In this document: positions 1 through 64,000 of the stretch, one piece after another
Layout of the letters: the number at the start of each line of letters is the position of its first letter
How positions within the stretch are numbered: the stretch's first letter is position 1
DNA from: Ferrimonas marina
Lineage (GTDB): Bacteria; Pseudomonadota; Gammaproteobacteria; Enterobacterales; Shewanellaceae
DNA: 64,000 nucleotides
Assembly: GCF_900129905.1 (NCBI RefSeq)
Contig: NZ_FQXG01000001.1
Span: 620,001-684,000, forward strand
Reading direction: 5' to 3'
Made by a program: the position numbers and the translations under genes
The notes under the pieces: generated by a model
What the model was told of the DNA's origin: nothing
The model's database searches: none
The model's input: the letters and a program-made list of their open reading frames with translations, nothing else

Positions 1-449
1 CCACCTCACGGGGCAGGATGTGGCGGCAGGCGTAGTGCTTGGCCACGATCCCCGCCAGCAGATCCCGCTGGGTGGGGATCACCTTGGAGTCCTTGTTGGC
101 GTTCTCGTTGAGCAGATCGGAGTTGCTCTGCTCCACCAGGCCACGGATCTCCTGGTTCAGGCGGCTGGCACGTTCCCGGGCCAGGTCGCGGTCATGGCGG
201 TACTCGATGTAGGCGCGGGCCACCTCTTTTTGCGGGCCGGCCATCAGTACGTTTTCCACCGCGTCCTGGATATCCTGGATCGCCACCTTTTCCTCATTAG
301 CCAGTTGGGCAGCGACGGTATCGGCCACCTGTTGCGCATAACGGGCATCGCCACAGCCTACTGCTGCCGCTGCCTGCAAAACCGCTTGTTTGATGCGTTC
401 ACCGTCGAAGGTTGAGCGGCATCCATCCCGCTTAATGACCACTGGCATT
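1..449 (-). CDS. nrdD: Anaerobic ribonucleoside-triphosphate reductase, N-terminal part (runs off the left edge)
   Basis: NrdD is the glycyl-radical enzyme that reduces ribonucleoside triphosphates to deoxy forms without oxygen. Only the first 149 codons are present. The N-terminus reads MPVVIKRDGCRSTFDGERI, the start of the ATP-cone allosteric domain. It continues into ENVLMAGPQKEVARAYIEYR and NENANKDSKVIPTQRDLLAG, which match the class III family closely. The ATG at 449 is preceded by AGGAG at good spacing. Catalytic cysteines and the glycyl-radical site lie outside the window. Two NrdR boxes and an FNR-type box sit upstream, as expected for an anaerobically induced dNTP gene. nrdG is presumably beyond the left edge. 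Confidence 0.95.
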
Positions 450-484
450 CGTGTTTCTCCTATGAATGAGGTTTTTGAGCTGGA

Positions 485-500
485 ACACCATATCTGGTGA
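485..500. promoter_or_regulatory. NrdR box 1 upstream of nrdD
   Basis: The palindrome ACACCATATCTGGTGA resembles the NrdR consensus (acaCwATATATwGtgt). It lies 31 bp from the second box, about three helical turns, which is the usual spacing for cooperative NrdR binding. NrdR represses ribonucleotide reductase genes when dATP/ATP levels are high. Confidence 0.8.
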
Positions 501-515
501 CCAATAATTGTTCTG

Positions 516-531
516 ACACAATATATAGTGC
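516..531. promoter_or_regulatory. NrdR box 2 upstream of nrdD
   Basis: ACACAATATATAGTGC is a near-perfect NrdR box. It is phased with the weaker box at 485-500 and lies about 70 bp upstream of the nrdD start codon, where it could block the promoter. Confidence 0.88.
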
Positions 532-563
532 GCACATTCAACACTGTCTGCCCAGTCACGACC

Positions 564-577
564 GTGATCCGGATCAA
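564..577 (-). promoter_or_regulatory. FNR-type box upstream of nrdD
   Basis: Read on the minus strand this is TTGATCCGGATCAC, 9 of 10 matches to the FNR/ANR consensus TTGATnnnnATCAA. It is about 115 bp upstream of the nrdD start and just upstream of the NrdR boxes. That order (activator distal, repressor proximal) suits an oxygen-limited reductase gene. The assignment rests on the motif only. Confidence 0.55.
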
Positions 578-790
578 CAAAGCAGCGGATGGCTGCCAAC
601 GGCTTAGAATGCGAACAGAGATTGGCGACGGAGTAATCGGCCGCTCGAGAAGGCGGCGAACTATAGCCAAAGGCCCCTTCCAGATCACCCCAAAACACCG
701 GATACTTGGGTCCGATCACCCTTGGCAAAGATCAAGCTTGATCTGCCATTTTCTTTTCCCAATGACCAAGACAAAGGAGCGGGTTGCCCG
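578..790. other. Divergent intergenic region between nrdD and mtfA
   Basis: About 340 bases separate the nrdD and mtfA starts (450-790). Outside the NrdR and FNR boxes I see no convincing gene. A reading frame through 722-790 continues in phase into mtfA from a TTG, but it has no family resemblance and no ribosome site, so I treat it as untranslated. Confidence 0.5.
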
Positions 791-1579
791 GTGCTGAAGT
801 GGTTCACACGTCGTCCCAGCCAGGATGAAAAAGGCCGTGAACGGCTGTGGCAAAACTATCTGCAAAACCTGCCCATCCTGACCGGCTTGTCGGAGCAGGA
901 GCAGCGGACGCTGATCGCCCTGGCCCAGCGGTTTATGGCGCAAAAGCGATTCGTTGCCGGCCCGGGTGTGGAGCTGGATGAGGCCACCTGCATCTACACC
1001 TCTCTGATGGCGGCACTGCCAGTGTTGCACCTGGGGCTGGAGGCCTATGCCACCTTCTACGAGGTCACCCTCTACGGCGATGAGTTCGTGGCACCGGGCG
1101 AACGGTTGGACGAGATGGGGTTGGTGCACGACGACGCCCCCATCCTGGCCGGCGAGGCCTGGGAGCAGGGCCCGGTGCTGTTGAACCTGGTGGATCTGCA
1201 ACACAGCGGAGACTGGAGTGGCTTTAACCTGGTGGTGCATGAACTGGCCCACAAGCTGGACATGGCCAGTGGCGAAGCCAACGGCTGCCCGGCCCTGCCG
1301 GACGCGTCGCTCAAGCCGTGGCAACAGGCCCTGGATCAGGCCTATGACGCCTTGGCTGAGGCCTTCGACGCCTGCCAGGAGGATGAGGCGGCGATCGCCG
1401 CCCTGCCGATGGACCCCTACGGCCTGGAGAACAAGGTGGAGTTCTTTGCGGTTAGCTCCGAGGCGTTCTTTACCCTGCCCCACCGCCTGGCCGAGGCTTA
1501 CCCGCAGTGGTACCAGCAGCTGGCCCAGTTCTATCAGCAGGACCCACGACGGCGTGCCCCCACCGAGGCACCGGCCTGA
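791..1579 (+). CDS. mtfA: MtfA-family zinc peptidase (Mlc titration factor A)
   Basis: The 262-residue protein matches MtfA, a cytosolic zinc metallopeptidase that in E. coli binds the repressor Mlc and so affects glucose PTS expression. The zinc motif HELAHKLD (HExxH) is in the middle, inside the family signature SGFNLVVHELAHKLDMASG. Further toward the C-terminus, AVSSEAFF holds the presumed third-ligand helix, followed by FYQQDP as in the family. I chose the GTG at 791 (MLKWFTRRPSQ) because it matches the E. coli N-terminus (MIKWPWK) and follows AAGGAG. A longer start at 722 has no support. A strong terminator follows directly. Confidence 0.9.
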   Translation: MLKWFTRRPSQDEKGRERLWQNYLQNLPILTGLSEQEQRTLIALAQRFMAQKRFVAGPGVELDEATCIYTSLMAALPVLHLGLEAYATFYEVTLYGDEFVAPGERLDEMGLVHDDAPILAGEAWEQGPVLLNLVDLQHSGDWSGFNLVVHELAHKLDMASGEANGCPALPDASLKPWQQALDQAYDALAEAFDACQEDEAAIAALPMDPYGLENKVEFFAVSSEAFFTLPHRLAEAYPQWYQQLAQFYQQDPRRRAPTEAPA

Positions 1580-1582
1580 AAC

Positions 1583-1624
1583 AACAAGGGAGCGACCGGC
1601 CTGCCGACCCGTCGCTCCCTTGTT
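1583..1624 (+). terminator. Rho-independent terminator after mtfA
   Basis: A perfect 14-bp stem (AACAAGGGAGCGAC paired with GTCGCTCCCTTGTT) closes a 14-base loop. It lies four bases after the mtfA stop and ends in a short T-rich tail. Confidence 0.75.
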
Positions 1625-1653
1625 TATTCGCTGTCTTTAGGCACCTGGCTGTA

Positions 1654-1779
1654 AGCGCCTAGCGCCTAGCGCCTAGCGCCTAGCCCCCAGCGCCTAGCTC
1701 CCAGCACCTAGCTCCTAACTCCTAGCGCCTAGCTCCTAGCTCCTAGCTCCTAGCTCCTAGCGCCTAGCGCCTAGTACCC
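1654..1779. repeat. Heptanucleotide tandem repeat, about 18 copies
   Basis: Eighteen consecutive 7-bp units fill the gap between mtfA and the phosphatase gene. The commonest forms are AGCGCCT and AGCTCCT; the rest are one- or two-base variants (AGCCCCC, AGCACCT, AACTCCT, AGTACCC). The exact period over 126 bp suggests replication slippage. Many units contain CTAG, a tetramer that is rare in many bacterial genomes. The array ends five bases before the phosphatase stop codon. Confidence 0.95.
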
Positions 1780-1784
1780 AGGCC

Positions 1785-3116
1785 TCACCGAGCCATCAAG
1801 CCCATCAGCTTCTTAGCGATGTCGGTGTTGTCCTGGTAGCCGGCAAACTGCTCTGCGCCAGGGCCGTAGGCCATCACCGTCACATCCACCGCAGTGTGGC
1901 CACTGGTGGTCCAGCCGGTGTAGGAGTTGTCTGCCACCGCCTTGGAGATGGCATTGGAGAGCGTATAGCGGCCCTCGCCCGCCACCTGGCGCTCCCTGGC
2001 CTCCTCAATCGCCGCCAGTTGCGACTCGGACAGGGTCATCTTGGCGTGGTCCTGCCAGTGGCTGGCCACGCTGCGCTCCGGCTCGGCCAGCATCGCCTCG
2101 GCAATGTAGCTGGAGGTACGGGAGACCTGGTTGACCGCGGTGGGTAACCAGGCGTACTCCCCCTGGCTGCCCAGGGTCAGACCACCGGTGGAGTGATCGG
2201 CGGTGATCACCAGCAGGGTGTCCGGGTTGTCATCAACGTAGGCCTTGGCCCGCTCTACCGCCTTGGCAAAATCCTGCATCTCGCCCAAGGCGCAGCGGAT
2301 ATCGTTGGCGTGGCCACACCAGTCGATCTGGCTGCCCTCGACCATCAAAAAGAAGCCCTTATCCTGGCCATCCAGCAGCTCCAGTGCCTTGTCGGTCATC
2401 AACGACAGTCGCTTGGGCGTGTCGGTATCGATGGCAAACGGCATCCCCCGGTCTGACATCAGCGCCATGGCCGGCAGCGCGTCCAGCTTGGTCATCTCCT
2501 CCAGCGACCAGGCCTGTTGGAAGCCCTGCTCCGCCAGCTGTTCGGCCAGCCCGCCCTCCTCCCTCGGGAAGTAGCGCTGACCACCGCCGATCATCAGATC
2601 CAGCATGCTTTGGTCGGCAATGCGCTTGTTGACGTACTGCTCGGCGATGATCTCGTACATACGGCGACTGGCCACATTAGCCACAAAGCCCGCCGGGGTG
2701 GCGTGGTTCACTTCGGAGGTGGCGACGACCCCGGTGTGCATGCCGGCCTTGCGGGCCTGCTCCAGCATGGTGCGCACCGGCAGCTTGTCGGTATCAACCC
2801 CCACCGCGCCGTTGTAGCTCTTAACGCCGGAGGCCAGCGCCGTAGCGGACGCCGCTGAGTCGGTAACCCAGGTGTCCTCGGCAGGATGGGTGGCCGCCAT
2901 GCCCACCAGCAGTTGGTCGAAGATGGTGGGTTCAACCTGGCGCCCAGGCTCACCGGCCCGGTCGTATCGATGGGCGGTAATGAACGCCGGCCCCATGCCA
3001 TCGCCGATCATAAAGATGACATTGTTCACCTTCGGTGCCGGGGTTGTGTTCAGACTGCTGCAACCGGACAGTGCCGCGGCAGCCACCAGGGTAGACAGGG
3101 CAAGGCGCTTGAACAT
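1785..3116 (-). CDS. Alkaline phosphatase (PhoA family), outer-membrane-type lipoprotein
   Basis: The 443-residue enzyme should hydrolyse phosphate monoesters in the periplasm. The N-terminus MFKRLALSTLVAAAALSGC is a lipoprotein signal with the lipidated Cys at 19. VIFMIGDGMG carries the first metal-binding Asp. DSAASATALASG contains the nucleophile serine. ITADHSTGGL and TSGHTAVDV hold metal-binding Asp and His residues. The start at 3116 is preceded by AGGAAG, and a longer frame to 3182 only adds residues before the signal peptide. A PHO-box-like element sits just upstream. It diverges from the PPP phosphatase gene, so two phosphatases share this intergenic region. Confidence 0.92.
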   Translation of the reverse strand: MFKRLALSTLVAAAALSGCSSLNTTPAPKVNNVIFMIGDGMGPAFITAHRYDRAGEPGRQVEPTIFDQLLVGMAATHPAEDTWVTDSAASATALASGVKSYNGAVGVDTDKLPVRTMLEQARKAGMHTGVVATSEVNHATPAGFVANVASRRMYEIIAEQYVNKRIADQSMLDLMIGGGQRYFPREEGGLAEQLAEQGFQQAWSLEEMTKLDALPAMALMSDRGMPFAIDTDTPKRLSLMTDKALELLDGQDKGFFLMVEGSQIDWCGHANDIRCALGEMQDFAKAVERAKAYVDDNPDTLLVITADHSTGGLTLGSQGEYAWLPTAVNQVSRTSSYIAEAMLAEPERSVASHWQDHAKMTLSESQLAAIEEARERQVAGEGRYTLSNAISKAVADNSYTGWTTSGHTAVDVTVMAYGPGAEQFAGYQDNTDIAKKLMGLMAR

Positions 3117-3130
3117 CACTCGCTTCCTAT

Positions 3131-3148
3131 GTGGCAGATTTATGACAG
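3131..3148 (-). promoter_or_regulatory. PHO-box-like element (PhoB site) upstream of the alkaline phosphatase
   Basis: On the minus strand the sequence is CTGTCATAAATCTGCCAC, a 7-4-7 arrangement very close to the PhoB consensus (CTGTCATAwAwCTGTCAy). It is only 15 bp from the start codon, closer than usual. It would imply a very short leader or a chance match. Confidence 0.5.
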
Positions 3149-3279
3149 GCGGCAAGCCTATCGTCTCACCGACAAATTGCAAGACATCGGCGTTTCAGCC
3201 CCTGTGTTTTCTTATCTTTGCCGGCAAAAGGAAACTTATTTTATGCCAATTCAACCGGTTGTGAGTTAGCCTTAAGGCT

Positions 3280-3999
3280 ATGAGCGGTTCTCACTTTGCC
3301 CAGCTGACCTGCCAGGGACGCGCCTTCTTCGTCGGCGATCTCCATGGCGAATTTGGACAACTGCAGCGCCTGTTGCGCCAGCAGGGGTTCGATCCGTCCG
3401 CCGGCGACCGGGTGTTCAGCGTCGGCGATCTGCTCGACCGCGGGCCCGATAACCTCAACTGCCTGCGGCTGTTGCAGGAACCTTGGTTCCATGCGGTTCA
3501 GGGTAATCACGAAGCGATGCTGGTGGGGGCCATGGCGGGGGATCACAAGCTGCGGGATCTTTGGCTTACCGCCGGTGGTGACTGGTTTGATGAGCTCACT
3601 CCGGAGCAGCAGGATGAGGTGATCAGCCTGACCCAACACAAGGTGAAGGCGCTGCCACTGGTGCTGGAGGTGGCCCTGCCCAGGCTGAACGCCAAAATTG
3701 GCGTGCTCCATGCGGAGTCCCCCTGCGACAGCTGGAACGGATTAAAGAAGCAGGCCAAGCGGGGCCTGGACGAGCGTCAGCAGGCGATCTGTCAGTGGTC
3801 ACGGGAAACCCTGGGTAAGATGGCCCGTGGGGTCTACCCTGACCGTCTGTCCGGCATCGACGCCCTGGTGCTGGGCCACACCCCACAGCCGATTCTGCGC
3901 AGTCATGGCAACCGGGTCTGGCTGGATACCGGCGCTGGCTACCCCAAGGGGCACCTGTCGGTGCTCAGTGACGAACAGGTACTGGAGATCCTGCGCTAG
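3280..3999 (+). CDS. PPP-family metallophosphatase (PrpA/PphA-like serine/threonine phosphatase)
   Basis: This 239-residue cytosolic protein has the three phosphoesterase signatures of the PPP family in order: GDLHG near residue 19, GDLLDRGP near 49 and GNHE near 75. Metal-ligand histidines follow in VLHAE and LGHTP. The size and motif order match bacterial PrpA/PrpB, which dephosphorylate phosphoproteins and, in enterics, signal protein misfolding. Lambda-phosphatase-like or Ap4A-hydrolase-like activity cannot be excluded, but the length is closer to PrpA. The start has only a weak ribosome site. Confidence 0.85.
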   Translation: MSGSHFAQLTCQGRAFFVGDLHGEFGQLQRLLRQQGFDPSAGDRVFSVGDLLDRGPDNLNCLRLLQEPWFHAVQGNHEAMLVGAMAGDHKLRDLWLTAGGDWFDELTPEQQDEVISLTQHKVKALPLVLEVALPRLNAKIGVLHAESPCDSWNGLKKQAKRGLDERQQAICQWSRETLGKMARGVYPDRLSGIDALVLGHTPQPILRSHGNRVWLDTGAGYPKGHLSVLSDEQVLEILR

Positions 4000-4049
4000 C
4001 CCTGCCCATCATCCCCTCTTGCTAAGACCCATAAGGAAGCCCCTGCACC

Positions 4050-4583
4050 ATGGAACTGGAGACCGAACGCCTGCGCCTGCGACAGTGGCAACACACCGAT
4101 TTCGAAGCCTATGCGGCGCTGTGTGCGGATCCCGAGGTGATGCGCTACCTGGGTGGCGACGTGATGAGCCGGGAGGACGCCTGGCGCCACCTGGCGATGA
4201 TCGCCGGGCACTGGAGCTTACTCGGCTTCGGCCACTGGGCGGTAGAACACAAGGCCAGCGGCCACTGCATCGGTCGGGTTGGCTTTTTGCAACCACAGGG
4301 TTGGCCAGGCTTTGAACTGGGCTGGACCATCGCACCGGCCTATCAGCGCCAGGGCTTGGCCTTTGAGGCCGCCAGCGCTGCCTTAAAGTGGGGCTTTGGC
4401 CACACCGACCGTCAGCAGATCATCAGCATCATCCACCCGGATAACCGGGCCTCCAAGGCACTGGCAATGAAACTGGGGGAGCACTACCTTCGTAAAGACG
4501 TGGTGCGTGGCATCTCGGTGGAGATCTACGGCATCGACCGGGACCAGTACCTTGCCCAGCGGCACTCCCCTGCTGAGCGGTGA
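4050..4583 (+). CDS. GNAT N-acetyltransferase (RimJ/RimL-like)
   Basis: A 177-residue protein of the acetyltransferase_3 group. It opens with LETERLRLRQWQHTDFEAYA, the typical start of RimJ/RimL relatives. IGRVGFL and ELGWTIAPAYQRQGLAFEA contain the acetyl-CoA-binding Q/RxxGxA segment, and the NRASKALAMKLG helix follows. The substrate (a protein N-terminus or a small amine) cannot be told. AAGGAAG precedes the ATG. It lies downstream of the phosphatase in the same direction with a 50-bp gap, so co-transcription is possible. Confidence 0.88.
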   Translation: MELETERLRLRQWQHTDFEAYAALCADPEVMRYLGGDVMSREDAWRHLAMIAGHWSLLGFGHWAVEHKASGHCIGRVGFLQPQGWPGFELGWTIAPAYQRQGLAFEAASAALKWGFGHTDRQQIISIIHPDNRASKALAMKLGEHYLRKDVVRGISVEIYGIDRDQYLAQRHSPAER

Positions 4584-4679
4584 AAAACCGAACGGAATAT
4601 TTTCAGCTAACACTTGTGCGCCGAACTTGGCTACTGCTAGGATGGCGGGGCTTGAACTAAGAACGTAGAAGGAAAGCGC

Positions 4680-5327
4680 ATGTCCACCCAGGCCTACTCT
4701 CTCGGCGAAGAGATCGCCAACGCAGTCACCCATGGCCTCGGCGTCGCCGCCGCTATTGTCGGGCTCACCCTGATGCTGACCAAGGCGCTGCCGGTGTTAG
4801 ACCCGGTGGAGATCGCCGCCATCAGTGTTTACGGCGGCACCATGATCCTGCTGTTTCTCTGCTCCACCCTCTACCACAGCCTGCATCACCCCGGTGCCAA
4901 GGCGGTGTTTAAGAAGCTGGATCACTGCGCCATCTACCTGCTGATCGCTGGCAGCTACACCCCCTTTATGATGATCGCCCTGGACAATACCGTGTCCAAT
5001 GGCCTGCTAATGGTGATCTGGCTGATGGCGTTGGCGGGGGTGATGTTCAAGGCGTTTTTTGTCCACCGCTTTAAAGCGCTGGCGCTGGCCACCTACCTGG
5101 TGATGGGCTGGGCCGCCCTGGTGGTGGTGTGGCAGCTTTACCAGGTTCTGCCCCGCCCCGGCTTTTACCTGCTACTGGCCGGCGGTCTGAGCTACAGCCT
5201 GGGCACGGTGTTCTATGCAGCCAAACGACTGCCCTACACCCACGCCATCTGGCACCTGTTTGTGCTTGGCGGCGCCGCCTGCCATTGCGTTGCCGTGGCG
5301 ATGTACGTGATTCCTCCTCACGCCTGA
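4680..5327 (+). CDS. trhA: Hemolysin III / TrhA family membrane protein
   Basis: This 215-residue polytopic inner-membrane protein has seven predicted hydrophobic segments. It carries the family signatures GEEIANAVTHGLG at the N-terminus, CSTLYHSLHHP after the second segment and LDHCAIYLLIAGSYTPF before the third. The conserved His, Asp and Ser residues of this progestin/adipoQ-receptor-like superfamily probably bind metal. E. coli TrhA (YqfA) is linked to membrane fluidity; haemolysis is not a reliable function for the family. The start follows GAAGGAAAG. Confidence 0.9.
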   Translation: MSTQAYSLGEEIANAVTHGLGVAAAIVGLTLMLTKALPVLDPVEIAAISVYGGTMILLFLCSTLYHSLHHPGAKAVFKKLDHCAIYLLIAGSYTPFMMIALDNTVSNGLLMVIWLMALAGVMFKAFFVHRFKALALATYLVMGWAALVVVWQLYQVLPRPGFYLLLAGGLSYSLGTVFYAAKRLPYTHAIWHLFVLGGAACHCVAVAMYVIPPHA

Positions 5328-5442
5328 CCCTGACGCCATCTCTCATACCATGGGGGCGATGACGCCCCCCAAAAATCCAACCGGTTAAGCCTATATCGCC
5401 GCAAAAGTTTTTGTTGGCAAAGACTTATCTCATGTGCGACCC

Positions 5443-5470
5443 TTGTGACGGCTATTTTTTATGCCATACT
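5443..5470 (+). promoter_or_regulatory. Probable sigma-70 promoter of lpp
   Basis: TTGTGA (5443-5448) and CATACT (5465-5470) are spaced 16 bp apart in an AT-rich stretch about 75 bp upstream of lpp. It is the best match in the intergenic region for a strong housekeeping promoter. Confidence 0.45.
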
Positions 5471-5546
5471 TGACGGCGCAACACTTTCTTGCGATGTGCA
5501 GGTAATCTCACTCGCTTACGTTGCCGCACCGATTTAAGGAGAGGAT

Positions 5547-5810
5547 ATGAAAGCAAAACTGTTGGTCGGTTTGGCCATGAGTGGCCTGCTGTTTGGTTGT
5601 GCGAATACTGCAGACCTGGAAGCCCAGGTTTCTGAACTGTCTAACAAGGTGGACGACCTGTCCAACCAGGTTGGTAGCCTGAGCGCTCAGCACTCAGAGA
5701 TGAATTCCAACATCAATGCCACCAAGAGCGCTGCAATGGAAGCACAGCAAGAAGCTGAGCGCGCCAATGCCCGCATCGACAACATGGCATCTGGCTATCG
5801 CAAGAAGTAA
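5547..5810 (+). CDS. lpp: Major outer-membrane lipoprotein (Braun lipoprotein, Lpp)
   Basis: The 87-residue product has a lipoprotein signal (LLFGC, Cys at 18). A long heptad-patterned coiled coil follows (VSELSNKVDDLSNQVGSLS), then the C-terminal DNMASGYRKK. In E. coli Lpp the C-terminal YRK lysine is joined to peptidoglycan; the terminal lysines here can serve the same role. It is slightly longer than E. coli Lpp. A strong AAGGAGAGG ribosome site and a tight terminator fit an abundant protein. The convergent neighbour is an L,D-transpeptidase, the enzyme class that makes this link. Confidence 0.93.
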   Translation: MKAKLLVGLAMSGLLFGCANTADLEAQVSELSNKVDDLSNQVGSLSAQHSEMNSNINATKSAAMEAQQEAERANARIDNMASGYRKK

Positions 5811-5827
5811 CTGCGAAGCTGATACGC

Positions 5828-5855
5828 AAAAAGGCTCCCAAGTGGGAGCCTTTTT
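5828..5855. terminator. Terminator between lpp and the L,D-transpeptidase gene
   Basis: AAAAAGGCTCCC, loop AAGT, GGGAGCCTTTTT: a 12-bp stem with a T-run on the plus strand and, by symmetry, on the minus strand. It can terminate both convergent genes. Confidence 0.9.
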
Positions 5856-5903
5856 TCATGGAGCCTTCTTTGAGGGTGCCGGTTGTCCCGGCAGCCACAC
5901 GCC

Positions 5904-6797
5904 TTACTGCAGGCGCTGGGGCAAGCCGGATTGCTTCTGCAACGCCCGCTCCAGTTTGGCCGGGTCCGGGCTCAGGGCCTCAAGCTGCTGCTGAAGCGCC
6001 TTGGAGACCACCAGCTCTTTATCGTCCCGATCCAGTTCCACCTGGTCCGACAGCGGCTCGTGCACCTCGATAAACCAACCGTCTGCCTCTTCCGCCAGCT
6101 TAATCGGCTCATTGATGATGGTGACCGGCTCACCCACCCGCACCATGTCGTACAGGTGTTCGATGTCCGCCGGACGCAGACGGATACAGCCAGCGGACAC
6201 CCGCATGCCGATACCGAAGTCCTGGTTGGTGCCGTGGATCAGGTACTCACCGTTGCCAAAGCCCAGTCGCAGCGCCCGGTGACCCAGTGGGTTGTCCGGC
6301 CCAGGTGGTACCACCTTGGGCAGTGCTTCACCGTTCTCTTCCAGCCACTTACGTCGGGTGGTGGCGGTCGGCGTCCAGGTCGGGTCCTTGCGCATCTGGC
6401 TGATGCGGGTGGTGCCAATGGGCGTTTCCCGCCCTACCACGCCGATGCCAATGGGGTAGACATGAACCCGAGCACGGGCGTTATCGAAGTAGTAAAGCCG
6501 CAACTCGGCGATGTTCACCACCACCCCGCTGCGCGGTACGTCCGGCAGCAGCATCTGTGAGGGCAGTTTGATCACACTGCCTGGCGTCGGCAGCAGCGGG
6601 TCGACCTCCGGGTTGGCGGCAATCAACGCCAGCAATCCCATGTCGTACTGCTGGGCGATGTCGTCCAGGGATTGCCCCTCTTCGACGCGATGCTCCATGG
6701 CAAAACCCAACAAGCGGGTGTCTTCCTGAGGTGCCGAGTAGATGGCCGCGCGCAACGGCAACACACTCAGCATCAAAATAAACAGGGCGTAACGCAC
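5904..6797 (-). CDS. L,D-transpeptidase with LysM domain (ErfK/YbiS/YcfS/YnhG type)
   Basis: The 297-residue exported protein begins with a signal peptide (MRYALFILMLSVLPLRA). A LysM peptidoglycan-binding segment follows (EHRVEEGQSLDDIAQQYDMG through NPEVDPLLP). The YkuD catalytic domain carries HGTNQDFGIGMRVSAGCIRL, with the active Cys in SAGCIRL and the conserved His in IHGT. Enzymes of this group attach Lpp to diaminopimelate in peptidoglycan or make 3-3 cross-links. Its position tail-to-tail with lpp argues for the Lpp-anchoring role. The individual E. coli paralogue cannot be chosen from sequence alone. Confidence 0.92.
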   Translation of the reverse strand: MRYALFILMLSVLPLRAAIYSAPQEDTRLLGFAMEHRVEEGQSLDDIAQQYDMGLLALIAANPEVDPLLPTPGSVIKLPSQMLLPDVPRSGVVVNIAELRLYYFDNARARVHVYPIGIGVVGRETPIGTTRISQMRKDPTWTPTATTRRKWLEENGEALPKVVPPGPDNPLGHRALRLGFGNGEYLIHGTNQDFGIGMRVSAGCIRLRPADIEHLYDMVRVGEPVTIINEPIKLAEEADGWFIEVHEPLSDQVELDRDDKELVVSKALQQQLEALSPDPAKLERALQKQSGLPQRLQ

Positions 6798-6951
6798 TCA
6801 GTACTCTCCTAACCTTTGGAAGCGCCAGTCTACCAGCCTGCGGCGCCGAAATCCCACTCCCGCCCGGTCGACCCAGCGAATCGGTTGTAACTCTTTGAAT
6901 TTCAGTGGCAGGGTTGCCAGAATGGAGGCCAGACCGGGCCAGGATCCTGCC

Positions 6952-7368
6952 ATGATCGAGATCATCACCACCGTTTCCCTGTGGGAGCTGAGCAAGCACG
7001 CCGCCAGTTGGCTGGTGAACCTGCGCCGTGCCAAGCAGTCACGCCGGCAGGAGTCCATCGCCGCGCTGCGCCAGGTGATCCTGGCCTCACGCCAGACCCG
7101 CATCTGGCTGCAGCAACCCAGCATCTCCCCCGAGCAACAGCAAACCCTGGCCACCCTGTGGACCGAGCTGAGCTTTACCTTGAGCGATCTGGGGGTGGAA
7201 AAACTGGCCAAGCGCTGCGACCTGGCCGGGGCCCAGTGGCAGTGGTCACCCAATCAGGCACCGGAGGCGCTGGCACGGACCCAGGCGCAGCTAGCCAAAC
7301 TGGAGGGGCTGGCCCAGGCCCTGTTGGCACAACTGCAACAGGAGCATCGGCTCAGCGAATCGGCCTAG
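6952..7368 (+). CDS. Hypothetical helical protein
   Basis: Unrecognised 138-residue protein without signal peptide or clear membrane span. It is rich in Leu, Ala and Gln and looks mainly helical (QLAKLEGLAQALLAQLQQEH at the C-terminus). I chose the ATG at 6952 (MIEIITTVSLWEL), preceded by AGGAT. An in-frame ATG at 6922 is also possible. It diverges from the L,D-transpeptidase gene and converges on the rhomboid gene with 8 bp between stops. No function can be assigned. Confidence 0.6.
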   Translation: MIEIITTVSLWELSKHAASWLVNLRRAKQSRRQESIAALRQVILASRQTRIWLQQPSISPEQQQTLATLWTELSFTLSDLGVEKLAKRCDLAGAQWQWSPNQAPEALARTQAQLAKLEGLAQALLAQLQQEHRLSESA

Positions 7369-7376
7369 CGCCTCGG

Positions 7377-8126
7377 CTACAAGCGCCTATCCGACGACGG
7401 TGGGCCCCGTTGCTCCAACCGGCCCGGGGTCTCGGGATCGATAGGGAAACGCAGCACCTCCGCACCCATCGACCGGGCGCCCCCCTGTTGCCACTCGTCA
7501 CCAATCAGGTCGTCTTCATCCTCCTCGCCCTCCCACTGGTAGCGCGTCTCCTGGGGCATGGGATCCCAACGGCGAAACGCAACGGCACAAGCCAGCCCCA
7601 CCAGGGCACCGGCCAGATGGCTTTCGTAGGAGATCCCCGGCTCCCGGGGGAAGACGCTGTAGATCATCCCACCGAACATAAAGAAGGCGATCATCATCAG
7701 CGCAATGGAGCGCTTATCCCGACGCAGGATGCTGATCAGAAACAGGTAGAAAAACACGCCATGGGTCAGGCCGCTGGCGCCAAAATGGACACTGGGACGG
7801 GCAAACAGCCAAACCCCAATACCGCCCAGCAGCCACACCAGGCCGAGCACCCACCAGCGGCTGTTGGGGTAGCCGTACCACAGCGCGGTGCCGAGGATCA
7901 GCAGGCCGATGCTGTTGCCGGCCAGGTGCGCGGCAGAGCCATGAACCAGCGGGGCAAACAGCACGCCCACCAGCCCAGACAGGGTTCTTGGCTCAATTCC
8001 CAGAGGCGACAGGTCAACGCTCCAGGCCCAGGCCGACGCCCAGATGATCCAGAGCCAGAGCATGAACAGCGAGACCCGACCCAGCGCCTGCGCTAAGGGA
8101 TTGGTCTGTTTCGATTGGGTCACCAT
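7377..8126 (-). CDS. Rhomboid-family intramembrane serine protease
   Basis: The 249-residue inner-membrane protein has about six hydrophobic helices. The catalytic Ser is in HFGASGLTHG and the catalytic His in SYESHLAGALVG. The HGSAAHLAGNSIGLL segment corresponds to the conserved HxxxN region. Rhomboids cleave transmembrane helices near the periplasmic face; substrates are unknown here. An acidic cytosolic tail (EGEEDEDDLIGDEW) follows the last helix. AGGAGG precedes the ATG at 8126. GlpG-type N-terminal domains are absent, so it is a minimal rhomboid. Confidence 0.9.
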   Translation of the reverse strand: MVTQSKQTNPLAQALGRVSLFMLWLWIIWASAWAWSVDLSPLGIEPRTLSGLVGVLFAPLVHGSAAHLAGNSIGLLILGTALWYGYPNSRWWVLGLVWLLGGIGVWLFARPSVHFGASGLTHGVFFYLFLISILRRDKRSIALMMIAFFMFGGMIYSVFPREPGISYESHLAGALVGLACAVAFRRWDPMPQETRYQWEGEEDEDDLIGDEWQQGGARSMGAEVLRFPIDPETPGRLEQRGPPSSDRRL

Positions 8127-8344
8127 GGGGCCTCCTGCACACGCTGCTCCTTCTGTTAGACCGAGATTTCGGCCAAATTCTCACCGCCATCGGCCGGTTT
8201 CTTTTGGATGGGGGCAGGTATCAGAAAAACCAAGTGATTCTTTTAAAACCCAGGGCGTTGTCCCGGGCTGACCGCCCTGCCCTTGAATTTCATCCCCCCC
8301 TCCCCCATCTAAGGGGCATGTTCTAACAACTCACGACGGTCCGA

Positions 8345-10777
8345 ATGAGCCAACACCCGATCAACGAGTTCAGTGCCAACTGGCACCTGGATATCGATGG
8401 CGACGGCGACAGCACCAGCGAACTGCTGCCCGCCCTGCCGAAAAAGCCGGACGCCCTGCCGATCATGCCGCTGCAAAACCGCCCCTTCTTCCCCGCCCAG
8501 GTGATGCCGGTGGCGGTCAAGGGCGGTGCCTGGCAGGCCACCCTGGAAGCGGTGGAGCAAAGCAGCCACAAGATGATGGTGCTGTTTCACACCCTGCAAG
8601 AGGACGCCGCAGAGGGTCAGCTTGATCTCGATAAGCTGGCTAAGACCGGCTGCGTGGTGCGGGTTCACCAGATCAATAAAACCGAGGACGGCCAGTACCA
8701 GTTTGTCGCTGAAGGGGTGGAGCGGGCTCAGATCCTGCGTTGGCTTAACCACAGCCAGCCCTACATGGCGGAGCTGAGCTACCCCATCGAGGAGCATCCG
8801 GAGAGCAAAGAGGTGAAGGCCTACGCCATCGCCCTGATCAGCACCCTGCGTGAGCTGGTGCCGCTCAACCCGCTCTACTCCGAGGAGCTCAAGCACTACC
8901 TGGAGCGGTTTGGCCCCAACGAGCCCTCGGCACTGACCGACTTTGGTGCTGCCATCACCACCGCGCCGGTGGCGGATCTGCAGGCGGTGCTGGACACCGT
9001 CAGCCTGCTGCCGCGGATGCAGAAGGTACTGGCGCTGCTGAAAAAGGAGCTGGATGCGGCCAAACTGCACTCCGAGATCAGCGAGCAGGTGAACCAGAAG
9101 CTGGAGAAGCGCGAGCGGGAGTTCTTCCTGCGCGAGCAGCTCAAGGTGATCCAGCGCGAGCTGGGGGTCTCCAAGGACGACAAGACCGCCGATGCCGACG
9201 AGTTCCGCCAGCGGATGAAGGGCAAGACCCTGTCCGAAGCGGTGGAAAAGCGTTTTACCGAGGAGCTGCAAAAGCTGTCGGTGCTGGAAACCGGCTCGCC
9301 GGAATACGCCGTCACCCGCAACTACCTGGATTGGCTGACCCAGGTGCCCTGGGGGATCTTCGCCCAGGACAGCCTGGACCTGGCCAAGGCGCGCAAGGTG
9401 CTCAACAAGCACCACGACGGCCTGGATGACGTCAAGGATCGGATCCTGGAGTTTCTCGCTGTGGGCAGCTTCAAGGGCGAGATCGGCGGCTCCATTATCC
9501 TGCTGGTCGGCCCGCCGGGGGTGGGTAAAACCTCCATCGGCAAGTCCATTGCCGAGTGTCTGGGTCGTCCCTTCTACCGCTTTAGTGTCGGCGGCATGCG
9601 TGACGAGGCGGAGATCAAAGGTCACCGCCGCACCTACATCGGCGCCATGCCCGGCAAGCTGGTGCAGGCGCTGAAGGAATCCGAGGTGATGAACCCGGTA
9701 ATCATGCTCGATGAGATCGACAAGATGGGCAGCAGCTACCAGGGCGATCCCGCCTCGGCACTGCTGGAGACCCTGGATCCGGAGCAGAACGTTGGCTTCC
9801 TCGACCACTACCTGGATGAGCGACTGGACCTGTCCAAGGCGCTGTTCGTCTGTACCGCCAACACCCTGGACAGCATCCCCGGTCCGCTGCTGGATCGGAT
9901 GGACGTGATCCGTCTCTCTGGCTACCTGGCGGAAGAGAAACTGGCCATCGCCAAGCACCACCTGTGGCCGCGGCAGCTGACCAAGGCCGGGCTTAAGCGC
10001 AGCCAGCTGCGGATCAGCGATGCGGCCCTACGCAAGGTGATCGACGGCTACGCCCGTGAGGCCGGCGTGCGGGCACTGGATAAGCAACTGGCCAAGCTGG
10101 TGCGCAAATCCGTGGTCGGGCTGCTGGAGCGCGGCGAACAGAAAGCCAGCATCGGCCACAAAGAGGTGGAGCCGATGCTGGGCATGCCCCGCTTCAAACC
10201 CGACGATCTGATGGCTGGGGTGGGCATTGTCACCGGTCTGGCCTGGACCTCCATGGGCGGCGCCACCCTGCCGGTTGAGGCCCGCCGGGTCCACCAGCAA
10301 AGCCGTGGCCTGGTGCTGTCCGGTCAGCTCGGGGAGGTGATGAAGGAGTCCGCCGGTATCGCCCACGACTATGTGGCCGCCGGCATTGCCGAGGGTGGCA
10401 GCCTGGCCCGCTATGGCGCCGAGCCGGACTACTTTGCCAAGGCCAACCTGCACCTGCATGTGCCCGATGGCGCCACGCCCAAGGATGGCCCCAGTGCCGG
10501 GGTCACCATGGCCACCGCCCTGCTGTCGCTGGCGCTGGATAAAGCGCCACGCAAAGGGGTGGCGATGACCGGCGAGCTCAGCCTGACTGGCCAGGTGATG
10601 GCGGTGGGCGGCATTCGTGAGAAGGTGATCAGCGCCAAGCGGCAGAAGATCTTTGAGGTGATCCTGCCGGAGGCCAATCGGGGCGACTTCGAAGAGCTGC
10701 CGGACTACGTCAAGGAGGGGATGACCGCCCACTTTGCCAGTCGCTACGAGCAGGTCGCGGCGCTGATGTTCGACTGA
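8345..10777 (+). CDS. Lon-type ATP-dependent protease (divergent second Lon)
   Basis: The 810-residue protein has the LonA layout: an N-terminal substrate domain (LPIMPLQNRPFFPAQVMPVAV), a coiled-coil region, an AAA+ module and a C-terminal S16 protease domain. Walker A is GPPGVGKTS and Walker B is VIMLDEIDKM. DGPSAGVTM holds the catalytic Ser and GGIREKVISAKR the catalytic Lys. The N-terminal motif differs from the usual PLRDVVVYPHM of housekeeping Lon, and the gene is not next to clpX. I infer a second, specialised Lon. The start lacks a strong ribosome site. A terminator follows. Confidence 0.88.
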   Translation: MSQHPINEFSANWHLDIDGDGDSTSELLPALPKKPDALPIMPLQNRPFFPAQVMPVAVKGGAWQATLEAVEQSSHKMMVLFHTLQEDAAEGQLDLDKLAKTGCVVRVHQINKTEDGQYQFVAEGVERAQILRWLNHSQPYMAELSYPIEEHPESKEVKAYAIALISTLRELVPLNPLYSEELKHYLERFGPNEPSALTDFGAAITTAPVADLQAVLDTVSLLPRMQKVLALLKKELDAAKLHSEISEQVNQKLEKREREFFLREQLKVIQRELGVSKDDKTADADEFRQRMKGKTLSEAVEKRFTEELQKLSVLETGSPEYAVTRNYLDWLTQVPWGIFAQDSLDLAKARKVLNKHHDGLDDVKDRILEFLAVGSFKGEIGGSIILLVGPPGVGKTSIGKSIAECLGRPFYRFSVGGMRDEAEIKGHRRTYIGAMPGKLVQALKESEVMNPVIMLDEIDKMGSSYQGDPASALLETLDPEQNVGFLDHYLDERLDLSKALFVCTANTLDSIPGPLLDRMDVIRLSGYLAEEKLAIAKHHLWPRQLTKAGLKRSQLRISDAALRKVIDGYAREAGVRALDKQLAKLVRKSVVGLLERGEQKASIGHKEVEPMLGMPRFKPDDLMAGVGIVTGLAWTSMGGATLPVEARRVHQQSRGLVLSGQLGEVMKESAGIAHDYVAAGIAEGGSLARYGAEPDYFAKANLHLHVPDGATPKDGPSAGVTMATALLSLALDKAPRKGVAMTGELSLTGQVMAVGGIREKVISAKRQKIFEVILPEANRGDFEELPDYVKEGMTAHFASRYEQVAALMFD

Positions 10778-10797
10778 ACGCGCTGCCATGCCCAAGC

Positions 10798-10826
10798 AAA
10801 AAGCCGCCCCCGAGGCGGCTTTTTTT
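10798..10826 (+). terminator. Terminator after the Lon-type protease gene
   Basis: AAAAAGCCGCC, a CCCGA-type loop and GGCGGCTTTTTTT form an 11-bp stem with a T-run, 20 bp past the stop codon. Confidence 0.9.
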
Positions 10827-10980
10827 GTGAGCCAGAATGGCCGAGTCCTTGCGCTGCCCTGCTGTGGTTCACAAAAGCCGACTCCCAGGCTGTTGAGTCA
10901 TAAGCATCCAACCCAGATCACGGACAGGCTGGTGAATTTATCGACAATACCGCCTCTGAATTTTTCCTTGGAGTCGGTGG

Positions 10981-11499
10981 GTGTTAGAGCAGGCAAGCAC
11001 AATCTGGTGGTGGGCGCAGGGGCTGGGGGCCTTCTCGATGCTGGTCGGCTGGTGGGCCAATGCCCAGCGCGACGATCAGCGCCTGCTGCGCGGCAACCTG
11101 GTGGCTGCCGGCCTCACCGCTTTGCACCTGGGCCTGTTGGGCAGCCCGTTGGGGATGACCAATCAGCTGGTCAACGCCGGTCGCTTCGCCCTGGCCCAGC
11201 ACTGGCGCCATTGGAGCCTGGCCTTGGGCTTCGCCGTCGCTGCCCTGGTGCAGGGGGCACTAATGGCAAGCCATTGGAGCGAGTGGTGCGTGGTGGCTGC
11301 CGCCGTGCTCTCCAGCGTGCTGCTGTTCCAGGTTCAGGGCCGGGCCCTGCGCTGGGGGTTGCTGCTGTGTAACGCCTTGAACCTGACCCTCTCCGTTACC
11401 CTGGGCAGCCTTTCCGGCATCCTCTACCAGTGCGTCACCATGGCGTTGCTGCTACAAAGCCTGTTGGCCACGTCCCAGCCTCAGCCCCAGCGCTCCTAA
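10981..11499 (+). CDS. YgjV-family inner-membrane protein
   Basis: The 172-residue protein is almost entirely hydrophobic, with about five or six membrane segments, and resembles the YgjV (Imp-YgjV) family. The pattern GAFSMLVGWWANAQRDDQRLLRGNLVAAGL, with a charged patch after the first helix, is typical of that family. Start is a GTG preceded by TTGGAG. The molecular function of YgjV proteins is not known. It stands alone between terminator-bounded genes. Confidence 0.7.
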   Translation: MLEQASTIWWWAQGLGAFSMLVGWWANAQRDDQRLLRGNLVAAGLTALHLGLLGSPLGMTNQLVNAGRFALAQHWRHWSLALGFAVAALVQGALMASHWSEWCVVAAAVLSSVLLFQVQGRALRWGLLLCNALNLTLSVTLGSLSGILYQCVTMALLLQSLLATSQPQPQRS

Positions 11500-11530
11500 C
11501 ATTGACCCGCGCTCGCCCAGGCCTGGAGCT

Positions 11531-11543
11531 GTTACACTGTAAC
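11531..11543. promoter_or_regulatory. Short palindrome, possible operator
   Basis: GTTACACTGTAAC is a perfect 6+1+6 inverted repeat, 26 bp upstream of the small gene at 11569. It could be an operator for an unidentified regulator. No known consensus was matched. Confidence 0.3.
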
Positions 11544-11568
11544 TATGGTGGCATGGAGGCGTTGACGT

Positions 11569-12000
11569 ATGTCCATGCGTTTTTACTTGGTCGATCTGGG
11601 CGAGATGCAGTTTGAAGGCATGCTCAGTCAGGACGGCCCCCACATCAAGCAGCTCGGTGGCAGCAGCCTCGCCATCGGCGAAGCGGCGCTGCATTACGGC
11701 GACCCGATGGATCCCGGTTGGCGCTTGGTCAGCCCCCACCAGGCGATCCCCTTAACCCCTCTGGACGAATCCCAGGTACTGGAGCTGGCCACCCACTTCG
11801 GCCTGCCGATGCGCACCGCCCCCAACGAGCCGGTCAGCGGCGGCGACTTCCTCCACAGCCCGGCGTTCCAGGGTTTGTGCGACTGGGTGCGCCAGCATCC
11901 GGGCAAGGCCCAGCGGCTCTATCACCAGCATCATCAGAAGACTCCAGGCTGGCTCGAGGTGGTCGACGCCGCCAATTCCCTGGCAGATGAATCCCACTGA
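11569..12000 (+). CDS. Hypothetical protein
   Basis: Unrecognised 143-residue soluble protein (MSMRFYLVDLGEMQFEG...). It has no signal peptide, membrane segment or catalytic motif that I can name. The C-terminal third is rich in His and Gln (RLYHQHHQK). Codon use matches its neighbours. The ATG at 11569 has a GGAGG upstream at slightly long spacing; an alternative start is two codons later. A palindrome lies upstream. Confidence 0.6.
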   Translation: MSMRFYLVDLGEMQFEGMLSQDGPHIKQLGGSSLAIGEAALHYGDPMDPGWRLVSPHQAIPLTPLDESQVLELATHFGLPMRTAPNEPVSGGDFLHSPAFQGLCDWVRQHPGKAQRLYHQHHQKTPGWLEVVDAANSLADESH

Positions 12001-12149
12001 TTGGACCAGCTACCGTCCGGTAAGACAGGTTAACACCTGGTTAAATCCCGTTATGGAATGCACAAGTTACAGATAAGTCAGGGTAATTTCTCACATCATT
12101 TGCACTCGACTCAGAGACAGTGTGTCAAAACAATGGCATACTCCGCGCC

Positions 12150-12824
12150 ATGCTTCTGACTCGTGAATTTTTACAACAGAACAAAGTCACCGGCCTGACC
12201 ACGGCGGGGTGTTTGTTGATCCTGACCGCCTCCTGGCAATGCGCCAGCAAAGAGCAGCAACCCGAGCGCCAGACCCTGGCCCTGCCGACTTTTGACGCCA
12301 GTGAACAGCGCTTCGATAAAGAGGTGATGGAGTATGCAGCCCGGCTGCAGAGCGCCTACCGCCTGGATGAGACCACGGCGCAGCGCTACAGTGCCTACAT
12401 CATCGAATCGGCGTCCTACTCCGGCGTGCCCCGTGAGCTGCTGGCCGCATTGATCCACACCGAAAGCCACTTCCGTGACCAGGCGGTGTCTGTGGTGGGT
12501 GCCGTCGGCCCGGCCCAGATCATGCCGCGCCTGTGGGAAGAAGCCTGTGGGGATGTGCACGAGCCGCGCACCAATGTGCTGTGTGCCGGCCTGGTGCTGA
12601 AGCATTACCAGGAGCAGTTCTGCAGGGATGACAGTGCCCCCTACGCCTGCGCCCTGAGCCACTACAACGTCGGCCCGGGTACCCTGCGACGTCAGCCGGA
12701 GCGAGGCCAGGCCGCGGCCAACCGCTACCTCAACAAGATGAACTACGCGTTGTCCGCCTACGACGGTGTGATGGACGAGCTGACCATGGACGAAGAGCGC
12801 CTGCTGTTCGCCGATCTGCTTTAA
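12150..12824 (+). CDS. Soluble lytic murein transglycosylase-like protein (SLT domain)
   Basis: The 224-residue protein has an N-terminal hydrophobic export segment (TTAGCLLILTASWQCAS). A transglycosylase SLT domain follows: ELLAALIHTESHFRDQAVS contains the catalytic Glu, AVGPAQIMP the Gly-Gln-Met element and CALSHYNVGPG the AYNxGpG-type motif. Such enzymes cleave peptidoglycan glycan strands to anhydro-muropeptides. Several Cys residues in the domain may form disulphides. The start is uncertain: a GTG ten codons earlier (12120) is also open and neither has a clear ribosome site. It overlaps tail-to-tail with the cupin gene. Confidence 0.85.
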   Translation: MLLTREFLQQNKVTGLTTAGCLLILTASWQCASKEQQPERQTLALPTFDASEQRFDKEVMEYAARLQSAYRLDETTAQRYSAYIIESASYSGVPRELLAALIHTESHFRDQAVSVVGAVGPAQIMPRLWEEACGDVHEPRTNVLCAGLVLKHYQEQFCRDDSAPYACALSHYNVGPGTLRRQPERGQAAANRYLNKMNYALSAYDGVMDELTMDEERLLFADLL

Positions 12825-13213
12825 TCCCCTTTCCTCAACAAGCTGGGATCGCCCCCTGCCGTTTCAACATCGGCAAAGAACACCGCAATCCAGACCGACT
12901 GATGATCCGGATCGGTCCAGACGACCCGATGGCGGCAGTGGGCGGGGATCAGCAGATGATCCCCCGGTGCCAGCCGCACCTCTTGGCCATCATCAAACGC
13001 CAGCACCGCTGCCCCTTTGAGTAACAGTACCCACTCGTCCTGGTCCTGATCGTACCAGCCGGACTCCGGGCTGCTCTGGCCCTGGGACAGGATCCGCTCG
13101 ATCTTCACCTGTCCGGTCTCCAGCAGGGTATCGAACACCTCCTGCTCCAGCGCACTGGGCAGGGCCTGCCACAGGTTGCCCAGTGGGGTTACTGGTCGCT
13201 GCTCTCTGGCCAT
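12821..13213 (-). CDS. Cupin-domain protein
   Basis: This 130-residue protein is a single small beta-barrel cupin. Motif 1 is around WVLLLKGAAVLAFDDG and motif 2 is LAPGDHLLIPAHCRHRV, supplying likely metal-binding His residues. No second domain is present, so it may be a sensor or small isomerase/dioxygenase; I cannot choose. It overlaps the end of the upstream hypothetical gene by 25 bases, which suggests translational coupling. The ATG at 13213 starts MAREQRPVTPLGNLW. Confidence 0.8.
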   Translation of the reverse strand: MAREQRPVTPLGNLWQALPSALEQEVFDTLLETGQVKIERILSQGQSSPESGWYDQDQDEWVLLLKGAAVLAFDDGQEVRLAPGDHLLIPAHCRHRVVWTDPDHQSVWIAVFFADVETAGGDPSLLRKGD

Positions 13214-13914
13214 ACGGGAACCCCCTGGCACACCAATTGATCCAACGCCTGTTGATACTGGGGCAGCAGCCCTTCGGCCAGTTCCGGCTGAGCCAATACC
13301 TCGCTCAACTGTTGGCAGGCCAAGCGGATCGCTTGCGCTTCCTGCTCCGACGCCAGCTGGGTCTTGATCAGGGTGGCCAGATCGACGGCCTGACGCTGCA
13401 GTTCCGTCAACGACTCGTAGCTGCGGGCGTTGTCCTGGTCCAGGCGGCGGGCCTGCTGGCTACTGAGCAGGGCCTGGCCGCCATTGGCCATCGCCCGGCT
13501 CCAGGCATTGCCCCCCAGCAGGGTGTTGAGGCTAGCAGCGGTGGCACGCTGCTGATGGCCGCGACTGGGCAGATCCACCCCCATAGCCCGGGCCAGGCCG
13601 ATAAGGCCACCCAACCTGGGGTGCAGCGACAACAGCTCAGGTACCAGGTTGGCCAACTCGGAAAGCAGGTAGCGGGCCTGGCTCTTGGGCGCCTGCAGCA
13701 GCGCCGCCACCAGTTGATCGAGAAACAGTGGCAGCGCTTCGGTGGGGTCTTCCGGCAGGATCCCGGTTTCCGCCAACTCCTGGCGCAAAGCGCTCTTGGC
13801 GTCATCCAGGTGGGGCTGCATCGGTTTGAGCTCCGGCTTCATCGCGCCGAGCAGGCCCTCCTCCAGCACCCCATCCTCTAACACCTTTTTCAACCACTTA
13901 CCGCTTAATGCCAT
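13189..13914 (-). CDS. Hypothetical helical protein upstream of the cupin gene
   Basis: Unrecognised 241-residue protein, predicted mostly helical and soluble, Leu/Ala/Gln-rich, without signal peptide. It begins MALSGKWLKKVLEDGVLEEG and ends VPVWPESSDQ. Its 3' end overlaps the cupin gene, so the two are probably one operon. Codon use matches the neighbourhood. No catalytic motif is visible. Confidence 0.65.
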   Translation of the reverse strand: MALSGKWLKKVLEDGVLEEGLLGAMKPELKPMQPHLDDAKSALRQELAETGILPEDPTEALPLFLDQLVAALLQAPKSQARYLLSELANLVPELLSLHPRLGGLIGLARAMGVDLPSRGHQQRATAASLNTLLGGNAWSRAMANGGQALLSSQQARRLDQDNARSYESLTELQRQAVDLATLIKTQLASEQEAQAIRLACQQLSEVLAQPELAEGLLPQYQQALDQLVCQGVPVWPESSDQ

Positions 13915-14098
13915 CGCTGTTTCTCACTAATGGATACCCCACCAGTATGGCCAAAGCCCGGCCGGGTTTACACGTCAGCGTGTCAGCGTTGGAGCGGGAT
14001 CACACCCGCCTGGTCATTTCCTGGCCAGTTGAGCCAGCGCCTTACTGGCCCCTTGCCGAGGGAGCGAGTAGGATCGCCAGAGATTCACGGAGACCACC

Positions 14099-14815
14099 AT
14101 GCCCCTAACCATCCTCTACCAAGACGCCCACCTTGTCGCCATCAACAAACCGGCAGGGACACTGGTGCACCGGGGGGAGCGGGCCAGCCACGGACGCCAC
14201 CCCATTCTGCAGCAGCTGCGGGACCAGATCGGCCAAACCCTCTACCCGGTTCACCGACTGGATAAAGCCACCTCCGGGGTGCTGCTGTTTGCCCTGGACA
14301 GCGATACCGCCTCCCGGCTGGTCAAGCAGTGGGGTGAGGTGAACAAGCGCTACCTGGCGGTGGTCCGCGGCCATCTGCAGGACACCCTGCTGGATCTGCC
14401 GTTGGCACCGCCGCGGGATCGTTTCGATCCCAACTGGACACCGGGCCCGGAGAAGCCGGCCCAAACCCGCTTTACCTGCCTGGCCCAGGCCGAGCTGGCC
14501 ATCGCCATCGATAAGTACCCCAGCTCACGCTATTCGCTGGTGTGCTGTGAGCCGCTGACAGGGCGCAAACACCAGATCCGCCGGCACCTGCGCCATCTGG
14601 GCCATCCTATCCTGTGCGATACCCGCTACGGCAAGAACCGTCACTACCACTACTTTCGCGATCACTTCGGCATCAACCGGATGCTGCTGCATTGTCAGCA
14701 ACTGCAGTTAACTCACCCGGTTAGCAAGGCCTCGCTGGTCATTGAGGCGCCACTGGATGACCTGTTTCAATCAGCGCTGGCGCGGCTGGATTGGAGTCAG
14801 CACCGGCCAGGCTAA
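14099..14815 (+). CDS. truC: tRNA pseudouridine synthase TruC-like (RluA family)
   Basis: The 238-residue protein starts ILYQDAHLVAINKPAG, typical for TruC. It carries the catalytic motif HRLDKATSGVLLFAL, where the Asp is the nucleophile, and then GRKHQIRRHLRHLGHPILCD. TruC makes pseudouridine 65 in certain tRNAs. No S4 domain is present, which separates it from RluC/RluD. Its stop codon overlaps that of iadA on the other strand. Confidence 0.9.
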   Translation: MPLTILYQDAHLVAINKPAGTLVHRGERASHGRHPILQQLRDQIGQTLYPVHRLDKATSGVLLFALDSDTASRLVKQWGEVNKRYLAVVRGHLQDTLLDLPLAPPRDRFDPNWTPGPEKPAQTRFTCLAQAELAIAIDKYPSSRYSLVCCEPLTGRKHQIRRHLRHLGHPILCDTRYGKNRHYHYFRDHFGINRMLLHCQQLQLTHPVSKASLVIEAPLDDLFQSALARLDWSQHRPG

Positions 14816-15975
14816 AACGGCTCGGTGACCAGCGCCCGGCCCTGTTGCACCATCGCCTTGCCGCCACACCACAACGCCTGCACCGCCAGACTGTCCCGCT
14901 CCAGCAACAACAGGTCAGCGCGCAACCCCGGCGCCAACCGGCCGCGATCAGCCAAGCCCAACACGGTAGCAGGATTGCGACTAACACAGGCCAACACCTG
15001 CTCAAGCGGCACGCCCAGCTCATGGGCTGCCACTACCGCCTGGTGCAAGCTGGCCACCCGCCCCACCTGCAGACCCTGGTAGCGGCCATCGGCATCAAAA
15101 CTGGGCAGCGAGGCGTTGCCATCGGAGCTGAGGGTGACCCGCGAAGGCGACACCCCGGCGCTGAGCAGACGCCGCAGCGCCTCGGCCGCCGCCACCTCCC
15201 CCTGGGCCAGCAACTCCGGCGTGGTACTGGCAGTGATATCCAGCCAGCCGTCCGCCAGGCCAAACTCAATGGCCGATTGGAACACCGCCTCGGTGCGATT
15301 GACGTGGGTGGGATAGAACTGGGACAGCGGCAGGTTGCTCTGCGCCACGCTCTGGCGCAGCCACTCCAGTCCCGTGGGATCGTCGCCCAGATGGATAGAG
15401 ACCACCCCCGCCTTACCGGAAAGCAGGCCGCCGGTGCGCGCCTGGCTGGCCAGGCGGATCAGCTCCTGGGGAGATGGGTGACTGCTGCGGTGATCCGCGA
15501 TGGCCACCTCCCCGACACCCAAACAGGGCTCCAGCAGCATCACATCCTCGCTGACGTCCGCCAGCAGGGTGCGTACCGGGACCTGGTAGCCACCGGTGTA
15601 GAAGAAGCAGCCCAGCCCCAACTGACGCAGGGCGTAACACTTGGCGATCAGATCCGGCAGGGTGCGGCTGATGGCGTCGGTCCCCAGCGCCCCCACCACG
15701 GTACTGACCCCCGCCAGGGTGGCTTCGGTCAGGGCCATGGCCGGAGTGCGGGTATGGAATCCCCCTTCCCCACCGCCCCCGGTGATGTGCACCAGGGAAT
15801 CGATAAAGCCCGGGCAGGCGATAAGACCGTTGCCCTCCACCGTCTCCAGCGGCACCGAGCCGGTCAATCGGATCTGTGGTGCCATCGCCTCAATCTGGCC
15901 ATTAGCCAGCAGCAGATCCTGACGCCCCATGGGCTCAGGGGCGAACACCTCAACATTTCGGATCAGGGTCAACAT
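14812..15975 (-). CDS. iadA: Isoaspartyl dipeptidase (beta-aspartyl peptidase, IadA-like)
   Basis: The 387-residue amidohydrolase matches IadA, which hydrolyses beta-aspartyl dipeptides and, in cyanophycin users, beta-Asp-Arg. Family landmarks are HITGGGGEGGFHTRTP, STVVGALGTDAISR, ADHRSSHPS, SIHLGDD, PTHVNR and TLSSDGNAS (metal Asp). Oddly, the first metal motif reads DSLVH where E. coli has DQHVH, so one metal-ligand His is missing. The segment before ADHR has Glu where the carboxylated Lys is expected (alignment from memory). The start at 15975 overlaps the permease stop as TGATG, so the two are one operon. Confidence 0.88.
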   Translation of the reverse strand: MLTLIRNVEVFAPEPMGRQDLLLANGQIEAMAPQIRLTGSVPLETVEGNGLIACPGFIDSLVHITGGGGEGGFHTRTPAMALTEATLAGVSTVVGALGTDAISRTLPDLIAKCYALRQLGLGCFFYTGGYQVPVRTLLADVSEDVMLLEPCLGVGEVAIADHRSSHPSPQELIRLASQARTGGLLSGKAGVVSIHLGDDPTGLEWLRQSVAQSNLPLSQFYPTHVNRTEAVFQSAIEFGLADGWLDITASTTPELLAQGEVAAAEALRRLLSAGVSPSRVTLSSDGNASLPSFDADGRYQGLQVGRVASLHQAVVAAHELGVPLEQVLACVSRNPATVLGLADRGRLAPGLRADLLLLERDSLAVQALWCGGKAMVQQGRALVTEPF

Positions 15976-17426
15976 CAGTGGTATCCTCCCAACGCCGCCG
16001 CCATCACTACAAGGGTGGCCAGCAGCATCACCAGGCCCATTAGCGGACCAACAAATCTCAACCAAACGCCCCAGGGAATGCGGGCCACGCCCAGACAGCC
16101 CACCAGCGAAGCAGAGGTGGGGATCACCACGTTGGTGAGGCCATCCCCCAATTGAAACGCCAGTACCGACAGCTGCCGGCTCAACCCCAGCAGATCCGCC
16201 AGCGGCGCCATCAAGGGCATGGTCAGCGCCGCCTGGCCGGAGCCGGAGGAGACCAGCAGGTTAAAGCCGGACTGGAACCAGAACATGGTCGCCGCCGCAG
16301 CCGCTGGACTGAGCGGCTCCAAGGCCTGTGCTGCGCTATTGAGCAGGGTATTGAGTACCGAGGGGCTGTCCGGCGCATCGCCCCCCAACAGCAGCACCAC
16401 CCCTTTGGCCAGGGCCACCACCAGCACCGCCGGCACCAGCGCCGCGGCCCCCTCAACAAAGCGATGAGACAAGGTGTTAAGGCTATCGTAGCGCCCGCCC
16501 AGCCGGGCCAGCAGCCCAACCACCATGGCGAGGGCAAAGAACTGGGCGGCGATCTGAGGCAGGTAGTAGCCCTCGGCCATCACCCCCCAGCAAACCCAGG
16601 CCAGCCCCGTTAGCACCAGCAACAGGATGGTGCTGTCCAGCCAGGTCACGGGCTCAGACTGTGCCTCCCCGGCCTGATCGCGCCAATAGGCGTCAGCCTG
16701 GTAGCTCAAGGATCGCTCGGGCGAGAGCCGAACCCGGCGACCGTGGCGCCAGACGAAGGCCATCCCCAGCAGGGTCAGCCCTAGCCACACGCCGATCCGC
16801 AGCGACGCCCCGCTGAGCAGCGGTAGCCCGGCAATACCCTGGGCGATGGCCACGCTGAACGGGTTCATCCAGCTGGCGGCAAAACCCAGTTGGGTGGCCA
16901 GGTAACAGCAAGCCACCGCACTGAGACTGTCATAGCCCAGCCGCACCAGGGTGGGAACCAGGATCATGCAAAAGGCGATCGCCTCCTCGCCCATGCCAAA
17001 CACCGCCCCGGCAAAGGAGAACAAGGCAAACAGCAGCGGCAGCAACAGATCCTGACCACGTCGTCCCCGGGCCACCGCCGCCAGTACCGCGCGATCGATG
17101 CTGCCGGTGCCCAGCAGCACCCCAAAGGCGCCGCCCACCACCAACAGAAAGCCCGCCACACCGACGGCACTGCCCCATTTGCTGCCGGACACCAGCCCCT
17201 CAAACAGCAGATTGGCCAAGCCGATTTGACCGTCCTCGGCGAACAACGGCATCGGGTTGGGCTGCCCCTGCAGCTGGAAACTCCCCGCCAGCAGCTGGCT
17301 ACCCTCCGGGCCTAACTCAAACTGGCCCGCCGGCACCACAAAGGTACAGAGCCAGGCCAAGACCCCGATCAAACACAACAGCACGGTGGCATCGGGCATC
17401 ACCGGCCCGGCACGCTCACTCATCAC
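15975..17426 (-). CDS. YfcC-family permease (DcuC/ArcD-like superfamily)
   Basis: The 483-residue inner-membrane protein has about twelve hydrophobic segments. It starts ATVLLCLIGVLAWLCTFVVPAGQFE, typical of YfcC, with the family loop GMGEEAIAFCMILVPTLVRLGYDS. SGSGQAALTMPLMAPLADLLGL and TNVVIPTSASLVG lie in the second half. YfcC proteins are thought to move basic amino acids or small peptides. Its overlap with iadA suggests it imports the dipeptide that IadA splits or exchanges a product. AAGGAG precedes the ATG. Confidence 0.85.
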   Translation of the reverse strand: MMSERAGPVMPDATVLLCLIGVLAWLCTFVVPAGQFELGPEGSQLLAGSFQLQGQPNPMPLFAEDGQIGLANLLFEGLVSGSKWGSAVGVAGFLLVVGGAFGVLLGTGSIDRAVLAAVARGRRGQDLLLPLLFALFSFAGAVFGMGEEAIAFCMILVPTLVRLGYDSLSAVACCYLATQLGFAASWMNPFSVAIAQGIAGLPLLSGASLRIGVWLGLTLLGMAFVWRHGRRVRLSPERSLSYQADAYWRDQAGEAQSEPVTWLDSTILLLVLTGLAWVCWGVMAEGYYLPQIAAQFFALAMVVGLLARLGGRYDSLNTLSHRFVEGAAALVPAVLVVALAKGVVLLLGGDAPDSPSVLNTLLNSAAQALEPLSPAAAAATMFWFQSGFNLLVSSGSGQAALTMPLMAPLADLLGLSRQLSVLAFQLGDGLTNVVIPTSASLVGCLGVARIPWGVWLRFVGPLMGLVMLLATLVVMAAALGGYH

Positions 17427-17442
17427 CCGCTCCTTTCAGGCA

Positions 17443-17470
17443 GACAAAAGAAGGGGGCCGGTCAGCCCCC
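17443..17470 (-). terminator. Terminator after the TonB-dependent receptor gene
   Basis: On the minus strand, GGGGGC, loop TGACCG, GCCCCC is followed by TTCTTTTGT. It lies 20 bp past the receptor stop and separates it from yfcC-iadA. Confidence 0.75.
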
Positions 17471-17489
17471 ATGCTTTGATGCTCCGCAC

Positions 17490-20303
17490 TCAGAAGCGGT
17501 AGGTGTAGCTGACGCGGTAGTAGCGGCCCAGGATGTCGTGATTGAACACATCGACGTTCTGGCTGCTGCCGTAGACCACCGGCGCATCACGGTCGAACAG
17601 GTTCTCCACCGCCAGGCGCAGGGTGTGGTGTTCACCCAGGTCATAGCCGACCTGGGCATTGACCTTGGTCCAGGAGGGGACTTCGCGATCCGCGCTGATC
17701 CCCAGCCGCTCCAGGTCAAAGTCACTGAGGGCGTCCAGATCGTTGTCCTCGTAGCCACTGGTGTAAAGCGCGGTCATCGAGCCAAACCAGTCGTTACGGG
17801 CAAAGCGCAGGGTGGCACTGGCCAGGGTCTCCGGGTACTGGTAGCTGCCCGCCAGCTCCTCCTCACCGACGCTGGCGCTCTTCTGCCGCTTGAAGGAGAG
17901 CACGTGGGTGATGTCGGACAGCAGGGTCCAATCTACCCCCAGCGCGGTGAAATCCTGGCTGTAGGTCAGGTCCAGGCCGTGGGTCTCCTGGGTGCCCAGG
18001 TTTTGCAGCTGCAGGTGCACGTCGCCGTCCACCACCAGCGGCGTCAACGGGTTGCCGCTGTCGTCACAACGCACCGGTACCCCTTGTGGGTTTTGCGCCG
18101 GGACGCTGTCGCAAGAGAGCAGGCTGGGATCCGCCAACGCCTGCAGCAGGGTGAACTCCGGATCCACCGCCACCAGCTGCTCGTGCTCGAAGCGCCAGTA
18201 GTCCAGGGTCAGGGTGATGTCGTCGGTGGGGCTCAGGGCGAAGCCGGCGTTGTAGGAGTCCGCCTCCTCCGCCTGCAGCTCGGCATTACCGAACTCAATG
18301 GTATCGATGGAGAAATCCGAGGCGCCATCGCAGTCGGCGTAGCCCTCGGCGATGCCGGACTTACACTCCACCACGGCGCTGGAGAGCTTCACCCCGGCGC
18401 CCACCTGGGCCAGCGAGGGGGCACGGAAGGAGGAGGCCCAGGAGGCCCGCAGCACCAGGCTGTCCAGCGGGCGGTAGCGCAGCCCCACCTTGGGATTGAA
18501 GTCGCCGCCGAAATCGCTGTAGTGGTCGTAACGGCCGGCCAGCTGCATATCCAGGCTATCGGCCAGCGGGATCTGGAATTCGCCGTACAGCGCCCAGGTG
18601 GTGCGATCCGCCTCCACCCGGGTGGAGCCAAAGCGGATCACCTCCGGCTGGAAGCCGTTCTCAAAGGTGCCCTCCGCCAGCTCCGAGGGGATATCCTCCA
18701 GCTCTTCCCGACGTACCTCGCCACCGAAGGCAGCGGAGATGACTCCCGCCTGCCACTGGGCCAGATCGCCGGACAGGTTGAAGTCCCAGCTGTAGAGGCT
18801 CGACTCACCGTTGCGCGGTACCTGTTCGTAGATCAGATCCCAGGCGGCGGGGTCATTGACGCCATCGCCGCGACCGGCCCAGGCATCGTAAGGGCTGATC
18901 AACAGCCCCTCGCCGGGCTCACAGATAGAGCCGTCGGTGCACAACGCGCCATTAAGCGCCGCCTCCAGCTTGCTGCGGCTGGCGATCCCGGCGCTGCCCA
19001 GCTGTTCCGATTCACTGCGGGAGGCCGACAGTGCGGTCTCCCAGATCCAACTGCCCAGATCGCCGCGCAAACCGGTCACCACACGCCAGGACTGGGTTTC
19101 ATTCTCCACCAGGCGGGTGTCCGGCAGACGGCCGTAGATCTGGAAGCTGTCGTCGATGATGCCGCCGAAGGCGTCCTCGTAGAAGTCCACGAACGCCTGG
19201 CCGATCGGGTTGATGCTGCCATCCTCGTTGGTCAGGGCGGGATGGAGCTGATCCGGATTGCGGGGGTCGAAGAACGGCACCTCGATGCCATTCAGTGGCG
19301 CCGAGCTGGACTCCCCCTGCCCCTTGGTCTGGGAGAACATCAACTCGGTAAACCATTCGGTGCCGTTATCGAAGCCGTAGTTGTAGGTGGCGCCAGCGCC
19401 CCACTGCTCAAAGGCAGGCTCATAGGGGCGGTACTGGTTGCTGTTGTAGGCACAGTACTCGAAGAATCGCTCCGCCGGGTGGTCCGCATCTCGGTCGTCA
19501 AAGCGGATATCGTCAGGACAGTTGGGATCCACCTTGTCCTTGGCCAGATCGAAGAACAGGGTATTGTAGCTGGCCCAGGCGTGTTGCTTGCTGGGGAAGA
19601 AGCTCTCGGCAGTCTGCTCCCGGTCCCTCAGGTAGGTGGCATTGCGGTCGTAGTAGTCGGCAAACAGGGTCAGGTTGCTGTTGCCAAAGTTCTTGCCCCA
19701 CACCAGGTTGAGGTTCTTCTTGCTGTCGTCGCTGCTGGCTTCGGAGTCGCCGTAGCTGACGTTGAGCTCAAAGCCCTCGTAATCCTTCTTGAGGATGTAG
19801 TTGATCACCCCGGCTACCGCATCGGCACCGTACAGCGCCGACGCCCCGGTAGGCAGGATCTCGATACGATCAATAGCCGCCAGGGGGATGGCGTTAATGT
19901 CGACGAAGTTCTCCGAGCCAAAGGCAAAGGAGCTGACCGATACCCGCCGCCCGTTGATCAGGGTCAGGGTGGAAGACGCCCCCAGCCCGCGCAGGGAGCC
20001 GGCGGCCTGGCCCGCCGGCGAACTGCCCGACAGGGCGCCAGAGGCGGAGGTGGAGAACGTACCGGTGCCGCCGCGGGTCTGGCCGACCTCACGCAGCAGC
20101 TCCGACACCGAGTTGGCGGAGGAGCTTTTGATGTCCTCCGCATCGATGGTGACCAGGGGCTGAGCACCCTCCAGATCGACCCCCTTGATGCGGGAGCCGG
20201 TCACCTCGATGCGTTCGGGGGTGGATTCCTCGGCCGCCAAGGCCTGGGCAAGCGGAGACAGAGCGAAGCCGGCGGCAGCCAGCAGCAGCAACGGATTGTT
20301 CAT
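17490..20303 (-). CDS. TonB-dependent outer-membrane receptor
   Basis: The 937-residue protein has a signal peptide (MNNPLLLLAAAGFALSPLAQALA). The plug domain follows (ERIEVTGSRIKG, GLGASSTLTLINGRRV, IDRIEILPTGASALYGADAVAGVINYILKK). A 22-strand-type beta-barrel ends in the terminal aromatic RVSYTYRF. Receptors of this GSRIKG type in marine gammaproteobacteria usually import peptides or other oligomers by TonB energy. Its place between iadA-yfcC and an exported cyanophycinase-like enzyme suggests it takes up oligopeptides released outside. AAGGAAG precedes the ATG. No SusD-like partner is seen. Confidence 0.92.
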   Translation of the reverse strand: MNNPLLLLAAAGFALSPLAQALAAEESTPERIEVTGSRIKGVDLEGAQPLVTIDAEDIKSSSANSVSELLREVGQTRGGTGTFSTSASGALSGSSPAGQAAGSLRGLGASSTLTLINGRRVSVSSFAFGSENFVDINAIPLAAIDRIEILPTGASALYGADAVAGVINYILKKDYEGFELNVSYGDSEASSDDSKKNLNLVWGKNFGNSNLTLFADYYDRNATYLRDREQTAESFFPSKQHAWASYNTLFFDLAKDKVDPNCPDDIRFDDRDADHPAERFFEYCAYNSNQYRPYEPAFEQWGAGATYNYGFDNGTEWFTELMFSQTKGQGESSSAPLNGIEVPFFDPRNPDQLHPALTNEDGSINPIGQAFVDFYEDAFGGIIDDSFQIYGRLPDTRLVENETQSWRVVTGLRGDLGSWIWETALSASRSESEQLGSAGIASRSKLEAALNGALCTDGSICEPGEGLLISPYDAWAGRGDGVNDPAAWDLIYEQVPRNGESSLYSWDFNLSGDLAQWQAGVISAAFGGEVRREELEDIPSELAEGTFENGFQPEVIRFGSTRVEADRTTWALYGEFQIPLADSLDMQLAGRYDHYSDFGGDFNPKVGLRYRPLDSLVLRASWASSFRAPSLAQVGAGVKLSSAVVECKSGIAEGYADCDGASDFSIDTIEFGNAELQAEEADSYNAGFALSPTDDITLTLDYWRFEHEQLVAVDPEFTLLQALADPSLLSCDSVPAQNPQGVPVRCDDSGNPLTPLVVDGDVHLQLQNLGTQETHGLDLTYSQDFTALGVDWTLLSDITHVLSFKRQKSASVGEEELAGSYQYPETLASATLRFARNDWFGSMTALYTSGYEDNDLDALSDFDLERLGISADREVPSWTKVNAQVGYDLGEHHTLRLAVENLFDRDAPVVYGSSQNVDVFNHDILGRYYRVSYTYRF

Positions 20304-20468
20304 GAGTTCTTCCTTGTGAGCCGGTCATCAAGACCGTCGGATCCGGACGCAACAAGGGCGCCGGGGATCCGCTTCCATCAAAATGGGTCTATCAAGGGGG
20401 GCATGGTTGACGCCCCCAAGCACGGGCGGACTGAACCTGGGTTCAGCCGATGGGCCTAGCACTTGGGG
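20304..20468 (-). other. Structured leader between the 24-codon mini-gene and the TonB receptor
   Basis: On the minus strand these 165 bases hold several hairpins: CTGAACC-CA-GGTTCAG, then GGGGGC-nine bases-GCCCCC, then CGGTC-TTGAT-GACCG just before the receptor ribosome site. None is followed by a T-run, so they look more like RNA-stability or regulatory structures than terminators. The role is unknown. Confidence 0.45.
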
Positions 20469-20543
20469 TTATTCGTCAAACCACTCACTGAGGTAGAAGC
20501 TCTCGAAGTAGTAGTTTGACAGTGACGCGGCGTTTTTGAGCAT
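20469..20543 (-). CDS. 24-codon mini-gene encoding an aromatic, acidic peptide
   Basis: An ATG at 20543 opens 24 codons ending in TAA. The product begins MLKNAASLS and ends NYYFESFYLSEWFDE: seven aromatic residues and five acidic residues in 15. AGGA lies 4 bases before the ATG, with a further AGGAAG upstream. It is the first reading frame in the transcript leading to the TonB receptor gene. It could be a leader peptide controlling the receptor, a precursor for modification, or a secreted signal. No known family is recognised. No Arg codons are present, so it is not a simple arginine attenuator. Confidence 0.5.
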   Translation of the reverse strand: MLKNAASLSNYYFESFYLSEWFDE

Positions 20544-20689
20544 GACGTCCTGTCTTCCTGAAATCCGGTAACGAGGCCGGTCTGGTGACCAGCGCCTATA
20601 AACGAATACCTGCTCGTTGACCCTGATGTCAATAGCATGTTACCGACTAGTAATAGATCGATAACCTGTTGTGCATAATGGATTTGTAA

Positions 20690-22372
20690 GTGAATAATCA
20701 TTCAAAACTCGGCTCTGCCGTGCTGCTGTCGCTGGCCCTGGTGGCGCCCCTCAGTGCGACCCAGGCTAATACCCTGTTCCTGGTCGGTGGCGGGATGAAA
20801 AGCTGCGCCAGCCAAAACCTGGCCGCCTGCAACGCCGCTGCCCTGCCCGTCAATCTCGCCGAGGGGTCACGAACGGGCCTGCGCTTCTCACTCAGCGACG
20901 ACAATCTGGCCCGTGCCAGTGCCGCCAATCACTGGCACTCGGCTGAGCACGCTAAACAGGCACTTCAGCAGCTGCAAAGGCTCGCCAAGCGGCTGGGAAC
21001 CGACCCCGTGAGCAAGTCGTCGCTGCAGCAGGCCCTGCGCGAGCAGGACGACAGCAACGACTGGTACCAAAGCCTGTCTGATCAGCAGTGGTACCTGCTG
21101 CTTGACCGGCTGGAAGCGCCCCAGCTCGATGACCAGGGCGAACGGCTCAAGGAAAGCACCTGGCTGCAGTACAACCGGGATCCGCACACGCCCCAGCTGG
21201 TCGCCCGCTTCACCGAGCTGGCCGCCAAAGCGGGTGACAAAGCCGATGGCGAAGCGCCGCTGCTGCTGGTGATGACCAGCAGCGCCCGCGACCCCTTCGA
21301 GGCCCATGACTTCTACCTCAGCCTGTTTGCCAGTGCCGGCGCCCAGGTTCGCTGGTTGCCGCTGGATGCCAGCGTCCAGGCGGCCCGCCGAGACCGCGCC
21401 TGCGACCAATTGCCCCGCTACCGAGAGCAGGTCCAGGGCAATGCCGAGCGCCAGCGGATCTACCCAAAGCTGGCCCAGGCTCAACGGGCTCACTGCCAAC
21501 AGCCGCAGTTAGGCCTGGAGCTGCTGGCCCAGGCGGATGGCCTGTTCATCAATGGCGGCGATCAGTGGCTGACCTGGCAGGCACTGCGCCACCCCGATGG
21601 CGGCGATACCCCGGAGCTTGCGCTGATCAAACAGCGAGTGGCCAAGGGCACTCTGGTGGTGGGCGGCACCAGTGCCGGTACCGCGGTGCAAGCCAGTGGC
21701 GTGATGATTAGCAATGGCAGCAACCTCAGCGCCCTGCGCGATGGCCCTGTCGATGCACCGCCACCGGCCCGGGATTGCGACGGCGGCCCGGCTTGCGATG
21801 GACTGGCCGGCGACCAACTGACCTTTAACCCACAAGGTGGACTGGGCCTGTTCATCCCGGGCCTGACCGACACCCACTTCTCCGAGCGAGGTCGACAGCT
21901 GCGCCTGGCCATCCTGGCCAACCAGACACAGGTGCCTATCGCCGTGGGGGTCGACGAAAACACCGCACTGGAGGTGAGCGGCAACCGTTGGCAGGTGTTG
22001 GGTCAAGGGGGCGTTTGGATTTGGCAAAGCGCGCTGCAGCGCAGCCACTACCTGCGCCCCGGGGACACGGCTACGTGGCAGGCCGACACCCTGGCCGTCG
22101 AGCTGGGTCAGGTCAATTCCGGCCCCCACCCGGGCCCCTCCATCGAGCAATCCGTGCAGCTGGATACCGATCAGATCCATCAACTGGCCCAGCAACTCTG
22201 TCAGCAACAAGGCACCCTGGCGCAGGGGCATATCGACCTCGGGGACAGTGCCCTGTTGGTCTCCCTCAAAGCCGATGGGCAAACCCACTTTTCGCCGGAT
22301 CCCTCCGGCTGCAGCTACCGGGATCTGAGCCTCAGTATCGTGCCTTACCCCATCAGCCAAGAGGATGATTAG
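20690..22372 (+). CDS. Exported cyanophycinase-family peptidase (S51)
   Basis: The 560-residue protein begins with a signal peptide ending near ATQANT. The S51 fold starts with LFLVGGGMKSC. The nucleophile motif is TLVVGGTSAGTAVQ (Ser in GTSAG). TDTHFSERGRQLRLAI and AVGVDENTALEV are the other S51 signatures. Cyanophycinases cut the cyanophycin backbone to beta-Asp-Arg dipeptides. At 560 residues it is about twice the size of intracellular CphB, with insertions between the first strand and the Ser motif and a C-terminal extension. Start is a GTG with a weak ribosome site, overlapped by an ArgR-type palindrome. It diverges from the mini-gene and receptor. Confidence 0.88.
   Translation: MNNHSKLGSAVLLSLALVAPLSATQANTLFLVGGGMKSCASQNLAACNAAALPVNLAEGSRTGLRFSLSDDNLARASAANHWHSAEHAKQALQQLQRLAKRLGTDPVSKSSLQQALREQDDSNDWYQSLSDQQWYLLLDRLEAPQLDDQGERLKESTWLQYNRDPHTPQLVARFTELAAKAGDKADGEAPLLLVMTSSARDPFEAHDFYLSLFASAGAQVRWLPLDASVQAARRDRACDQLPRYREQVQGNAERQRIYPKLAQAQRAHCQQPQLGLELLAQADGLFINGGDQWLTWQALRHPDGGDTPELALIKQRVAKGTLVVGGTSAGTAVQASGVMISNGSNLSALRDGPVDAPPPARDCDGGPACDGLAGDQLTFNPQGGLGLFIPGLTDTHFSERGRQLRLAILANQTQVPIAVGVDENTALEVSGNRWQVLGQGGVWIWQSALQRSHYLRPGDTATWQADTLAVELGQVNSGPHPGPSIEQSVQLDTDQIHQLAQQLCQQQGTLAQGHIDLGDSALLVSLKADGQTHFSPDPSGCSYRDLSLSIVPYPISQEDD
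20691..20704. promoter_or_regulatory. ArgR-type operator (ARG box) over the cyanophycinase start
   Basis: TGAATAATCATTCA is a perfect palindrome and a full match to the ArgR core TGAATnnnnATTCA. It covers the last two bases of the GTG start and codons 2-5. A weaker second half-match (TGCATAATGGATTT, 20672-20685) lies upstream. Control by arginine would suit an enzyme releasing arginine-containing dipeptides. Confidence 0.6.
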
Positions 22373-22461
22373 TCACCTTAAGTGACTGTTCATTCGAGCA
22401 CTTTCGCTTGCGTGTCGAGTCTGGCATGTTATGGGTTTGCCCCATTCTGAAGGATTAGAAG

Positions 22462-23745
22462 ATGAAAACTCGCGTTGCGCTGGCCCTGGCGGCCCAGCTG
22501 GTTGTGACCGCCCCGGCCTGGGCCCAGCAGACCCTGATCCACGCCGGTAGCCTGATCGACGGCGTTAATGACGCCGCTCGCCAACGGGTCTCGGTGGTGG
22601 TGGAAGACAACCGCATCGTCGCCATCGAAAGCGGCTTTGTCGATGCCCAGGCCAGCCAGCAGCTGATCGACCTGTCGGACTACACCCTGATGCCCGGCTT
22701 GATGGACATGCACACCCACGTCGATGGGGTCACCAACGCCGAGAGCTACACCGAGGGCTTTTTCAAAGACCCGGCCTATTTTGCCCTGCGTGCCACCACC
22801 TACGCCGAGGCCACCCTGATGGCGGGCTTCACCACGGTGCGAAACCTCGGCGGTGACGTCAGCCTGGCGATGCGCGATGCCATCAACGAAGGGCATATCC
22901 AGGGTCCGCGGATCTACGCCGCCGGTAAGTCGATCGCCACCACCGGTGGCCATGCCGATCCCACCAACGGCATCAACCGTCACCTGCGCACGCTGGAGGG
23001 GGATCCCACCCCGGAACGCGGCGTGATCAACGGCCCCTACCAGGCCCGTCAAGCGGTGCGCCAGCGCTACAAGGAGGGCTCTGACGTGATCAAGTTGACG
23101 GTAACCGGCGGGGTGTTGAGCCTGGCCAAGAGTGGCCACAACCCGCAGTTCATGGACGATGAGCTGGAAGGGATCATGGACGCGGCCAAGGACTACGGCT
23201 TTGTCGTGGCGGTGCATGCCCACGGAGCCGAGGGGATGAAGCGGGCGGTGAAGGCCGGGGTGCATTCGGTTGAACACGGCACCTTTATGGACGACGAGGT
23301 GATGGCGCTGATGAAGCAGCACGGCACCTATTATGTCCCCACCATCACCGCCGGTCGCTGGGTGGCCGAGCATGCCGATCAATACCCCGCCATTGTTCAG
23401 CCCAAGGCGCGCCTGGTGGGGCCGCAGATCCAGAAGACCTTCGCCAAGGCTTACGCCGCAGGCGTGCCCATCGCCTTCGGCACCGATGCCGGGGTGTTTC
23501 CCCATGGCCTCAATGGCCGCGAGTTCGGCTACATGGTCGAGGCAGGCATGCCCGCCATGGCCGCGATCCAGTCCGCCACTATGGGCGGTGCCCGCTTGCT
23601 GCGCATCGACCAGGAGTTGGGCTCGGTGGAGGTGGGTAAGCTGGCAGATCTGGTGGCGGTAAAGGGCAACCCACTGGAGCAGATCAGTCTGATGGAATCG
23701 GTCACGTTCGTGATGAAGGATGGCGAGGTGGTCAAAGCTCCCTAG
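22462..23745 (+). CDS. Exported amidohydrolase, Xaa-Arg/Xaa-Pro dipeptidase type
   Basis: The 427-residue protein has a signal peptide ([21 protein letters not shown]) and an amidohydrolase barrel. [11 protein letters not shown] gives the HxH metal motif, and [10 protein letters not shown] holds the lysine expected to be carboxylated. AVHAHG and SVEHGTF give the next His ligands, and [11 protein letters not shown] the metal Asp. Periplasmic members of this group studied elsewhere hydrolyse L-Xaa-L-Arg/Lys or Xaa-Pro dipeptides. It follows the cyanophycinase gene by 89 bp in the same direction and probably acts on its products or similar peptides. Hydrolysis of beta-Asp-Arg itself is not established. 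Confidence 0.85.
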
Positions 23746-23781
23746 CCCGACCAGGCCTCAGTATCTCAGTAGCAACTGCTT

Positions 23782-23806
23782 GCGGCAGGCCCACTCGGCC
23801 TGCCGC
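23782..23806 (+). terminator. Terminator-like hairpin after the amidohydrolase gene
   Basis: GCGGCAGGC, loop CCACTCG, GCCTGCCGC, followed by CATTATTTA. The stem is strong but the T-run is poor. It marks the right end of the putative cyanophycin locus. Confidence 0.5.
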
Positions 23807-23919
23807 CATTATTTAACCGTGTGCCAACTGCACAAATGCGAACCCCATTCGCGACATCAGCTTCACCGGCTGATAGTCTCCGCCCCATCCTCAGTAAACC
23901 CATCGAAGGTACCCTTATC

Positions 23920-24300
23920 ATGCGGATCCGTATCGCTTTTCTACTGGCACTGCTGACCCTGACCGGCTGCAGCAGCCTGGACCAATCCCTCAGAGAGGGA
24001 CGGACCGGCACCGTAGAGCAGGGCCAAGCCTCCTTCTACGCTGATAAGTACCAGGGCCGAACCACCGCCAATGGTGAGCGCTTTGATCAGCAGGCGATGA
24101 CCGCCGCCCACAAGACCCTGCCCTTTGGCACCCGGGTCCGGGTCACTAACCTCAACAACGGCAAGCAGATCGTGGTACGGATTAATGACCGCGGTCCCTT
24201 TGTTCGCGGCCGCATCATCGATCTTAGCTATCGCGGCTTTAGCCAGCTTGCCAGCCCCAGCGAGGGATTGATCCCGGTTAAGATGGAGGTGCTGCCCTAG
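23920..24300 (+). CDS. RlpA-family septal ring lipoprotein (double-psi beta-barrel)
   Basis: The 126-residue protein has a lipoprotein signal (LLTLTGC) and one RlpA double-psi beta-barrel domain. The signatures are GQASFYADKYQGRTTANGERFD, LPFGTRVRVTNLNNGK and VRINDRGPFVRGRIIDLSY, including the catalytic-type Asp. RlpA proteins cleave naked glycan strands at division sites. This one lacks the C-terminal SPOR domain of full RlpA, so septal targeting would differ. Start at 23920 follows GAAGG. Confidence 0.9.
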   Translation: MRIRIAFLLALLTLTGCSSLDQSLREGRTGTVEQGQASFYADKYQGRTTANGERFDQQAMTAAHKTLPFGTRVRVTNLNNGKQIVVRINDRGPFVRGRIIDLSYRGFSQLASPSEGLIPVKMEVLP

Positions 24301-24358
24301 CCTGCCAAAACGGGCGGGGTGGCCATGGCGTTTACCGCCATTGCACTCGCGCTACTCC

Positions 24359-24889
24359 TTAACCCGTGGGGGTCATGTTGCAGCCGCACACGGCGCAATT
24401 GGGCAGAAACAGCAAGATGGCCACATCCTGTTCTTCATCCCGTTCCAGAAAACGCAGGGTCATGGTGTGGGTTTCCCCCTGGGCCTGGTTGCGTTGACCA
24501 AAGGCGGCCATGTTGCGCATGTGCTGGGGCATCTGGGTTTGTTCCGCCTCCAGGGTCAGTGCGCTTTGCGACAGCGACAGGGCCAGTAGTTTGCCCTGGT
24601 GCTGCTCTGACAGGATCTGGCCGCGCATCGACAGCTCCCCCAGTGGATCCCCCTGCTCGCTGAAGTAGCGGTAGAGGATGGAGGCCCGGTCACCCTGCAG
24701 CAGGAAGTTGGCCAGTACCTGGAAGCGAGGGCCAGCCTCGCCCTGGTCATCCAGCTCCAGCAACTCGCCACGGCAGGACAGCACCATATCCAAATCCGGC
24801 GTCGTCAGCCTGGGCCAGTGCCATAGCCCCCAGGCCAGCAGCACGGCGGCAAGGATCAGCCCCACAACCCCTTTGCTTATCCTATTCAC
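24359..24889 (-). CDS. Single-span membrane protein paired with a ToxR-like regulator (ToxS-like position)
   Basis: The 176-residue protein has one N-terminal membrane helix (GVVGLILAAVLLAWGLWHW) and a periplasmic domain. The C-terminal end is cysteine-rich (CAVCGC). Sequence similarity to a named family is not evident. It overlaps the end of the ToxR-like gene by 8 bases and has the topology of ToxS-type partners, which stabilise the periplasmic domain of their regulator. The cysteines might sense redox state or metal; that is speculation. Confidence 0.6.
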   Translation of the reverse strand: MNRISKGVVGLILAAVLLAWGLWHWPRLTTPDLDMVLSCRGELLELDDQGEAGPRFQVLANFLLQGDRASILYRYFSEQGDPLGELSMRGQILSEQHQGKLLALSLSQSALTLEAEQTQMPQHMRNMAAFGQRNQAQGETHTMTLRFLERDEEQDVAILLFLPNCAVCGCNMTPTG

Positions 24890-25613
24890 AAAGCTTTACC
24901 TCCCGCAGCCATTCGCCCTGGTCAAACCCGGGCTGCAAGCGAAAATCGCTGATCTTCAGATTGCGCAGGGTGGGCAGGCCATCCTCTTCGCCGCGCAGGG
25001 TCAGGTTGAGCACCTGGCCATCGTTGGACAGGGCCAGGTAATAGGTGTGCCAAGGTGAGCGTGCGCAGCGGCTGAGGCCCTGGCGCAACTGCTGAGCAAT
25101 GGGGGCAAGGTGGCGGTCGGTGACATCCGACTGCATCACCTGGATCAGGCTGACACTCTGCTGCGCCAGCTGGACGGTTTCCATCCGCTGTACCTCGGGC
25201 AGGGGCGTAGGGCGAACACTGAAATAGAAAACCAGCAACATCAACAGAGCCAGTGCCACGGCCGCCCCACCAAGCCAGCGCGGCCTTGCCCTCGGGGGCG
25301 ACGACTCAGGCACACTGCTGACGACCTCGCGCACCCAGCAGTAACCCTTACCGGGAACGGTTTGCAGCCGCTCGGCCTCGTTATCGAGGAACTTGCGCAG
25401 GGTAAACACCGCCTTAACCACCGCCGAGCCGGACATCACCGGCTTGGCCTCACCGGCGCAACGCAGCCGCTCCTTGCTCAAAGGGATATTGGGGTGATCC
25501 AGCAGTTGGGTCAGCACCAGGAACTCCGCCCGTGGCAACTGCCAGCGCTCGTCGCGGCCCTGGTGGTACAGCTCGCCCTGTTGCCGGTCAAAGCGCACCT
25601 CACCGAACTGCAT
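24882..25613 (-). CDS. ToxR/CadC-like membrane-bound transcription regulator
   Basis: The 243-residue protein has an N-terminal OmpR-type winged-helix domain. VKAVFTLRKFLDNEAERLQTVPGKGYCW is the recognition helix and wing of the Trans_reg_C family. One membrane helix follows (LGGAAVALALLMLLVFYF), then a periplasmic domain with two Cys (CARSPWH and the C-terminal LCE). Such proteins bind DNA while anchored in the membrane and respond to periplasmic cues. The overlapping downstream gene is a likely partner. Targets are unknown; the divergent split-Soret cytochrome operon is a nearby candidate. Confidence 0.85.
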   Translation of the reverse strand: MQFGEVRFDRQQGELYHQGRDERWQLPRAEFLVLTQLLDHPNIPLSKERLRCAGEAKPVMSGSAVVKAVFTLRKFLDNEAERLQTVPGKGYCWVREVVSSVPESSPPRARPRWLGGAAVALALLMLLVFYFSVRPTPLPEVQRMETVQLAQQSVSLIQVMQSDVTDRHLAPIAQQLRQGLSRCARSPWHTYYLALSNDGQVLNLTLRGEEDGLPTLRNLKISDFRLQPGFDQGEWLREVKLCE

Positions 25614-25986
25614 CGGCTGCTCCTCGCCTCATCATCACCTCACTGTTGCCTGCTCGACTCTCACTTTTCACCGCCACTATTTACCATCTGATGGGGTAAC
25701 GGCTACCCCGGGATCGGCACCAACCTTGCGCCAGATCAAAGGGCAAACCCCTTGAGCCAGCGGAATAATCGCAGTAATCGAGATTATTGCCAGTGATGCC
25801 TCACAGATACAAGTTTAAGTCACTGAAAAATAACACCCTTGATTAAGCAAATCCGCTCCGTTGCTGCGCCACTGCCATGGCGCCGATTACCGTGATACCG
25901 ATCACACTTTCCCAGCTCTGCGTCACCAACACTGAACTCAAGCCCCAGCCACGCTGGGTTTGTAAAGCCAACCTAAGGTGACCACT
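25614..25986. other. Divergent intergenic region, AT-rich, regulatory
   Basis: About 370 bases without a gene between the ToxR-like regulator and the split-Soret cytochrome. It is more AT-rich than its surroundings. It holds an inverted repeat AATAATC/GATTATT (25764-25788) and a CRP-type site at 25891-25906. No convincing small gene was seen. Confidence 0.55.
25891..25906. promoter_or_regulatory. CRP-type binding site upstream of the split-Soret cytochrome
   Basis: CGTGATACCGATCACA contains GTGA-six-TCAC, the CRP core, about 90 bp upstream of the start codon. In Shewanella relatives CRP activates anaerobic respiratory cytochromes, which fits the gene behind it. Confidence 0.6.
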
Positions 25987-26787
25987 ATGGACAGAAGACA
26001 AGCCATCACTAAGATCATCGGAATGACCGGCGCCTCCGCAGGTGCCCTGATGCTCAGCCACCCCGCCCTGGCCGTTACCAATGCTGATGGCCAATGGCAG
26101 CTTAGCCTGGGTGAATCCCTGGCCTACGCCAAGATCGACCCGATGGTCGCCGCCCGCAACGCCTATGAAGCCGGTAACGGTTGTATGTACCAGGTCTTCC
26201 ACGGCATCGTCAGCACCCTGGCCCAATCCGACAGCCCCGATGCCGACAAGTTTGCCCAGATCCCTACTGCAATGGCGCAATACGGTTACGGCGGGATCCT
26301 CGGTGAAGGCACCATCTGCGGCAACATTAATGCCGCCGGGATGCTTCTTAACTTCCTATCCATCAACGGCGAACCGGCCAAGACCCTGCTGATGCCCATC
26401 GGCCGCTTCTATGAAGAGACTGTACTGCCGTTCCGCGATACCGCCTTCCTCGATGGCATCGGTGCCAATACCGAGGAGCTGATTGCCAAGGTGGGCGACC
26501 CCACCATTGCCAATAGCCCGCTTTGCCACGCCTCGGTCACCAACTGGGCCAAGGCCAACGGCAAAACCGCCAAGGATAAAGGCGAACGCTGCTCCGAGCT
26601 CTCCGCCTCGCTGGCATACCAGATTGCGCTGATGCTGAACCAGGCAATGGACGGTGAAGACGTCGTGGCCATGTACCCCTTCAGCGACACCGTCTCTGAG
26701 TGCAAAGCCTGCCACACCCCAGCGGACGACTTCGGTCACAGCGTCGCCAGCAACATGGAGTGCGACACCTGCCATGGTGGCCACTGA
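25987..26787 (+). CDS. Split-Soret-type cytochrome c (C_GCAxxG_C_C family), Tat-exported
   Basis: The 266-residue protein opens with a twin-arginine signal (MDRRQAITKIIGMTGASAGALML, ending ALA). The middle has the cysteine pattern of the C_GCAxxG_C_C family: GNGCMYQVFHG, GEGTICGNINAAG, SPLCHASV and GERCSELSAS. The C-terminus carries two haem c motifs, CKACH and CDTCH. Split-Soret cytochromes of Desulfovibrio share this combination. A periplasmic electron-transfer role is likely but the partner is unknown. Start at 25987 follows TAAGGTG. A small lipoprotein gene follows at 21 bp, probably in the same operon. Confidence 0.82.
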   Translation: MDRRQAITKIIGMTGASAGALMLSHPALAVTNADGQWQLSLGESLAYAKIDPMVAARNAYEAGNGCMYQVFHGIVSTLAQSDSPDADKFAQIPTAMAQYGYGGILGEGTICGNINAAGMLLNFLSINGEPAKTLLMPIGRFYEETVLPFRDTAFLDGIGANTEELIAKVGDPTIANSPLCHASVTNWAKANGKTAKDKGERCSELSASLAYQIALMLNQAMDGEDVVAMYPFSDTVSECKACHTPADDFGHSVASNMECDTCHGGH

Positions 26788-26808
26788 GTGACAGATAAGG
26801 AGGTCATT

Positions 26809-27309
26809 ATGACTGTTCGCAACGCACTCACCGTACTGGCTATGGCCCTTGTGCTCGGCGCCTGTGGCGGTGACGACAACGACGGCAGCGTTGACAACCC
26901 GCCGACACCCACCCCGCCGCCACCGCAGGAGGAGAGCATCGGTATCGATGAGACCACCAGCCTGGCGCTGACCCTGGAGGCCTTTGACGGTCCCAGCGGG
27001 GCAGTAACCTTTAGCCTGACCGGCGATGATCAGCTCCCGGTCACCGGAGTCGAGCGTTTCCGGCTGCTGTATCTGGGTTACCCACCCGCTGGGCCCACCT
27101 CCGTCAAGTACGCCCTGCCCTGGCACCAGACCGAAGACTATGACTGTCTGGACGCCGAAGCGGACTGCCTGATGGTGCTGGAAGAAACCAGCCTTGGCCA
27201 ATACGAGGTCCTGCCCACCGAGCTGTACTGGCAGGAACTGATTGAGGACCACAAGGTGATGATAGAGGTGGTGGGCGACCAGGCCCAATCACCCCCGGTC
27301 TGGAACTGA
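26809..27309 (+). CDS. Small lipoprotein downstream of the split-Soret cytochrome
   Basis: The 166-residue protein has a lipoprotein signal (VLGACGG) and a Pro-rich linker (PPTPTPPPPQEE). One globular domain follows (LALTLEAFDGPSGAVTFSLTGDDQLPVTGVERFRLLYLGY). That domain recalls the N-terminal domain of OmcA/MtrC outer-membrane decahaem cytochromes (GxVtvxFsvtDxxgxpVtGl), but no CxxCH motif is present and the protein stops after it. It may dock the cytochrome at a membrane or be a remnant of a larger cytochrome. The ATG at 26809 has AAGGAGGT upstream. The resemblance is by eye and weak. Confidence 0.65.
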   Translation: MTVRNALTVLAMALVLGACGGDDNDGSVDNPPTPTPPPPQEESIGIDETTSLALTLEAFDGPSGAVTFSLTGDDQLPVTGVERFRLLYLGYPPAGPTSVKYALPWHQTEDYDCLDAEADCLMVLEETSLGQYEVLPTELYWQELIEDHKVMIEVVGDQAQSPPVWN

Positions 27310-27330
27310 GTTCGCACGACCAACACGCTT

Positions 27331-27355
27331 GCCCCCTTTATGGGGGCTTTTTTTT
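27331..27355 (+). terminator. Terminator after the cytochrome/lipoprotein operon
   Basis: GCCCCC, loop TTTAT, GGGGGC, then eight T. A textbook rho-independent terminator. Confidence 0.92.
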
Positions 27356-27458
27356 GTTCCGGGGAGCCAATGGCCACGACAGGTGAAAAAACTTCTCAAA
27401 CTGGGCAAGCTTAAGCTAATCAATGAGTGTCCACTGTTTAGCAGCTCAAGGAGCGACG

Positions 27459-28454
27459 ATGAATCTGCTGCGTGCCACCTTGCCCCTTATTGCCGCGGCG
27501 GGCCTGCTTGTGCAAGCCCCACTGCAGGCGGAAGCCACCACCCCCACCCTGACCGAATGGGAGATCGAATGGGGCGGCCGGCCCCGTGACCCCTTTGTTG
27601 CCCCCAATGGCGATGTCTGGTTCTGCGGCCAGGCGGGCAACTACATTGGCCGGCTAACACCGGACTCCGGCCAACTGACCCAGTACGACCTGCCGGACAA
27701 CACCCATCCCCACAACCTGATCATCGATGCCAAAGGCACCGTCTGGTATGCCGGCAACAAGAACGGCCACATCGGTGCCCTGGACCCCAACAACGGCACC
27801 ATTACCCAGTTCCCGATGCCGGCATCGGTTAAGGATCCCCACACCCTGATCTTTGACGGTAAGGGCCACATCTGGTTCAGCGCCCAGTGGAGTAATAAGG
27901 TGGGCCGACTGGATCCCAAGGATGGCACCGTGGTGGTGATTGACGTACCCACCGAGGATGCCCGCCCCTACGGCATCAAGCAGGCACCGGATGGCAGGAT
28001 CTGGACGGTGCTGCTGGGCACCAACAAGCTGGCCGTGGTCGACCCCGACAGCCTCAGCCTGACCGAGATCGCCCTGCCCTCGCCCCAGGCGCGGCCGCGA
28101 CGACTGGAGATCACCGACGACGGCCGCATCTGGTATGTCGACTATTTCGGCGGCGTGCTGGGGGAATACCGCCCCGAGGAGAACAGCTTCGAGCGGCACC
28201 TGTTACCCCGCGGGGCGAAAAGTCAGCCCTACGGCACGGCGCTGGACAGCGATGGCATCGTCTGGGTAGCCCAGACGGGGCTGCAACCCAATCAACTGGT
28301 GGGCTTTGATACCCAGTCCGGAGAGTTTGGCGAAGAGGTGGCGGTGCCCGCAGGGGGCACGGTACGCCATATGATGTACCACGCCCCCAGCCAGGCAATC
28401 TGGTTTGGCGTCGACACCGGCTTCCTCGATCGCCTGGTGGTGGGCAAGGAATAG
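27459..28454 (+). CDS. Exported beta-propeller protein, virginiamycin B lyase-like (Vgb family)
   Basis: The 331-residue protein has a signal peptide (MNLLRATLPLIAAAGLLVQAPLQA). Six or so repeats follow of the type GxVWFxxxxxNxIGRLDPxxGxxxxxxLP, the blades of a Vgb/SMP-30-like propeller (for example DGKGHIWFSAQWSNKVGRLDP). Vgb inactivates streptogramin B in some bacteria. Environmental homologues with signal peptides are mostly uncharacterised, and antibiotic resistance should not be assumed. The ATG at 27459 follows AAGGAG. A hairpin (GGCACGAC/GTCGTGCC, 28465-28488) lies just past the stop. Confidence 0.8.
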   Translation: MNLLRATLPLIAAAGLLVQAPLQAEATTPTLTEWEIEWGGRPRDPFVAPNGDVWFCGQAGNYIGRLTPDSGQLTQYDLPDNTHPHNLIIDAKGTVWYAGNKNGHIGALDPNNGTITQFPMPASVKDPHTLIFDGKGHIWFSAQWSNKVGRLDPKDGTVVVIDVPTEDARPYGIKQAPDGRIWTVLLGTNKLAVVDPDSLSLTEIALPSPQARPRRLEITDDGRIWYVDYFGGVLGEYRPEENSFERHLLPRGAKSQPYGTALDSDGIVWVAQTGLQPNQLVGFDTQSGEFGEEVAVPAGGTVRHMMYHAPSQAIWFGVDTGFLDRLVVGKE

Positions 28455-28858
28455 TAGCTCAACGGGCACGACACGCCGTCGTCGTGCCTCACATCAACCG
28501 GCTTTACCGCCGCCCAAGCCAGCCAGGTTATCGACCGTTTTGCTTAACCAGCGGGTTGCGATTTGTCTCAGCGGCGATTCAGCTTGGCTCGCAATAACTT
28601 AGCTAACCCACGAGAATCCCAGTCAAAAACCATTTTCTGGCGGTTCAAAGGCACGACAATGCTGGAAAATGCCACACTTAGACGGCGCTCGCCCCATCGC
28701 AAAATCCCCATCTGACGCGGACTGAATCCCGGTTTATCCATTTTTTTACGCCAACTTATGGCGTTAAGGTCCGCAAACTTGAGATTGGAGATAACAATGG
28801 GACAAAAATCTTGTATACTTGCGCGGAATTTTGGCGCTGATTTTTTATAGAGTGAAAA
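28455..28858. other. Intergenic region upstream of fusA2
   Basis: About 400 bases with no supported gene. It contains the hairpin after the Vgb-like gene and several short hairpins. A TATACT -10-like hexamer lies at 28814-28819, 40 bp before the EF-G start, as the likely promoter of that gene; no good -35 was found. An 18-codon frame at 28659-28715 has an AAAGG upstream but is too short to claim. Confidence 0.45.
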
Positions 28859-30949
28859 ATGGCTGACTTATCCAAGTACCGTAACATTGGTATCTTCGCA
28901 CACGTAGATGCCGGTAAAACCACCTCCACTGAGCGTATCCTGAAGCTGACCGGTAAGATCCACAAAACCGGTGAAGTACACGATGGCGCCGCCACCACTG
29001 ACTTCATGGAGCAGGAAGCTGAGCGTGGTATTACCATTCAGTCTGCTGCGACCACCTGTTTCTGGAACGACCACCGTCTGAACATCATCGATACCCCTGG
29101 GCACGTTGACTTCACCGTTGAAGTTTACCGCTCCCTGAAGGTTCTCGATGGTGGTGTAGGCGTATTCTGTGGTTCCGGTGGTGTTGAGCCTCAGTCCGAA
29201 ACCAACTGGCGCTACGCTAACGAATCCGAAGTTGCTCGTCTGATCTTCGTGAACAAGCTGGACCGTATGGGTGCAGACTTCTACCGCGTTGTTGATCAGG
29301 TGAAGAACGTTCTGGGCGCTCGCCCGCTGGTAATGGCCCTGCCGATCGGCATCGAAGACGACTTCAAAGGCGTTGTAGATGTTCTGTCTCAGAAGGCCTA
29401 CATCTGGGACGATTCCGGCCTGCCGGAAAACTACGAAGTAGTAGACATCCCGGCCGAGATGGTTGACGACGCTGCCGCTTACCGCGAAGAGCTGATCGAA
29501 ACCGCTCTGGAAGCCGACGAAGACCTGCTGATGGAGTACCTGGAAGAAGGTACCGAGCCGTCCCTGGAAGAGATCAAGCGTTGTATCCGTCAGGGTACCC
29601 GTGACCTGATGTTCTTCCCGACCTACTGTGGTTCTGCGTTCAAGAACAAAGGTATCCAGCTGGTTCTGGACGCCGTTGTTGACTACCTGCCGTCCCCGAC
29701 CGACGTACCGGCTCAGCCTCTGACCGATCCGGAAACCGGTGAGCCGACTGGCGAAGTAGCTACCGTATCCGCTGAAGAGCCGCTGCGTGCTCTGGCGTTC
29801 AAGATCATGGACGACCGTTTCGGCGCCCTGACCTTCATCCGTATCTACTCCGGTGTTCTGGAAAAAGGCATGACCATCCTGAACTCCGCTACCGGCAAGA
29901 CCGAGCGTATCGGCCGTATGGTAGAGATGCACGCTGATGACCGTACCGAGATCACCCGCGCTCAAGCCGGTGACATCATCGCGGTTGTAGGCATGAAGAA
30001 CGTACAGACCGGTCACACCCTGTGTGATCCGAAGCACGAGTGCACCCTGGAGCCGATGATCTTCCCTGAGCCGGTGATCTCCATCGCCGTTGAGCCGAAG
30101 GACAAAGGTTCCACCGAGAAGATGGGCGTTGCCATCGGTAAGATGGTTGCTGAAGATCCGTCCTTCCAGGTTGAGACCGACGAAGAGTCCGGTCAAACCA
30201 TCCTGAAGGGTATGGGTGAACTGCACCTGGACATCAAGGTAGACATCCTGAAGCGTACCTACGGCGTTGAGCTGGTAGTAGGTCAGCCGCAGGTTGCTTA
30301 CCGCGAAACCATCACCACCCCGATCGAAGACAGCTACACCCACAAGAAGCAGTCTGGTGGTTCCGGTCAGTTCGGTAAGATCGACTACCGCATCAAGCCG
30401 GGCGAGCAAGGTACTGGCTTCAAGTTCACCTCCACTGTTGTGGGCGGTAACGTACCGAAGGAATTCTGGCCTGCCATTGAGAAAGGCTTCGCTGGCATGA
30501 TGGAAACCGGTCCGATGGCTGGCTTCCCGGTTCTGGACGTTGAAGTTGAGCTGTTCGACGGTGGCTTCCACGCCGTTGACTCCTCCGCTGTTGCGTTCGA
30601 AATCGCTGCCAAAGGCGCTTTCCGTCAGTCCATGCCGAAGGCCGGCCCGCAGCTGCTGGAGCCGATCATGAAGGTAGACGTGTTCACTCCGGAAGATCAC
30701 GTTGGTGATGTTATCGGTGACCTGAACCGTCGTCGTGGCATGATCAAGGACCAGGAAGCTGGCGTTACTGGCGTTCGCATCAAGGCCGACGTACCGCTGT
30801 CCGAAATGTTCGGTTACATCGGTCACCTGCGTACCATCACCTCTGGTCGTGGTCAGTTCTCCATGGAGTTCGCCCACTACGCAGCCTGCCCGATGAACGT
30901 TGCAGAAGCGGTTATCGCTGAAGCCAAAGAGAAAGCGGCCAACAAGTAA
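28859..30949 (+). CDS. fusA2: Elongation factor G, second copy (EF-G 2)
   Basis: The 696-residue translational GTPase drives translocation on the ribosome. The G1 motif is AHVDAGKTT, switch regions include RGITIQSA and DTPGHVDF, and [10 protein letters not shown] is G4. Domains II-V follow with GGSGQFG and HYAACP. The N-terminus [22 protein letters not shown] matches the EF-G 2 paralogue of Vibrio and Shewanella rather than the str-operon EF-G. It stands alone, without rpsL, rpsG or tuf. Codon use is strikingly different from neighbours (GTT, GCT, CGT, GAA preferred), a mark of very high expression. I infer another fusA elsewhere. Confidence 0.93.
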
Positions 30950-30982
30950 GTTGACCCCTTGCTCTGAGCATTAGGCTCAAAC

Positions 30983-31014
30983 AAAAGCCCCGATGGGAAA
31001 CCATCGGGGCTTTT
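30983..31014. terminator. Bidirectional terminator between fusA2 and the DUF4239 gene
   Basis: AAAAGCCCCGATGG, tetraloop GAAA, CCATCGGGGCTTTT: a 14-bp perfect stem with T-runs on both strands. It serves the two convergent genes. Confidence 0.95.
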
Positions 31015-31031
31015 TTGTGCCTGTTGCTTCG

Positions 31032-31844
31032 CTACTGCGTCGATATCAGCGCCTCGAGGTCGCCACCCATCCCCTCATACAGGTTGTACATGGCGTGTTG
31101 GTCCACCTGGATAAGGCCGCGCTGGGGCCGATCCAGATCCACGATCAGGGTCACCAGCAGGGAGAACGCCAGCGACAGCGGTACCACCGCACTCAAGCGC
31201 CGCCTGCCGGTCATGCCCACCTGGGTACCCAGGGTCATCATGGTCAGGGCGCAGATCACCAACAGCGCTATCCAGACACTGGTGGGGATGCGGTTGTAAT
31301 AGGAGCCGGTGGCGCGCTGTTCGTGCATGTCGATCAACTCGTTGGTAGCTTGCACCATCAACGCCACGGTGGGGCTGGACTCCTGCTTTGCCACTGACAC
31401 CACCTGATGCCACAGTGCCTCGTGGATCACCACCGAGCTGCGCTGAATTGCCTCCATCTCCTCGCCAAACACCACCTTATCCTCTGCCGCCCGCAGCCGC
31501 GTCTCCACGTAACGTCGCAGCAAGTCCCTCACCTCCCCCGCTGCCGCCTCCGGCAGCAGATCGGTGCGCAGGTAGGCGGTGCCGATGACATTGGCCTCCA
31601 GCAACACGTTCTCCTTGCGGGTCTGGTGCTGTCCCGCCGCCATGGAGAAGGAGAACGCCAGGACAAAGCCCAGCATTCCCAGCAGTCCCCCCACCATAGG
31701 GCCAAGGGAAGACGAACCATCGCCCTCCTCCTTGTTGCGAAAGCCCAGGTAGCCCAGCTGATAGCCCAGCTCACAGGAAGACAGCATCACCAGGACGATC
31801 ACCACCCAGACCCAGGCGGTGGGCAACAGCTCGATAAAGTGCAT
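31032..31844 (-). CDS. DUF4239 (bestrophin-like) membrane protein
   Basis: The 270-residue protein has an N-terminal hydrophobic segment, a second hydrophobic region (GGLLGMLGFVLAFSFSMAAGQH) and two more near the C-terminus (TSVWIALLVICALTMMTLG, AVVPLSLAFSLLVTLIVDLD). Between them lies a soluble helical region with ENVLLEANVIGTAYLRTDLL. This arrangement and the motifs GFVLAFSFS and RPQRGLIQV fit DUF4239, related to bestrophin-like channels. Function is unknown. Confidence 0.75.
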   Translation of the reverse strand: MHFIELLPTAWVWVVIVLVMLSSCELGYQLGYLGFRNKEEGDGSSSLGPMVGGLLGMLGFVLAFSFSMAAGQHQTRKENVLLEANVIGTAYLRTDLLPEAAAGEVRDLLRRYVETRLRAAEDKVVFGEEMEAIQRSSVVIHEALWHQVVSVAKQESSPTVALMVQATNELIDMHEQRATGSYYNRIPTSVWIALLVICALTMMTLGTQVGMTGRRRLSAVVPLSLAFSLLVTLIVDLDRPQRGLIQVDQHAMYNLYEGMGGDLEALISTQ

Positions 31845-32008
31845 TGGGCCTCCTCCCTGCTTATGCCCATGGATTTGAGGATCTCAAGTGTAGTCAAGGC
31901 ACAGAATCAGTCAGGGGAAGCGAGAAGGTTGGCCGGGCTCAGGCCATGGAAAACTGCGCACCCCAGTAGGTGCGCATCATTGAGGAAGTTGCGGGGATTA
32001 GGGCAGAT

Positions 32009-33463
32009 TCAGATTGGCGCTAGGCCGGTGCGCTGTGCCAGGGCAGCTGGATAGGCGCGGGCCTTGGCCATCTGCATCGCCTGCTGTTCGACCTCGGCGT
32101 CGTCACACAGGGGTAACGGCTCTGGGCTGCGCCTGGGCAGCCAGCCCAGCTGCTGCAGCTGGGCCAAGATCGCCTCCGCTACCGGCAGCGCCGAGTTGGC
32201 CTTGACGATTTCAGCCCGGGCGTAATGCTCGCCGGCAAAGGAGACCTCGGCGGCACGCAGCGCCGGGTCCTGCCCCGGGATCTGCTGGGCACCAAACAGT
32301 GGCTTCGCCGCCGGGTTGGCAGAAGCGAATCGCGGCAGGAAGCGGGCCATGTGCTCAATCGCCCGCTTGCTGCGTTCCTGCACCAGGGTATCCGGCCAGC
32401 CAGTGTTGAGCTTGCGTTGAAACTGACTGGCCAGTCTGGGCTGGGCCGAGTCCACCGGACTGGCCACCAGCCCCTGCTTAAACAGAGTGATGTTCTCGGT
32501 CATACCGTGCAGTTGTACCAGGCCATCGGCATAGGGGGTAAATTGGGCCATCCCCTGGGGGGAGCCCCGTTGGCCATGGAAGATAAGCTCTGGCCACTCG
32601 CCCTGGCGCTCGCCCCATTGGGTCACGTAGGCGGCCTTGAACTCCACCAGGCGCTGCCTCGGCAGCGAGGCCATGTCGTCCAGTGCACCACTGCGGTAGC
32701 CGCAGGCGTTGACCAGGTAATCCACCTGCAGCGCACTGCTCTGACCGAAGTGCTTTAGACTCAGCCACCAGCCGCCGTTTTGCCGCTGCAGGTCCACCAC
32801 CTCGGTGTCCAGCCGCACCTGGCAATTGGCCTGCTGGGCCAGCACCATGGCCGCGTTAGCCGCCAAGCGGAATACCGACAGGCCATATTCCTGCACCAGA
32901 ATCAGCGGCCACTTGACCTGATCGAAGTCCAGCTCCTTGGCCAGGGGTATCATCCAGTCGTCGTCACACTGGGGCGTTTCAGGCAGCGGGCGGGTCGCCA
33001 ACTCGGTCAGCGTCGCCCGGTCATAGAGGCGGAAGTAGTTATCCGGAGCCCCCAGCACGGCGTTGGCCGGATCGGTCGCCACCAGCTTGTGGTAATGGGC
33101 TTGTACTGTCTCCAGCCTCGGTAACAGGCTGCTAACCTCCCCCGGATCGCGGATCGGTACGGCGATCACCGTCGGGCGGACATTGGCACAATGAGGAAAG
33201 AAGCGCAGGGTCTGGATCGACTGCTCCAGCAGGGTCAGGCACTGGTCCTGGGGCAGCTCACGATAGAGATTGCCGCCGGCGTGGAGGTGGCAGATCGGTG
33301 GGCCATTCACCAGGCTGGGGCCCTTCTCCAGCAGCACCACCTCGCAATCGGGGTTCTGCGCCAACCGCATGGCAATGGTGGCCCCGGCCACACCCCCTCC
33401 CACCACGCCAATACGGGGGCGAGAGCGAGCATCGGATTGCAGTGCTGGCATGGCAGGGGTCAT
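32009..33463 (-). CDS. FAD-dependent oxidoreductase (DAO-like)
   Basis: The 484-residue protein has an N-terminal dinucleotide-binding motif (IGVVGGGVAGATIAMRL, the GxGxxG Rossmann fold) followed by VVLLEKG. A DAO-type body includes VDYLVNACGYRSG, typical of FAD enzymes closing the second nucleotide strand. The substrate cannot be deduced. It is cytosolic, with no signal or membrane segment. AGGAAG precedes the ATG at 33463. Neighbours give no pathway hint. Confidence 0.8.
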   Translation of the reverse strand: MTPAMPALQSDARSRPRIGVVGGGVAGATIAMRLAQNPDCEVVLLEKGPSLVNGPPICHLHAGGNLYRELPQDQCLTLLEQSIQTLRFFPHCANVRPTVIAVPIRDPGEVSSLLPRLETVQAHYHKLVATDPANAVLGAPDNYFRLYDRATLTELATRPLPETPQCDDDWMIPLAKELDFDQVKWPLILVQEYGLSVFRLAANAAMVLAQQANCQVRLDTEVVDLQRQNGGWWLSLKHFGQSSALQVDYLVNACGYRSGALDDMASLPRQRLVEFKAAYVTQWGERQGEWPELIFHGQRGSPQGMAQFTPYADGLVQLHGMTENITLFKQGLVASPVDSAQPRLASQFQRKLNTGWPDTLVQERSKRAIEHMARFLPRFASANPAAKPLFGAQQIPGQDPALRAAEVSFAGEHYARAEIVKANSALPVAEAILAQLQQLGWLPRRSPEPLPLCDDAEVEQQAMQMAKARAYPAALAQRTGLAPI

Positions 33464-33570
33464 GGCGCTTCCTATTACATCAACGTCGAATTCGGGCTTA
33501 TTTCACCGTATCTTACCTCGCGGATGCAAGCATACCGCGCAATCGATTACGGCCCGGGCAAGCCTTTGGT

Positions 33571-34662
33571 TCAGAATCGGTAGGAGAGCGAGGTGGAGAC
33601 CGCCAAGCCCTGGTTTTCGATCGCCACGGTGAAGGGGTCAACCTGCTGCTGCTTTTCGGCGTAACGCTCGTACATCAGGCTGCCATCCCACTGCCAACGC
33701 CCCAACAGGGTTCGGCCTAGCCCCAGGCGCCAGCGGCTGTCCCAACCACCCAGGCGATCCACCGCCTGCTCCTGGCTGTAGCCCATCCGTAGCTCCCATT
33801 CGCGCCAGCGATAATCCGCCCCCAGCGCCACACGCCAGCTGTGGTTATGGCCTACCAACAGGCCAAACAGATCGGCGTAATCGCGGAATCGCACGCCCCG
33901 ATCCTCCCAGGCGGTGTGACTGATGGAGAGGTGGGTTTGCCACTGGTTTCGCAACTGGTAGCTGTGGGAAAGCACGGTCATGGACGGCAGGTCCAGATCG
34001 ATCTCTTCGTTACCAAACTGGGTCGGGGCACGCCAAAGCACACCGACACGGTGCTGGTCTCCCCGCCAGTGGCCACTGAGATTGAAACTGCTGCCGCTCA
34101 AACGGCCGCTTTGCTCCCAGCCCCGACAACCCAGCAGCCAGTGGCAATCGCCGGAGGTCAATTGATAGTCTGCCACCAGCCATTCTCCTCCCACGCCTAA
34201 GCTCCAGGCGCCCCAGGAGTGGGACAGTGACGGGGCCACCGACACCACGATGGGTTTAAGGCGGGCTTCCGCCTGGCCCAGGTAGCGGATCTGCGGCACC
34301 TGGATGTCCGCGGCGGTGCGGCTGTGGATCCCCAGGCCAAAGGACCACTGATCCTGTCGGTGCACCGCAAACATCGAGGGGATAGGATCCGTGGTCTGGT
34401 AGCCCAGCTCCGGCATCAGTGGCAGTTCGTAGTCGGTGGTGACCTGGTAGTTCACCACCGAGGCCAGCACCTGGCTCTCGCCCAGCCCCTGCATCGCCGC
34501 CGGCAGCTGGCTGGCCACGGTGGCATCGGTGGCTGCGGCGCCATTGGCGTTAGCCAAGGCTGTGGCGCTGGCCGACCACTCCCAGAAACCCAGCCCGGAG
34601 GCCGCCACTGAGGGCACAAACAGGCCGCCGCACAGCAGCAGAGCGTATCGTGATTGCGTCAT
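33571..34662 (-). CDS. FadL/OmpP1-family outer-membrane protein
   Basis: The 363-residue protein has a signal peptide (MTQSRYALLLCGGLFVPSVAASG). A FadL-like N-terminal stretch follows (WEWSASATALANANGAAATDATVASQLPAAM, in place of the usual NPAxM). Amphipathic beta-strands run to a terminal aromatic (AVSTSLSYRF). FadL proteins pass hydrophobic compounds such as long-chain fatty acids across the outer membrane. This member is shorter than E. coli FadL and the substrate is unknown. I used the ATG at 34662, which starts the signal peptide; the ribosome site is weak. Confidence 0.75.
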   Translation of the reverse strand: MTQSRYALLLCGGLFVPSVAASGLGFWEWSASATALANANGAAATDATVASQLPAAMQGLGESQVLASVVNYQVTTDYELPLMPELGYQTTDPIPSMFAVHRQDQWSFGLGIHSRTAADIQVPQIRYLGQAEARLKPIVVSVAPSLSHSWGAWSLGVGGEWLVADYQLTSGDCHWLLGCRGWEQSGRLSGSSFNLSGHWRGDQHRVGVLWRAPTQFGNEEIDLDLPSMTVLSHSYQLRNQWQTHLSISHTAWEDRGVRFRDYADLFGLLVGHNHSWRVALGADYRWREWELRMGYSQEQAVDRLGGWDSRWRLGLGRTLLGRWQWDGSLMYERYAEKQQQVDPFTVAIENQGLAVSTSLSYRF

Positions 34663-34784
34663 CGTTATCGTCGTTATTGGTTTTTTAGGCGGCGCAGTAT
34701 CGCAGAAGTGAAAGTCACCCGCCATCACCCAGCCACCAGACACTTAGACTCGCTGAACGCTGTTTCTCAGTGGATCTGTCGAAA

Positions 34785-34811
34785 GGTAAAAAGGGCAGCC
34801 AATGGCTGCCC
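34785..34811 (-). terminator. Terminator after the nucleoside hydrolase gene
   Basis: On the minus strand GGGCAGCC, loop ATT, GGCTGCCC is followed by TTTTTAC, 10 bp past the stop. It ends the hrpA-nucleoside hydrolase transcript. Confidence 0.85.
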
Positions 34812-34820
34812 TCATAACAC

Positions 34821-35891
34821 TCAGCGGTTGAAGTGCTCGCTGAGCAGCTGTAGAAACCGATCCGGGTCCATCTCCGTGACCCAGTTGATTCGGCTATCGG
34901 GATTGGGCGTGACCTCGACGGCATAGCCACGCTGCGGATCCATGGCCTCCAGGTCAATCTGGATGCTGACCGGTTCGCTGGCCAGCACCATGGCGGGATC
35001 TCGCATCGCCCCGACCAGAAGCGGATCTGCAGGAGTGAACTGATAACCGGCGTCGTCGCCGATAACCGGCACCAGCGCCGGGATCCGGGCCAGCACATGT
35101 TGGTCCCAACTGGCGGTCGCGGTAAAGAAGTCCGCCATGGCTGGGTTAGAATCGGTCACACCCTGCATCTGCTCGAACAGTACCGGGTTGCCGGTACGAC
35201 TGATGCTGCCCCCCTGGAAGGTCTGCTTAATCAGATCGGAGGAAAACAGTGTCATCGGGATCTGCTCCATCGCCATCAATGCGGCGCTGGCGCTCGGATC
35301 CATGTTCCAGTTGTAGGTGGTACGCAACACCCCATCATGCTCGACCCAACCACCCATCACATGGATATGTTCAATGCGACCTTGCAACTCTGGCTGTGCC
35401 TGCAGCACCGCTGCCAAGTCCGTCGGTGGCGCCAGCAACAGGATCTCCACCGCTTCGTGCTGTTTGAGCACCCGGCACAGCGCGTGGCGCAAAGCACTGT
35501 CTGAACGGGGCTGGTTCAGGTTAAGCTCACGCAGGCTGTCCGGGTCGAGGATCCCCTGCCCCTCCTGCTCGTAAGCCCGTGCCGCGGCGGAGGATTGGAT
35601 GGCAGGAAAATCCTCTGCCTGTCCACCACTGCCCACCACCACGGGAACCGCCTCCAGGCCGTGACTGGTCATCACCTGCTGTGCCAGTGCCTGCTTGCGG
35701 CTAGCGTGCATCACCGTACTGCCTACCAGCACCAGCCGATGCTCGGCATGGCCCATTAGCAGTTCCAGGGCGATGCGATCGTCCGGTTCCATGTCGGTGA
35801 TCACCACCAACGGCAGCGCTGAGGCCCAGCCTGACACCGCCAGTAGCGCAGCAGCCAGCCAGTAGCGGCTTGAGTCTTTCCCTGTCGACAC
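34821..35891 (-). CDS. Exported nucleoside hydrolase-like protein (IUNH family)
   Basis: The 356-residue protein begins MSTGKDSSRYWLAAALLAVSG, an export signal ending near SALP. It then has PLVVITDMEPDDRIAL, the Asp-rich calcium-binding motif of inosine-uridine nucleoside hydrolases. HVMGGWVEHDG and YNWNMDPSASAALMAM follow, also family signatures. A periplasmic location is unusual for a classic salvage enzyme. The start is a GTG one base after the hrpA stop, with AAGGAG inside the end of hrpA at ideal spacing, so translation is probably coupled. A terminator follows. Confidence 0.82.
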   Translation of the reverse strand: MSTGKDSSRYWLAAALLAVSGWASALPLVVITDMEPDDRIALELLMGHAEHRLVLVGSTVMHASRKQALAQQVMTSHGLEAVPVVVGSGGQAEDFPAIQSSAAARAYEQEGQGILDPDSLRELNLNQPRSDSALRHALCRVLKQHEAVEILLLAPPTDLAAVLQAQPELQGRIEHIHVMGGWVEHDGVLRTTYNWNMDPSASAALMAMEQIPMTLFSSDLIKQTFQGGSISRTGNPVLFEQMQGVTDSNPAMADFFTATASWDQHVLARIPALVPVIGDDAGYQFTPADPLLVGAMRDPAMVLASEPVSIQIDLEAMDPQRGYAVEVTPNPDSRINWVTEMDPDRFLQLLSEHFNR

Positions 35892-35892
35892 C

Positions 35893-38800
35893 CTACAGCT
35901 CCTTAATCGCATTAAGAATGCGCTTATCCGAGATGGGGTACTTAGTACCCAGGGTCTGGGCAAAGCAGGAGACCCGGAACTCCTCCAGCATCCAGCGGAT
36001 CTCTGCCAGGGCATCGGGTACAGCCTGGCCCTTGGGCACCTTGGCCAGGGCCTGACTGTAAGCCTGCTCCACCTTCTGGATCTTCATCAGCTGCAGCTTG
36101 TCCCGTTGCGGGTCCACCGGCAGTTTCTCTAGCCGCCGTTCGATCGCCTTGAGATAGCGGGCCAGATCGTCCATCCGATCCCAGCCGGTATCCGCAACAA
36201 AGCCCTTGTACACCAGCTTATCCAGGTGGGCCTGGATGTCCGACATGGCAAAGGCCATCTCCAGCGAGATCTTGCCCTTGAGCTTCTTGGCAATGGCGCC
36301 GCGGGTGGTCAGCACCTTCTCCACCTTGGTGCCGATGGCCACCACGGTGTCGCCCAACTCGGCCCGCACCTTCTCCCGCGCCGCCACAAAGCTTTGCTCG
36401 TTGGAGACCGCCAGGTTGTGGGTGGCCAGGATCTCATCGATGCCGGCGTCAATGCAGTCGGCGATCAACAGGTCGACCCGACCGAAGGGGTTAAAGTACA
36501 TCGCCAGCTTCGACTTGTTAGGCAGCTTCTGCTGCAGGTACTTCACCGGGTTGGGCACGTTGATCAGCAACAGCTTGCGTAAACCGGCCCGGCTGGCCTG
36601 CTTGGCCTTCTGTTCGGTATCGAACAGCTTCACCGCTACGCTGTCGCCCTCATCCACCAGCGCCGGGAACGCCTTGACGCTGTAGGCACCGCGCTTCTGC
36701 TCGTAGCTATGCGGCAGGGTACCCAGGGTCCAGTCGGTCAGGCCCGATTGCTCGATGCCAGAATCCGCCACCTTGGCGATCACCTGCTTCACCTTGCCCT
36801 TGAGCTGCTCCTTCAGCGCCAGCAGGTCCCGCCCCTGGCCCAGCAGACGGCCTTTGTCGTCCTCGACCTTAAAGTTGAACACCAGGTGCGCCGGCAGATC
36901 CGCCAGGTTGAAATCCTCCGGCTTGATGGCGGTACCGGACATGCGCAGGAACTGCTTGCACAGCGCCTCGAGCAGCGGCATCTCGAACGGGGTGATGTTG
37001 GCCAGCGCCGCGCTGGCGTAGTTGGGTGCCGGCACAAACTGTCGTCGCAGGTTCTTCGGCAGGGTCTTGATCAGCGCCACCACCAGCTCCTGGCGCAGCC
37101 CCGGTACCAGGTAATCAAAGCCCTCGCTCTGGTACTGGTTGAGCAGCGCGATGGGCAGGTGCAGCGATACCCCATCGTCTTCGGCACTGGGCTCAAACTG
37201 GTAGGACAGCGGCAGGGTGATGCTGTCCTGGGTCCAGAAATCCGGGAAATCGGTCTCGCCGATGTGGTCAGCATCGCGCTTCATCAGCTCCGACTTGGAG
37301 AAATCCAGCAGATCCGGGTTATCCCGCTTGGCCTTGCCCCACCAACCGGAGAACAGCTGACGGGTATAAACCCCCTCGCCCACCCGCTCGTCGTAGAAGG
37401 CACGCAGGGTTTCGTCGTCCACCAGGATGTCGCGGCGTCGGGATTTGTGCTCCAGCGACTCCACCTCGTCCAGCAATGCCAGGTTGCGCTTGAGGAACTT
37501 CTCCTCCAGCCCAAGCTCGCCATTGACCAGCGCCTCGCGCAGGAAGATCTGGCGCGACTCCACCGCATCAATGGGGCCGTACTGGACCTTGCGTTTGGGT
37601 ACGATCACCACGCCAAACAGGCTGACCTGCTCAAACGCCAGCACCGAGCCGGGCTTCTTCTCCCAGTGCGGTTCGCTGTGGCTCTTCTTCACCAGGTGGG
37701 TTGCCAGTGGCTCCACCCATTCGGGGTTGATCTTGGCCACGGTGCGGGCAAACAGCCGGCTGGTCTCGGTCAGCTCGGCGGCCATCAACCACTTGGGCGG
37801 CTTCTTGGCCAGCTTGGAGCCGGGGAACACATAGAACTTGGCGTTGCGCGCCCCCTTGAAGCTGCCATCGGACTCCTTCTGGCCGATGTGGGATAGCAGC
37901 CCCGCCAGCAGGGCCTGGTGGATCTCATCGTAACCGGCCCGCTCACCCAGGCTGATGTGGATATCCAGGTCATTCAGGCTCTGGCGCACCTGGGAGTAGA
38001 GATCCTGCCACTCCCGCACCCGCAGGTAGTTGAGAAACTCGCTCTTACACAGGCGGCGGAACTGATTCGAAGACAACGCCTTTTGCTGCTCGCGCAGGTA
38101 CTCCCACAGGTTGAGGAAGGCGATGAAGTCCGAGTCTTTGTCGGCAAAGCGGCTGTGCTTCTCATCCGCTGCCTGCTGGCGCTCGATAGGACGCTCGCGG
38201 GGATCCTGGATCGACAGGGCGGTGGCGATCACCATCACCTCGTTGACGCAGCCCTTGGGCTTGGCTTCCAGCACCATCCGGGCCAGACGGGGGTCAATGG
38301 GCAAGCGGGCCAGTTGGCGGCCCAGCTTGGTCATCTTCGGCTCACCCCGCGACAGGGTGATGGCCCCCAGCTCCACCAGCAGGTTCATGCCGTCGTTGAT
38401 ATGGCGGCCATCCGGCGGCTGCACGAAGGGAAAGGCACTGATGTCGCCCAGCCCCAGGTTGAGCATCTGCAGGATCACCGAGCCCAGATTAGTGCGCAGG
38501 ATCTCCGGATCGGTAAACTCCGGCCGGGATAGGAAATCCTCCTCGCTGTAGAGGCGGATGCAGATCCCTTCGGAGACCCGGCCACAACGACCGGCCCGCT
38601 GGTTGGCGCTGGCCTGGGACACCGGCTCAATCGGCAGGCGCTGCACCTTGGTGCGGTAGCTGTAGCGGCTGATCCGGGCGGTACCCGGGTCGATCACGTA
38701 CTTGATCCCCGGCACCGTCAGTGAGGTCTCCGCCACGTTGGTGGAGAGCACGATACGACGGCCGCCGTGGGGGGCGAAGATCCGCGCCTGCTCCGAGTGG

Positions 38801-39765
38801 GACAAACGGGCGTACAGCGGCAGGATCTCGGTATCCCGCAGGTTGCGCCGGTTCAGCGCGTCTGCGGCGTCGCGGATCTCCCGCTCGCCGTTCATAAAGA
38901 TCAGGATGTCCCCGGGCCCCTCGGCGCACAGTTCGTCCACCGCGGCGAAGATCCCCTCCATCGGATCCATGTCCGGCCCCTCCTCCCGAACCAGCGGCAG
39001 GTAGCGCTGCTCCACCGGGTAGGTACGGCCGGACACCTCGATCACCGGAGCATCGCCGAAGTGACGGGAGAAGCGCTCCACGTCGATGGTGGCAGAGGTA
39101 ATCACCACCTTGAGATCCGGACGCTTGGGCAGCAGTTGCTTAAGGTAGCCAAGGATAAAATCGATATTGAGGCTACGCTCGTGGGCCTCGTCAATGATGA
39201 TGGTGTCGTACTGGTCGAGCCAACGATCGTGCTGGATCTCCGCCAGCAGGATGCCGTCGGTCATCAGCTTGACGTAGCTGTCCTGGGAGGTCTGATCGGC
39301 AAAGCGGACCTTGAAGCCCACGTGCTGGCCCAGCTCCGACTCCAACTCCTGCGCCACCCGGCCGGCCACGGCGCGGGCAGCCAGTCGCCGTGGCTGGGTA
39401 TGGCCAATCAGGCCACGGGTGCCACGGCCCAGCTCGAGGCAGATCTTAGGCAACTGAGTGGTCTTACCGGACCCCGTTTCCCCCGCCACGATAACCACCT
39501 GATGCTCGGCGATGGCCTTGGCAATCTCCTCCCGCCGCTCCGACAACGGCAGGTCTGGGTAGCGGATGCTGGGCAGATCGATGGTGCGCTGGGCCACCCG
39601 TTGTTGGCTTTGATCTTTCAGCGCCAACAACTGCTCCTGCACCGCAGCGCGTTTGTCGGCGTCCTTGATCTTCTTCATACCCGCCAAACGCTTGCGAATT
39701 GTCGCTGCGTCGTTGGCCATGCAGTGGATAAGCTCTTGTGGCGAAAAGGGGTTGGTGTTGCTCAA
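35893..39765 (-). CDS. hrpA: ATP-dependent RNA helicase HrpA
   Basis: The 1290-residue DEAH-box helicase matches HrpA in length and order. Walker A is VIVAGETGSGKTTQLP and the DEAH motif is IIIDEAHERSLNIDF. SATIDVERFSRHF is motif III and QRAGRCGRVSEGICIRLY is motif VI. An OB-fold region and the long HrpA-specific C-terminal domain (DUF3418) follow. HrpA is a 3'-5' RNA helicase that rescues stalled ribosomes and affects fimbrial mRNA processing in enterics. Start at 39765 (MSNTNPFSPQELIHCM); an internal ATG 12 codons later is possible. It is co-transcribed with the nucleoside hydrolase gene. Confidence 0.95.
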   Translation of the reverse strand: MSNTNPFSPQELIHCMANDAATIRKRLAGMKKIKDADKRAAVQEQLLALKDQSQQRVAQRTIDLPSIRYPDLPLSERREEIAKAIAEHQVVIVAGETGSGKTTQLPKICLELGRGTRGLIGHTQPRRLAARAVAGRVAQELESELGQHVGFKVRFADQTSQDSYVKLMTDGILLAEIQHDRWLDQYDTIIIDEAHERSLNIDFILGYLKQLLPKRPDLKVVITSATIDVERFSRHFGDAPVIEVSGRTYPVEQRYLPLVREEGPDMDPMEGIFAAVDELCAEGPGDILIFMNGEREIRDAADALNRRNLRDTEILPLYARLSHSEQARIFAPHGGRRIVLSTNVAETSLTVPGIKYVIDPGTARISRYSYRTKVQRLPIEPVSQASANQRAGRCGRVSEGICIRLYSEEDFLSRPEFTDPEILRTNLGSVILQMLNLGLGDISAFPFVQPPDGRHINDGMNLLVELGAITLSRGEPKMTKLGRQLARLPIDPRLARMVLEAKPKGCVNEVMVIATALSIQDPRERPIERQQAADEKHSRFADKDSDFIAFLNLWEYLREQQKALSSNQFRRLCKSEFLNYLRVREWQDLYSQVRQSLNDLDIHISLGERAGYDEIHQALLAGLLSHIGQKESDGSFKGARNAKFYVFPGSKLAKKPPKWLMAAELTETSRLFARTVAKINPEWVEPLATHLVKKSHSEPHWEKKPGSVLAFEQVSLFGVVIVPKRKVQYGPIDAVESRQIFLREALVNGELGLEEKFLKRNLALLDEVESLEHKSRRRDILVDDETLRAFYDERVGEGVYTRQLFSGWWGKAKRDNPDLLDFSKSELMKRDADHIGETDFPDFWTQDSITLPLSYQFEPSAEDDGVSLHLPIALLNQYQSEGFDYLVPGLRQELVVALIKTLPKNLRRQFVPAPNYASAALANITPFEMPLLEALCKQFLRMSGTAIKPEDFNLADLPAHLVFNFKVEDDKGRLLGQGRDLLALKEQLKGKVKQVIAKVADSGIEQSGLTDWTLGTLPHSYEQKRGAYSVKAFPALVDEGDSVAVKLFDTEQKAKQASRAGLRKLLLINVPNPVKYLQQKLPNKSKLAMYFNPFGRVDLLIADCIDAGIDEILATHNLAVSNEQSFVAAREKVRAELGDTVVAIGTKVEKVLTTRGAIAKKLKGKISLEMAFAMSDIQAHLDKLVYKGFVADTGWDRMDDLARYLKAIERRLEKLPVDPQRDKLQLMKIQKVEQAYSQALAKVPKGQAVPDALAEIRWMLEEFRVSCFAQTLGTKYPISDKRILNAIKEL

Positions 39766-39948
39766 GACGGGTTCCTGGGGAAAAGTCGTTAACCGACCGA
39801 TCCTAGCAGTGGAAGCGGATCAGGTTAAGGGGTGAACCGGCACTGTCTCCCCATCTGACGCTTTTTTCTTCGTTATTCTCTCGGCAAAGCCGAGAGCCGG
39901 TGCTTTGCAGCTACCCTTACCAAGGTTCAACACGGCAAGGAGCAGCGG

Positions 39949-40224
39949 ATGCAGAGCGAGATCGCCAAAGAGCTGGCCCGATTGCGGGCCGAGCTGGCGG
40001 AGCTGGAGGCACAACAGGCGGCCCAGCCGGATTCCACATCACAGACAGAGCCTTTTGGGTCAGAGCCACTTGGATCAGAATCTGAGGGCCAGGAGAGTGA
40101 AACCCTGGAGCAGCAGCTGGAGGAGCTGGGCGGGTTGCTGCACAAGGAGCTGCGCCAGATCCCGACGGTCACCGCACTGGCAGTGTTTGCCCTGGGGATC
40201 CTGCTTGGCCGGGGGCTGCGCTGA
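39949..40224 (+). CDS. Small tail-anchored protein, YqjD/ElaB-like (DUF883 type)
   Basis: The 91-residue protein starts with a helical acidic/alanine segment (LARLRAELAELEAQQAA). It ends with a membrane helix and glycine-arginine tail (ALAVFALGILLGRGLR), as in ElaB/YqjD/YgaM proteins that tether ribosomes to the membrane in E. coli. It heads a three-gene operon with a YqjE-like protein, as yqjD does in enterics. AAGGAG precedes the ATG. Similarity in the soluble part is weak. Confidence 0.65.
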   Translation: MQSEIAKELARLRAELAELEAQQAAQPDSTSQTEPFGSEPLGSESEGQESETLEQQLEELGGLLHKELRQIPTVTALAVFALGILLGRGLR

Positions 40225-40230
40225 ACCGCC

Positions 40231-40692
40231 ATGAACATCCTCCTTCTCAAGCTGCAACTGCTGCTCAAAGCCGAACTGGCCCTGGCCAAGGCGGAGGCCC
40301 GCCGACGTACCCGCCAGGGGGTGATGATGGCGTTGAGCCTGATCTTCCTCGGTCTCGGCCTGGTCTTTGTCAATATCGGCCTTTACCAGGAGTTTGCCGA
40401 TGCCATGCTCAACGCCAGGGCGGCCTTCACCGTGGCGGCCATCAACCTGGCCTTTGCCGCAGTGCCGGCACTGCTGGTGCGACTGGACCGCCCCAACCCG
40501 GAAGAGCAGGCGATCCAGGCCTTTCGCGATCTGGCCTGGCAGGAGCTGTCCCAGCAGGGTAAGCAATGGCAAGACCAGGCCAAGGGGGTGAGCCAGCTGC
40601 TAAGCCTGGCGCAAGGCAAGGGCGGCAACGCCCTGGCCCTGGCGCCGCTGCTGGCCCTGCTCACCCGGCTATTAAAGAAGCGAGCCGGCTAG
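40231..40692 (+). CDS. YqjE/holin-superfamily III-like membrane protein
   Basis: The 153-residue protein has a basic amphipathic N-terminus, two central membrane helices (GVMMALSLIFLGLGLVFVNIGLY, AAFTVAAINLAFAAVPALLV) and a C-terminal cytosolic helix. This fits the YqjE/phage-holin-superfamily III (PF07332-like) pattern. It follows the YqjD-like gene by 6 bp, and its stop codon abuts the next ATG without a gap. Function in this family is not established. Confidence 0.68.
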   Translation: MNILLLKLQLLLKAELALAKAEARRRTRQGVMMALSLIFLGLGLVFVNIGLYQEFADAMLNARAAFTVAAINLAFAAVPALLVRLDRPNPEEQAIQAFRDLAWQELSQQGKQWQDQAKGVSQLLSLAQGKGGNALALAPLLALLTRLLKKRAG

Positions 40693-41775
40693 ATGCCCTC
40701 GCCGCTGCGCTTCAGCATCGCCCGGGTGGCCCAATGGTCGGTGTTCCTGGCGATCCTGGTGACGGCCCTGGTGGTGGGCAAGGCATTTCTTATCCCCCTG
40801 GCACTGGCCCTGCTGCTTTGGGTGTTGTTGGCGGCGGTGCGCAGTGCCATCGACGCGCTGTTTGCCCCCCACTGGCGCCCGCCCCGTGCTCTGGTGTTGC
40901 TGCTGGCCATCCTCGCTCTGCTCACCACTCACTGGATCCTCATTACTATCCTTAGCAGTCAGGCCGCCGACATAAGCTCCGCGCTACCCCGCTACCAGGC
41001 GGCACTGACCGAGCGCAGTGGCACCCTGCTGGATCAGTATGGTCTGGACGGCCTGCCCTCCCTCAATCACCTGCTCGACAGCCTGGACTTGGCGGCCATT
41101 CTGGCCTGGTTCGGTGACGCCGCCGGCTCCTTGATGTCCGATCTGGTGCTGATCCTGCTTTACCTTGGCTTCCTGTTGGCAGAGGAGCGTCGACTGGCTC
41201 AGAAACTGTCGCGGCTCACCCACGACCCCGACAAGGCCCATCGACTGCAGCAATTGGCCCAGGAGATCGCCCTGGCGGTGCAGCGCTACCTGGGGATCAA
41301 GACCGTTGTCAGCTTGCTCACCGGCCTCAGTTGCTACCTGCTGCTGTGGGCACTGGGGCTGGATTTCGCGCCGTTTTGGGGAGTGCTGATCTTCGCACTC
41401 AACTACATCCCCACGGTGGGCTCGCTGTTTGGCGTGCTGCTGCCCACCGGCCTCGCCCTGGTCCAGTTCAGTCAACCGGGCCCGGTGCTGCTGATCCTGC
41501 TGGGGCTGGGCGGCATCCAGTTTGTCATCGGCAACCTGATAGAGCCGGCCTTTACCGGCAAGTCGCTGAACATGAGTCCGCTGGGGATCATGCTGTCGCT
41601 GTCTTTCTGGGGCCTGGTTTGGGGACTGCCGGGCATGTTCCTGTCGGTGCCACTGATGGTGATCACCGGCCTGATCTGCGCACAATTTGATGGCCTGCGC
41701 TGGTTTGCGGTGCTGCTGTCAGAAGATGGCACTTTGATGGGGACACAACCCCAGTCCAGCTCCGCATCGAACTAG
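40693..41775 (+). CDS. AI-2E family transporter (PerM/YdiK-like)
   Basis: The 360-residue inner-membrane protein has about seven or eight hydrophobic segments. The family signature is in the C-terminal half: FWGVLIFALNYIPTVGSLFGVLLPT, then FVIGNLIEPAFTGKSLNMSPLGIMLSLSFWGLVWGLPGMFLSVPLM. Despite the name, most members have not been shown to carry AI-2, and some export ions or drugs. It begins directly after the stop of the YqjE-like gene and is the last gene of the operon. Confidence 0.88.
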   Translation: MPSPLRFSIARVAQWSVFLAILVTALVVGKAFLIPLALALLLWVLLAAVRSAIDALFAPHWRPPRALVLLLAILALLTTHWILITILSSQAADISSALPRYQAALTERSGTLLDQYGLDGLPSLNHLLDSLDLAAILAWFGDAAGSLMSDLVLILLYLGFLLAEERRLAQKLSRLTHDPDKAHRLQQLAQEIALAVQRYLGIKTVVSLLTGLSCYLLLWALGLDFAPFWGVLIFALNYIPTVGSLFGVLLPTGLALVQFSQPGPVLLILLGLGGIQFVIGNLIEPAFTGKSLNMSPLGIMLSLSFWGLVWGLPGMFLSVPLMVITGLICAQFDGLRWFAVLLSEDGTLMGTQPQSSSASN

Positions 41776-41840
41776 AACGGCAACCGACCATTCCGGCACG
41801 GTGCGTTTCAGGGGCTAATGCCGACTGGGAAAGTCACTGG

Positions 41841-43679
41841 TTACAGGTAGCGGCTCCACAACAGCACCACCGAGGCATGTCCCTCGCCATCTCCGCTTCC
41901 CTCGACAACGGTGACCGCGTCCTCATCGACGATGATATTGATGTTGCTGTTCATGTAGTGCTGATTATTGTTGCGATTAGACTGGGCGCTGACGATACCC
42001 CAGATATTAATGTTACTGTCGAACTCCACCCGATTGCCCGCAATCAGGCTACCGTATGCGTTGATGTTGCTTTTGAAGGTGATATCCCCACCTACCGCGT
42101 TGCCCTGGTCATCGTAGCTGCCCGCCAGCAGTGCGAAATTGCCAAGGCCACCCCCAACCTGGTAATCAAAACCCTCGCCTAAGCAGAAGTTACTGGGGTA
42201 GCTGCCGTTTACCGTAGTGCAAAGTCCAGGCACTTTGCCTTCCAGGCCGGTGATGTCCTTATCATGGCGATGACCATTGCCATCCTGACCGATGAAGTTT
42301 GGGGAGTAGAAGGTGTGGTTGCCATCGACAAAGATATTGCCGGTGGCCAGCCAGGTCGCGTAGTAGTCGCCATTGCCCATAAAATTGAGGTTGCCCTCAA
42401 CCCAGACCACGCCGCGGTTGAAATTGAAATTCTCTGCATCCTTGATGACGAAGGTATTCCCCTCGCTGTCAAAGCAGGAACGTGAACACAAGGTGGCACT
42501 GCCTGCCTCACCATTGAGGGTTCCACCGTCTAGGGTATAGAGGCCATCGGCGATACCACTGACATCTTGCACGTCCACCCAGGTCTTGCCGTCCTGACGA
42601 TAGATAGCGTAATTGGCCAGCTCCCGGAATGCGTAGGCATCAAAGCCCTCCTCCCCGTGCACCGGCTTGACCGGGGTCAGAGCACTGCTGGCGCTGCAGG
42701 CACTGCCGCCGTTCAGCGCCACATTGGAGCAGTCCGGGGCTAACACCTGGTCTGCCGGGCTGGCCAACTCAATCAGATGACTGTTGCTACAAAGCTGACC
42801 CTGGTTGGGGTAGCTAACCAGGGAAGTGCCACCGTCACCCTGGGCCTGGACCAAGCCCAGGGTATCGTCAGAGCGCTTGCTGTAGATAGTGTCGTTGGCC
42901 AGCATATCGCCACCGTTGAGATAACCCCTGTTGTCACAGATACTGCCCAGAGCACGCAGGGTAAGAGAATCACCGCCCTTGGAGTTAAATCGGTGTTTTA
43001 CCTGGACGTCACCATTGGCGTGGATCTCCCTAACCCCTTCTAGGGTCAGATCGCTGTGGGTGGCAAAGTCCGTGCCCACCTCCAGCTTGTGGAAGCCTTT
43101 AATATCCAGCGTATTAATCCCGACAAAATCTTTTACAAACAGGGTCATTCCCTGCTCAGTCTGGTTCTCAAATACAATGTTGGAGTTGACGTTGAGGTCG
43201 CCGTTGAACGACAGCTTATGGGCCAGCAGGCCGCCACTTAATGGGCTTTGCTCCGACAACTGATACACCAACCGCAATGTGCTGGTTGAGGTGGCCGCAG
43301 TGCCGGCACCGGTCCGGGCGGTTAAGTCCACCGTGGCGCGTCGCAGTGCACTGTCGTAGGCGATGACCTGAGCCGACAGATTCGGTTGTCCGCTGAACTG
43401 GAAATCCAGCGGTCCATCGGCGGATTGCGCCAGCAGCCCTACCATCTCTGCATACTCACCCACCTCCAGGCTAGTCAGCAGATAGCGGCGAACCAATTCC
43501 GCACCTCGCCAGGCCTCACCCTGAGATTGAGTCACCCCCTGGAAGGCCAAGCTCTGTGCCTGGTTGGAGCGCACCTTGGACATGACTCCCAAAGCACTGG
43601 ACATGGCAGCAGCCCCCACCAGCAGCATCAACAGCAAAGTGGCCGCACCACGCTGAAGCGGCCAAACGGGATTACTCAT
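41841..43679 (-). CDS. Oversized PilX-like minor pilin
   Basis: The 612-residue protein starts like PilX (QRGAATLLLMLLVGAAAMSS). The prepilin Gly is followed by a hydrophobic helix without Glu at position 5, as in PilX. The rest is far longer than PilX (about 200 residues). It contains many Asn/Gly-rich strand repeats (LNVNSNIVFEN, VWVEGNLNFMGNGDYYAT, DITFKSNINAYGSLIAGNRVEFDSNINIWGIVSAQ) that look like a beta-helix or bactofilin-like stack, and several Cys pairs. It may form the pilus tip or adhesin. It is last in the pilin operon and overlaps pilW by 4 bases. No PilY1 follows. Confidence 0.78.
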   Translation of the reverse strand: MSNPVWPLQRGAATLLLMLLVGAAAMSSALGVMSKVRSNQAQSLAFQGVTQSQGEAWRGAELVRRYLLTSLEVGEYAEMVGLLAQSADGPLDFQFSGQPNLSAQVIAYDSALRRATVDLTARTGAGTAATSTSTLRLVYQLSEQSPLSGGLLAHKLSFNGDLNVNSNIVFENQTEQGMTLFVKDFVGINTLDIKGFHKLEVGTDFATHSDLTLEGVREIHANGDVQVKHRFNSKGGDSLTLRALGSICDNRGYLNGGDMLANDTIYSKRSDDTLGLVQAQGDGGTSLVSYPNQGQLCSNSHLIELASPADQVLAPDCSNVALNGGSACSASSALTPVKPVHGEEGFDAYAFRELANYAIYRQDGKTWVDVQDVSGIADGLYTLDGGTLNGEAGSATLCSRSCFDSEGNTFVIKDAENFNFNRGVVWVEGNLNFMGNGDYYATWLATGNIFVDGNHTFYSPNFIGQDGNGHRHDKDITGLEGKVPGLCTTVNGSYPSNFCLGEGFDYQVGGGLGNFALLAGSYDDQGNAVGGDITFKSNINAYGSLIAGNRVEFDSNINIWGIVSAQSNRNNNQHYMNSNINIIVDEDAVTVVEGSGDGEGHASVVLLWSRYL

Positions 43680-44341
43680 GCGGCACTCCGAAAATTAACC
43701 AGGCAAAGTTGCAGATCCGCCGGGGCGGGATTGCCATTGTGTTCGGTGCTCAAACTAGTGCTAACTCGAAAACGACGGGTGCCATGGATCCCATTCTCTG
43801 CAGCCTCCAAGCCAAAGGGAGCACAGAGGACAGCTTCAAGTGATAGGCTCAGTTGGCCACCGGTCACCAAGGTTTGGCTCTGCCAGGTCAAGGCCTGCCA
43901 ATCACTCACTGAGTCGCAGCTTTGCGCCTGCATATATTGCATGCCACTGACACCGGCCAACACGCCTGCGCAAAGGTAGCTGCCTCCATCCTGTTGCCAG
44001 CCCCATAGCAGCGCATTGCCCGCCCCCTGCGCTCCGATTTGCTGGGTGCCAGACAAGGTGTTACCGGATAGGTTCGCGGACGTCAGCAGGATCAGGTCCT
44101 GATCCGGTGCAGCCGACTCAAGACCATAACCGGCCTGGATCGCCAGCCGGCTGATGCGTGAGAGACCGGTGATCTGCTGTCCGTCGCTCTCGGCATTTTG
44201 CGAGGCGTTCATCGTCACTTCGACGGTGTTGCGATACGCGGTCATCAGGCCCAACAAACTGATGCTGGCGATCACCAGCCCGACCATCAGGGCTACCAGG
44301 CTGGCTCCACCCTGCGAAAGGGTTCGAGCTTTCATCACCAC
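43676..44341 (-). CDS. PilW-like minor pilin
   Basis: The 221-residue prepilin has the leader LSQGG followed by ASLVALMVGLVIASISLLGL. Position 5 of the mature helix is Ala, not the usual Glu, which is normal for tip-type subunits but not for PilW. The globular part holds a few Cys residues (YLCAGV, QSCDSV, VLCAPF, LQLCLV). It sits in the order pilE-fimU-pilV-pilW-pilX and overlaps both neighbours by a few bases. Minor pilins prime type IV pilus assembly. Confidence 0.75.
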   Translation of the reverse strand: MVMKARTLSQGGASLVALMVGLVIASISLLGLMTAYRNTVEVTMNASQNAESDGQQITGLSRISRLAIQAGYGLESAAPDQDLILLTSANLSGNTLSGTQQIGAQGAGNALLWGWQQDGGSYLCAGVLAGVSGMQYMQAQSCDSVSDWQALTWQSQTLVTGGQLSLSLEAVLCAPFGLEAAENGIHGTRRFRVSTSLSTEHNGNPAPADLQLCLVNFRSAA

Positions 44342-44754
44342 AACTCCATTACACCGTCACCACCGAGCAGGGCCTCACTGTTCTCATTGGCCATGGTTCT
44401 CAGAGAAACGCTGGTGATCTGATCCGGCAGGGTATGGCTCAATTGACTTTGTAAGGACACCGTGACTTCGTTGTTTAGGCATACAACATCGTAACTGAGC
44501 GTGTGCCCGACCACCTCATTGGATACCGATGCATTTTGGCACAAGGTGGTCAGTTCACTTTGCTCTTGGGTGGATCGCATCTGCAGGCGGGTGAGGTTAT
44601 GCCCATTGGCCTCAGCTTGGGTGCGCAAGGTACTCTTCAACGCGCCATGCAGACCCAGGAAGGTGATAGTCATCATTACCGTGGAGAGCAATGCCTCCAG
44701 CAGAATGTCCCCCCGCTGGCGTCGCATTAGGCTAGAGGATGTCAATCGAGTCAC
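44335..44754 (-). CDS. PilV-like minor pilin
   Basis: The 139-residue prepilin has the leader RRQRG and a mature N-terminus DILLEALLSTVMMTITFLGL, keeping Glu at position 5. Asp at position 1 is unusual. Start is taken as the GTG at 44754, which has AAGGGGA upstream. An ATG at 44727 would remove nine residues of leader. The frame overlaps the upstream fimU gene and the downstream pilW gene, as in a tightly packed minor-pilin operon. Confidence 0.75.
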   Translation of the reverse strand: MTRLTSSSLMRRQRGDILLEALLSTVMMTITFLGLHGALKSTLRTQAEANGHNLTRLQMRSTQEQSELTTLCQNASVSNEVVGHTLSYDVVCLNNEVTVSLQSQLSHTLPDQITSVSLRTMANENSEALLGGDGVMELW

Positions 44755-45196
44755 TGATGTTCCCCTTGGACAAGGTCAATTCGGCCGTTGGCGTGCTGCC
44801 ATTAGCGGCCATTACCAGACCAAAGCTGTTGAGTTCTAGACTGGTGAGCGCTTGTCCATCACTTTGGATTAACACCCCATTGGGCATGGTGACTTGCCAC
44901 TCTAGATTGGCCGCCAGGCATTCATCTTGTTCCTGGGTCAAGGTACAGAACCCTAGGGTGGCCCCATCCAATCGCAAGCCCACTGCTGGTGCATCCCCGA
45001 CCACCCCACCGGGATTTCTCAGAGCCAGAGCTCGGGCCTGATCCAAAGCCGCGTTGAAATTGTCCATGCCCTGTTTCACCCTTACCTGGTCCATCCAGGT
45101 TGCGCCGATGGGCGCCGATAGCAGCATCAACAGCATGATCAATGCGATCACGACCATCAGTTCCACCAGGGTCAACCCAGCAGACCCCCTCACCAT
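44732..45196 (-). CDS. FimT/FimU-like pseudopilin
   Basis: The 154-residue prepilin begins MVRGSAG and then LTLVELMVVIALIMLLMLL, with Glu at position 5. The body resembles the GspH/FimT family: helix, then MDNFNAALDQARALALRNPGGVV, then beta-strands with a Cys pair (GFCTL, DECLAA). Start at 45196 overlaps the pilE stop by 7 bases. FimU joins PilV, PilW and PilX in the priming complex at the pilus tip. Confidence 0.82.
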   Translation of the reverse strand: MVRGSAGLTLVELMVVIALIMLLMLLSAPIGATWMDQVRVKQGMDNFNAALDQARALALRNPGGVVGDAPAVGLRLDGATLGFCTLTQEQDECLAANLEWQVTMPNGVLIQSDGQALTSLELNSFGLVMAANGSTPTAELTLSKGNISDSIDIL

Positions 45197-45612
45197 GAAC
45201 TGATCCCACAGGAGCTGGTTTGACTGCGCACATTGTCCTGGTTCACGGTCAGGACACAACCGTCCAAGGAGCCGATACCGGTAGCGCTCAGGGTGTAGCC
45301 GGAGCTAGTGGCGATCAAACTGTAACGAAAATGCTCGCTCTGGGCTGGCTGCCAGCCGCTGGCGGCAGTTTGTGTCTCCGCCGTGGTGGTGGTGGTCACG
45401 GTAGGGTAAGTGAGGGTTCTTTGGCGGGTATTTTCCAAGGTCAACGACAGGGCGATAAGATCCGTGGTTGCCGTCTTGGCACGGGTCTGCATCACGCTAT
45501 CCTGGTAACTAGGTAAAGCCACCGTAGCTAAGATGGCGACAATGACCACCGTAATAAGAAGCTCCAGTAGGGTCACCCCGCTCTGGGCATGCATGACTTC
45601 CCCGTACTTCAT
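45190..45612 (-). CDS. PilE-like type IV pilin, first gene of the minor-pilin operon
   Basis: The 140-residue pilin starts MKYGEVMHAQSG, and the mature helix is VTLLELLITVVIVAILATVALPSYQD, with Glu at position 5 and the conserved Pro. The C-terminal disulphide region is DGCVLTVN to SSCGISSW. This is the PilE minor pilin pattern. AAGGATG precedes the ATG. The upstream AT-rich region may hold the promoter; a GG-N10-GC element at about 45644-45660 resembles a sigma-54 site, but weakly. Confidence 0.85.
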   Translation of the reverse strand: MKYGEVMHAQSGVTLLELLITVVIVAILATVALPSYQDSVMQTRAKTATTDLIALSLTLENTRQRTLTYPTVTTTTTAETQTAASGWQPAQSEHFRYSLIATSSGYTLSATGIGSLDGCVLTVNQDNVRSQTSSCGISSW

Positions 45613-45819
45613 CGGCTCATCCTTCTCCGACGTCCATCCCCAATGCGCACATTGCGCCAATAAATTCGGCACCGGATATTCGATGCTCTCTTCAGTCTAA
45701 ATTAACGTTACATCAACATAATACAAGCCTTTTAGCGTAACTTTTCACCGCTTGAGCGCAGATCTTCACTTCGACCGACGGTATCATCAGGAGAGACGGA
45801 TCCCCGCGAGGCTTGAGCT

Positions 45820-46530
45820 ATGAAACGTCCCTGCTATCGCCGCTGTTACTATGCCGCCGCCCTTGCTCTGGGGCTGCTGATGGGCTGTCACAGCACGGAC
45901 TCGCCGCCCTCCAGCCCGGTGCCGCAGACGCTCTATCCCGACATGCTGGCAGCCCTGAATTTTGCCCGCACCGATCCGCAAGGTTACGCCGAACAGGTGC
46001 TGATCCCGATGCGCCCCTATTATCGCCAGGGTCGGATCTGGCAGCCTCCCTGGTACGATCCGCAGGATAGCTTGCTCAAGGTGGTCGAAACCGATGAAGG
46101 GATCGCGGCGCTGGAGGAGACAATACGTTTCATGCAACAAGCCCAGCCCGTTGCCCCGCTGGCACTGGATGACGGCCTCAGCCGGGTGGCCAGCGACTAC
46201 CGCCAGGCGCAAGCGCGCAACGGAGGCGTCGGTCATATCGGCGACGATGGCAGTACTTTGGCAGTGCGAATAGAGCGATTGGGCCAGTGGCAGGGCAAGA
46301 TCGGTGAGAACCTGTTCTACGGCAGCGCCGATCGCCAGGTGGGCGCCTTCGTGGTGATGGCCCTGCTGATCGACGATGGCGTGCCCGACCGGGGCCATCG
46401 GCTGCTCATTATGGATCCCGCCTTTCGCCTGGTGGGGCTGGCCTGTGGCCCTCATCGGTCCTACCCCTTGGCCTGTGTACAGAACTTCGCCACCGAATTT
46501 ACCCCTGATCCAGCCTGGCTTAATCCCTGA
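45820..46530 (+). CDS. CAP/SCP-domain lipoprotein
   Basis: The 236-residue protein has a lipoprotein signal (LALGLLMGC). The CAP domain begins at LAALNFARTDPQGYAE. The typical histidines and acidic residues occur in VGHIGDDGS and GKIGENLFYG, and DRGHRLLIMDPAFRLVGLACG is the C-terminal CAP signature. Bacterial CAP proteins are secreted or envelope-bound with poorly known roles. It diverges from the pilin operon. Confidence 0.85.
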   Translation: MKRPCYRRCYYAAALALGLLMGCHSTDSPPSSPVPQTLYPDMLAALNFARTDPQGYAEQVLIPMRPYYRQGRIWQPPWYDPQDSLLKVVETDEGIAALEETIRFMQQAQPVAPLALDDGLSRVASDYRQAQARNGGVGHIGDDGSTLAVRIERLGQWQGKIGENLFYGSADRQVGAFVVMALLIDDGVPDRGHRLLIMDPAFRLVGLACGPHRSYPLACVQNFATEFTPDPAWLNP

Positions 46531-46678
46531 TTCGGATCACACCCCAGCCACAATCACAACCGAGATCACAGCACCAACCCCTAATGCGGGATCCCGATCA
46601 CAGAGCCGCGAACGCGGTTCGAAACCGTACTGACGCCCCATTACAATCACCACCGAATTCAAAGATTGGAGAAGCGCC

Positions 46679-48139
46679 ATGCTCTGGTTTCTTTCCTGTG
46701 TCGCCCTGCTCATCGGTGGCTACTTTATCTACGGTGCCTTCGTTGAGAAGGTGTTCGGCGTCAAGGAGTCGCGTAAGACCCCGGCTCATACCCAGCAAGA
46801 CGGCGTCGACTACGTGCCGCTGCCGACCCATAAGGTGTACCTGATCCAGTTGCTCAACATCGCTGGTGTTGGCCCGATCTTCGGCCCGATCATGGGTGCC
46901 CTTTATGGCCCGGCGGCGATGCTGTGGATCGTGCTCGGCTGTATTTTTGCCGGTGCGGTACACGACTACTTCTCTGGCATGCTGTCGGTACGCAACAACG
47001 GTGCGTCGGTCCCCACCATCGTGGGCAAGTACCTGGGTAACGGTGCCAAGCACTTTATGAACCTGTTCGCCATCGTGCTGTTGCTGCTGGTGGGTGTGGT
47101 ATTCGTGTCTGCTCCGGCCGGCATGCTGACCAACCTGATCAACGACAACACCGGTCTGGCGGTCGGTATGGGCACCATGGTCGCCCTGGTCTTCGCCTAC
47201 TACCTGGTTGCCACCATCGTTCCGGTGGACAAGATCATCGGTCGCCTCTACCCCTTCTTCGGCGCCCTGTTGATCTTCATGTCAGTTGGCCTGATCAGTG
47301 CCATCGCACTGTCGCCTGAGCACAGCCTGCTGGGGGATTACACCGTCAGCCAGATGTTCACCAACATGAACCCCAACGACATGCCGCTGTGGCCGGCGCT
47401 GTTCATCACCATCGCCTGTGGCGCCATCTCCGGCTTCCACGCCACCCAGTCGCCGCTGATGGCACGCTGCGTGGAGAATGAGAAGAACGGCCGCTTCGTG
47501 TTTTACGGTGCCATGATCGGTGAAGGTGTTATCGCCCTGATCTGGTGTGCCCTGGCTCTGTCCTACTTCGGCTCTGTTGAGTCCCTGGCCGCCGCGGTCA
47601 GCAACGGGGGTCCGGGTGCCGTGGTGTACGAAGCCTCCTTCGGTCTGCTGGGTGTGTTCGGTGGTATCCTCGCCTTCCTGGGTGTGGTTATCCTGCCCAT
47701 CACCTCCGGTGACACCGCGTTCCGCTCCAGCCGCCTGATCCTGGCTGAGTACTTCGGTGTGGAGCAGAAGAGCATCAAGAAGCGTCTGATGATTGCACTG
47801 CCGCTGTTCGCCATCGGTGGGGTACTGACCCAGGTCGACTTCGGCATCATCTGGCGCTACTTTGGCTTTGCCAACCAGTTGACCGCAGTGATGATGTTGT
47901 GGACTGCCTCTGCCTACCTGGCCAAAGAGAATAAGTTCCACTGGATCAGCACGGTTCCGGCCCTGTTTATGAGCACCGTGGTGACCACCTTCATCCTCAA
48001 CGACCCGACCCAGGGCTTCGGTCTGCCGCTGCCGCTGTCTACCGCTGCCGGGGTTATCGTGGCCATCACCGCCGCCTACCTGGTGGTGGGGGTGCTGGGC
48101 AAGCAGCCCATCGTCGAAGGCGACGAGGTCAATGCCTAA
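46679..48139 (+). CDS. CstA-family carbon starvation protein (short form)
   Basis: The 486-residue inner-membrane protein has more than a dozen hydrophobic segments. Signatures are HKVYLIQLLNIAGVGPIFGPIMGALYGP, ACGAISGFHATQSPLMARC and ITSGDTAFRSSRLILAEYFG. CstA and BtsT import peptides or pyruvate. E. coli CstA has about 700 residues, so this belongs to the shorter subgroup lacking the C-terminal extension. TTGGAGAAG precedes the ATG. A terminator follows. Confidence 0.9.
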   Translation: MLWFLSCVALLIGGYFIYGAFVEKVFGVKESRKTPAHTQQDGVDYVPLPTHKVYLIQLLNIAGVGPIFGPIMGALYGPAAMLWIVLGCIFAGAVHDYFSGMLSVRNNGASVPTIVGKYLGNGAKHFMNLFAIVLLLLVGVVFVSAPAGMLTNLINDNTGLAVGMGTMVALVFAYYLVATIVPVDKIIGRLYPFFGALLIFMSVGLISAIALSPEHSLLGDYTVSQMFTNMNPNDMPLWPALFITIACGAISGFHATQSPLMARCVENEKNGRFVFYGAMIGEGVIALIWCALALSYFGSVESLAAAVSNGGPGAVVYEASFGLLGVFGGILAFLGVVILPITSGDTAFRSSRLILAEYFGVEQKSIKKRLMIALPLFAIGGVLTQVDFGIIWRYFGFANQLTAVMMLWTASAYLAKENKFHWISTVPALFMSTVVTTFILNDPTQGFGLPLPLSTAAGVIVAITAAYLVVGVLGKQPIVEGDEVNA

Positions 48140-48154
48140 ACCTTAGCCGCAGCA

Positions 48155-48181
48155 AAAAAGCGCCCCACGGGGCGCTTTTTT
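48155..48181 (+). terminator. Terminator after the cstA-like gene
   Basis: AAAAAGCGCCC, short loop, GGGCGCTTTTTT. The distal arm GGGCGCTTTTTT recurs at 48527-48538, beyond the MITE-like element. Confidence 0.88.
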
Positions 48182-48190
48182 CTGTTTGCC

Positions 48191-48502
48191 TGTCAGCAAT
48201 AATGATTTCTTCAATTTCGGCTTCGTCGCGTTGGCGACGGCAACCAAAGGGGCGTTCCGCCCCCTTGGAACCCCCGTTGCCTCCAATCGGTGCTGAATCC
48301 TCGCACCAGCGACATCGCCTAGCGGCACAACCCAGAGTCGACTTCCCTGTCTCCGCTGGTCACTCGGAGCATCCTGCTCCTCGGCCTTGCCGATGACGCC
48401 TTTGTTCAGGCACCTCAAAGTCGGCTTAAAAAGCAGGTGGGGCAACCCACCATTGAGGCCTAGCCAGCTTTTCCTCTTTGATATTTGTCATCGTTGCTGA
48501 CA
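48191..48502. mobile_element. MITE-like element with 15-bp imperfect terminal inverted repeats
   Basis: The left end TGTCAGCAATAATGA and the complement of the right end TGTCAGCAACGATGA match at 13 of 15 positions and enclose 312 bp. The interior has several hairpins (GGGGCG/CGCCCC type, GGAGCA/TGCTCC) and no plausible gene. A minus-strand frame crosses it but also reads through the cstA terminator. No target-site duplication touches the ends, but the 12-mer GGGCGCTTTTTT flanks the segment on both sides (48170-48181 and 48527-48538). Confidence 0.45.
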
Positions 48503-48620
48503 AAAGCGAATTCACGGAAGTTTGCAGGGCGCTTTTTTATTACCTGCTCATTCAACCCAGGGCAAATCCATCCACTGACTCCCGCCGTACTGCAGGTATG
48601 CCTTTTGCCGGAGAGTCCGC

Positions 48621-48953
48621 ATGCCCATCACCCTGAATCGACTGATCGACCAACCCGAGGTGGAGAAGGTGATCATCCGCTCACTGGACTGCGCCCTATA
48701 CCAGGCCGTGGTGGTAGATGCCGGAAAGGAACAGCTGATCGTCGACGACAATGGCAAGCCTCTGCGCGGCCACGGCATGTATCAACTGCTTGAGGAGCTG
48801 CGTCCCATCGGCGCTAAGTGCTGGGTACTGCAACACAGCAGCGCTTACGATGAGATGATTGGGCAGCCACCCCGCCAGGGCGACAACCGACTCGAGGTGC
48901 CATTGTACCCGGGCGAGGTGATCCCTTTCCCGACCCAGAACCGACGGCGCTAA
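48621..48953 (+). CDS. DUF6482-like small protein
   Basis: The 110-residue soluble protein matches the pattern of DUF6482: VIIRSLDCALYQAVVVDAGKEQLIVDDNGKPLR, then WVLQHSSAYDEMIGQP. Function is unknown; members are common in marine gammaproteobacteria and pseudomonads. It converges with the next gene, their stops overlapping by a few bases. Confidence 0.72.
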   Translation: MPITLNRLIDQPEVEKVIIRSLDCALYQAVVVDAGKEQLIVDDNGKPLRGHGMYQLLEELRPIGAKCWVLQHSSAYDEMIGQPPRQGDNRLEVPLYPGEVIPFPTQNRRR

Positions 48954-49255
48954 CCGCGCGGCTTACCCATCCGGGCCATCGCCTCCGCCGGTGGTGCGTA
49001 ATGTCGTTGGATATATTCCCGGTTGCCATCGACAAAACCGGTGAACTCCCGCTGCATCTGCAACTGCCAGCAACGATCGGCGATCTCATCCAGCAACTGT
49101 TCCCGCTGTTCCTCTCGGGCATTGGGATTTTCATGATAGCGCGCGATGGCCGCTGCCAGCGCCGCCCCTGCCCGTCCCAGGGCACCGCTTTGCTCCTTCA
49201 TCAGCTCTCGCTCAATGCCCATTTGCTGCTGTTGTCGCAGATGACGTACCGACAT
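48950..49255 (-). CDS. Hypothetical helical protein
   Basis: Unrecognised 101-residue protein, predicted helical and charged (MSVRHLRQQQQMGIERELMKEQ...), without signal peptide. The ATG at 49255 has an excellent GGAGG site. A longer frame to 49330 is not needed. It overlaps the end of the DUF6482-like gene on the opposite strand. Confidence 0.65.
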   Translation of the reverse strand: MSVRHLRQQQQMGIERELMKEQSGALGRAGAALAAAIARYHENPNAREEQREQLLDEIADRCWQLQMQREFTGFVDGNREYIQRHYAPPAEAMARMGKPRG

Positions 49256-49325
49256 GTCGCCTCCTATGGCCTGCTGCCTGCCCTCATTACATCCCAAAAC
49301 CCACCAATGAGCCAGTCGGTAAAGC

Positions 49326-49354
49326 AACAAAAAGGGCGCCTCATAGGCGCCCTT
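49326..49354 (-). terminator. Terminator after the MORN-like gene
   Basis: On the minus strand AAGGGCGCC, loop TATGA, GGCGCCCTT, then TTTG: a 9-bp stem with a T-rich tail, 25 bp past the stop at 49379. Confidence 0.85.
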
Positions 49355-49378
49355 CTCGGGTAATGATGCTCAGCACCG

Positions 49379-50263
49379 TCAGGGTGCCAGGGTGAGCGAA
49401 TGTTCCACCGCGATGGGTTGGCCACGCCAGGTGGCCGGGATCCAGTTCGGGCTCTCCAACAGCATGGTCTCAACCTGCTCCAGGGCCGACTCCGGTGCCT
49501 TCAGCAAGGTAGCGGAGTGCACCCGCCCCTCCGGCCCAATGGACAGCACCGCCTCGATCTCGCCGGGCAGCTGCTCGCCAAAGTGGGTCATCAGGTGGCG
49601 GTCCCAGGAGGTGGGCAATGCTGCCTGGGTGTAGATAGCCTGGTAACGGATGCTGCGGCCACCATCAAAGCGCCAGCCGACGACAAAGTCACCCGCATCA
49701 TACAGCTCTCGGTATTGCACCGTGCCATCGGCGTCGGTCCAGGTCCACTCACCGTCACGCTGGCCCTCAAGGTAATAGCCATCACGCAGCTTGTTGCCCT
49801 GCTCGTCCAGCAGCACATAGTGGCCAGTGCCGTCTTTGATCAGTTGGTTGCCCTCAGGCCCCCAGAAGGCCACCATCTCATACTCGGCACGGCGTTCACC
49901 TTCGGCATCATAATAAGCATGCCAGCGGCCAATCTCCCGCTGTTTGCCATTGTCGTACCACCACTGCCACTCGCCGGCACGATGGCCCAGCTCGTAATGC
50001 TTCTCCGATTCCAGCTCACCGTTGGGGAAGTAGTAGCGATGCAGGCCATCCGCCAGGCCATCCACCATGGCACCCTCACGCACCAGCACGCCATCGAGGC
50101 TGTAGTCCTGGCCTACGCCCTCGGCATCCTCGTTACGCAAGTAGATCGCCTCCGCTTCCTCGACAGGCAGGAACTGGGCATCCAGGAACAGGCGTTCATG
50201 GCCTTCTGGCAGTGGTAGGGCAAGCGTCGCCTGGGAGGCCACGGCGAATAACAACGAAAACAT
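49379..50263 (-). CDS. Exported protein with MORN-type repeats and TonB-like C-terminal domain
   Basis: The 294-residue protein has a signal peptide (MFSLLFAVASQATLA). Several MORN_2-type antitoxin-like repeats follow: DGLHRYYFPNGELESEKHYELGHRAGEW, RDGYYLEGQRDGEWTW and similar. The C-terminal part (EIEAVLSIGPEGRVHSATLLK ... NWIPATWRGQPIAVEHSLTL) resembles a TonB C-terminal domain. Such fusions are usually envelope proteins of unknown role. I used the ATG at 50263 where the signal begins; 11 further codons upstream are open. Confidence 0.75.
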   Translation of the reverse strand: MFSLLFAVASQATLALPLPEGHERLFLDAQFLPVEEAEAIYLRNEDAEGVGQDYSLDGVLVREGAMVDGLADGLHRYYFPNGELESEKHYELGHRAGEWQWWYDNGKQREIGRWHAYYDAEGERRAEYEMVAFWGPEGNQLIKDGTGHYVLLDEQGNKLRDGYYLEGQRDGEWTWTDADGTVQYRELYDAGDFVVGWRFDGGRSIRYQAIYTQAALPTSWDRHLMTHFGEQLPGEIEAVLSIGPEGRVHSATLLKAPESALEQVETMLLESPNWIPATWRGQPIAVEHSLTLAP

Positions 50264-50470
50264 AGGGCTCAGGGGTTCAAAATCGTGGCGACACAATACG
50301 TCACCGGCTCGGTCAGATCTACCTTTTCAGCACACTTTTCCCCACCCCGTTCATTCTCTGGTCACATCCAAACAGCTTTTTGCACACACCCGGTTTGGGC
50401 GCCTCAAGACCCACCCTATTGTCGGTCGCTCTGCTATCTTTCAGGCAACGGAAATTGTTAAGAACACGCG

Positions 50471-51658
50471 ATGAAAGGGATTTTGCGACCGTCTTGCCTG
50501 TTGACCTGCCTCGCCATGATGACACCTCTCCAGGCCGAACAAGGCGCCCGATTCGGCAGCCCGGAGGCGGTGGACAATCGTCTGGCCCAGGATCAGGAAC
50601 CAGACCCGGTACCGCTGAAACAGCGCTTGTCCGACCAGGGCGTTAACCTGGCGCTGGATTACTCCATGGTCGCCATGGGCGCCAACACCAGCCTGCCGGG
50701 CAAGGACAACAATGCCCTCTCTGGCATGCTGCGCTTTTACGGCAGCTGGGCCCTGACCGGGGCACAAAGCGGCAACACCGGCTCTTTGGTATGGAAACTG
50801 GAGCATCGCCATAGCTTTACCGACGTGCCGGTGAAATTCTTTGAGTTCGATGTGGGTGCCCTGGGGCTGGTCACGCCCCCGTTCAGTGACGAAAAGACCC
50901 GCCTGACCAACCTCTACTGGAAGCAATCCCTGCGTCAGGGCAAGGCGACGGTGGTGGCGGGCTTTCTCGATGCCACCGACTACTTCGATGTCTATGCCCT
51001 GGCCAGTCCCTGGAGCGGCTTTTTAAACTTTGCCTTCAGTACCGGCTCCACCACGGTGGCACTGCCGGGCGACGCGACCCTGGGGATCGCCGGAGCCACC
51101 ATGCTGGGGGACAACTGGTTTGTGATCGCCGGGGTGACTGACATGAACTCCGATCCCACCGAGCCCTGGAAGGGCTTCGATACCCTGTTTTCCGACGGCA
51201 AGCTGTTCAAGAGCATCGAGCTGGGCTGGACTACAGATCAGAGCCAGATCTACGTCAACAACCTGCACCTGAGCTACTGGCACGCCGACGAGAGTGAACA
51301 ACAAGGCACCTTTGAGGGCCAGGGCATCAACCTCTCCGCTTCATTCCAGTTCGGCCCCTGGCTGCCCTTTCTGCGCGCCGGCTTTTCCGAAGACACCGGT
51401 GCACTGACAGAAACCTCGATCAGTGGCGGGGTGGCCTATTTCGGCCTGGGTGGTGAGGCCAACTCCCTGGGACTTGGGGTCAACTGGGCCGAGATCGACG
51501 TCGGCTCCAACCAGTACACCACCGAGCTTTACTATCTGATGCGGCTAACGCCCTATTTCGAGCTGACACCGGACCTGCAATACATCCGAAATCCGGCGCT
51601 GGACCCAAGCCGATCCCACGCTTGGCTGTTTGGCCTGCGTGGGCGGCTGTTTTTCTAG
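50471..51658 (+). CDS. OprB-family carbohydrate-selective porin
   Basis: The 395-residue protein has a signal peptide (MKGILRPSCLLTCLAMMTPLQA). The OprB pattern follows: QRLSDQGVNLALDYSMVAMGANTS, SLVWKLEHRHSFTD, PPFSDEKTRLTNLYWKQ, DYFDVYALASPWSGFLNFAF and a final aromatic strand (LRGRLFF). OprB porins let sugars cross the outer membrane. No sugar operon is adjacent. The start has a poor ribosome site. Confidence 0.85.
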   Translation: MKGILRPSCLLTCLAMMTPLQAEQGARFGSPEAVDNRLAQDQEPDPVPLKQRLSDQGVNLALDYSMVAMGANTSLPGKDNNALSGMLRFYGSWALTGAQSGNTGSLVWKLEHRHSFTDVPVKFFEFDVGALGLVTPPFSDEKTRLTNLYWKQSLRQGKATVVAGFLDATDYFDVYALASPWSGFLNFAFSTGSTTVALPGDATLGIAGATMLGDNWFVIAGVTDMNSDPTEPWKGFDTLFSDGKLFKSIELGWTTDQSQIYVNNLHLSYWHADESEQQGTFEGQGINLSASFQFGPWLPFLRAGFSEDTGALTETSISGGVAYFGLGGEANSLGLGVNWAEIDVGSNQYTTELYYLMRLTPYFELTPDLQYIRNPALDPSRSHAWLFGLRGRLFF

Positions 51659-51693
51659 GGAGAATTGAAGGGCGCGTAAGCGGGCTGCAGTGC

Positions 51694-52338
51694 CTAACGC
51701 ATTGCCAAGAACTCGGCGCGGGTGCGGGGATCGGTACGGAAGTTACCTCCCAGCGCCGTGGTGGTGGTGTGGGAGTTACTGTCCATGATGCCCCGGGCCT
51801 TCACACAGTAGTGGGTTGCGCGGATCGACACCGCCACATTCTCTGTACCCAGCAATGCCTGCAGTGACACCAGGACTTGTCGAGTCAGACGCTCCTGCAC
51901 CTGGGGACGCTGGGCAAAGAAACGCACAATCCGGTTGATCTTCGACAGTCCAATCACCTTATCCTTTGGGATGTACGACACCTTAGCACTGCCATCGATG
52001 GTAACGAAATGGTGCTCGCAGGTGCTGGTGAGGTCGATGTCACCCACGGTCACCATCTCATCCACGCCCATCTTGTTCTCGATCACCGACATCTTGGGGA
52101 ACTGGCTGTAATCCAGCCCGGCAAACACCTCGTCGACATACATCTTGGCGATACGGTGGGGAGTGCGATTGAGGCTGTCATCCTCTCTGTCCAGTCCCAA
52201 GGTATCCATCACCTCAGACATCAGCGCTTCAATTCGCTGGTACTTCTGGTCCCGATCGAGGCCGTTTTGCACCATAGGCGTTTCCAAACCTGCAGCTTCC
52301 AAGGCGCTGCGCACCGTGATGGCGTGTTCGCTAAGCAT
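51694..52338 (-). CDS. folE: GTP cyclohydrolase I
   Basis: The 214-residue enzyme converts GTP to dihydroneopterin triphosphate, the first step of folate and queuosine-type pterin synthesis. [37 protein letters not shown] is the diagnostic zinc and active-site region (Cys and His ligands). [14 protein letters not shown] carries the second zinc Cys. Length matches type IA FolE. The gene is monocistronic. Confidence 0.97.
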
Positions 52339-52436
52339 TGATCTGTCCGTCCGTTTTTATGTCGTTATAGTTACGGCAAGTGTAGTGTCTTGGTTCAAAA
52401 CAGCCCGAATGGTGCTCAGTCAGTGCGCCAAACAAC

Positions 52437-52461
52437 AACGGCCCCGCATAGCGGAGCCGTT
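52437..52461 (-). terminator. Terminator-like hairpin after the small two-helix membrane gene
   Basis: An 11-bp stem with one mismatch (AACGGCCCCGC/GCGGAGCCGTT) is followed on the minus strand by GTTGTTTG. It lies 28 bp past the 71-residue protein gene. The T-run is weak. Confidence 0.5.
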
Positions 52462-52488
52462 GGCTGTTTAGCTGTTTGGGCAGCCAGG

Positions 52489-52704
52489 TTACTTGGCCTT
52501 ATCGTTCTGCCCCAGTGCCCCCAGCATCACCAGACCGATTACCGCCACGCCAAAGATGACGAAGGACCAGCTGCCGTTGCCCTCGGGCTTGGTGGTCATA
52601 AAGACACCCAGGCCAACCGCTAAAGTGATCACGATGGCAACGATATCTTTTACATTCATGCCGTCGTTCCCCTTGGCTTCAGATCGTACTTGTGCTTCTG
52701 ACAT
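52489..52704 (-). CDS. Small membrane protein with two helices
   Basis: Unrecognised 71-residue protein with two hydrophobic segments (DIVAIVITLAVGLGVFMTT and FVIFGVAVIGLVMLGALG) and a polar N-terminal tail. AAGGAAG precedes the ATG. The intergenic stretch on its upstream side (52705-52957) shows no other gene. Confidence 0.7.
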   Translation of the reverse strand: MSEAQVRSEAKGNDGMNVKDIVAIVITLAVGLGVFMTTKPEGNGSWSFVIFGVAVIGLVMLGALGQNDKAK

Positions 52705-52957
52705 AACTCACTTCCTTGCCGAAAAATCCACGCTGTTAGCCGAACGACTCGGTTTTACCGAGTTAGGTGACAAATTTTTCTGAGTTATCACCTTTTGACT
52801 CAAAGGTTAGTGATTTGTAACCCTCAAGGCAACCGGCATTTGCATCGGAATTTCTAGGCCTTTCCTGCCGCAGCATTAGATTTTCTTTATTTTTTGCAAT
52901 GGCTTAGTCGCTTCCGTATGGATCTGCATTCACATTTGCTCACCAATTGAGCAGTTG

Positions 52958-53371
52958 TCACGATGTCTCGTTTCGATTGCCGGGGTAACGGGGCAGGTTG
53001 TCGTCAATGCGAAGCCAGGATGGCGCGCTGTCGGTATGGATGTGGTAACGGGGAGACACCTGCTCCGGCTGATCCAGGCTGGCAATGGTTAATGTCAGGT
53101 AGTCAGGGTGGCGGGTATCGCGAAAGCTCATCGCCGCACCGCACTCCGGGCAGAAGCCGCGGCGGACGAACTCGGAAGAGGCGTACTCCTTGGGTTGAGC
53201 CCCCAACCACTGCACCGCCTCCAGCTTAAAGTCCATCCAGCAGCCGAATGGCGCACCGACGCTGCGCTGGCACTGCCGGCAATGGCAGTAATCGGCATCA
53301 AAGGGAGTACCCTCAACCCGGTATCGGATGGCGCCACACAGACAGCCTCCGGTTAACTCGTTACTGCTCAT
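52958..53371 (-). CDS. GFA-family zinc protein (glutathione-dependent formaldehyde-activating enzyme-like)
   Basis: The 137-residue protein has the GFA zinc sites: GGCLCGAIRY, YCHCRQCQRSVGAPFG and GFCPECGAAMSF. The family includes S-(hydroxymethyl)glutathione synthase, but most small members act on unknown thiol adducts, so the formaldehyde role is uncertain. No formaldehyde dehydrogenase gene is near. Confidence 0.88.
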   Translation of the reverse strand: MSSNELTGGCLCGAIRYRVEGTPFDADYCHCRQCQRSVGAPFGCWMDFKLEAVQWLGAQPKEYASSEFVRRGFCPECGAAMSFRDTRHPDYLTLTIASLDQPEQVSPRYHIHTDSAPSWLRIDDNLPRYPGNRNETS

Positions 53372-53554
53372 CCTTGCCTCTTTTAAAGGTTATGCCCAAT
53401 CCAGCCTAGCGCCGTCTTGTGACCAGAACAAGGCTGTCGCATTAACTCACCCCCTTAGTTAAAACAGCTAATTTGTCTGGATTTTTTACTATTTGACGGG
53501 GCTGCAGCTAGGCTTTAGAGGTAACCATACCAGGGACGTTAAGGAGAACTTCCT

Positions 53555-54688
53555 ATGAAACGGCTTTCACATCACCGCGCGCTGCTGATCGGAACCGGCT
53601 TATGCATCTGCCTAGCATTCAGCCCTGCGCTGCTGGCAGAGGGAAAAGACAAACTGGGTCTAGGCCCTAACTCAGAGCTAATATCCGGCGGCACCGGTAT
53701 GGTGACCGCCGGCGTCGGCTTATCATCAACCTTGGGAGACAACCTTCCCGACCCCAACGCCAGCGGCACGCTGGATTTCACCGTACCCCGCAGGGTCACC
53801 ATTCAGCAGGTTTTTCTTTATTGGAATGGGATCCATCGTGAGAAAAAAGGCGGCGACAACACTATTGTCATCAATGGTATGGAGGTGGTCGGCACCAATA
53901 TCGGTAAGGGGGGCAGAAAAGGGGATGCCTTCTACAAGGCCAATGGCAATCGGGATGGTAGCGTCGGTAGCGAGAGCAGCAATAACTTCAGCACCACCTA
54001 CCGGGCCGACATCACCGGGCTTGGTTTGGTCAGCCACGGTGACAACAGCCTGTTAGTGGAAGGGCTCGACTTTGGCGACAACCCAACCGATGGCACCAAC
54101 AACCTGGCCAACAATGGCGCCGGAATCGTGGTGATCTACGACGATGGCCATGGTAACAGCGACCTCTATCTCAGCGACGGCAATGACATCGCTTACCATA
54201 ACTGGAAGGGAAAACGACGAAAAACCAAGCTGCTCTCCTATGACTTTGTGCCTAAGTCCTATGACAGACACGGTAAACTGAACCTGTTCTTTGCCAGTGT
54301 TAAAGGCGCCATCTCAACCGACAACGATCCCAGTGCAATGCGCCCTTCAGTCATTGAAGTTCGATTCTATCAAGGGGACGTTCTGGTCAAGCAAGAGAAC
54401 CTGATCAACGAACTGGGCAGTGCCGATGGTGAGGAGTGGGACACCCTGCGTCACCGCACCGTATTGCCCGCCTCAGCGGATAGCATGACCCTTCGCGCCT
54501 TCTCTCAGGATCGGCTTGAGACCGGCAACACCCCCGCATCGCTTATTTGGGTGGCTGCCGGCGTTGCCTTTGACAGCCAGGCCAACGGCAGCCACTGCCG
54601 TCAAGCCAAACACCACGGCAATCACCAGGCCAAGCTCAAGCCAACGCCCCCTGGCAAGCATCAGAGACGATCCCACAAACGCCACTGA
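53555..54688 (+). CDS. Exported protein, DUF3344-like
   Basis: The 377-residue protein has a signal peptide (LLIGTGLCICLAFSPALLA). A beta-rich body follows (TLDFTVPRRVTIQQVFLYWNGIH, GAGIVVIYDDGHGNSDLYLSDGND), typical of DUF3344-like secreted domains. A basic, His-rich tail (CRQAKHHGNHQAKLKPTPPGKHQRR) closes it and may bind metal or DNA. AAGGAG precedes the ATG. Function is unknown. Confidence 0.7.
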   Translation: MKRLSHHRALLIGTGLCICLAFSPALLAEGKDKLGLGPNSELISGGTGMVTAGVGLSSTLGDNLPDPNASGTLDFTVPRRVTIQQVFLYWNGIHREKKGGDNTIVINGMEVVGTNIGKGGRKGDAFYKANGNRDGSVGSESSNNFSTTYRADITGLGLVSHGDNSLLVEGLDFGDNPTDGTNNLANNGAGIVVIYDDGHGNSDLYLSDGNDIAYHNWKGKRRKTKLLSYDFVPKSYDRHGKLNLFFASVKGAISTDNDPSAMRPSVIEVRFYQGDVLVKQENLINELGSADGEEWDTLRHRTVLPASADSMTLRAFSQDRLETGNTPASLIWVAAGVAFDSQANGSHCRQAKHHGNHQAKLKPTPPGKHQRRSHKRH

Positions 54689-54765
54689 GCCCACCGGGTA
54701 TAACTAACACGGTTACATCCATCGTTTACCTGTGCAAAGCGCCCACCTACAACGGCGGGCGCTCT

Positions 54766-56148
54766 TCATCGCATAACTAAGCTGGTGTCATACGCCAACA
54801 GGGCGGCTACGTGTTGCTCCATGGGATAGCTGCCCTCACTCCAGCCAAGCCGGACAAAGATCGCCTGGCGGGACGGGATCACCATCACCACCTGTTTTCG
54901 ATTACCCATCATGGCATAGGCATCCGCTGGCAAAGCGGGCCAGCGCAACTGTTCATCGCCGTGGTTGAGCCACAGCTGGTAACCGTAGGCCCGTTCGTTC
55001 TGACTGCCGTTGGGCTGGGTAGCGTGCGCCACCCAGGAGGGCGACAGCAACGGCTCTCCAGCATAGCTCCCGCCATTGAGCAACAGCAGCGCCAACCGCG
55101 CCCAATCTCGGCCGGAAGCGTAGACGTAGGAACTGCCCACCGGGACGCCACTGGGGTCGGGCTCCATGTAGGTATGACGCATCCCCAAGGGAGACAGCAG
55201 CTGTTGATGCAGGAAGCGCTGGAACGATTCAGGCCCACCCAATCGCTCGCTCAGCCACTGGGCAATCAGGTTCGTGGTACCAGAGGAGTAAGCAAAATGG
55301 CTGCCGGAGGGCCTGGCCAACGGCTGTTCCAGCGCTACTGCGGCGGCACTGGGGGCCTCAAACAACATCTTGGCAGCGTCACTGCCCGGCGCATACACCT
55401 CCTCAAAGGCCAGCCCCGACACCATCTGCAGCAGATCCTCCATCCGGATCCCCCGTCGTTCATCCTGCTGCCAGGTTTCAAACAATGCACTGTCGCTGCG
55501 CTCGCTGTAACCCAGTGCCTCTGCCCGCCCTTGCAACACCGCGGTCAGACTCTTGCCCATGGACCAGCTCATCAGCGGCGTGGTGGCTGTGACACCGGAT
55601 GCATAGACCTCGGCACGCAGTTGCCCCTGCTGCAGCCAGAGCAATGCCCGGGTGTCGCGCCCGGCGGCACTGTCCTGCGCCATCAGCGATTGCAGTTGCT
55701 GTTGCCACAGCGGATCCATCGATTGGGAAGGCGGCCCCTTGGGCCAGGGCTCAGAAGATGGTGAGGTGTGTACCGCGGCGAGGCGATGGCTGGGGCCAGG
55801 GGGTGACGGCTCCAGCGTGCAGCCCACGCCGGGGATGTAGCGGGCTGTGCGAGAACTGAGGCCCCACAGGTTGGCCTCTACCCCATCCTCCAGGTAGCGC
55901 ACCGAGACCCAGGCGTTCACCGGGCTGTAGCTGGCGGCATCCTGGCGATTACGCTCGGCATCAAAGCCGCTGAGAAAGAAACTGGAGCAGGCCAGTTTGG
56001 CGGTCAGGGCGGTAGAGACGGACAACGCCGAGCCGACTCGCCACAGCGGAAATCCCAGCAGCGTTGGCGAGGCCGCCCCCAACAGCAACAGCAGCAACAT
56101 CCCGGCAGCCAGGGCACGGCCCAGCCAGCCAAACGAACCTAAGCGCAT
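54766..56148 (-). CDS. Membrane-anchored serine hydrolase (beta-lactamase/DD-peptidase fold, class C-like)
   Basis: The 460-residue protein has an N-terminal membrane helix (ALAAGMLLLLLLGAASPTLLGF). A serine beta-lactamase-like domain follows: MSWSMGKSLTA carries the SxxK catalytic pair, and FAYSSGTTNLIAQWL the YxS/N-type motif. Such proteins are usually esterases or peptidases rather than true beta-lactamases. I used the ATG at 56148, preceded by GGAG at 9 bases; a GTG 15 codons upstream is possible. Confidence 0.85.
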   Translation of the reverse strand: MRLGSFGWLGRALAAGMLLLLLLGAASPTLLGFPLWRVGSALSVSTALTAKLACSSFFLSGFDAERNRQDAASYSPVNAWVSVRYLEDGVEANLWGLSSRTARYIPGVGCTLEPSPPGPSHRLAAVHTSPSSEPWPKGPPSQSMDPLWQQQLQSLMAQDSAAGRDTRALLWLQQGQLRAEVYASGVTATTPLMSWSMGKSLTAVLQGRAEALGYSERSDSALFETWQQDERRGIRMEDLLQMVSGLAFEEVYAPGSDAAKMLFEAPSAAAVALEQPLARPSGSHFAYSSGTTNLIAQWLSERLGGPESFQRFLHQQLLSPLGMRHTYMEPDPSGVPVGSSYVYASGRDWARLALLLLNGGSYAGEPLLSPSWVAHATQPNGSQNERAYGYQLWLNHGDEQLRWPALPADAYAMMGNRKQVVMVIPSRQAIFVRLGWSEGSYPMEQHVAALLAYDTSLVMR

Positions 56149-56274
56149 CCTCAATGTCTCCAGCGGGTTTCCTTCCCCTGCCCTATCAGACACAATGCTG
56201 GCGGGCCCGGATGGGTTGAGGCTTCAGCCCCAACCGATACAGGCTCACGCTGACATAGAGAGTAGGGAGAATCA

Positions 56275-56955
56275 ATGACAGAAGCGCCCATCACTGCCGT
56301 GTTGTTCGATATGGATGGACTGATCTTCGACACCGAGCGCAGCTACCGCCAGGCCTGGCACTATGCGGCTAAGGAGCAGGGCTTTGAGCTGGACGATGCC
56401 CTGTACCTGTCGATGATTGGCATGCCCCGGACCCAGTCTGAGCCCAAGCTGGCCAGGGCCCTGGGCCCGGGCTTGGATCTGCCCCGCTATCGTCAGCAAC
56501 GGGACGCGCACTTTCGTCAATTGCAGCGCCAGGGGATCCCCTTCCAAGCCGGCTTTGAGCCGCTGTTTCAGCGCCTGACTGCCTGCCAGATCCCCACCGC
56601 ACTGGTGACCTCATCGCGGATGGTGGATGTGGAGGAGAACTTCGCCCAGCGCCCCTACTTAAGCCAGTTTGCCACCACGGTAACCTGCGAACAGGTGCAG
56701 CGGGGTAAGCCGGATCCGGAACCCTACCAATTGGCCTGCCAGCGACTGCGGCTGGCGCCGGCCCAATGCCTGGTGGTGGAGGACTCCAACAACGGCATTC
56801 GCTCGGGCCTGGCGGCCGGATGCCGCACCGCCATGGTGCCGGATCTGCAAGCCCCCGACAGCGATGTGCAGGCTCAAGTTCATCACCTGCTCGATTCCCT
56901 CGAGCAGTTGCTCCCCACCCTGGCCGACCAGTTTGAACCGGGTCGGCTGGGTTGA
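56275..56955 (+). CDS. HAD-superfamily phosphatase (beta-phosphoglucomutase-like subfamily IA)
   Basis: The 226-residue enzyme has motif I VLFDMDGLIFDTE (nucleophile Asp). TALVTSSRM is motif II, a conserved Lys lies in RGKPDPEPY, and VVEDSNNGIRSGLAAG is motif IV. This resembles YcjU/YniC-type sugar phosphatases or phosphoglucomutases. The physiological substrate is unknown. AGGGAGA precedes the ATG. Confidence 0.9.
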   Translation: MTEAPITAVLFDMDGLIFDTERSYRQAWHYAAKEQGFELDDALYLSMIGMPRTQSEPKLARALGPGLDLPRYRQQRDAHFRQLQRQGIPFQAGFEPLFQRLTACQIPTALVTSSRMVDVEENFAQRPYLSQFATTVTCEQVQRGKPDPEPYQLACQRLRLAPAQCLVVEDSNNGIRSGLAAGCRTAMVPDLQAPDSDVQAQVHHLLDSLEQLLPTLADQFEPGRLG

Positions 56956-56974
56956 AGCCTGCGGCTAGGCCAGT

Positions 56975-57943
56975 TCAGTAACGCCAACTGAACGCCAATC
57001 GGCCGTAGCGGTTCCAGCTCTCCGCCGACTCCTGGTAGGAACGACTGTCATTAACCAGGGCAAAGCTCAATGCCATCTGGCGATAATGGCCCTCCAGCCC
57101 CAGTAGGTAGCTACCCTGCCAGTGTTCCAGGTTCACATCCGGTGCGCTGTCTGGGCGAGGGCCCTGCAGGGTGATGTCGTTGAGCCGGTAGCGCAGCTCC
57201 ACTCCGGCAAACAGAGCCCAACCCCAGCCCTTCTGCTCCGCCAGCCCCGCCTGGTTCCAGTGGCGTCCTGCCAGGGTACCTCCACGGTGTTGGCCCCAGT
57301 ACAGGCTGCTGCCCCAGGCCGCTTCGCTCATCAGGTTTCCCGCCAACACGCGGGCATGCTGATAGCCATACCAGCGATAGGCTTCGCCCCCCTCGCCCCA
57401 GCGCCGGTTCTGCTCCCAGCCCAGCTGCATCACCGCGGTGTCTTCGATCTGCTCGTCCCAGCCCTGCGGCGCAGTACTGCCGAACCATTTGTGGCTCTGA
57501 GTCTGAACCCATTCCGCCCCGGACGACGGCCCCACTATGCCCAGGGTAAGGCGGTAGCGGGTGTCGATCTGTTCGGTCAGGTGGCCAAGGCTGAGGGTGG
57601 TGGTCAGGGTACCGGCATAGGGCCGGTCGATGGGGCTTTGCTCGTCTGCCTCCAGCGAGGAGGGGGTCCAGATCTGTTGGGCCAGCTGGGCATGCCAATA
57701 GTTGATCTCAGGATTCAGCGCCTGGGCAAAGGGCAGAAGTGGCGCAGGGCCGAGCTGGCTGAAATTGTCACTGGGCGCGACCCGGTCGAGAAAGAAGCCG
57801 TTGGTGTAATCGCCGTCGCTGGCCACGACGATGTCGTTGTCCATGGCAAAACGCCAATGGGCTGACCAAGCGGGATGAGCAGCGAGCAGCAGCGCCAGGC
57901 CCAAACCAGGGCACACTCCTCGCCAGAGGGACACAACAGGCAT
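56975..57943 (-). CDS. Lipid A deacylase LpxR-like outer-membrane protein
   Basis: The 322-residue protein has a signal peptide (LGLALLLAAHPAWS) and a beta-barrel with LpxR signatures. AMDNDIVVASDGDYTNGFFLD holds the Asn-Asp pair and Thr of the active site. IDRPYAGTLTTTLSLGH, VQTQSHKWFGSTAPQGWDEQI and a terminal aromatic (LAFSWRY) follow. LpxR removes the 3'-acyloxyacyl chain from lipid A. Start follows the sequence just upstream of the SDR gene stop region. Assignment is by motif. Confidence 0.85.
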   Translation of the reverse strand: MPVVSLWRGVCPGLGLALLLAAHPAWSAHWRFAMDNDIVVASDGDYTNGFFLDRVAPSDNFSQLGPAPLLPFAQALNPEINYWHAQLAQQIWTPSSLEADEQSPIDRPYAGTLTTTLSLGHLTEQIDTRYRLTLGIVGPSSGAEWVQTQSHKWFGSTAPQGWDEQIEDTAVMQLGWEQNRRWGEGGEAYRWYGYQHARVLAGNLMSEAAWGSSLYWGQHRGGTLAGRHWNQAGLAEQKGWGWALFAGVELRYRLNDITLQGPRPDSAPDVNLEHWQGSYLLGLEGHYRQMALSFALVNDSRSYQESAESWNRYGRLAFSWRY

Positions 57944-58015
57944 ACCTCGTTGATATCAAAGCTCAGCGTTGGCCGCAACGCCCTTTCGCCAACGCCGCAC
58001 TTTGAGTTCAGTGTG

Positions 58016-58843
58016 TTACTGGTCGAGGAACAGGTCGCGCATCAGCGGCGGCCCCCCCGCCACATGGCGGTATTGCTCGAAATCGGTAACCCCACGCTGC
58101 TTCAACAGGGCTTCATCCACCAGGCACTGGCCCGACAAGCTGCCATCGGTGGTGGACAAGATGGCCATCGCCGCGTCGGCCATGATCTGGGGGGTACGAG
58201 AGCAAGCCATCAAGGCGGGATCCAGCGCATACTCAATGGCGGCGGTGGCGATGGTGGTTTGTGGCCATAGAGTGGTGCAGCTGATGCCATCGGCCTTGAG
58301 CTCCTCCGCCAATCCCAGGGTCAGCAGGGTCATACCGTACTTGCTCATGGTGTAAGGGATGTGAGGGCCCAGCCAGTGGGGTGCCAGGTTAATCGGCGGC
58401 GACAGGGTAATGATGTGGCCATTATCGCTCTGACTCAGGTAGGGGATCGCCGCCTGGCTGCACACCAGGCTGCCGCGGGTATTGATGCTGTGGATCAGGT
58501 CAAAGCGCTTCACCGGCAGCTGCTTTAGCGGGCTGAGGTTGATCGCACTGGCGTTGTTCACCAGCACATCGATGCCACCAAAGTGGGCGGCGGCTTGTGC
58601 CATCGCCGCCTCAACCGCCGCCTCGTCCCGCACATCCAGTTTGATCGCCAAGGCCTGGCCACCGGCCGCCTGCACCTCCTCCGCGACGCTGTGGATGGTG
58701 CCCTCGAGCTTGGGGTGGGGAGTATCCGACTTGGCAGCGATCACCACATTGGCTCCCTGCTCTGCCGCCGCCAGGGCGATGGCACGGCCAATCCCTCGGC
58801 TGGCGCCGGTGATAAACAGCGTGGTGTCCTTCATGCTCGTCAT
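58016..58843 (-). CDS. Short-chain dehydrogenase/reductase (HSDL2-like SDR)
   Basis: The 275-residue NAD(P)-binding enzyme has TGASRGIG (cofactor loop), NNAS (NNAG-type motif) and PYTMSKYGM (catalytic Tyr-xxx-Lys). The loop AAKSDTPHPKLEGTIHSVAEEV is typical of HSDL2-like members. The substrate is unknown. The ATG at 58843 has AAGGAGAG upstream; an in-frame ATG three codons later is also possible. Confidence 0.88.
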   Translation of the reverse strand: MTSMKDTTLFITGASRGIGRAIALAAAEQGANVVIAAKSDTPHPKLEGTIHSVAEEVQAAGGQALAIKLDVRDEAAVEAAMAQAAAHFGGIDVLVNNASAINLSPLKQLPVKRFDLIHSINTRGSLVCSQAAIPYLSQSDNGHIITLSPPINLAPHWLGPHIPYTMSKYGMTLLTLGLAEELKADGISCTTLWPQTTIATAAIEYALDPALMACSRTPQIMADAAMAILSTTDGSLSGQCLVDEALLKQRGVTDFEQYRHVAGGPPLMRDLFLDQ

Positions 58844-59060
58844 GGGCAATCTCTCCTTGTTGTCTTGCCAGCTACTGACCTGAACCTAACGGCCTCGGTC
58901 GGGCTTGTCCAACCAGTTGAACCGGTCCGAACGCACAAATGATGACCGGGGTTCGTGAATAAACGCTTGGTGAACCCCATTCCTTTCTGTACGTTAGCTT
59001 TACCAGTTCGTCTCCAAGCGGTTACCGAACGAATAACAATAACAAAGGACAGGAGGTCCC

Positions 59061-59168
59061 ATGCTGGTTACTGCATTCGTTGTTCTCGCCATTCTCTCCA
59101 CCCTGATGATCGCCAACGGCGCCCGCCAATGTGCTCAAGGCTGGCTCAACCAGTTCGACCCCAGTTAA
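59061..59168 (+). CDS. 35-residue membrane peptide
   Basis: A small gene with a perfect Shine-Dalgarno (AGGAGGT, 59051-59057) 3 bases before the ATG. The product begins MLVTAFVVLAILSTLMIANG, one membrane helix, followed by a short polar tail ending LNQFDPS. It lies between the SDR and a protease gene. Such peptides often sit in or regulate a membrane complex; the partner is unknown. No family is recognised. Confidence 0.6.
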   Translation: MLVTAFVVLAILSTLMIANGARQCAQGWLNQFDPS

Positions 59169-59255
59169 TGCCAGGATCCGCCCCCGCCCCCATTGCGTAC
59201 ACTCAGCTTTAGGGAAGCGCGAAGACAGCGCTTGGAAGGCGTTAGGGGGCGTTCA

Positions 59256-60203
59256 TTGAGCAAGCCACATCGTGTTGTTAAACCCACACTCTCAGGGTTG
59301 GGCTGGCTTGGGCTGTGGATCGGACTGTTAATCCCAGCAGCCTCTACCGAGGTGGAGATCGAGTTTGATCGCAGCATTCCTGTCAGCGATCAGGCCAAAC
59401 TGCGCAGCTGGATCGATCATGCGGCCAACCAACTCAGCCGTGTAGGCGGGCGCTTTCCCATTGATAACGCCACCATCATCCTGCACAAGACCGACCGGGG
59501 ACGCGGCCCGGTACCCTGGGCCCGGGTTCAGCGCTACGGTGGCGAAGGGATCCACTTCTACATCAATCCCCATTACAGCGAGCAGGCCTTTGTCGATGAC
59601 TGGACGGCCCTGCACGAGTTCAGCCACCTGTTGATCCCCTACCCCGGTAACCGGGGGATCTGGTTCAGTGAGGGCCTGGCCAGCTACTACCAGAATCTGC
59701 TCCGTGCCCGCGCCGGCGTGGTCAGCCCGGAGAAGGCACTGCAGGATCTTAATGCCGGCTTCGAGCGCGGACGCAAGGATGCCCGTCGCAAGGGTCGTTC
59801 ACTGGCCGAGCTCAGTCCGCAAATGTGGCAGACCCGCAGCTACATGCGGGTGTACTGGAGTGGTGCCGCCTACTTTCTCAACGTGGATGTTGCCCTGCGT
59901 CAGCAGGGGCAATCCCTGGACCAGGTGATTGCGGCCTTCCTAGCCTGCTGTCGCCAGCAGTGGCGTCGCTGGGATGAACAGAGCCTGATTGCCACCTTTG
60001 ATGAGCTCAGCGGCGACACCCTGTTCCAGCAGCACTACGAGGCGATCATTGAGGCCACCGACTTCCCCTCGGTGCAAGACAGCTACCGCTGGCTTGGGGT
60101 ACAGACCCAGGGACGGTCTCTTCGACTGGATACAGACGATCAATACCACCAGCGTCGGGCCGCTCTGCTGTCCTGGCAGGAGGAGGACACAACCAAGGGA
60201 TAG
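59256..60203 (+). CDS. Exported HExxH metalloprotease (M61-like gluzincin)
   Basis: The 315-residue protein has a hydrophobic export segment (GLGWLGLWIGLLIPAAS). A zinc site is visible: ALHEFSHLLIPY (HExxH) and WFSEGLASYYQ (the Glu ligand helix), as in M1/M61 gluzincins. The preceding HFYINPHYSEQ strand fits that fold. It is much smaller than typical M61 aminopeptidases. I chose the TTG at 59256 because AGGGGGCG lies just upstream; the frame is open further back to 59193. Confidence 0.75.
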   Translation: MSKPHRVVKPTLSGLGWLGLWIGLLIPAASTEVEIEFDRSIPVSDQAKLRSWIDHAANQLSRVGGRFPIDNATIILHKTDRGRGPVPWARVQRYGGEGIHFYINPHYSEQAFVDDWTALHEFSHLLIPYPGNRGIWFSEGLASYYQNLLRARAGVVSPEKALQDLNAGFERGRKDARRKGRSLAELSPQMWQTRSYMRVYWSGAAYFLNVDVALRQQGQSLDQVIAAFLACCRQQWRRWDEQSLIATFDELSGDTLFQQHYEAIIEATDFPSVQDSYRWLGVQTQGRSLRLDTDDQYHQRRAALLSWQEEDTTKG

Positions 60204-60221
60204 CGACGTGCGCTAAGCTCA

Positions 60222-60260
60222 TAACCAAACGCTCTAAAAGGATCCGTAACCAAACACTCT
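60222..60260. repeat. 14-bp direct repeats upstream of the bufferin operon
   Basis: TAACCAAACGCTCT (60222-60235) and TAACCAAACACTCT (60247-60260) differ at one base and start 25 bp apart, 45-80 bp before the first gene. They could be paired regulator sites. The TAACC core also resembles the -35 element of some ECF sigma factors. A palindrome TTTGAGG-AA-CCTCAAA (60275-60290) lies just downstream. Confidence 0.5.
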
Positions 60261-60304
60261 CCCAGCCTCTCTCTTTTGAGGAACCTCAAACAGGGAGAAT
60301 CCCC

Positions 60305-60604
60305 ATGAGTCAATCCAAGCCCCTCAGCACCACACTGGCCGGCGTCATGGCCGTCAGCTTCACCCTTGCCTCGGCCCAAGCCCTGGCGGTGCCAGACCAA
60401 CCCAAGAACTGGGAGAAATGCGCCGGAGTGGCGATGAAAGGGATGAACGACTGCGGCTCGCTGGATGGCAAACACAGCTGCGCCGGTCAGGCCGAGAAGG
60501 ACAACGACCCCAACGAGTGGGTGTATGTCCCCGAGGGCACCTGCGCCAAGATTGGCGGTACCGTGGCCAAGGTGAAGCCTGCCAAGGACAATGACGCTGG
60601 TTAA
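60305..60604 (+). CDS. bufA: Bufferin precursor (DUF2282, BufA1-like)
   Basis: The 99-residue precursor has a signal peptide (ending near SAQALA) and a DUF2282 core with Cys at 39, 50, 59 and 80: EKCAGVAMKGMNDCG, HSCAGQA, EWVYVPEGTCAKIGG. In characterised bufferins, core cysteines are converted by the DUF692/DUF2063 pair to 5-thiooxazoles that bind copper after export to the periplasm. GGGAGA precedes the ATG. The stop overlaps the next start. Confidence 0.92.
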   Translation: MSQSKPLSTTLAGVMAVSFTLASAQALAVPDQPKNWEKCAGVAMKGMNDCGSLDGKHSCAGQAEKDNDPNEWVYVPEGTCAKIGGTVAKVKPAKDNDAG

Positions 60605-61460
60605 CCCCATGAAGCTCACGTGCGCCAGCATCAGTCTGCGAGAGCCTCACATGGCCGAGTTGCTGGCGCGCGAATTGCCCCTGCCCTATCTGGAGGTCAT
60701 GGCCGATAACTTCCTCAGCGGCCGTGGCCCGCACTACCATCTGCTTAAACAACTGGCCGAGCGCTACCCCATCGAGCTGCACTGCGTCGGCTTCTCCTTC
60801 GGCTCGACTCTCGACCCAGACTATCTCAAGGCAATAGCCCGTTTGGCCGTCGATCTGAACGCCCGTAGCGTCTCTGACCATCTCAGCCTCTCCGCCGTGC
60901 CCGGCGGTTTTGTCCACGACCTGCTACCGGTGACCTATCAAGAGAGCAGCCTGCAGGTGTTGTGCGACAACCTTGGCCGCACCCAGGAGGTGCTATCGCA
61001 ACCCTTGCGCCTGGAAAACCCCTCTCGTTACCTCTCCTACCAGGCTGATTGCCTCACCGAAGGCGAGATGATGACCGAGCTGCACCGACGCTGCGGCATC
61101 GAGGTGCTTCTGGACATCAACAACCTCTATGTCACCGGCCACAACCTGGGTATCGAGCCAGAGGCTTTGATGGCCGACTACCCAGCGGCCGCCGTTCGGC
61201 AGTACCACCTGGCCGGACACGCCCAGCAGCCGCCCCTGCTGCTGGACAATCACGGCAATACCGTGAGCGAGCCGGTATGGCAGCTGTATCAACAGGCGCT
61301 GGAAAGCTTCGGGGTACATCCAACGGTGATCGAATGGGACGACGACCTGCCAGCGCTGGATACCCTGCTGGGTGAAGCCCGGCAGGCGGAGCGCTTTGCT
61401 ACCCGCCAAGGAGATCGAACTGAAATAGGCGGGATGGATAGAGCGAGTGGGATCGGCTGA
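60591..61460 (+). CDS. bufB: Multinuclear non-haem iron oxidase BufB (DUF692 family)
   Basis: The 289-residue TIM-barrel enzyme has the DUF692 markers YLEVMADNFL, HCVGFSFGS, SDHLSLS, RLENPSRYLSY, VLLDINNLYVTGHN, QYHLAGHAQQ and TVIEWDDDLPAL. His, Asp and Glu residues in these segments bind two or three iron atoms. MNIO enzymes oxidise peptide cysteines with dioxygen. AAGGACA lies before the ATG at 60591, inside the end of bufA; a second ATG at 60609 is possible. Confidence 0.93.
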   Translation: MTLVNPMKLTCASISLREPHMAELLARELPLPYLEVMADNFLSGRGPHYHLLKQLAERYPIELHCVGFSFGSTLDPDYLKAIARLAVDLNARSVSDHLSLSAVPGGFVHDLLPVTYQESSLQVLCDNLGRTQEVLSQPLRLENPSRYLSYQADCLTEGEMMTELHRRCGIEVLLDINNLYVTGHNLGIEPEALMADYPAAAVRQYHLAGHAQQPPLLLDNHGNTVSEPVWQLYQQALESFGVHPTVIEWDDDLPALDTLLGEARQAERFATRQGDRTEIGGMDRASGIG

Positions 61461-62179
61461 TGGACCCCCTCAAGGCCTTTGACCAGCGCGGCGAGTCTGC
61501 CTTTGCCCAACAGGGCGAGGCACTGCAGCAAGCCCTGGCCATCTATCAGCAGAACCGACAGGGGGTGACCCAGCGGGCGGTGGAGCTTACCTACCCGTTA
61601 AGCCAAACCCTGCTAGGACCAGAGCACTTTGGCCCTATGGCCAGGGCCTTTTGCCACCAGGTCGAGGTGCCGCGGGATCTCAATAAAATCGGCGAAACCT
61701 TGCTGCCCTGGCTACTCAGCCAGCCCTCGGGCCTTGCGCTATGCCAGGATTTTCCTTTTCTGCCGACCCTGCTGCGCTACGAGTGGGCCTTTCATCGCGC
61801 ATACTATGCGCCCAACGCCTATCCCCTCTCGCTCGCGGATTGCGATGCCTGGCTACAATCCCCCCAAGGACAGCCCCCCTGGCGTTGCCACCCTAGCTTA
61901 AGCCTGCTCACCAGCCGCTACCCCTTGATGGAGATTGTCCAGTGCCTGAAAGCGTTACAGCGGGGGGAGACAGCGGAGTTGGTGATAGATAGGCAACCGC
62001 GACAAACCTGGGCGATATGGCCAAGCCTGGATGCGGTGGAGCAAGCGCTGGTGACTCATGAGCAGCGCCAACTGCTTAACTGGCTGCGCCGGCCTAACCC
62101 TCAGTCGCTAACCCCTGCACTCTTTGCCCCCATGCCAGAGCTGCTCGCCCGAGGTTGGCTGGCGGCACGGGATAACTAG
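61460..62179 (+). CDS. bufC: BufC-type partner protein (DUF2063 domain)
   Basis: The 239-residue protein matches the DUF2063 partner of MNIO enzymes. It has an N-terminal helical domain (LQQALAIYQQNRQGVTQRAVELTYPLSQTLLG) and a C-terminal RRE-like segment. It is needed with BufB for peptide modification. Its ATG overlaps the bufB stop as TGATG, so the pair is translationally coupled. It is the last gene of the operon; no DoxX gene follows. Confidence 0.9.
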   Translation: MDPLKAFDQRGESAFAQQGEALQQALAIYQQNRQGVTQRAVELTYPLSQTLLGPEHFGPMARAFCHQVEVPRDLNKIGETLLPWLLSQPSGLALCQDFPFLPTLLRYEWAFHRAYYAPNAYPLSLADCDAWLQSPQGQPPWRCHPSLSLLTSRYPLMEIVQCLKALQRGETAELVIDRQPRQTWAIWPSLDAVEQALVTHEQRQLLNWLRRPNPQSLTPALFAPMPELLARGWLAARDN

Positions 62180-62418
62180 ACTCTAAAAGCTAAACCTTAT
62201 AGCGGCCTATAACCGACTTACTTCCTTTGTACTGAAGTACGTCCCAATGAGCCAGCACTACAGCTCGAGTACAGTGTGTACCCTCATTACATAGGTTTTA
62301 AGCCGTTGATTGCCATAGGTTCACTTGATAGATTGTCTAGTATTAGTACCTAAGACAATTATGCGGCAAGCTTATCCCGCATAAGCGGTAGCTAAACTCA
62401 ACACCACGGTTAGAAGCC

Positions 62419-62736
62419 ATGAATAGAACATGTCCAAACTGTCTTACTAAATCGCTGAAGCTAAATTTAATTAGTTCGAATGCGAGAATTAGGTGCTCTA
62501 ATTGCGCGTTTCAATTCGAACACTCAATACTTCAACAATCCTTAGCGCACTGGTTGTCTTGTGCTTTTATTGCTACAGCGCCGATTGCAGGCCTTTTGAT
62601 GCGGAGCTGGACTGTATTCATAGCCCTAATGGTCGTAGTGCCGTGGATAGTATTTATTATATTTATATTCAACTCTTCTCTTTACCCTGTTGGATTCAGG
62701 GCAAAAGTAGCCGAGATTAAGAAAGATGGCTTATAA
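62419..62736 (+). CDS. Zinc-ribbon membrane protein, low GC
   Basis: Unrecognised 105-residue protein. A zinc ribbon (CPNCLTKSLKLN, RCSNCAF) is followed by two membrane helices (LSCAFIATAPIAGLLM, FIALMVVVPWIVFIIFIF). Base composition is clearly lower in GC than the rest of the window, suggesting acquisition. A GTTAGAAGCC element lies right before the ATG and TAACAAG begins at the stop, which recalls gene-cassette ends, but no attC site was found. Confidence 0.6.
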   Translation: MNRTCPNCLTKSLKLNLISSNARIRCSNCAFQFEHSILQQSLAHWLSCAFIATAPIAGLLMRSWTVFIALMVVVPWIVFIIFIFNSSLYPVGFRAKVAEIKKDGL

Positions 62737-62966
62737 CAAGTCAAGACAGCTCGAACGTCTCGCACCGGAATTGGCTGCAGATAGACCCTGCGGCAGAGTG
62801 GTTTGGTTGTAAAGGTCGGTATGCGGCACCATACGAAACAGCGAATGTCACCTTTGGCCTGATTTAATTAATACCACTATTAGCCTTTTAGCTTAGCAGC
62901 CATAATCAATCAACCCTGACCTTTTTCTTCCTACCAATCTCTTTATTGCCATAAAAATCGAATCAT

Positions 62967-62985
62967 GCCGCCAATGGGTGGCGGC
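62967..62985 (-). terminator. Terminator-like hairpin after the SEC-C gene
   Basis: GCCGCC/GGCGGC stem with a 7-base loop. On the minus strand it is followed by a short AT stretch (ATTCGATTTTTATGG). It lies 14 bp past the stop of the SEC-C gene. Confidence 0.4.
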
Positions 62986-62998
62986 ACTGGAATCGCTT

Positions 62999-63331
62999 TT
63001 AACCGCAACACTTCTTATATTTTTTTCCGCTACCACAGAGACAGGGGTCATTTCGGTTGGGTGTTTTCTCAAACACCGCAGTCTTTGGCTTGTTCAGTAG
63101 GGTATCAAGCTCAATGGTGTTTTCTTCCTGCTCTTTATCTACGGTAATATTTGCGCAGATCGAGTGTTCCTCAATAATGGCTTCAATCTCTTCTTTGCGT
63201 GCATCGGTAGAGACAACGATAGAGATGGGCGCTTCTTCCGTACCTGCCTTGACGTCGCGGTTCACGTTGTAACCTGACATCACGTAATTTTGTCGAGCAT
63301 CGATTCGACCTTTGTAAAACATCTTAGACAT
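62999..63331 (-). CDS. PBPRA1643-family SWIM/SEC-C metal-binding protein
   Basis: The 110-residue protein ends with the SEC-C zinc motif [18 protein letters not shown]. The body ([30 protein letters not shown], then [19 protein letters not shown]) matches the PBPRA1643 family common in Vibrio and Shewanella. The function is unknown; the SEC-C motif binds zinc in SecA. It has lower GC than the left part of the window. Confidence 0.88.
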
Positions 63332-63538
63332 GCTGGTACTCTTTGCAGTGGGTACGGAAAAGGAGCAGGGATTATACGTGTTGCGCTGAAATGATAAAGC
63401 CCTGACTTGGACAATAGCTAACTATAGCGGGACAGCGCTTTGGCGAAGGCTCTTTAGCCTGACACGTCAACATGGCCGCCCACCGTCATTCGGGCTGTAC
63501 CCGCAGGACTCTCCCTCTCGCGCAGCGCCTAAGAAACG

Positions 63539-63566
63539 AAAACGCCGCCCCTTTGGGCGGCGTTTT
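63539..63566. terminator. Bidirectional terminator near the S9 peptidase gene
   Basis: AAAACGCCGCCC, loop CTTT, GGGCGGCGTTTT: a perfect 12-bp stem with T-runs on both strands, 20 bp past the peptidase stop. Confidence 0.92.
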
Positions 63567-63585
63567 GCTTGAATAGACTGCCGAA

Positions 63586-64000
63586 TCACTCGGAGTCTTC
63601 GGCCTTGCTGTCAGCGTCAGTCCAGCGCTGCATCCAGCCCAGTACGTGGCTGTACCACTGCTCCAGGTTGTCTTTGTTGAGGATCCAGTGGTTCTCCTCC
63701 TCCCAGACAACCAACTCAGACGGGATGTTCTTGCGCTGCAGCACGGTGTATGCGGCCAGGCCCTGCTCCAGCGGCACCCGGTAATCCTTGGCCCCGTGCA
63801 GCACCAGCATCGGCGTGTTCCACTTATCGATGTGGTTAACCGGGTTGAACTGCTCGTAGCGCTCCTGGGCATCCCAGTAGCTGCCACCGAACTCATACTC
63901 CGGGAACCACAGCTCTTCGGTCACCATGTAGAAGCTGCGCATATCAAACAGGCCAGCATGGTTCACCAGGCACTTGAAGCCTTCCGGCCACTGCCCGGCA
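63586..64000 (-). CDS. S9-family serine peptidase, C-terminal part (runs off the right edge)
   Basis: The 137 C-terminal codons of a prolyl oligopeptidase-family enzyme (DPP5/acylaminoacyl-peptidase type). HGAKDYRVPLEQGLAAY holds the catalytic Asp and EEENHWILN the catalytic His. NPVNHIDKWNTPMLVLHG is the usual strand before the Asp. The catalytic Ser lies beyond the window. The N-terminal beta-propeller and signal peptide are not visible. Confidence 0.93.
   Translation of the reverse strand, partial: AGQWPEGFKCLVNHAGLFDMRSFYMVTEELWFPEYEFGGSYWDAQERYEQFNPVNHIDKWNTPMLVLHGAKDYRVPLEQGLAAYTVLQRKNIPSELVVWEEENHWILNKDNLEQWYSHVLGWMQRWTDADSKAEDSE

Follow-up and report, generated by a model that had tools for sequence, protein, structure and literature searches.

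A long S51 peptidase in a conserved gene set with TonB receptor, YfcC and an LxH isoaspartyl dipeptidase: a predicted cyanophycin scavenging cassette in Ferrimonas and other Gammaproteobacteria

We analysed a 64-kb stretch of DNA (hereafter the window) within the 4.98 Mb genome of a Ferrimonas strain. In it, genes for an isoaspartyl dipeptidase (IadA), a YfcC permease and a TonB receptor (14812–20303, minus strand) diverge from genes for a long S51 peptidase and an exported amidohydrolase (20690–23745, plus strand; Table 1). A first-pass annotation made from the sequence had named these five genes, and matches to family models confirmed them all. It had also described IadA as overlapping YfcC. 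The overlap stands, though at one base rather than 91: the IadA gene likely starts at the ATG at 15975, where the two frames share a base in TGATG (within CACTGATG), and the 91-base overlap belongs to a TTG-started frame over which we preferred the ATG. No Rfam family matched within the 64-kb window at gathering score. Six terminator-like hairpins were counted in the region compared with 5.6 in shuffled sequence, which makes the one 3' of the amidohydrolase gene weak evidence for a terminator.

Table 1. Features of the divergent locus, in window coordinates.
Feature	Coordinates	Strand	Basis
IadA isoaspartyl dipeptidase, 387 aa from ATG	14812..15975	-	TIGR01975 over cut-off
YfcC permease (DcuC family)	15975..17426	-	NF008611 over cut-off
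TonB-dependent outer-membrane receptor, 937 aa, divergent from S51	17490..20303	-	plug and barrel domains
Divergent intergenic region, receptor/S51, 386 bases	20304..20689	.	
Long S51 peptidase, 560 aa, predicted cyanophycinase	20690..22372	+	family models, residues, predicted fold
ARG-box-like palindrome TGAATAATCATTCA over S51 start codon, possible ArgR site	20691..20704	.	
Exported amidohydrolase, Xaa-Pro/Xaa-Arg type, 3' of S51	22462..23745	+	
Terminator-like hairpin 3' of amidohydrolase gene	23782..23806	+	

The amidohydrolase matched Amidohydro_1 at 183.9 bits and has a signal peptide. Its closest solved chains belong to the Xaa-Pro/Xaa-Arg group, 2qs8 being the best, and it scored 390.5 bits against the Xaa-Pro dipeptidase model NF051886, below the cut-off of 500. 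The first-pass annotation had counted this exported Xaa-Arg/Xaa-Pro dipeptidase as part of the system along with S51, the receptor, YfcC and IadA. The last four held as members of the locus; the amidohydrolase did not, as it is mostly not kept there in relatives. It is absent from both of the other Ferrimonas cassettes, and in about 20 kb at each site it lies near S51 at 2 of 80 loci of named genomes (L148 and L208) and in 1 of 35 neighbourhoods of an order- and genus-level set (L063). We regard it as at most accessory to the cassette.

The long S51 protein

The S51 protein scored 26.1 bits against Pfam Peptidase_S51 (gathering score 23.9), 89.8 bits against the NCBI equivalog model for cyanophycinase, TIGR02069 (below its cut-off of 126.6), and 23.6 bits against the PepE aspartyl dipeptidase model NF003642 (below its cut-off of 156). 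Its N-terminus reads by eye as a Sec signal peptide, as the annotation had proposed. Viral contigs scanned with S51 yielded no relative.

The catalytic triad of cyanophycinase is present as S328, H396 and E423, together with the Q/D/R/R/R pocket. Across 20 aligned S51 proteins, Q292, S328, D394, T395, H396, R400, R402, R405 and E423 were invariant, and in alignment with solved cyanophycinase chains these residues map to Q101, S132, D172, Q173, H174, R178, R180, R183 and E201; T395 in place of Gln173 is the sole difference. The secreted CphE of Pseudomonas, compared by description only, resembles the S51 protein in family, Sec signal, triad and pocket residue set, and likewise has Thr replacing Gln173; it differs in size, with a 1260-bp gene (419 aa) compared with 560 aa here (available text of PMC3235067). 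Among the 80 loci from named genomes, a complete S51 frame beginning at an in-range ATG could be read at 70. All four motif patterns were matched by 68 of the 70 proteins, and the other two missed one pattern, around Glu423.

A profile of the S51 family matched solved cyanophycinase chains with E-values of 3e-24 to 5e-22, compared with 5e-4 for an aspartyl dipeptidase and 6e-4 for a cyanophycinase-like exopeptidase. These values bear on a broader reading, in which the cassette would serve to scavenge isoaspartyl peptides of all kinds (from protein that has aged in dead biomass), with S51 acting as an exo-peptidase that frees beta-aspartyl dipeptides, IadA as a promiscuous partner, and cyanophycin as one source among others. 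The S51 family does hold aspartyl dipeptidases as well, and our protein falls below the cyanophycinase cut-off. However, all 20 aligned proteins keep the arginine-rich cyanophycinase pocket unchanged and the profile E-values are 18 to 20 orders better for cyanophycinase than for aspartyl dipeptidase, and we consider general isoaspartyl scavenging unlikely.

The predicted structure of S51 (mean pLDDT 90.9) contains the catalytic-core fold of cyanophycinase. Its best Foldseek match was the cyanophycinase 7uqw (E 1.7e-12, TM 0.72 by target and 0.35 by query, rmsd 5.4), and the nearest solved folds were cyanophycinases, including pseudo-CphB (E 1e-12 to 3e-11, TM 0.70–0.74 by target and 0.34–0.36 by query), followed by 6nqc (2.6e-8) and then by PepE-type folds (7e-7 to 2.5e-6). 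At 560 aa, the protein has about 270–285 residues beyond the solved cyanophycinase chains (275–291 aa) and is a larger type than these chains or CphE. The low TM by query, and sequence alignments to the solved chains that start at about residue 185 and stop at about 445, suggest that a helical stretch at about residues 50–185 and the C-terminal 100 residues (a beta part) are extra to the cyanophycinase core. Since S51 is much longer than these chains and below the TIGR02069 cut-off, its substrate could have shifted.

Conservation of the gene set and the proposed uptake route

In an order-level search of 295 genomes, S51 matches occurred in 46. We took 30 neighbourhoods with matches at E 2e-28 or better, excluding the host's own and leaving aside short, weak matches (E 5e-5 to 9e-4), and added five from 14 Ferrimonas genomes, giving 35 in all. 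The triad motifs were intact in 25 of these, and catalytic residues were lost in the other 10. Cassette genes adjoin all 25 triad-intact S51 genes compared with none of the 10 triad-dead homologues: the full trio of receptor, YfcC and IadA is present in 22 of the 25 neighbourhoods, YfcC with IadA in two, and the receptor plus a fragment of YfcC in the last, which is cut short by the end of its contig. Among the 14 Ferrimonas genomes, three (the host, G306 and G297) encode a full IadA, and these are also the three with a full-length, triad-bearing S51.

We also scanned named genomes, using the best 80 of 452 relatives, a choice that favours close kin. Seven loci with less than 7.4 kb on the left were set aside and 73 counted, with a partner called at a match of at least 100 bits to the window's proteins; part of this set and of the 35 neighbourhoods is the same DNA. 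Co-occurrence of S51, TonB receptor, YfcC and IadA had been set beforehand as a test of the annotation, with loss of a component in most relatives counting against it, and most relatives kept the full set: all three partners stand at 56 of the 73 loci, a partial set at 12 (seven with YfcC and IadA, three with receptor and IadA, one with IadA, one with receptor and YfcC) and no partner at five. Counted by gene, among the 68 loci with partners, eight had no receptor match, four no YfcC match and one no IadA match. Among the genera represented are Shewanella, Rheinheimera, Colwellia, Thalassotalea, Idiomarina, Pseudoalteromonas and Wenzhouxiangella. Conservation of the gene set thus exceeds what a single window could reveal.

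YfcC scored 592.9 bits against NF008611 (cut-off 500). The receptor stayed below the cut-off of each of the 23 general receptor models that it matched, which leaves room for the view that it carries other cargo, such as a siderophore, and neighbours S51 for reasons of regulation or history; at 7 of the 73 loci, moreover, S51, YfcC and IadA occur with no receptor match within the flank. That view is hard to square with the layout in most loci, where the receptor gene points away from S51 and precedes yfcC-iadA, or with a receptor match at 60 of the 73 loci, and we think it quite improbable.

The host's best match to cyanophycin synthetase (CphA) reached 54.6 bits against a cut-off of 850. No CphA over the cut-off was found in the host genome or in 26 of 27 cassette genomes, two of these being 88% and 60% complete; the remaining genome (G292) has a CphA of 1125.6 bits, with a short S51 match adjoining, on a different contig from its cassette. 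By its gene content, the host reads as a scavenger of cyanophycin and not a storer. It also encodes a type II secretin (525.9 bits, cut-off 351.35), and release of S51 from the cell is therefore possible.

Cyanophycin utilization loci comprising cyanophycinase, iadA and a transporter have been described (Ben Hania et al., as cited in PMC10206079), and among 52 genomes lacking CphA, 45 are reported to have cyanophycinase in a cluster with iaaA or iadA (available text of PMC10206079). Here, too, an isoaspartyl dipeptidase gene is clustered with an S51 gene whose product resembles cyanophycinase in residues and fold, though it falls short of the equivalog cut-off, and the cluster includes transporters: YfcC, over its NCBIfam cut-off, and the TonB receptor. 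Relative to the locus of Ben Hania et al., as the citing paper presents it, the differences are the TonB receptor and YfcC, the long divergent S51, the placement in Gammaproteobacteria and the LxH motif of IadA. In another genus, Citromicrobium sp. JLT1363 has a TonB-dependent transporter near a cyanophycinase gene, with cyanophycin as the proposed substrate, whereas YfcC and an isoaspartyl dipeptidase are not mentioned in the accessible part of that account (PMC3400609). A secreted putative cyanophycinase is noted in Pseudoalteromonas tunicata (PMC2536512), and a Thalassotalea cyanophycinase has been read as use of extracellular cyanophycin (PMC7564069), both in excerpted text. We found no description of the YfcC gene set or of an LxH IadA in the searchable literature, which leaves most subscription journals outside and represents the IadA structure paper PMC5517026 in part. 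Cyanophycin utilization loci are thus known in kind, and the form with TonB receptor, YfcC and LxH IadA is not described in that literature.

The first-pass annotation had outlined a cyanophycin scavenging system. Its outline is supported by the co-occurrence of the genes, the triad and pocket residues and the lack of a host synthetase over the cut-off, and we think it probable that the locus is a cyanophycin scavenging cassette with cyanophycin as the substrate. The genes, the triad and pocket, the gene set, the absence of such a synthetase and the change from HxH to LxH are read from the sequence; from these we infer the substrate, the direction of transport, the compartments and the metal number. 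In the proposed route, S51 would leave the cytoplasm via Sec and cut cyanophycin to beta-Asp-Arg, in the periplasm or outside the cell. Pieces of cyanophycin or the dipeptide would cross the outer membrane through the TonB receptor, and beta-Asp-Arg or its amino acids would cross the inner membrane through YfcC. Cytosolic IadA would then split beta-Asp-Arg into Asp and Arg. The dipeptide should be small enough for porins, which leaves the necessity of the TonB receptor unexplained. Such a route could be widespread: through it, nitrogen from cyanobacteria may be recycled by Gammaproteobacteria such as Shewanella, Rheinheimera, Idiomarina, Colwellia and Pseudoalteromonas, among others. It also offers a testable cargo for YfcC, which NCBI names only as a putative antiporter, and for a group of TonB receptors.

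The metal site of the cassette IadA

IadA scored 424 bits against TIGR01975 (cut-off 331.25). Characterised IadAs hold two zincs, partly by an HxH motif (H68/H70 in E. coli and H64/H66 in Leucothrix mucor; available text of PMC10206079), and three solved IadA chains that we aligned have His at both places. The window IadA instead reads DSLVH, with Leu61 replacing the first His, and does not have the full HxH ligand pair of the binuclear site. It is otherwise like the E. coli and L. mucor enzymes in family model and substrate-binding residues, and like that of L. mucor in having Glu in place of the carboxylated Lys (PMC10206079, as far as described there).

Leu stands at the first HxH place in all 96 IadA rows from long-S51 loci (85 distinct). 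Among 23 rows from elsewhere, 15 have His and eight have Leu. No S51 match accompanies any of the eight Leu rows, compared with a short S51 at 9 of the 15 His loci; at six of these nine, a cyanophycinase gene over the cut-off lies within 4 kb. LxH is not exclusive to the cassette: the eight Leu rows (G146, the second copy in G193, G051, G003, G029, G009, G034 and G1020) have no S51 match in the 19 kb covered at each locus, and YfcC is present at two of them. We also rejected sequencing error as the source of the Leu; its codon, CTG, is two changes from a His codon, and Leu is common to 104 of 104 such rows from many genera. In a tree of 85 IadA rows (70 Leu, 15 His), the Leu rows form one side of one branch, a split that holds with the column masked (99% SH-aLRT, by a quick method).

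The Leu group of IadA has not gained any fixed His, Asp, Glu or Cys as a replacement; its other marks are A85, Y221, S250, T251, G259 and A288. An alignment of 12 cassette IadAs shows no variation at the ligand-type residues (H63, E156, H195, H224, D285) or at the substrate residues (E70, T99, Y130, R163, R227, S289). The roles of D285, Y130, R163 and S289 are those known from E. coli IadA work. Those of the metal ligands and of E70, T99 and R227 follow the available text of PMC10206079, which also describes IadA enzymes as promiscuous for beta-aspartyl dipeptides; this breadth, together with the lost metal ligand, weighs against the cyanophycin reading. By alignment, then, the cassette IadAs have lost an alpha-metal ligand and retained the other catalytic and substrate residues.

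One way to read this loss is that the cassette IadA is no peptidase at all and serves as a binding protein or regulator, with YfcC moving free amino acids after hydrolysis elsewhere. The constancy of the His-to-Leu change and the lack of a fixed replacement ligand agree with such a role, as do mutants of the binuclear mycobacterial NagA at HxH, of which AXA is inactive and QXN weaker (PMC6016474). Against it stand the eleven invariant residues above and E. coli NagA, which is mononuclear with QxN in place of HxH (PMC6016474, both points from its accessible part). We judge a non-peptidase rather improbable. E. coli NagA is like the cassette IadA in being an amidohydrolase that has lost HxH, although it differs in reaction, in subfamily and in having QxN compared with LxH; Glu/His/His sites are also known in the amidohydrolase family (available text of PMC12017989).

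Because the alpha ligand is lost and the other residues are kept, and given the NagA precedent, we predict that the cassette IadA works as an isoaspartyl dipeptidase with one metal, in the manner of NagA, and that this metal is probably a zinc in the beta site. It may offer a natural example of a binuclear amidohydrolase minus one ligand, with the other known active-site residues retained. More tentatively, and with somewhat less belief than doubt, we propose that the cassette IadAs belong to a single-metal branch with one origin in Gammaproteobacteria, no other kind being found in TonB/YfcC cyanophycin uptake; that HxH and both metals persist in the IadAs next to short cyanophycinases of cytoplasmic type; and that YfcC carries beta-Asp-Arg across the inner membrane.

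A candidate ArgR site at the S51 start

The palindrome TGAATAATCATTCA over the S51 start codon fits the ARG-box consensus. On a scale to 26, the site at the S51 start scores 25 in two of the three Ferrimonas cassettes and 22 in the remaining one. Across the 4.98 Mb genome, the TGAATNNNNATTCA form occurs at five sites compared with one for a control pattern; the count used a loose ARG-box pattern, as the strict one misses the S51-start site because of its C. The Ferrimonas site overlaps coding sequence, and a conserved N-terminal peptide could therefore explain the palindrome. We did not retain ArgR control across the cassette family beyond Ferrimonas, as other genera mostly lack the site: the best site reached p ≤ 0.05 in 10 of 79 divergent regions, compared with about 4 expected (60 shuffles for each region, some regions being the same DNA). 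The candidate ArgR site is suggestive of arginine control in Ferrimonas only. An omp gene is among taxon-specific ArgR targets (PMC5343134), and the cassette genes are not named in the accessible text of another ArgR account (PMC3223726). Inspection by eye found no arginine biosynthesis genes beside the other four TGAATNNNNATTCA sites. One of these four precedes a gene with a Gate domain, which we read as YjiH-like.

Candidate expression signals

Two candidate expression signals were located in the host genome (see table). The hairpin, of a terminator-like type that was no more frequent than in shuffled sequence, could reduce yfcC–iadA expression relative to the receptor. The palindrome, which is perfect, lies immediately upstream of a 463-aa frame carrying a Gate domain, which reads as YjiH-like.

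Candidate expression signals in the host genome
Feature	Location	Position	Strand
Terminator-like hairpin	Window, receptor/yfcC interval	17453-17470	-
ARG-box-like palindrome (L268)	G000:C18	127307-127320	

IadA and cyanophycin synthetase in other settings

The LxH-type IadA, in which Leu replaces the first His of the HxH metal motif, is the final gene behind an apparent amino-acid ABC transporter (ATPase, binding protein and two permeases, identified by eye) in L119 (G034) and L120 (G009), a different partner for this variant. Two genomes of genus g2 (L112 in G146, L121 in G193) encode a YfcC–IadA pair with neither receptor nor S51 nearby; in G193 this pair is a second copy, the full cassette being on another contig. 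Another cassette-bearing genome, G292, encodes a full cyanophycin synthetase adjoined by a short S51 match (L271, contig C35), possibly combining storer and scavenger in one cell.

S51-like homologues without the catalytic Ser

The catalytic Ser is missing from the S51-like homologues of ten neighbourhoods (L060, L067-L072, L109-L111), none of which contains cassette genes; four of the ten come from Ferrimonas genomes without the cassette. The His and Glu of the triad are also gone, except in L060, and the two N-terminal cysteines are retained by all ten.
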